From the NCBI GenBank assembly GCA_001799195.1, contig MGSU01000172.1:1-10392 (forward strand): a stretch of DNA of 10,392 nucleotides. Reading direction: 5' to 3'. A program made the translations under genes and the position numbers. Source of the stretch: Deltaproteobacteria bacterium RIFOXYA12_FULL_61_11 (GTDB taxonomy: Bacteria; Bdellovibrionota_F; JAHFAK01; YA12-FULL-61-11). Below the pieces are notes generated by a model. The model ran no database searches. It worked only from the letters and a program-made list of their open reading frames with translations, and was not told where the DNA came from. Shown one piece after another: positions 1-10,392 of the stretch (the first letter of the stretch is position 1; each line of letters begins with the position of its first letter).

Positions 1-3000
1 ACTCTCTCCTATACCATGACCGTCGGCGGCACGGCGACCGCCGGCCTGATCAACGCTACGGCCACGGCCGTCGGCCAGGATCGCAACAGCGGGGCCGCCA
101 CCAGCGATGCCACCCGAGCTGTCTCGGACAGTTTCACGGTGCAGCGTCCGGCGATGCTGGAGATACTCTCGGTGACCTTGGCCGACGAGGCCGTGGTCAC
201 GGTCAGCAAGGGACAGACCGGACTCCTGGTCAATCTCGTCGGACGCAACAGCGGTGGCGTGCGGGCCACTTCCCTCGCGGCCGACCTCCAGTTCAAAGCG
301 GCCAACGGGAACCTCAAGAACACCGATTTCACCGTGCTCGCCGACGGCGGCAATCCGACCTTCCTCGAGTCCGGGGCGAGCGGCACCTTCGCCTTCACGG
401 TCACGGTCAAGGGCACGGCCGCCTCCGGTCCGACCACCGTGGACGGCGCGCTCACCGGTACCGATGCCAATAGCGGTGCCACGCTGAGCGATGATGCGGC
501 CAGCACCTCAGATCAGGTGACGGTCCAGACCCCGGCGGTGGTCACCCTCGTCTCGGTGACCGAGAGTTATCAAAACGTCAGCCAGGGGCAGACCGACCTT
601 GCGCTGACCCTGAGCGTGAATAATCCGGGTCAAGCCACCGCCCTGGTCGGCACCATCGCACCCGTTTTGAAGGATGGTCTGGGCAACGATCTCAGCGGGA
701 GCGACTACTCGATCGTCGCCGCGCCGGACAATCCAGTCAGCATTGTCGGTGGGGCTACGAGCACCTTCGGTTTCACGCTCGCGGTTGCCCCGGGGGCCAC
801 GACCGGGGGTATTACCCTGGATGGCCGGGTCACGGCTTCCGACGCCAACACCCTAGCGCCGCTCAGCGACACCTCGGCGACCACGACGGGAGCGTTCACG
901 GTCCAGACACCTGCCCAACTGCGCGTCAACTCCGTGACCACCACGCCGTTGACGGTCAGTCGCGGGCAACAGAACGTCCTCGTTACCGTGAACGTGAGCA
1001 ATCCCGGGCAAGCCACTGCGACCATCGGCAGCACTGCCCTGGGGTTTACGGATGCCCTCGCGGTCAACAGGAACAATGACTACACGGTGACTCCTGGAGA
1101 GAACCCCTCCAGTATCGCGGGCGCGGCCAGCGCCAACCTCACCTATCGCTTCGCGGTTGGCACCGTGGCGACCCTCGATCTCATCACCCTCGACGCCAGG
1201 GTGACGGGGAGCGATCAGAACAGCGGCGCAGCCCTCCTCGACAATGGCGCCGACAGTACCGATGCCTTTACCGTCCAGACCTCCGCGAGCCTGGAAATCC
1301 TTTCGGTGAGTTGTCCTGCAAGTACCGCGGTTCGCGGCCAGACCGGGCTACCGGTGACGGTCGCCATCCGCAACAACGGTCAGGCCACGGCCACGTTCTC
1401 CAGCCTCCAGCTTGCCCTGACGCGGGATGGCGGAAACGTGGATACAGAATTTATCGTCGCGGTCGATCCCGCTAATCCCACCTCACTCGCAGGAGGAGCC
1501 ACGCTCAATTTCCTCTTCGATCTTACTGTCGGTGGGAGCGCGGTACCTGGCAACGTAATCCTGGATGCCGTGGCCGTCGCCGCGGATGCAAATACCGGGG
1601 GCAATGCCGGGGACAGTGGTGCCGGACAGCCCGACAGCCTGCTCGTGAAGACCCCCGCAAGCCTGGAACTCCTCACCGTGGCCGCCTCGAGAGCGCAGGT
1701 CAGCCGTGGGCAGACCGGTCTCGGAGTCACCGTGACCGTGCGCAACAACGGAACCTCCACCGCCCTGATTGGAAGCAGCTCACTGCGTTTCACCCTTGGT
1801 GGAGATGTCGGCGCTCAGTATTCGGTCGTCGCGGCTCCCGGCAATCCGACCCAGGTCGAGGGTTCGGCCCAGACCACGTTCCAGTACACCGTGGAGGTTT
1901 CCTCTGCCGCGACAGCGGGGGCTCTGGTCATCGATGCCTCGGTCGGCGGCACCGATCAACTCAGCGGTGCGGCGACCTCAGACCTTGCCGCGGCCACGCC
2001 GGCCTCGGTCCAAGTCCAGACCAATCCGGTACTGGACCTCGTCAGTGCGACGTGTGTACCGGCCTCGGTCTCTCGGGGGCAGACGGGTATTCCCTGTACG
2101 GTCGTCCTGCGCAATACCGGGCAGGCCTCCGCCGTTCTTTCCGAGGTAGCCCTGAGTTTTACCAACAGTGCCCTCCAGGATGTCGGAGCCCAGTTCGGAA
2201 CCACCCCCTCTCCGGCGAATCCGACGAGTCTCGCCGGCGGGGCTTCGGCCAGCTTCTCCTTCACCGTGGACGTCGACCCTGCCGCCGGCAGCGGTGACAT
2301 CGCGGTCGATGCCCGAGCCAGCGGCAGTGATGTCAATAGCCTGGCTGCCGTCACCGACCTCGGAGCCACGACAGCGGACCTCGTCGTCGTGCAAACTCCC
2401 GCGGCGGTGGCTATCAACTCGGTCAGCAGTGCGGTACTCCAAGCAAGTCCCGGCCAAACAGGCATTCTTGTGACGGTCGGACTGACCAACTCCGGCGAGG
2501 CCACAGCCAACCTCGACGGGCTCACCCTGAACGTGCGCAATGACGCCGGTGTTGGGCGCACCAGCCTCTATGAACAGCAACTCCAAGGCGCAACAGGGGT
2601 TCTCGTCGGCGGCCAGAGCCGCACGTTCTCCTTCCTGCTCGGTGTCAAGACGACGGCCATCGTCGAGACGGTCAACCTCTTCGCCGTGCCCGTAGCCACG
2701 GATGCCAACAGCGGTGCTATCGCGGCCGTGAGCGGCACGAGCGTCAAACATATTCTCGCGGTGCTCGCCCCCGCAACCCTACATCTCGAACAACTCGCCT
2801 TCCCCGCACTCCTGCAACCCTACCGGGTCAGCAAAGGGCAGAGCGGCATCTCGGTCACGGCCTTGGTACGCAATACTGGTCAGGTTACCGCCAATCTCGG
2901 AAGCGGTGGACTCTCCTTCGCTCTTGGCGGTCAGGACCGCGGACTCGATTACCAGGTCGAACCCGACGGGAGCAACGCCGCAACCCTGGCCGGAGGAGCG

Positions 3001-6000
3001 ACCACGATATTGACGTATCAGGTGACGGTCACGTCGACCGCGCTCGTCGGTACGGTTGTCGTCGATGCCTCGATCAGCGGCAGCGATGCTTTGTCCGGGT
3101 TGACGGTAACCGATGCCGGGGTTGATGTACCGCCGAGCTGGGTGGTCCAGACCCCCGCCGCCTTGGCGATAACCGCGGTGAGCACGGTGTCGACCTCGGT
3201 GAGCAGAGGGCAGGATGGTTTGGCCGTGGGAGTCACAGTCCGCAACAACGGCACTGCCGGGGCCGATACCCTCGTCGCCACTCTGATTTTCAAGGACGGT
3301 CTGGGCAACACGCTCACCCCTGAATACACGATCACCGCGGACCCCGGCAATCCGACCTCCCTCGCAGGAGGAGCTGTCGGGACCTTCGACTTCACGGTCG
3401 CGCTCTCATCCGGCGCGACCCTCGGATCCATCAAACTCCTGGCCTCGGTCACTGGACGGGACGTCAACACCGGCCTCGGTCTGGCCGATGCCCCCACCGG
3501 GATCTACGATACCTGGACGGTCCAAGTTCCCGCTTCCTTGGGAATTACTTCTGTGGGTGTGGATCCGCTCAGCGTCAGCCAGGGGCAGCAGGACTTCGTG
3601 GTGACGGTCGAGGTGGAGAACACCGGTGGGGCAGAGGCGACCCTCGCGGCCCTGAATCTGACTTTTACCACGCTCGCCGGGATGAGCAAGACCTCGCAAT
3701 ACACGGTCAGCGCGGTCCCCGGGAATCCCGAGAGCATCACCGGAGGGGGGACGGAAACCTTCACCTTCGCGGTCGATGTCGCCCCGGCGGCCACGACCGG
3801 GACGCTGCGCGCGGATGCCACGGTCCAGGGCAGCGATGCCAATAGCGGCGCTCTCATCACAGATCTCGACGGTGCGTCCTCGACCGACACCTTCCTCGTC
3901 CAGACCCCCGCGGTCCTGATCCTTTCCTCCGTCCAAACCGCGCCGACAGAGGTCTCCCGCGGACAACAGGGGATCTCGGTGAGCATGGTGGTCGAGAACT
4001 CAGGTCAGGCGACGGCAAGCATCTCGGGTTCCGGGCTGAGTATCTTCGACCAGAACCAGCTCGAGAGAACCGGGTTGGATTATCAGCTCCAGAACGGAGC
4101 CAATCCGACGAGCCTCCCCGGTGGGGGAACGGGCACCTTCACCTTTACCCTCGGTGTGAAGTCCACGGCCCAAACGGGTAGCATGACTCTCGACGGTTGG
4201 GTACAGGGGACTGACGCCAACTCAGGGGCGGTCAAGAACGATACCGCGGCAGCGAGCCCCGACACTTTCCTCGTCCGCGGCGGAGCCCAGCTCTCCATCG
4301 CTTCGGTCAGCACCGTGCCGGCAACCGTGAGTAGGGGCCAGACCGGTGTAGAGGTCTTGCTGCAGGTGACCAATACCGGGGACGCGCAGGCCGTCCTCGG
4401 AGGCAGTTCCCTGGTGTTGAGCGATGCGGCCAACAACAATCGCAGTAACGAGTACACGGTCGTCCTGACCAACCCCGTCGCTACCCTGGCCGCGGGACAG
4501 AGCGCGGTCCTGGACTTCGAGGTTTCCTTAGCGCCGAATGCGACCACGGGCCCCATCACGCTCGACGGGAGCGTGGCGGGCACCGATGCCAATTCCGGAG
4601 TCACCATAGGAGACATTTCTGCCGCGGTGACCGACGTTTTCCAGGTCCAGACCCCGGCCGTGCTGAGTGTCGGGACGGTGTCGGCCCTCCCTGCCACCGT
4701 CAGCCGCGAGCAGAGCGGCATTGTTGTCACCGCGCAGGTGAGCAACACGGGCCAGGCCCAGGCGACAGGGCTCGCTACGACCTTGCTCTTCAGACAGGGT
4801 CAGGCCGACGTTGGGTCGAGTTTCACCGTGACGCCTGCGGACGACAACCCCACCGCGCTCGCGGGCGGAGCCCAAGGCACGTTCTCGTACACGGTCGCGG
4901 TAGCGGCCGGTTCGGTCCTCGGCGCGGTGACGCTGGATGCCCGGAGCGATGGGACCGAGGGCAATACCGGTCTGGGTATCGCGGACTCTGCCGCGGCTAC
5001 GATCGACGTCTTCACCGTGCAACGCAAGGCAGGGTTGGTCCTCGACATCGCGACCCTGGCTCCGCTCGCTGTGAACCGCGGGCAACAGGGATTGTCGGTC
5101 TCCTTGGGAGTCAGCAACCCTGGGGAGGCTTCAGCGGTTCTGTTGAGTTCGGGTTTGACCTTCTTTACCGGGGGAGGGGCTAATGTGGCCTCCCAGTACA
5201 CCGTATTGGCCGATCCGAGCAATGTCGGTACGGTCCCCGGCGGTGGAACGGTGACCCTGCGCTATACCGTGGAGGTCAGCTCCTCTGCGACCCTGGGAAC
5301 CATCAACCTCGACGGCGCGCTGACCGGGAGCGATGCCAATTCCGGAGCTGCCCTGACGGATACGGGAGCGGCGAGTCCTGATGCCTTCACAGTCATGGTG
5401 CCCGCCTCTCTGGCCCTGCAATCGGCTGCGACCACTCCCCTTACTGTGTCGCGAGGGCAGGGCTCTATACAGGTGACCCTGGTCGCCACAAACCCGGGTG
5501 GGGCCCTGGTCAACCTCACCGGCGTCACACCGACCTTCCGCGATGCCGGAGGCATTCCCCAGGCTTATACCGTGACGGCGGACCCGGCCAATCCGACCTT
5601 CCTCGCAGGTGCTGCGACCGGTACCTTCAACTTCTCCCTTGCCATCCCGGCCGATGCGGTGACGGGTCCGGTCACCCTCGACGGAACGATCAGCGGCACG
5701 GACGCCAATTCGGGAGCAGTGGTCAGCGATGGCGGCGCGGCCACGACCGACTCCTTCACCGTGCAGACCGCCGCGGTCTTGCGAGTTCTGTCCTTGGCCG
5801 TCGGCCCGGCCAAGGTCAGCCAGGGGCAGAACGGGGTGACCGTGACCGTGCAGGTCAAGAACGACGGTCAAGCGGTCCTCGTGCTTGGCAACGCGACCTT
5901 AGTCTTCCAGAAGGACAGTCGCGGAGACGTGAACAACGACTATGTAGTCGTTGCCGGTGGAGGGAACCCGGCGTCGTTGTCCGCCGGCCAGGCTGCCGAG

Positions 6001-6150
6001 TACACCTATACCGTGCAGGTCTCGGCCTCTGCGGTGACCGGGCTCATCACCGTATGGCCGGAGTTCTCCGGCACGGACGCGAACAGCGGTACGGCTGCTG
6101 CACTTATCGGCGGCGACCTCGGCGACACCGTCCTGGTGCAAGTTCCTGCC
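1..6150 (+). repeat. Tandem array of ~125-residue Ig-like units (one partial, 16 complete)
   Basis: Units are delimited by the closing VQTPA-type motif. Approximate ends: 153 (partial), 537, 915, 1287, 1659, 2028, 2403, 2775, 3159, 3534, 3912, 4287, 4659, 5031, 5406, 5775 and 6150, giving periods of 369-384 bases. Each unit runs: hydrophobic start (xLxIxSV), VSRGQxGxxVTVxVxNxG near residues 13-32, a YTVxxxPxNPTSLAGGA stretch in the middle, TFxFTVxV, xITLDxxVxG, DANSGA near residue 105, and FTVQTPA. Variants are scattered: VSREQ in the unit starting 4660, ASPGQ in the unit starting 2404, AVRGQ in the unit starting 1288, and VRGGA instead of VQTPA at 4273-4287. The units are clearly paralogous in protein but well diverged in DNA, so this looks like an old array kept by selection on the fold rather than a recent duplication. 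Confidence 0.93.
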
Positions 6151-8214
6151 GGTCTGACGGTGGCGAGCGCCGTGACCTTTGTTCCCGCGAGCGGAGCAAC
6201 GACCGACGATATCATCCTCATCAAGCTGACCGTAACCAATCCCGGCGGAGACAGCGCCCTCAACCTCGACCCGGTGAATAGCCTCAGCCTCGAGGGTACT
6301 GCGGTCCTGGTGCAGAGCGGGGGGCCTTCGCCGGCCGTGGCCGGGACCCTGCTGGGTGGGGGAAGTCAGGTCTTCACCTATAGTTATACGGCCACCACGG
6401 CTGGAGATGTCACCGCGGTCAACGGCTTCTCTGTGGTCGGTGTGGATCAGAATCGAGGGGTTCCTCTCTCTGCCTCCAGGAATATCGCGCTCTCACCCGT
6501 GTACACCATCGTTGCTGTTATACCGCGACTGAGCGCGAAGGACCTCGTGCTCCTGGCCAGCGTTACCGAGGAGAAGGAGGCGAGTCAGGGCCAAGGCGGA
6601 CTTCCCGTGACCTTGCGGTTGTTCAACGCCGGGAGAGCCCCGCTCGAGGTCTCGGGCGCGGGACTCTCTCTGCCCGTCGCGTCGACGCTGTGGAGCGCGA
6701 CCGCGGTCCGGACACCAGATTCCCTCGGGCCCGGCGAGAGCGCCGTGGCCGAGTTGCGGCTCGAGCTCGGAGAGGCCTTCCCCTCCGGCCTCCATAGGGT
6801 CGGAGGTTGGGTCAGTTTCCGCGATCCGACGAACGGGGCCTTCTTCCGCAACGATGCGGTGATCCACCGCGATTGGCTCCAGGTCCTGACGAGGGCAGAG
6901 TTGGTCGTGGAACGGCTCGAGACCGAGGTCGCTTACCTCCGACCGGGCCAGGAGGGGGTGTTGTGGCAGGTGGAGCTCTCCAATCGCGGGCAAGCTCCAG
7001 CTCGCCTGGCCTCCTTCTCCCTGCGGGTACTCGGGGAAGACGGCTCCGACCTCACCTCCTCTCTCGAACTCGTGCCGATAGAGCCCTTGGACGAGGTCAT
7101 GGTGTCGGGAGGAAGCCTGATCCGGCTGAATCTCGTGGTCGGAGTGGAACCCTGGTGCGGTTCCGGGTCAACCTCAATAGACGCAACGCTGGGCTTCTTC
7201 GACCTCTTCAGCGGTCGGGGGTACGAGGGGGCAACCCGTGGCTTGGCAGGGCCGGAGCTCGGCGCCCCGTTCGTCCGCACCGGGCAGGTCATGCTCCCGG
7301 AGGCAGCGGGCAACCCGATCGTGGTGCAGGATCGTCTCGTGCTGACCCATGCTCACGGATTGCTCCAAGGAATGCTGAGGGATGGAGCGGTTTCCGGATG
7401 GTTCGAACTCGGCGGCAGCTCCCTCTCGAAAGTACGAGGAGACGTCACCGGCCTGCATGTACTGAGCGATACGGGACTCAGGCGGTTGGAACCGGCTGCG
7501 GAAGAGCGTTGGAGGGAAGAGTTGCTCCGCGATCGGGTACCCCTGCGCCGAACCGACCGATTGTTGGCACTCGAACTCGACCAGGATGGTCGGGCAGAGG
7601 TGCTCCTGGCCGCTGCGGCGCAGGCAGTCGTCCTCGCCGGTTCATCGGGGTATCCGCCGGGTACCCGGGTGCCTCTTGCCGGGATCCAGGATGCCTTGGC
7701 CGGAGGTGTCGGTTGGGGGGTGCTCGCCGATCAGGCCCGGAAACTCCATCTGTTGTGGTTCGAAGAGGGGAGGCCGATGCTTCGCCTCCTCTCCGAGGGG
7801 GGCGGCAGGCGACTCATCAGGATTGGCCGCTTCGACGACACTGCCGAGCTGACGACCGTGCTCGCTTATGATGGCGAGGGCGTGAACGTGCTGCGGTTGG
7901 GAGCCGATGGGGTTCTCGTCGAACAGTTCGGCGGGGAGCATTTCGGCGTAGGCCCGGCCGACCGGTACCTGGTCGCCGATCTCGATGCCAATGGCTACGA
8001 CGATCTGGTCGGTCTCCGCGACGGCAAACTCGAGCTTCTCTTCAACCTCGGCGGATGGTTCCAAGCTGTCCCGCTCCAGGTCGATGAAGGGATACAAGAG
8101 CTCGTGCTCGCCGACCTCGATTCTGAAGGAGGCCACGATCTGATCACCCTCGGCAAGAACGGGCTGACCTCATGGCGGAACGATATCGTCCTCCGCGAGG
8201 GTGGAGGACGTTGA
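1..8214 (+). CDS. Giant Ig-like repeat protein with FG-GAP/VCBS-like C-terminal domain (5'-partial)
   Basis: At least 2,737 residues are visible. The frame is open from base 1 and stops with TGA at 8212-8214. The first ATG (16) is not the real start: the translation TLSYTMTVGG from base 1 aligns with the interior of other units (for example TFSYTVAVAA), with the Met replacing a strand Val. At least one unit fragment and any signal peptide therefore lie upstream. From the left: a partial unit, 16 full units of 123-128 residues, three divergent units, then a ~310-residue C-terminal part with FG-GAP/VCBS-type motifs. The composition (rich in Ala, Gly, Thr, Val, Ser; only four Cys) is typical of secreted beta-sandwich stalks. 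The first half of each unit (VSRGQ then VTVxVxNxG) resembles CARDB/DUF11-type Ig-fold modules, but this is a resemblance by eye, not a search result. Likely role: long cell-surface or secreted structural/adhesive protein. No sortase motif or transmembrane segment is seen at the C-terminus, which ends VLREGGGR. Function is inferred from architecture only. Confidence 0.93.
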   Translation, partial: TLSYTMTVGGTATAGLINATATAVGQDRNSGAATSDATRAVSDSFTVQRPAMLEILSVTLADEAVVTVSKGQTGLLVNLVGRNSGGVRATSLAADLQFKAANGNLKNTDFTVLADGGNPTFLESGASGTFAFTVTVKGTAASGPTTVDGALTGTDANSGATLSDDAASTSDQVTVQTPAVVTLVSVTESYQNVSQGQTDLALTLSVNNPGQATALVGTIAPVLKDGLGNDLSGSDYSIVAAPDNPVSIVGGATSTFGFTLAVAPGATTGGITLDGRVTASDANTLAPLSDTSATTTGAFTVQTPAQLRVNSVTTTPLTVSRGQQNVLVTVNVSNPGQATATIGSTALGFTDALAVNRNNDYTVTPGENPSSIAGAASANLTYRFAVGTVATLDLITLDARVTGSDQNSGAALLDNGADSTDAFTVQTSASLEILSVSCPASTAVRGQTGLPVTVAIRNNGQATATFSSLQLALTRDGGNVDTEFIVAVDPANPTSLAGGATLNFLFDLTVGGSAVPGNVILDAVAVAADANTGGNAGDSGAGQPDSLLVKTPASLELLTVAASRAQVSRGQTGLGVTVTVRNNGTSTALIGSSSLRFTLGGDVGAQYSVVAAPGNPTQVEGSAQTTFQYTVEVSSAATAGALVIDASVGGTDQLSGAATSDLAAATPASVQVQTNPVLDLVSATCVPASVSRGQTGIPCTVVLRNTGQASAVLSEVALSFTNSALQDVGAQFGTTPSPANPTSLAGGASASFSFTVDVDPAAGSGDIAVDARASGSDVNSLAAVTDLGATTADLVVVQTPAAVAINSVSSAVLQASPGQTGILVTVGLTNSGEATANLDGLTLNVRNDAGVGRTSLYEQQLQGATGVLVGGQSRTFSFLLGVKTTAIVETVNLFAVPVATDANSGAIAAVSGTSVKHILAVLAPATLHLEQLAFPALLQPYRVSKGQSGISVTALVRNTGQVTANLGSGGLSFALGGQDRGLDYQVEPDGSNAATLAGGATTILTYQVTVTSTALVGTVVVDASISGSDALSGLTVTDAGVDVPPSWVVQTPAALAITAVSTVSTSVSRGQDGLAVGVTVRNNGTAGADTLVATLIFKDGLGNTLTPEYTITADPGNPTSLAGGAVGTFDFTVALSSGATLGSIKLLASVTGRDVNTGLGLADAPTGIYDTWTVQVPASLGITSVGVDPLSVSQGQQDFVVTVEVENTGGAEATLAALNLTFTTLAGMSKTSQYTVSAVPGNPESITGGGTETFTFAVDVAPAATTGTLRADATVQGSDANSGALITDLDGASSTDTFLVQTPAVLILSSVQTAPTEVSRGQQGISVSMVVENSGQATASISGSGLSIFDQNQLERTGLDYQLQNGANPTSLPGGGTGTFTFTLGVKSTAQTGSMTLDGWVQGTDANSGAVKNDTAAASPDTFLVRGGAQLSIASVSTVPATVSRGQTGVEVLLQVTNTGDAQAVLGGSSLVLSDAANNNRSNEYTVVLTNPVATLAAGQSAVLDFEVSLAPNATTGPITLDGSVAGTDANSGVTIGDISAAVTDVFQVQTPAVLSVGTVSALPATVSREQSGIVVTAQVSNTGQAQATGLATTLLFRQGQADVGSSFTVTPADDNPTALAGGAQGTFSYTVAVAAGSVLGAVTLDARSDGTEGNTGLGIADSAAATIDVFTVQRKAGLVLDIATLAPLAVNRGQQGLSVSLGVSNPGEASAVLLSSGLTFFTGGGANVASQYTVLADPSNVGTVPGGGTVTLRYTVEVSSSATLGTINLDGALTGSDANSGAALTDTGAASPDAFTVMVPASLALQSAATTPLTVSRGQGSIQVTLVATNPGGALVNLTGVTPTFRDAGGIPQAYTVTADPANPTFLAGAATGTFNFSLAIPADAVTGPVTLDGTISGTDANSGAVVSDGGAATTDSFTVQTAAVLRVLSLAVGPAKVSQGQNGVTVTVQVKNDGQAVLVLGNATLVFQKDSRGDVNNDYVVVAGGGNPASLSAGQAAEYTYTVQVSASAVTGLITVWPEFSGTDANSGTAAALIGGDLGDTVLVQVPAGLTVASAVTFVPASGATTDDIILIKLTVTNPGGDSALNLDPVNSLSLEGTAVLVQSGGPSPAVAGTLLGGGSQVFTYSYTATTAGDVTAVNGFSVVGVDQNRGVPLSASRNIALSPVYTIVAVIPRLSAKDLVLLASVTEEKEASQGQGGLPVTLRLFNAGRAPLEVSGAGLSLPVASTLWSATAVRTPDSLGPGESAVAELRLELGEAFPSGLHRVGGWVSFRDPTNGAFFRNDAVIHRDWLQVLTRAELVVERLETEVAYLRPGQEGVLWQVELSNRGQAPARLASFSLRVLGEDGSDLTSSLELVPIEPLDEVMVSGGSLIRLNLVVGVEPWCGSGSTSIDATLGFFDLFSGRGYEGATRGLAGPELGAPFVRTGQVMLPEAAGNPIVVQDRLVLTHAHGLLQGMLRDGAVSGWFELGGSSLSKVRGDVTGLHVLSDTGLRRLEPAAEERWREELLRDRVPLRRTDRLLALELDQDGRAEVLLAAAAQAVVLAGSSGYPPGTRVPLAGIQDALAGGVGWGVLADQARKLHLLWFEEGRPMLRLLSEGGGRRLIRIGRFDDTAELTTVLAYDGEGVNVLRLGADGVLVEQFGGEHFGVGPADRYLVADLDANGYDDLVGLRDGKLELLFNLGGWFQAVPLQVDEGIQELVLADLDSEGGHDLITLGKNGLTSWRNDIVLREGGGR
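6151..7287 (+). repeat. Three divergent Ig-like units closing the array
   Basis: Three further units can be traced at about 6151-6528, 6529-6897 and 6898-7287. The first keeps VTNPGGDSA and GVDQNRG, but its VSRGQ position reads SGATTDD. The second has ASQGQGGLPVTLRLFNAG and FRDPTNGA and closes VLTRA. The third has LRPGQEGVLWQVELSNRG and closes FVRTG. Charged residues (Glu, Arg), Leu and Trp are much more frequent than in the preceding 16 units. They probably form the transition between the regular stalk and the C-terminal domain. The unit limits are less certain here than in the regular array. Confidence 0.7.
7288..8211 (+). other. C-terminal FG-GAP/VCBS-like (beta-propeller type) domain of the giant protein
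   Basis: The last ~308 residues are not Ig-like units. They contain recurring Asp-rich loops between hydrophobic strands: LELDQDGRAEVLLA (around 7573), LVADLDANGYDDLVGL (around 7969) and LVLADLDSEGGHDLITL (around 8101). A weaker RFDDTAELTTVLAYDG lies near 7831. Spacing between the two clearest loops is 45 residues. This DxDxNGxxD pattern is typical of FG-GAP/VCBS repeats, known to bind Ca2+ and build integrin-like beta-propellers. Only three strong motifs are visible, so a full seven-blade propeller is not shown; earlier blades may be degenerate (for example LVLTHAHGLLQGM and LHVLSDTGLRRL, 7340-7490). This end may be the ligand-binding or processing end of the protein. Inference from motif pattern only. 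Confidence 0.65.
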
Positions 8215-8314
8215 GCGGACGAAGGCCGAAGTGGCGCTGGTGGTCCTGGAAGGGGCCGGTTGGTGACAGCCTCTCGAGGTGGGGCATATCGTCTCACCCC
8301 TGAAGTGCCGAGAA

Positions 8315-8350
8315 GTTCCAAAATAAATCAAGTAGATAGGCAGTAAAACT
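8315..8350 (+). promoter_or_regulatory. AT-rich island, possible promoter region of the nuclease gene
   Basis: This ~36-base patch (containing CCAAAATAAATCAAG and GTAAAACTT) is markedly richer in A/T than the surrounding GC-rich DNA. It sits about 225-260 bases before the preferred start of the nuclease gene. No -35/-10 pair with normal spacing could be recognised: TAAAAC (8344) and TAATAG (8361) lack a credible partner at 16-18 bases. The call rests on composition and position alone. Confidence 0.25.
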
Positions 8351-8352
8351 TG

Positions 8353-8384
8353 CCGACGGGTAATAGCTTCCGTTGGTGTCGTTT
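8353..8384 (+). terminator. Possible weak rho-independent terminator or leader hairpin
   Basis: CCGACGG (8353-8359) can pair with CCGTTGG (8370-8376), seven base pairs including one G-T wobble, with a ten-base loop. A TTTT run follows at 8382-8385 after five more bases. It lies about 140 bases past the stop of the repeat-protein gene. The T-run is short and displaced, so termination would be weak. It could equally be a leader structure of the downstream transcript. Confidence 0.25.
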
Positions 8385-8561
8385 TGGCGTGCACCTTGCA
8401 AATCCACAGTCCACAGAGACCGGGATGGAGCCGAAATGACCCTTGTGACCAGCGGCAACAACCTGGAATCGAAGCGAGCGAGAGGAGTAAGGACGATGAT
8501 CGGGAGCGCCGGAGTCGAGGTCGTACCTGTGCAGACCGAGACACGGTTGTCCCACCGACCC

Positions 8562-8567
8562 AAGGAG
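8562..8567 (+). promoter_or_regulatory. Shine-Dalgarno sequence of the tandem-nuclease gene
   Basis: AAGGAG lies six bases (ATCCCC) before the ATG at 8574. Together with the signal peptide that begins exactly there, it decides the start over the two in-frame ATGs further upstream (8436 and 8496). Confidence 0.8.
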
Positions 8568-8573
8568 ATCCCC

Positions 8574-10392
8574 ATGAACACCCTGCACGAGCTCTTCCGG
8601 CGGACTTCGCTGGTGTTGTTGCTGTTGCTCGTGGGGTTGCCGGGTCTGCTCCGGGCCGATGACGCGCTGAGTCCGGAGGACGATGTCGATCCGGCGACCG
8701 GGGAAAGCCGCGCGATCGTGGAGACGGCGCGGCCGGGGAATGGGGCCAAGGGTGAGGTACCCCCCGGAGAGAAAGAGGCGTTGTCGCACAAGAGCCCGTA
8801 CGTGCTCTTCCCGTGGACCACGCTCAAGGCCAAGGTGTTGAAGGTAGACGACGGCGACTCGATCGTGGTGGATATCTACACGCCGGAAGGGAAGCTGTAC
8901 GCCCGCAACGAGGACATCCGACTGACCGGGTTCGACTCTCCCGAGACGCACATGGAGTACAAGCGGGAGATAGGCGGCACGGTCAAGTTCTACCGGCAGA
9001 GCCAGATCGGCGGCGAGGAAGCGGCCGAGTTCATGAAGACGCTGTTGCAGCCCGGGGACGAGATCGAGATCGTGATCCCGGACGTGTCCAAGACGGGGAA
9101 GCATTGGTACAAGACCTACGCGAAGTATCAGCGGTGCATCTACGGCCGGCTTCTGGGCATGATCTTCGTGCAGCGTGGTGGGAAGAAGGTCTTCATCCAG
9201 GAAGCGATGGCACGGGCCGGGCAGGGTTATTACTACCACTACCTGCCGGTGGATCCGACCAAGGAAGGGGTGTTCCCCGAGGAGCACTTCGAACGGATCC
9301 GGAAGGCGGCGATCGCGGCGCAGGCCGAGGGTCTGGGCATCTGGCAACCTGCTCCGGGCGGTGTGACGAGGTTGCTGCCGCACGAGTTCCGCCGGATCGC
9401 GCGCAATAAAACGACGATGGCGTTCGTGGCCAATCCCCGGACCAAGGAGTTCGTCAGCCTGCCCTACATCCGGGTTTTCGGCAAGGACGTGGCTGGGGCG
9501 GTCAACGTGTCGACCTTCAAGGACGCGATCGACCTGGGTTACACCTATCGCATCGTGGACCCCTCGGAAGCAGCGCGGCTCCTGCCCAAAAGTTTGACCG
9601 ACCTGGTCGAGACGCACGAATTCGAGCCCGAGAACCCGGATAAGGTCGGCTGGTACGAGGAAGCGGTGCTGAAGCCCGGGACGGCGTACAAGGTGAAGAT
9701 CGTGCGCATCCTGGACGGCGACACGGTGGCCGTGAAGATCGCGGGCAAGAAACCGATGAAGTGGTACGCGGACGGGACGCAGTACGAGGAGTGGACCGTG
9801 CGGTTCCTGCACAACGACACGCCCGAGTCCGTGTTCCGGCCGAACCTTCCGCAGCCAGGAGGGAAAGAGGCGCGGCAGGCCATGGCCGAGTTGCTCGGCG
9901 TGGTGATCACGGACATGTCGACCGGGGAGGACGAGCAGCGCGAGGCGATCCGTCCGAAGAAGGGATTTTTCCAGGTACTCAGCCCCCAGGGCAAGGTGCT
10001 CGGGTCCTCGATCGAGGCTACTGTGACGACGGGCGTATCCGCGGTCGATAGTTACGGCAGGATCCTCGGCACGATCGAGGTCACGAACAATGGCGAGCGC
10101 AGAGGCAAGCAAGGAACCCTGGTGCTCAACTTCGAGATGGCGGAGAACGGGTTCGCCTGGCCGGCGTTCTACCTGACTCCGGGCTTCGACTGGAAGGAGT
10201 GGCGGCGGTACTCCGAGGCCTTCAACCAGGCCATCGCCAACGAGTCCGGGTTGTTCCAGCGCGAGCTCTTGCTGCAGGGCAGTATCCACGAAACCCCGTC
10301 CCAGAACCGGGCTCGCCTGAGCGGCCGGCCCTGTCAGCGCATGCTCGGAGTCCTGGGCTTCGATGAGGGCAGCGAAGAGCCGATCATCACCG
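8574..10392 (+). CDS. Secreted tandem staphylococcal-nuclease-like (SNase/TNase) protein, 3'-partial
   Basis: The frame opens at ATG 8574 and runs without a stop past the window end (606 codons seen). The start is supported by AAGGAG six bases upstream and by a signal peptide: MNTLHELFRR, a Leu/Val-rich core at residues 13-26 and probable signal peptidase I cleavage after LRA (28). Residues 29-80 are an acidic, Pro/Gly-rich spacer. Two SNase domains follow, at ~84-257 and ~372-562. Both keep the equivalents of staphylococcal nuclease D21, R35, D40, E43 and R87: D95, R116, D121, E124, R192 in the first, and D383, R410, D415, E418, R496 in the second. SNase-family enzymes are Ca2+-dependent phosphodiesterases that cut DNA and RNA; this one would act outside the cytoplasm. 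Single-domain bacterial thermonucleases are usually 150-250 residues, so the two-domain layout and length are unusual. After residue 562 the sequence (LLLQGSIHETPSQ...) is not recognised. Codon use resembles the upstream gene. The calls of fold and intact active site are confident; substrate is unknown. Confidence 0.9.
   Translation, partial: MNTLHELFRRTSLVLLLLLVGLPGLLRADDALSPEDDVDPATGESRAIVETARPGNGAKGEVPPGEKEALSHKSPYVLFPWTTLKAKVLKVDDGDSIVVDIYTPEGKLYARNEDIRLTGFDSPETHMEYKREIGGTVKFYRQSQIGGEEAAEFMKTLLQPGDEIEIVIPDVSKTGKHWYKTYAKYQRCIYGRLLGMIFVQRGGKKVFIQEAMARAGQGYYYHYLPVDPTKEGVFPEEHFERIRKAAIAAQAEGLGIWQPAPGGVTRLLPHEFRRIARNKTTMAFVANPRTKEFVSLPYIRVFGKDVAGAVNVSTFKDAIDLGYTYRIVDPSEAARLLPKSLTDLVETHEFEPENPDKVGWYEEAVLKPGTAYKVKIVRILDGDTVAVKIAGKKPMKWYADGTQYEEWTVRFLHNDTPESVFRPNLPQPGGKEARQAMAELLGVVITDMSTGEDEQREAIRPKKGFFQVLSPQGKVLGSSIEATVTTGVSAVDSYGRILGTIEVTNNGERRGKQGTLVLNFEMAENGFAWPAFYLTPGFDWKEWRRYSEAFNQAIANESGLFQRELLLQGSIHETPSQNRARLSGRPCQRMLGVLGFDEGSEEPIIT
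8823..9344 (+). other. SNase domain 1 of the tandem nuclease
   Basis: The domain covers residues ~84-257. It starts LKAKVLKVDDGDS (Asp 95 as the D21 equivalent; Ser replaces the usual Thr), continues IRLTGFDSPET (R116, D121, E124), GGEEAAEFMKTLL, and IYGRLLGMIFV (R192), and closes FIQEAMARAGQGYYY...AEGLGIW, as family members do. Compared with staphylococcal nuclease the loop between D95 and R116 is seven residues longer, and the E124-R192 stretch is about 24 residues longer. These are family alignments done by eye. Confidence 0.88.
9687..10259 (+). other. SNase domain 2 of the tandem nuclease
   Basis: The domain covers residues ~372-562. It starts YKVKIVRILDGDT (D383), continues VRFLHNDTPE (R410, D415, E418), GGKEARQAMAELL, and SYGRILGTIEV (R496), followed by LNFEMAENGFAWPAFY, the counterpart of the usual 'VNxALVxxGxAxxxxY' segment. 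All five catalytic-site positions are present, so it is unlikely to be a dead copy. The region between E418 and R496 is 34 residues longer than in staphylococcal nuclease. The domain is clearly diverged from domain 1, so the duplication is old or the two were acquired separately. Confidence 0.85.

Follow-up and report, generated by a model that had tools for sequence, protein, structure and literature searches.

Does a bacterium export a single protein with two SNase domains, both with complete catalytic sets, and what would such a protein do? This question was raised by a gene at the end of the window, which is the whole stretch of DNA that was analyzed (10,392 nucleotides). The window covers contig C172 in full, from a MAG of 4.64 Mb in 342 contigs that was 87% complete and yielded no 16S. 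The gene starts with the ATG at 8574, and its frame has no stop before the contig runs out at 10392. It encodes 606 amino acids, with its 3' end cut off (Table 1). The sequence was read correctly, and the enzyme is a familiar one in an uncommon arrangement.

Table 1. Features of the two-domain SNase gene in the window
Feature	Position	Strand	Evidence
Shine-Dalgarno-like AAGGAG, 6 nt upstream of ATG	8562..8567	+	read from sequence
Two-SNase-domain protein, 606 aa, cut by contig end	8574..10392	+	ORF, Pfam
Signal-peptide-like N-terminus, aa 1-28: RR, hydrophobic L13-L26, LRA/DD boundary	8574..8657	+	hydropathy, N-terminal helix in model
SNase domain 1 (SN1), aa 81-258	8814..9347	+	Pfam, alignment, model, structural comparison
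SN1 catalytic residues	D95 (8856), R116 (8919), D121 (8934), E124 (8943), R192 (9147)	+	alignment
Linker, aa 259-368 (110 residues), low-confidence model	9348..9677	+	profile search, AlphaFold2
SNase domain 2 (SN2), aa 369-562	9678..10259	+	Pfam, alignment, model, structural comparison
SN2 catalytic residues	D383 (9720), R410 (9801), D415 (9816), E418 (9825), R496 (10059)	+	alignment
C-terminal extension, beginning	10260..10392	+	paralogue continues 89 residues, then stop

The Pfam SNase family (PF00565) matches the protein in two stretches, scoring 52.1 bits where the cut-off is 21. Both domains were detected separately in the genome-wide scan. The second alone scored 18.9 bits and exceeded the cut-off only when its frame neighbors were counted (29.1 bits), so SN2 is the more diverged domain. 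SN1 and SN2 share 23% identity. In an alignment with SNase relatives from other genomes, their catalytic sets are the equivalents of SNase D21, R35, D40, E43, and R87. The sequence-only reading had claimed two domains with both sets complete, and the Pfam matches and aligned residues agree with it. The secondary active-site residues are partly changed. The K84 position aligns with I189 in SN1 and S493 in SN2, and conservation at the Y113 and Y115 positions is not clear in the alignment of the window domains. These changes need not mean lost activity, because S. aureus Nuc2 is active with 2 of 9 residues missing (PMC3994088). SN2 also has an HNDTPE motif, which is unusual, along with a large insertion of ~50 residues. 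The protein scored far below the NCBIfam equivalog cut-offs for NucI (32.5 versus 250 bits) and EcnA (32.9 versus 180 bits). It has two domains where the single-domain secreted thermonucleases have one.

Phmmer searches of PDB sequences yielded chance hits only (CD2), so structural comparison was needed. The AlphaFold2 model had pLDDT values of ~90 to 97 in the SN1 core and 84 to 93 in much of SN2. Most of the linker was below 50 (mostly 30 to 50), and the pTM of the whole model was 0.48. Both domains are predicted to form the OB-fold barrel with SNase helices. Aligned to solved SNases with VIA-align, SN1 gave a Z score of 17.9 (rmsd 2.0 Å over 130 residues) and SN2 a Z score of 17.4 (rmsd 2.0 Å over 132 residues). 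Structure prediction had been proposed as a check on the two sites, and assembly of both is supported at the level of predicted fold and residue identity. The domains span 178 (SN1) and 194 (SN2) residues, compared with about 130 to 137 in solved SNases (~135 in SNase), which confirms the enlarged loops described earlier. The N-terminus, MNTLHELFRRTSLVLLLLLVGLPGLLRADD, has the charged, hydrophobic, and LRA/DD regions of typical signal peptides. By hydropathy and the LRA motif, the region ahead of the domains fits a putative signal peptide.

The linker had no family match in the profile search. The idea that it is a decayed Ada-like zinc module was rejected, since a profile built from such modules gave the linker a score no higher than those of shuffled sequences. 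These modules trail SNase domains in several relatives and possibly in two SNases of this genome. Those two are single-domain proteins on C211 (L009, 1363-2070) and C9 (L010, 878-1654). Each contains an SNase domain followed by an HxxxC...PCxxC tail that resembles an Ada-type zinc module. The D21 position is K or R (VVDGKT and VLDGRT), and their SNase domains are possibly noncatalytic.

The genome contains two further pieces of the gene's family, on contigs C287 and C132. C287 carries a copy from aa 304 to the end that is 90% identical across the shared part. This copy runs 89 residues past the window edge and then stops. Even with the E threshold relaxed to 10, its tail did not match any Pfam family, and no Tudor match was found by Pfam in the window protein or the paralogue tail. 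The missing 3' end of the window gene, which the earlier reading had proposed to recover, would accordingly resemble the paralogue, with 89 more residues and a stop; the window copy itself is still cut at 10392. Further domains beyond the C-terminus had been suggested and are unlikely. C132 ends within the N-terminal region of a copy that is 84% identical over aa 10 to 46, and its upstream DNA is different. A single second gene probably has its two ends on C132 and C287. Exact overlaps of 28, 48, and 89 bp lie where the contigs end.

Comparison of the window gene with C287 gave a dN of 0.055 and a dS of 0.323, for a ratio of about 0.17 (NG86), and 59 of 92 differences were at third positions. 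The second half of the protein has therefore been kept by purifying selection between the copies. All SN2 catalytic residues are unchanged in the paralogue. Locus L004 on C287 also contains tandem near-identical peptide repeats, GDCREAGLQRRAGGKRRR, at 1682 to 1869 on the minus strand. The repeats adjoin an N run and lie close to ORFs resembling Lcl/DUF1566-type repeats. Genuine tandem DNA and assembly noise are both possible explanations for them.

No whole-protein relative was found in genome_contigs, viral contigs, phages, or 386 genomes across the tree. Plasmids carried only single-domain SNases with 23 to 28% identity, and with no phage hit either, a phage or plasmid origin was rejected. 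A role in anti-phage defense was also rejected, as the only match was a weak SNase-level one to PADLOC 'SNc+LTD' (2.2e-5). In a PF00565 survey, 129 of 241 genomes encoded an SNase. The one other genome of the host's class in the survey was without one. Apart from the window genome, tandem frames appeared among the matches listed in one genome alone, Candidatus Dadabacteria J088, which had two. A model of this pair covered both halves only in that same genome among 386 genomes. The same model was then used to scan 84,980 named species, and the best 80 of 247 loci were kept. Two-domain SNase ORFs made up 4 of 82 in this set. Because the query was itself a tandem and peptide patterns had to match exactly, the tandem counts are lower bounds.

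Two of the four were the Dadabacteria frames (L017 and L018), whose first domain is without E43. The other two came from Deltaproteobacteria MAGs (JAUWWP010000057.1, L019; CP070770.1, L020). They contain 312 residues, signal-like N-termini, and complete D/R/D/E/R sets in both domains. Secreted-looking proteins with two complete SNase domains were therefore already present in public bacterial genomes. No paper on bacterial tandem SNases was found in the open-access literature. The architecture with two complete domains is uncommon, not unique. The premise that bacterial SNases normally have one domain is weakened by these four other bacterial tandems. The comparison with other genomes left the protein without a whole-length relative but not without counterparts in layout. 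What sets the window protein apart is the length of its linker, its large loops, its tail, and its lack of close relatives, the last of which is partly due to poor sampling of the lineage. A Jorgensenbacteria MAG encodes two separate adjacent SNase genes (L047, 2483-2920 and 3117-3548). They are a possible picture of the pre-fusion state.

The protein resembles the S. aureus Nuc-type secreted thermonuclease (PF00565) in its fold, five catalytic residues, and signal-like N-terminus. It differs from that type in its two domains, larger loops, 110-aa linker, and 89-aa C-terminal extension. Identity to the Nuc type over aligned residues was 26 to 28% for SN1 and 21 to 23% for SN2. Nuc and Nuc2 are secreted Ca2+-dependent extracellular nucleases (PMC3994088, PMC3505149). 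The Deltaproteobacteria proteins share the signal-like N-terminus and the two domains with complete sets, but their linker is short (~20 aa) and they are without enlarged loops or a tail. The Dadabacteria proteins (L017, 1876-2784; L018, 2036-3352) also have a signal-like N-terminus and two SNase domains. Their linker is short, and PIAD replaces PE at E43 in the first domain, whereas the second is complete. By analogy, they form a bacterial parallel to the degenerate repeats of Tudor-SN.

Tudor-SN (SND1/TSN) shares the tandem SNase domains. It is eukaryotic and intracellular, with four tandem SN domains and a fifth, SN5, that carries an inserted Tudor domain, and its catalytic residues are mostly degenerate; the window protein has two SNase domains only. 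The C. elegans protein, TSN, has degenerate metal-binding residues in SN2, SN4, and SN5, but SN1 and SN3 each retain a calcium-binding aspartate, and most activity is lost only in the SN1/SN3 double mutant (PMC5900569). It thus has at least two active SN domains, so eukaryotes already provide a documented case of two working SNase sites per chain, and the contrast drawn earlier with Tudor-SN was overstated. What remains of it is the complete five-residue set in both domains of the window protein.

In a FastTree phylogeny of 92 domains, SN1 and SN2 were sisters (support 0.885) inside a weakly grouped set of SNases from their own genome (0.829). The two domains of the Deltaproteobacteria tandems were also sisters (0.971). 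These separate sisterhoods suggest that the window tandem and the Deltaproteobacteria tandems arose by separate internal duplications. The tree is no more than suggestive, because very long branches lead to the two window domains (with about 2.6 substitutions per site between them) and their sisterhood may be long-branch attraction. Most likely, an SNase domain was duplicated internally in the host lineage and the whole gene was copied afterwards.

We favor, with a probability of about 0.62, a secreted, two-headed enzyme of the SNase type that is Ca2+-dependent and sugar-non-specific and whose heads are independent. We infer that the protein would be exported and its signal cleaved. By the SNase mechanism, each domain would bind Ca2+ through the D21/D40 aspartates, and the E43/R35/R87 set would cleave single- or double-stranded nucleic acid. 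The two heads would probably act independently on a flexible tether, which may raise the avidity and rate of extracellular DNA and RNA breakdown. The role could be nutrient scavenging or matrix turnover. The two Pfam stretches, complete residues, high-confidence folds, selection between paralogues, domain sisterhood, and low-pLDDT linker count for this reading, as does the Ca2+-dependent extracellular activity of known secreted SNases such as Nuc and Nuc2. The changed K84 and Y113/Y115 positions, the HNDTPE motif and insertion of SN2, the long branches, the uninformative neighbor, and the contig edges shared with paralogues count against it.

The main competitor, which we consider possible but clearly less likely, is that cutting is done by one head, with the other serving mainly to bind or position nucleic acid despite its retained residues, a division of labor like that in Tudor-SN or the Dadabacteria proteins. 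The divergence of SN2 (its low score alone, motif, and insertion) fits this division of labor, as does the loss of E43 from the first Dadabacteria domain, which indicates that such asymmetry evolves. SN2 nevertheless keeps its five canonical residues, identical in the paralogue despite a dS of ~0.32, and its fold model is sound. Processive or paired cleavage, which the sequence-only reading had raised as a possibility, has no support here. Two complete sites in one chain on a 110-residue linker might act together on one substrate, nicking it in pairs or freeing short fragments, but the model predicts no fixed arrangement of the heads, given its low pTM and low linker confidence. SNases are generally distributive endo/exonucleases, and coordinated cleavage appears improbable. 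We similarly give little credence to the combined proposal that the family is confined to one poorly sampled class, that two active heads cooperate on one chain, and that the family-specific linker and tail are substrate- or matrix-binding modules.

An assembly chimera of two different SNase genes is the least probable explanation. The MAG is in 342 contigs, and all three paralogue-bearing contigs end inside the window gene at exact repeats. A join could lie near 9482 to 9509, where contig edges meet paralogue-shared sequence. The 606-codon reading frame is unbroken, however, and tandem SNases occur elsewhere. The genome also contains only two N-terminal and two C-terminal halves, all of one family, which means that a swap could only exchange parts of near-identical copies. 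Such a join leaves the architecture the same unless SN1 and SN2 belong to different genes, which the unbroken frame argues against.

The SNase enzyme class itself is well known. Bacteria do have SNase proteins with two active-site sets, probably of more than one origin, and this is relevant to the possible formation of the multi-SNase ancestor of Tudor-SN. As natural two-headed nucleases, they offer a test of whether linked SNase sites change product size or substrate range.

Upstream, at a distance of 359 bp, the gene's neighbor encodes a CARDB-repeat protein. A pathway could not be assigned from it, as there is no arguable operon. This neighbor is a giant open-start ORF (window 1-8214) of at least 2,737 aa, with its N-terminus cut by the contig. 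It contains repeats with CARDB and DUF4352 matches and an FG-GAP-like C-terminus (Pfam). Its overall appearance is that of a large repeat protein, either secreted or on the cell surface.
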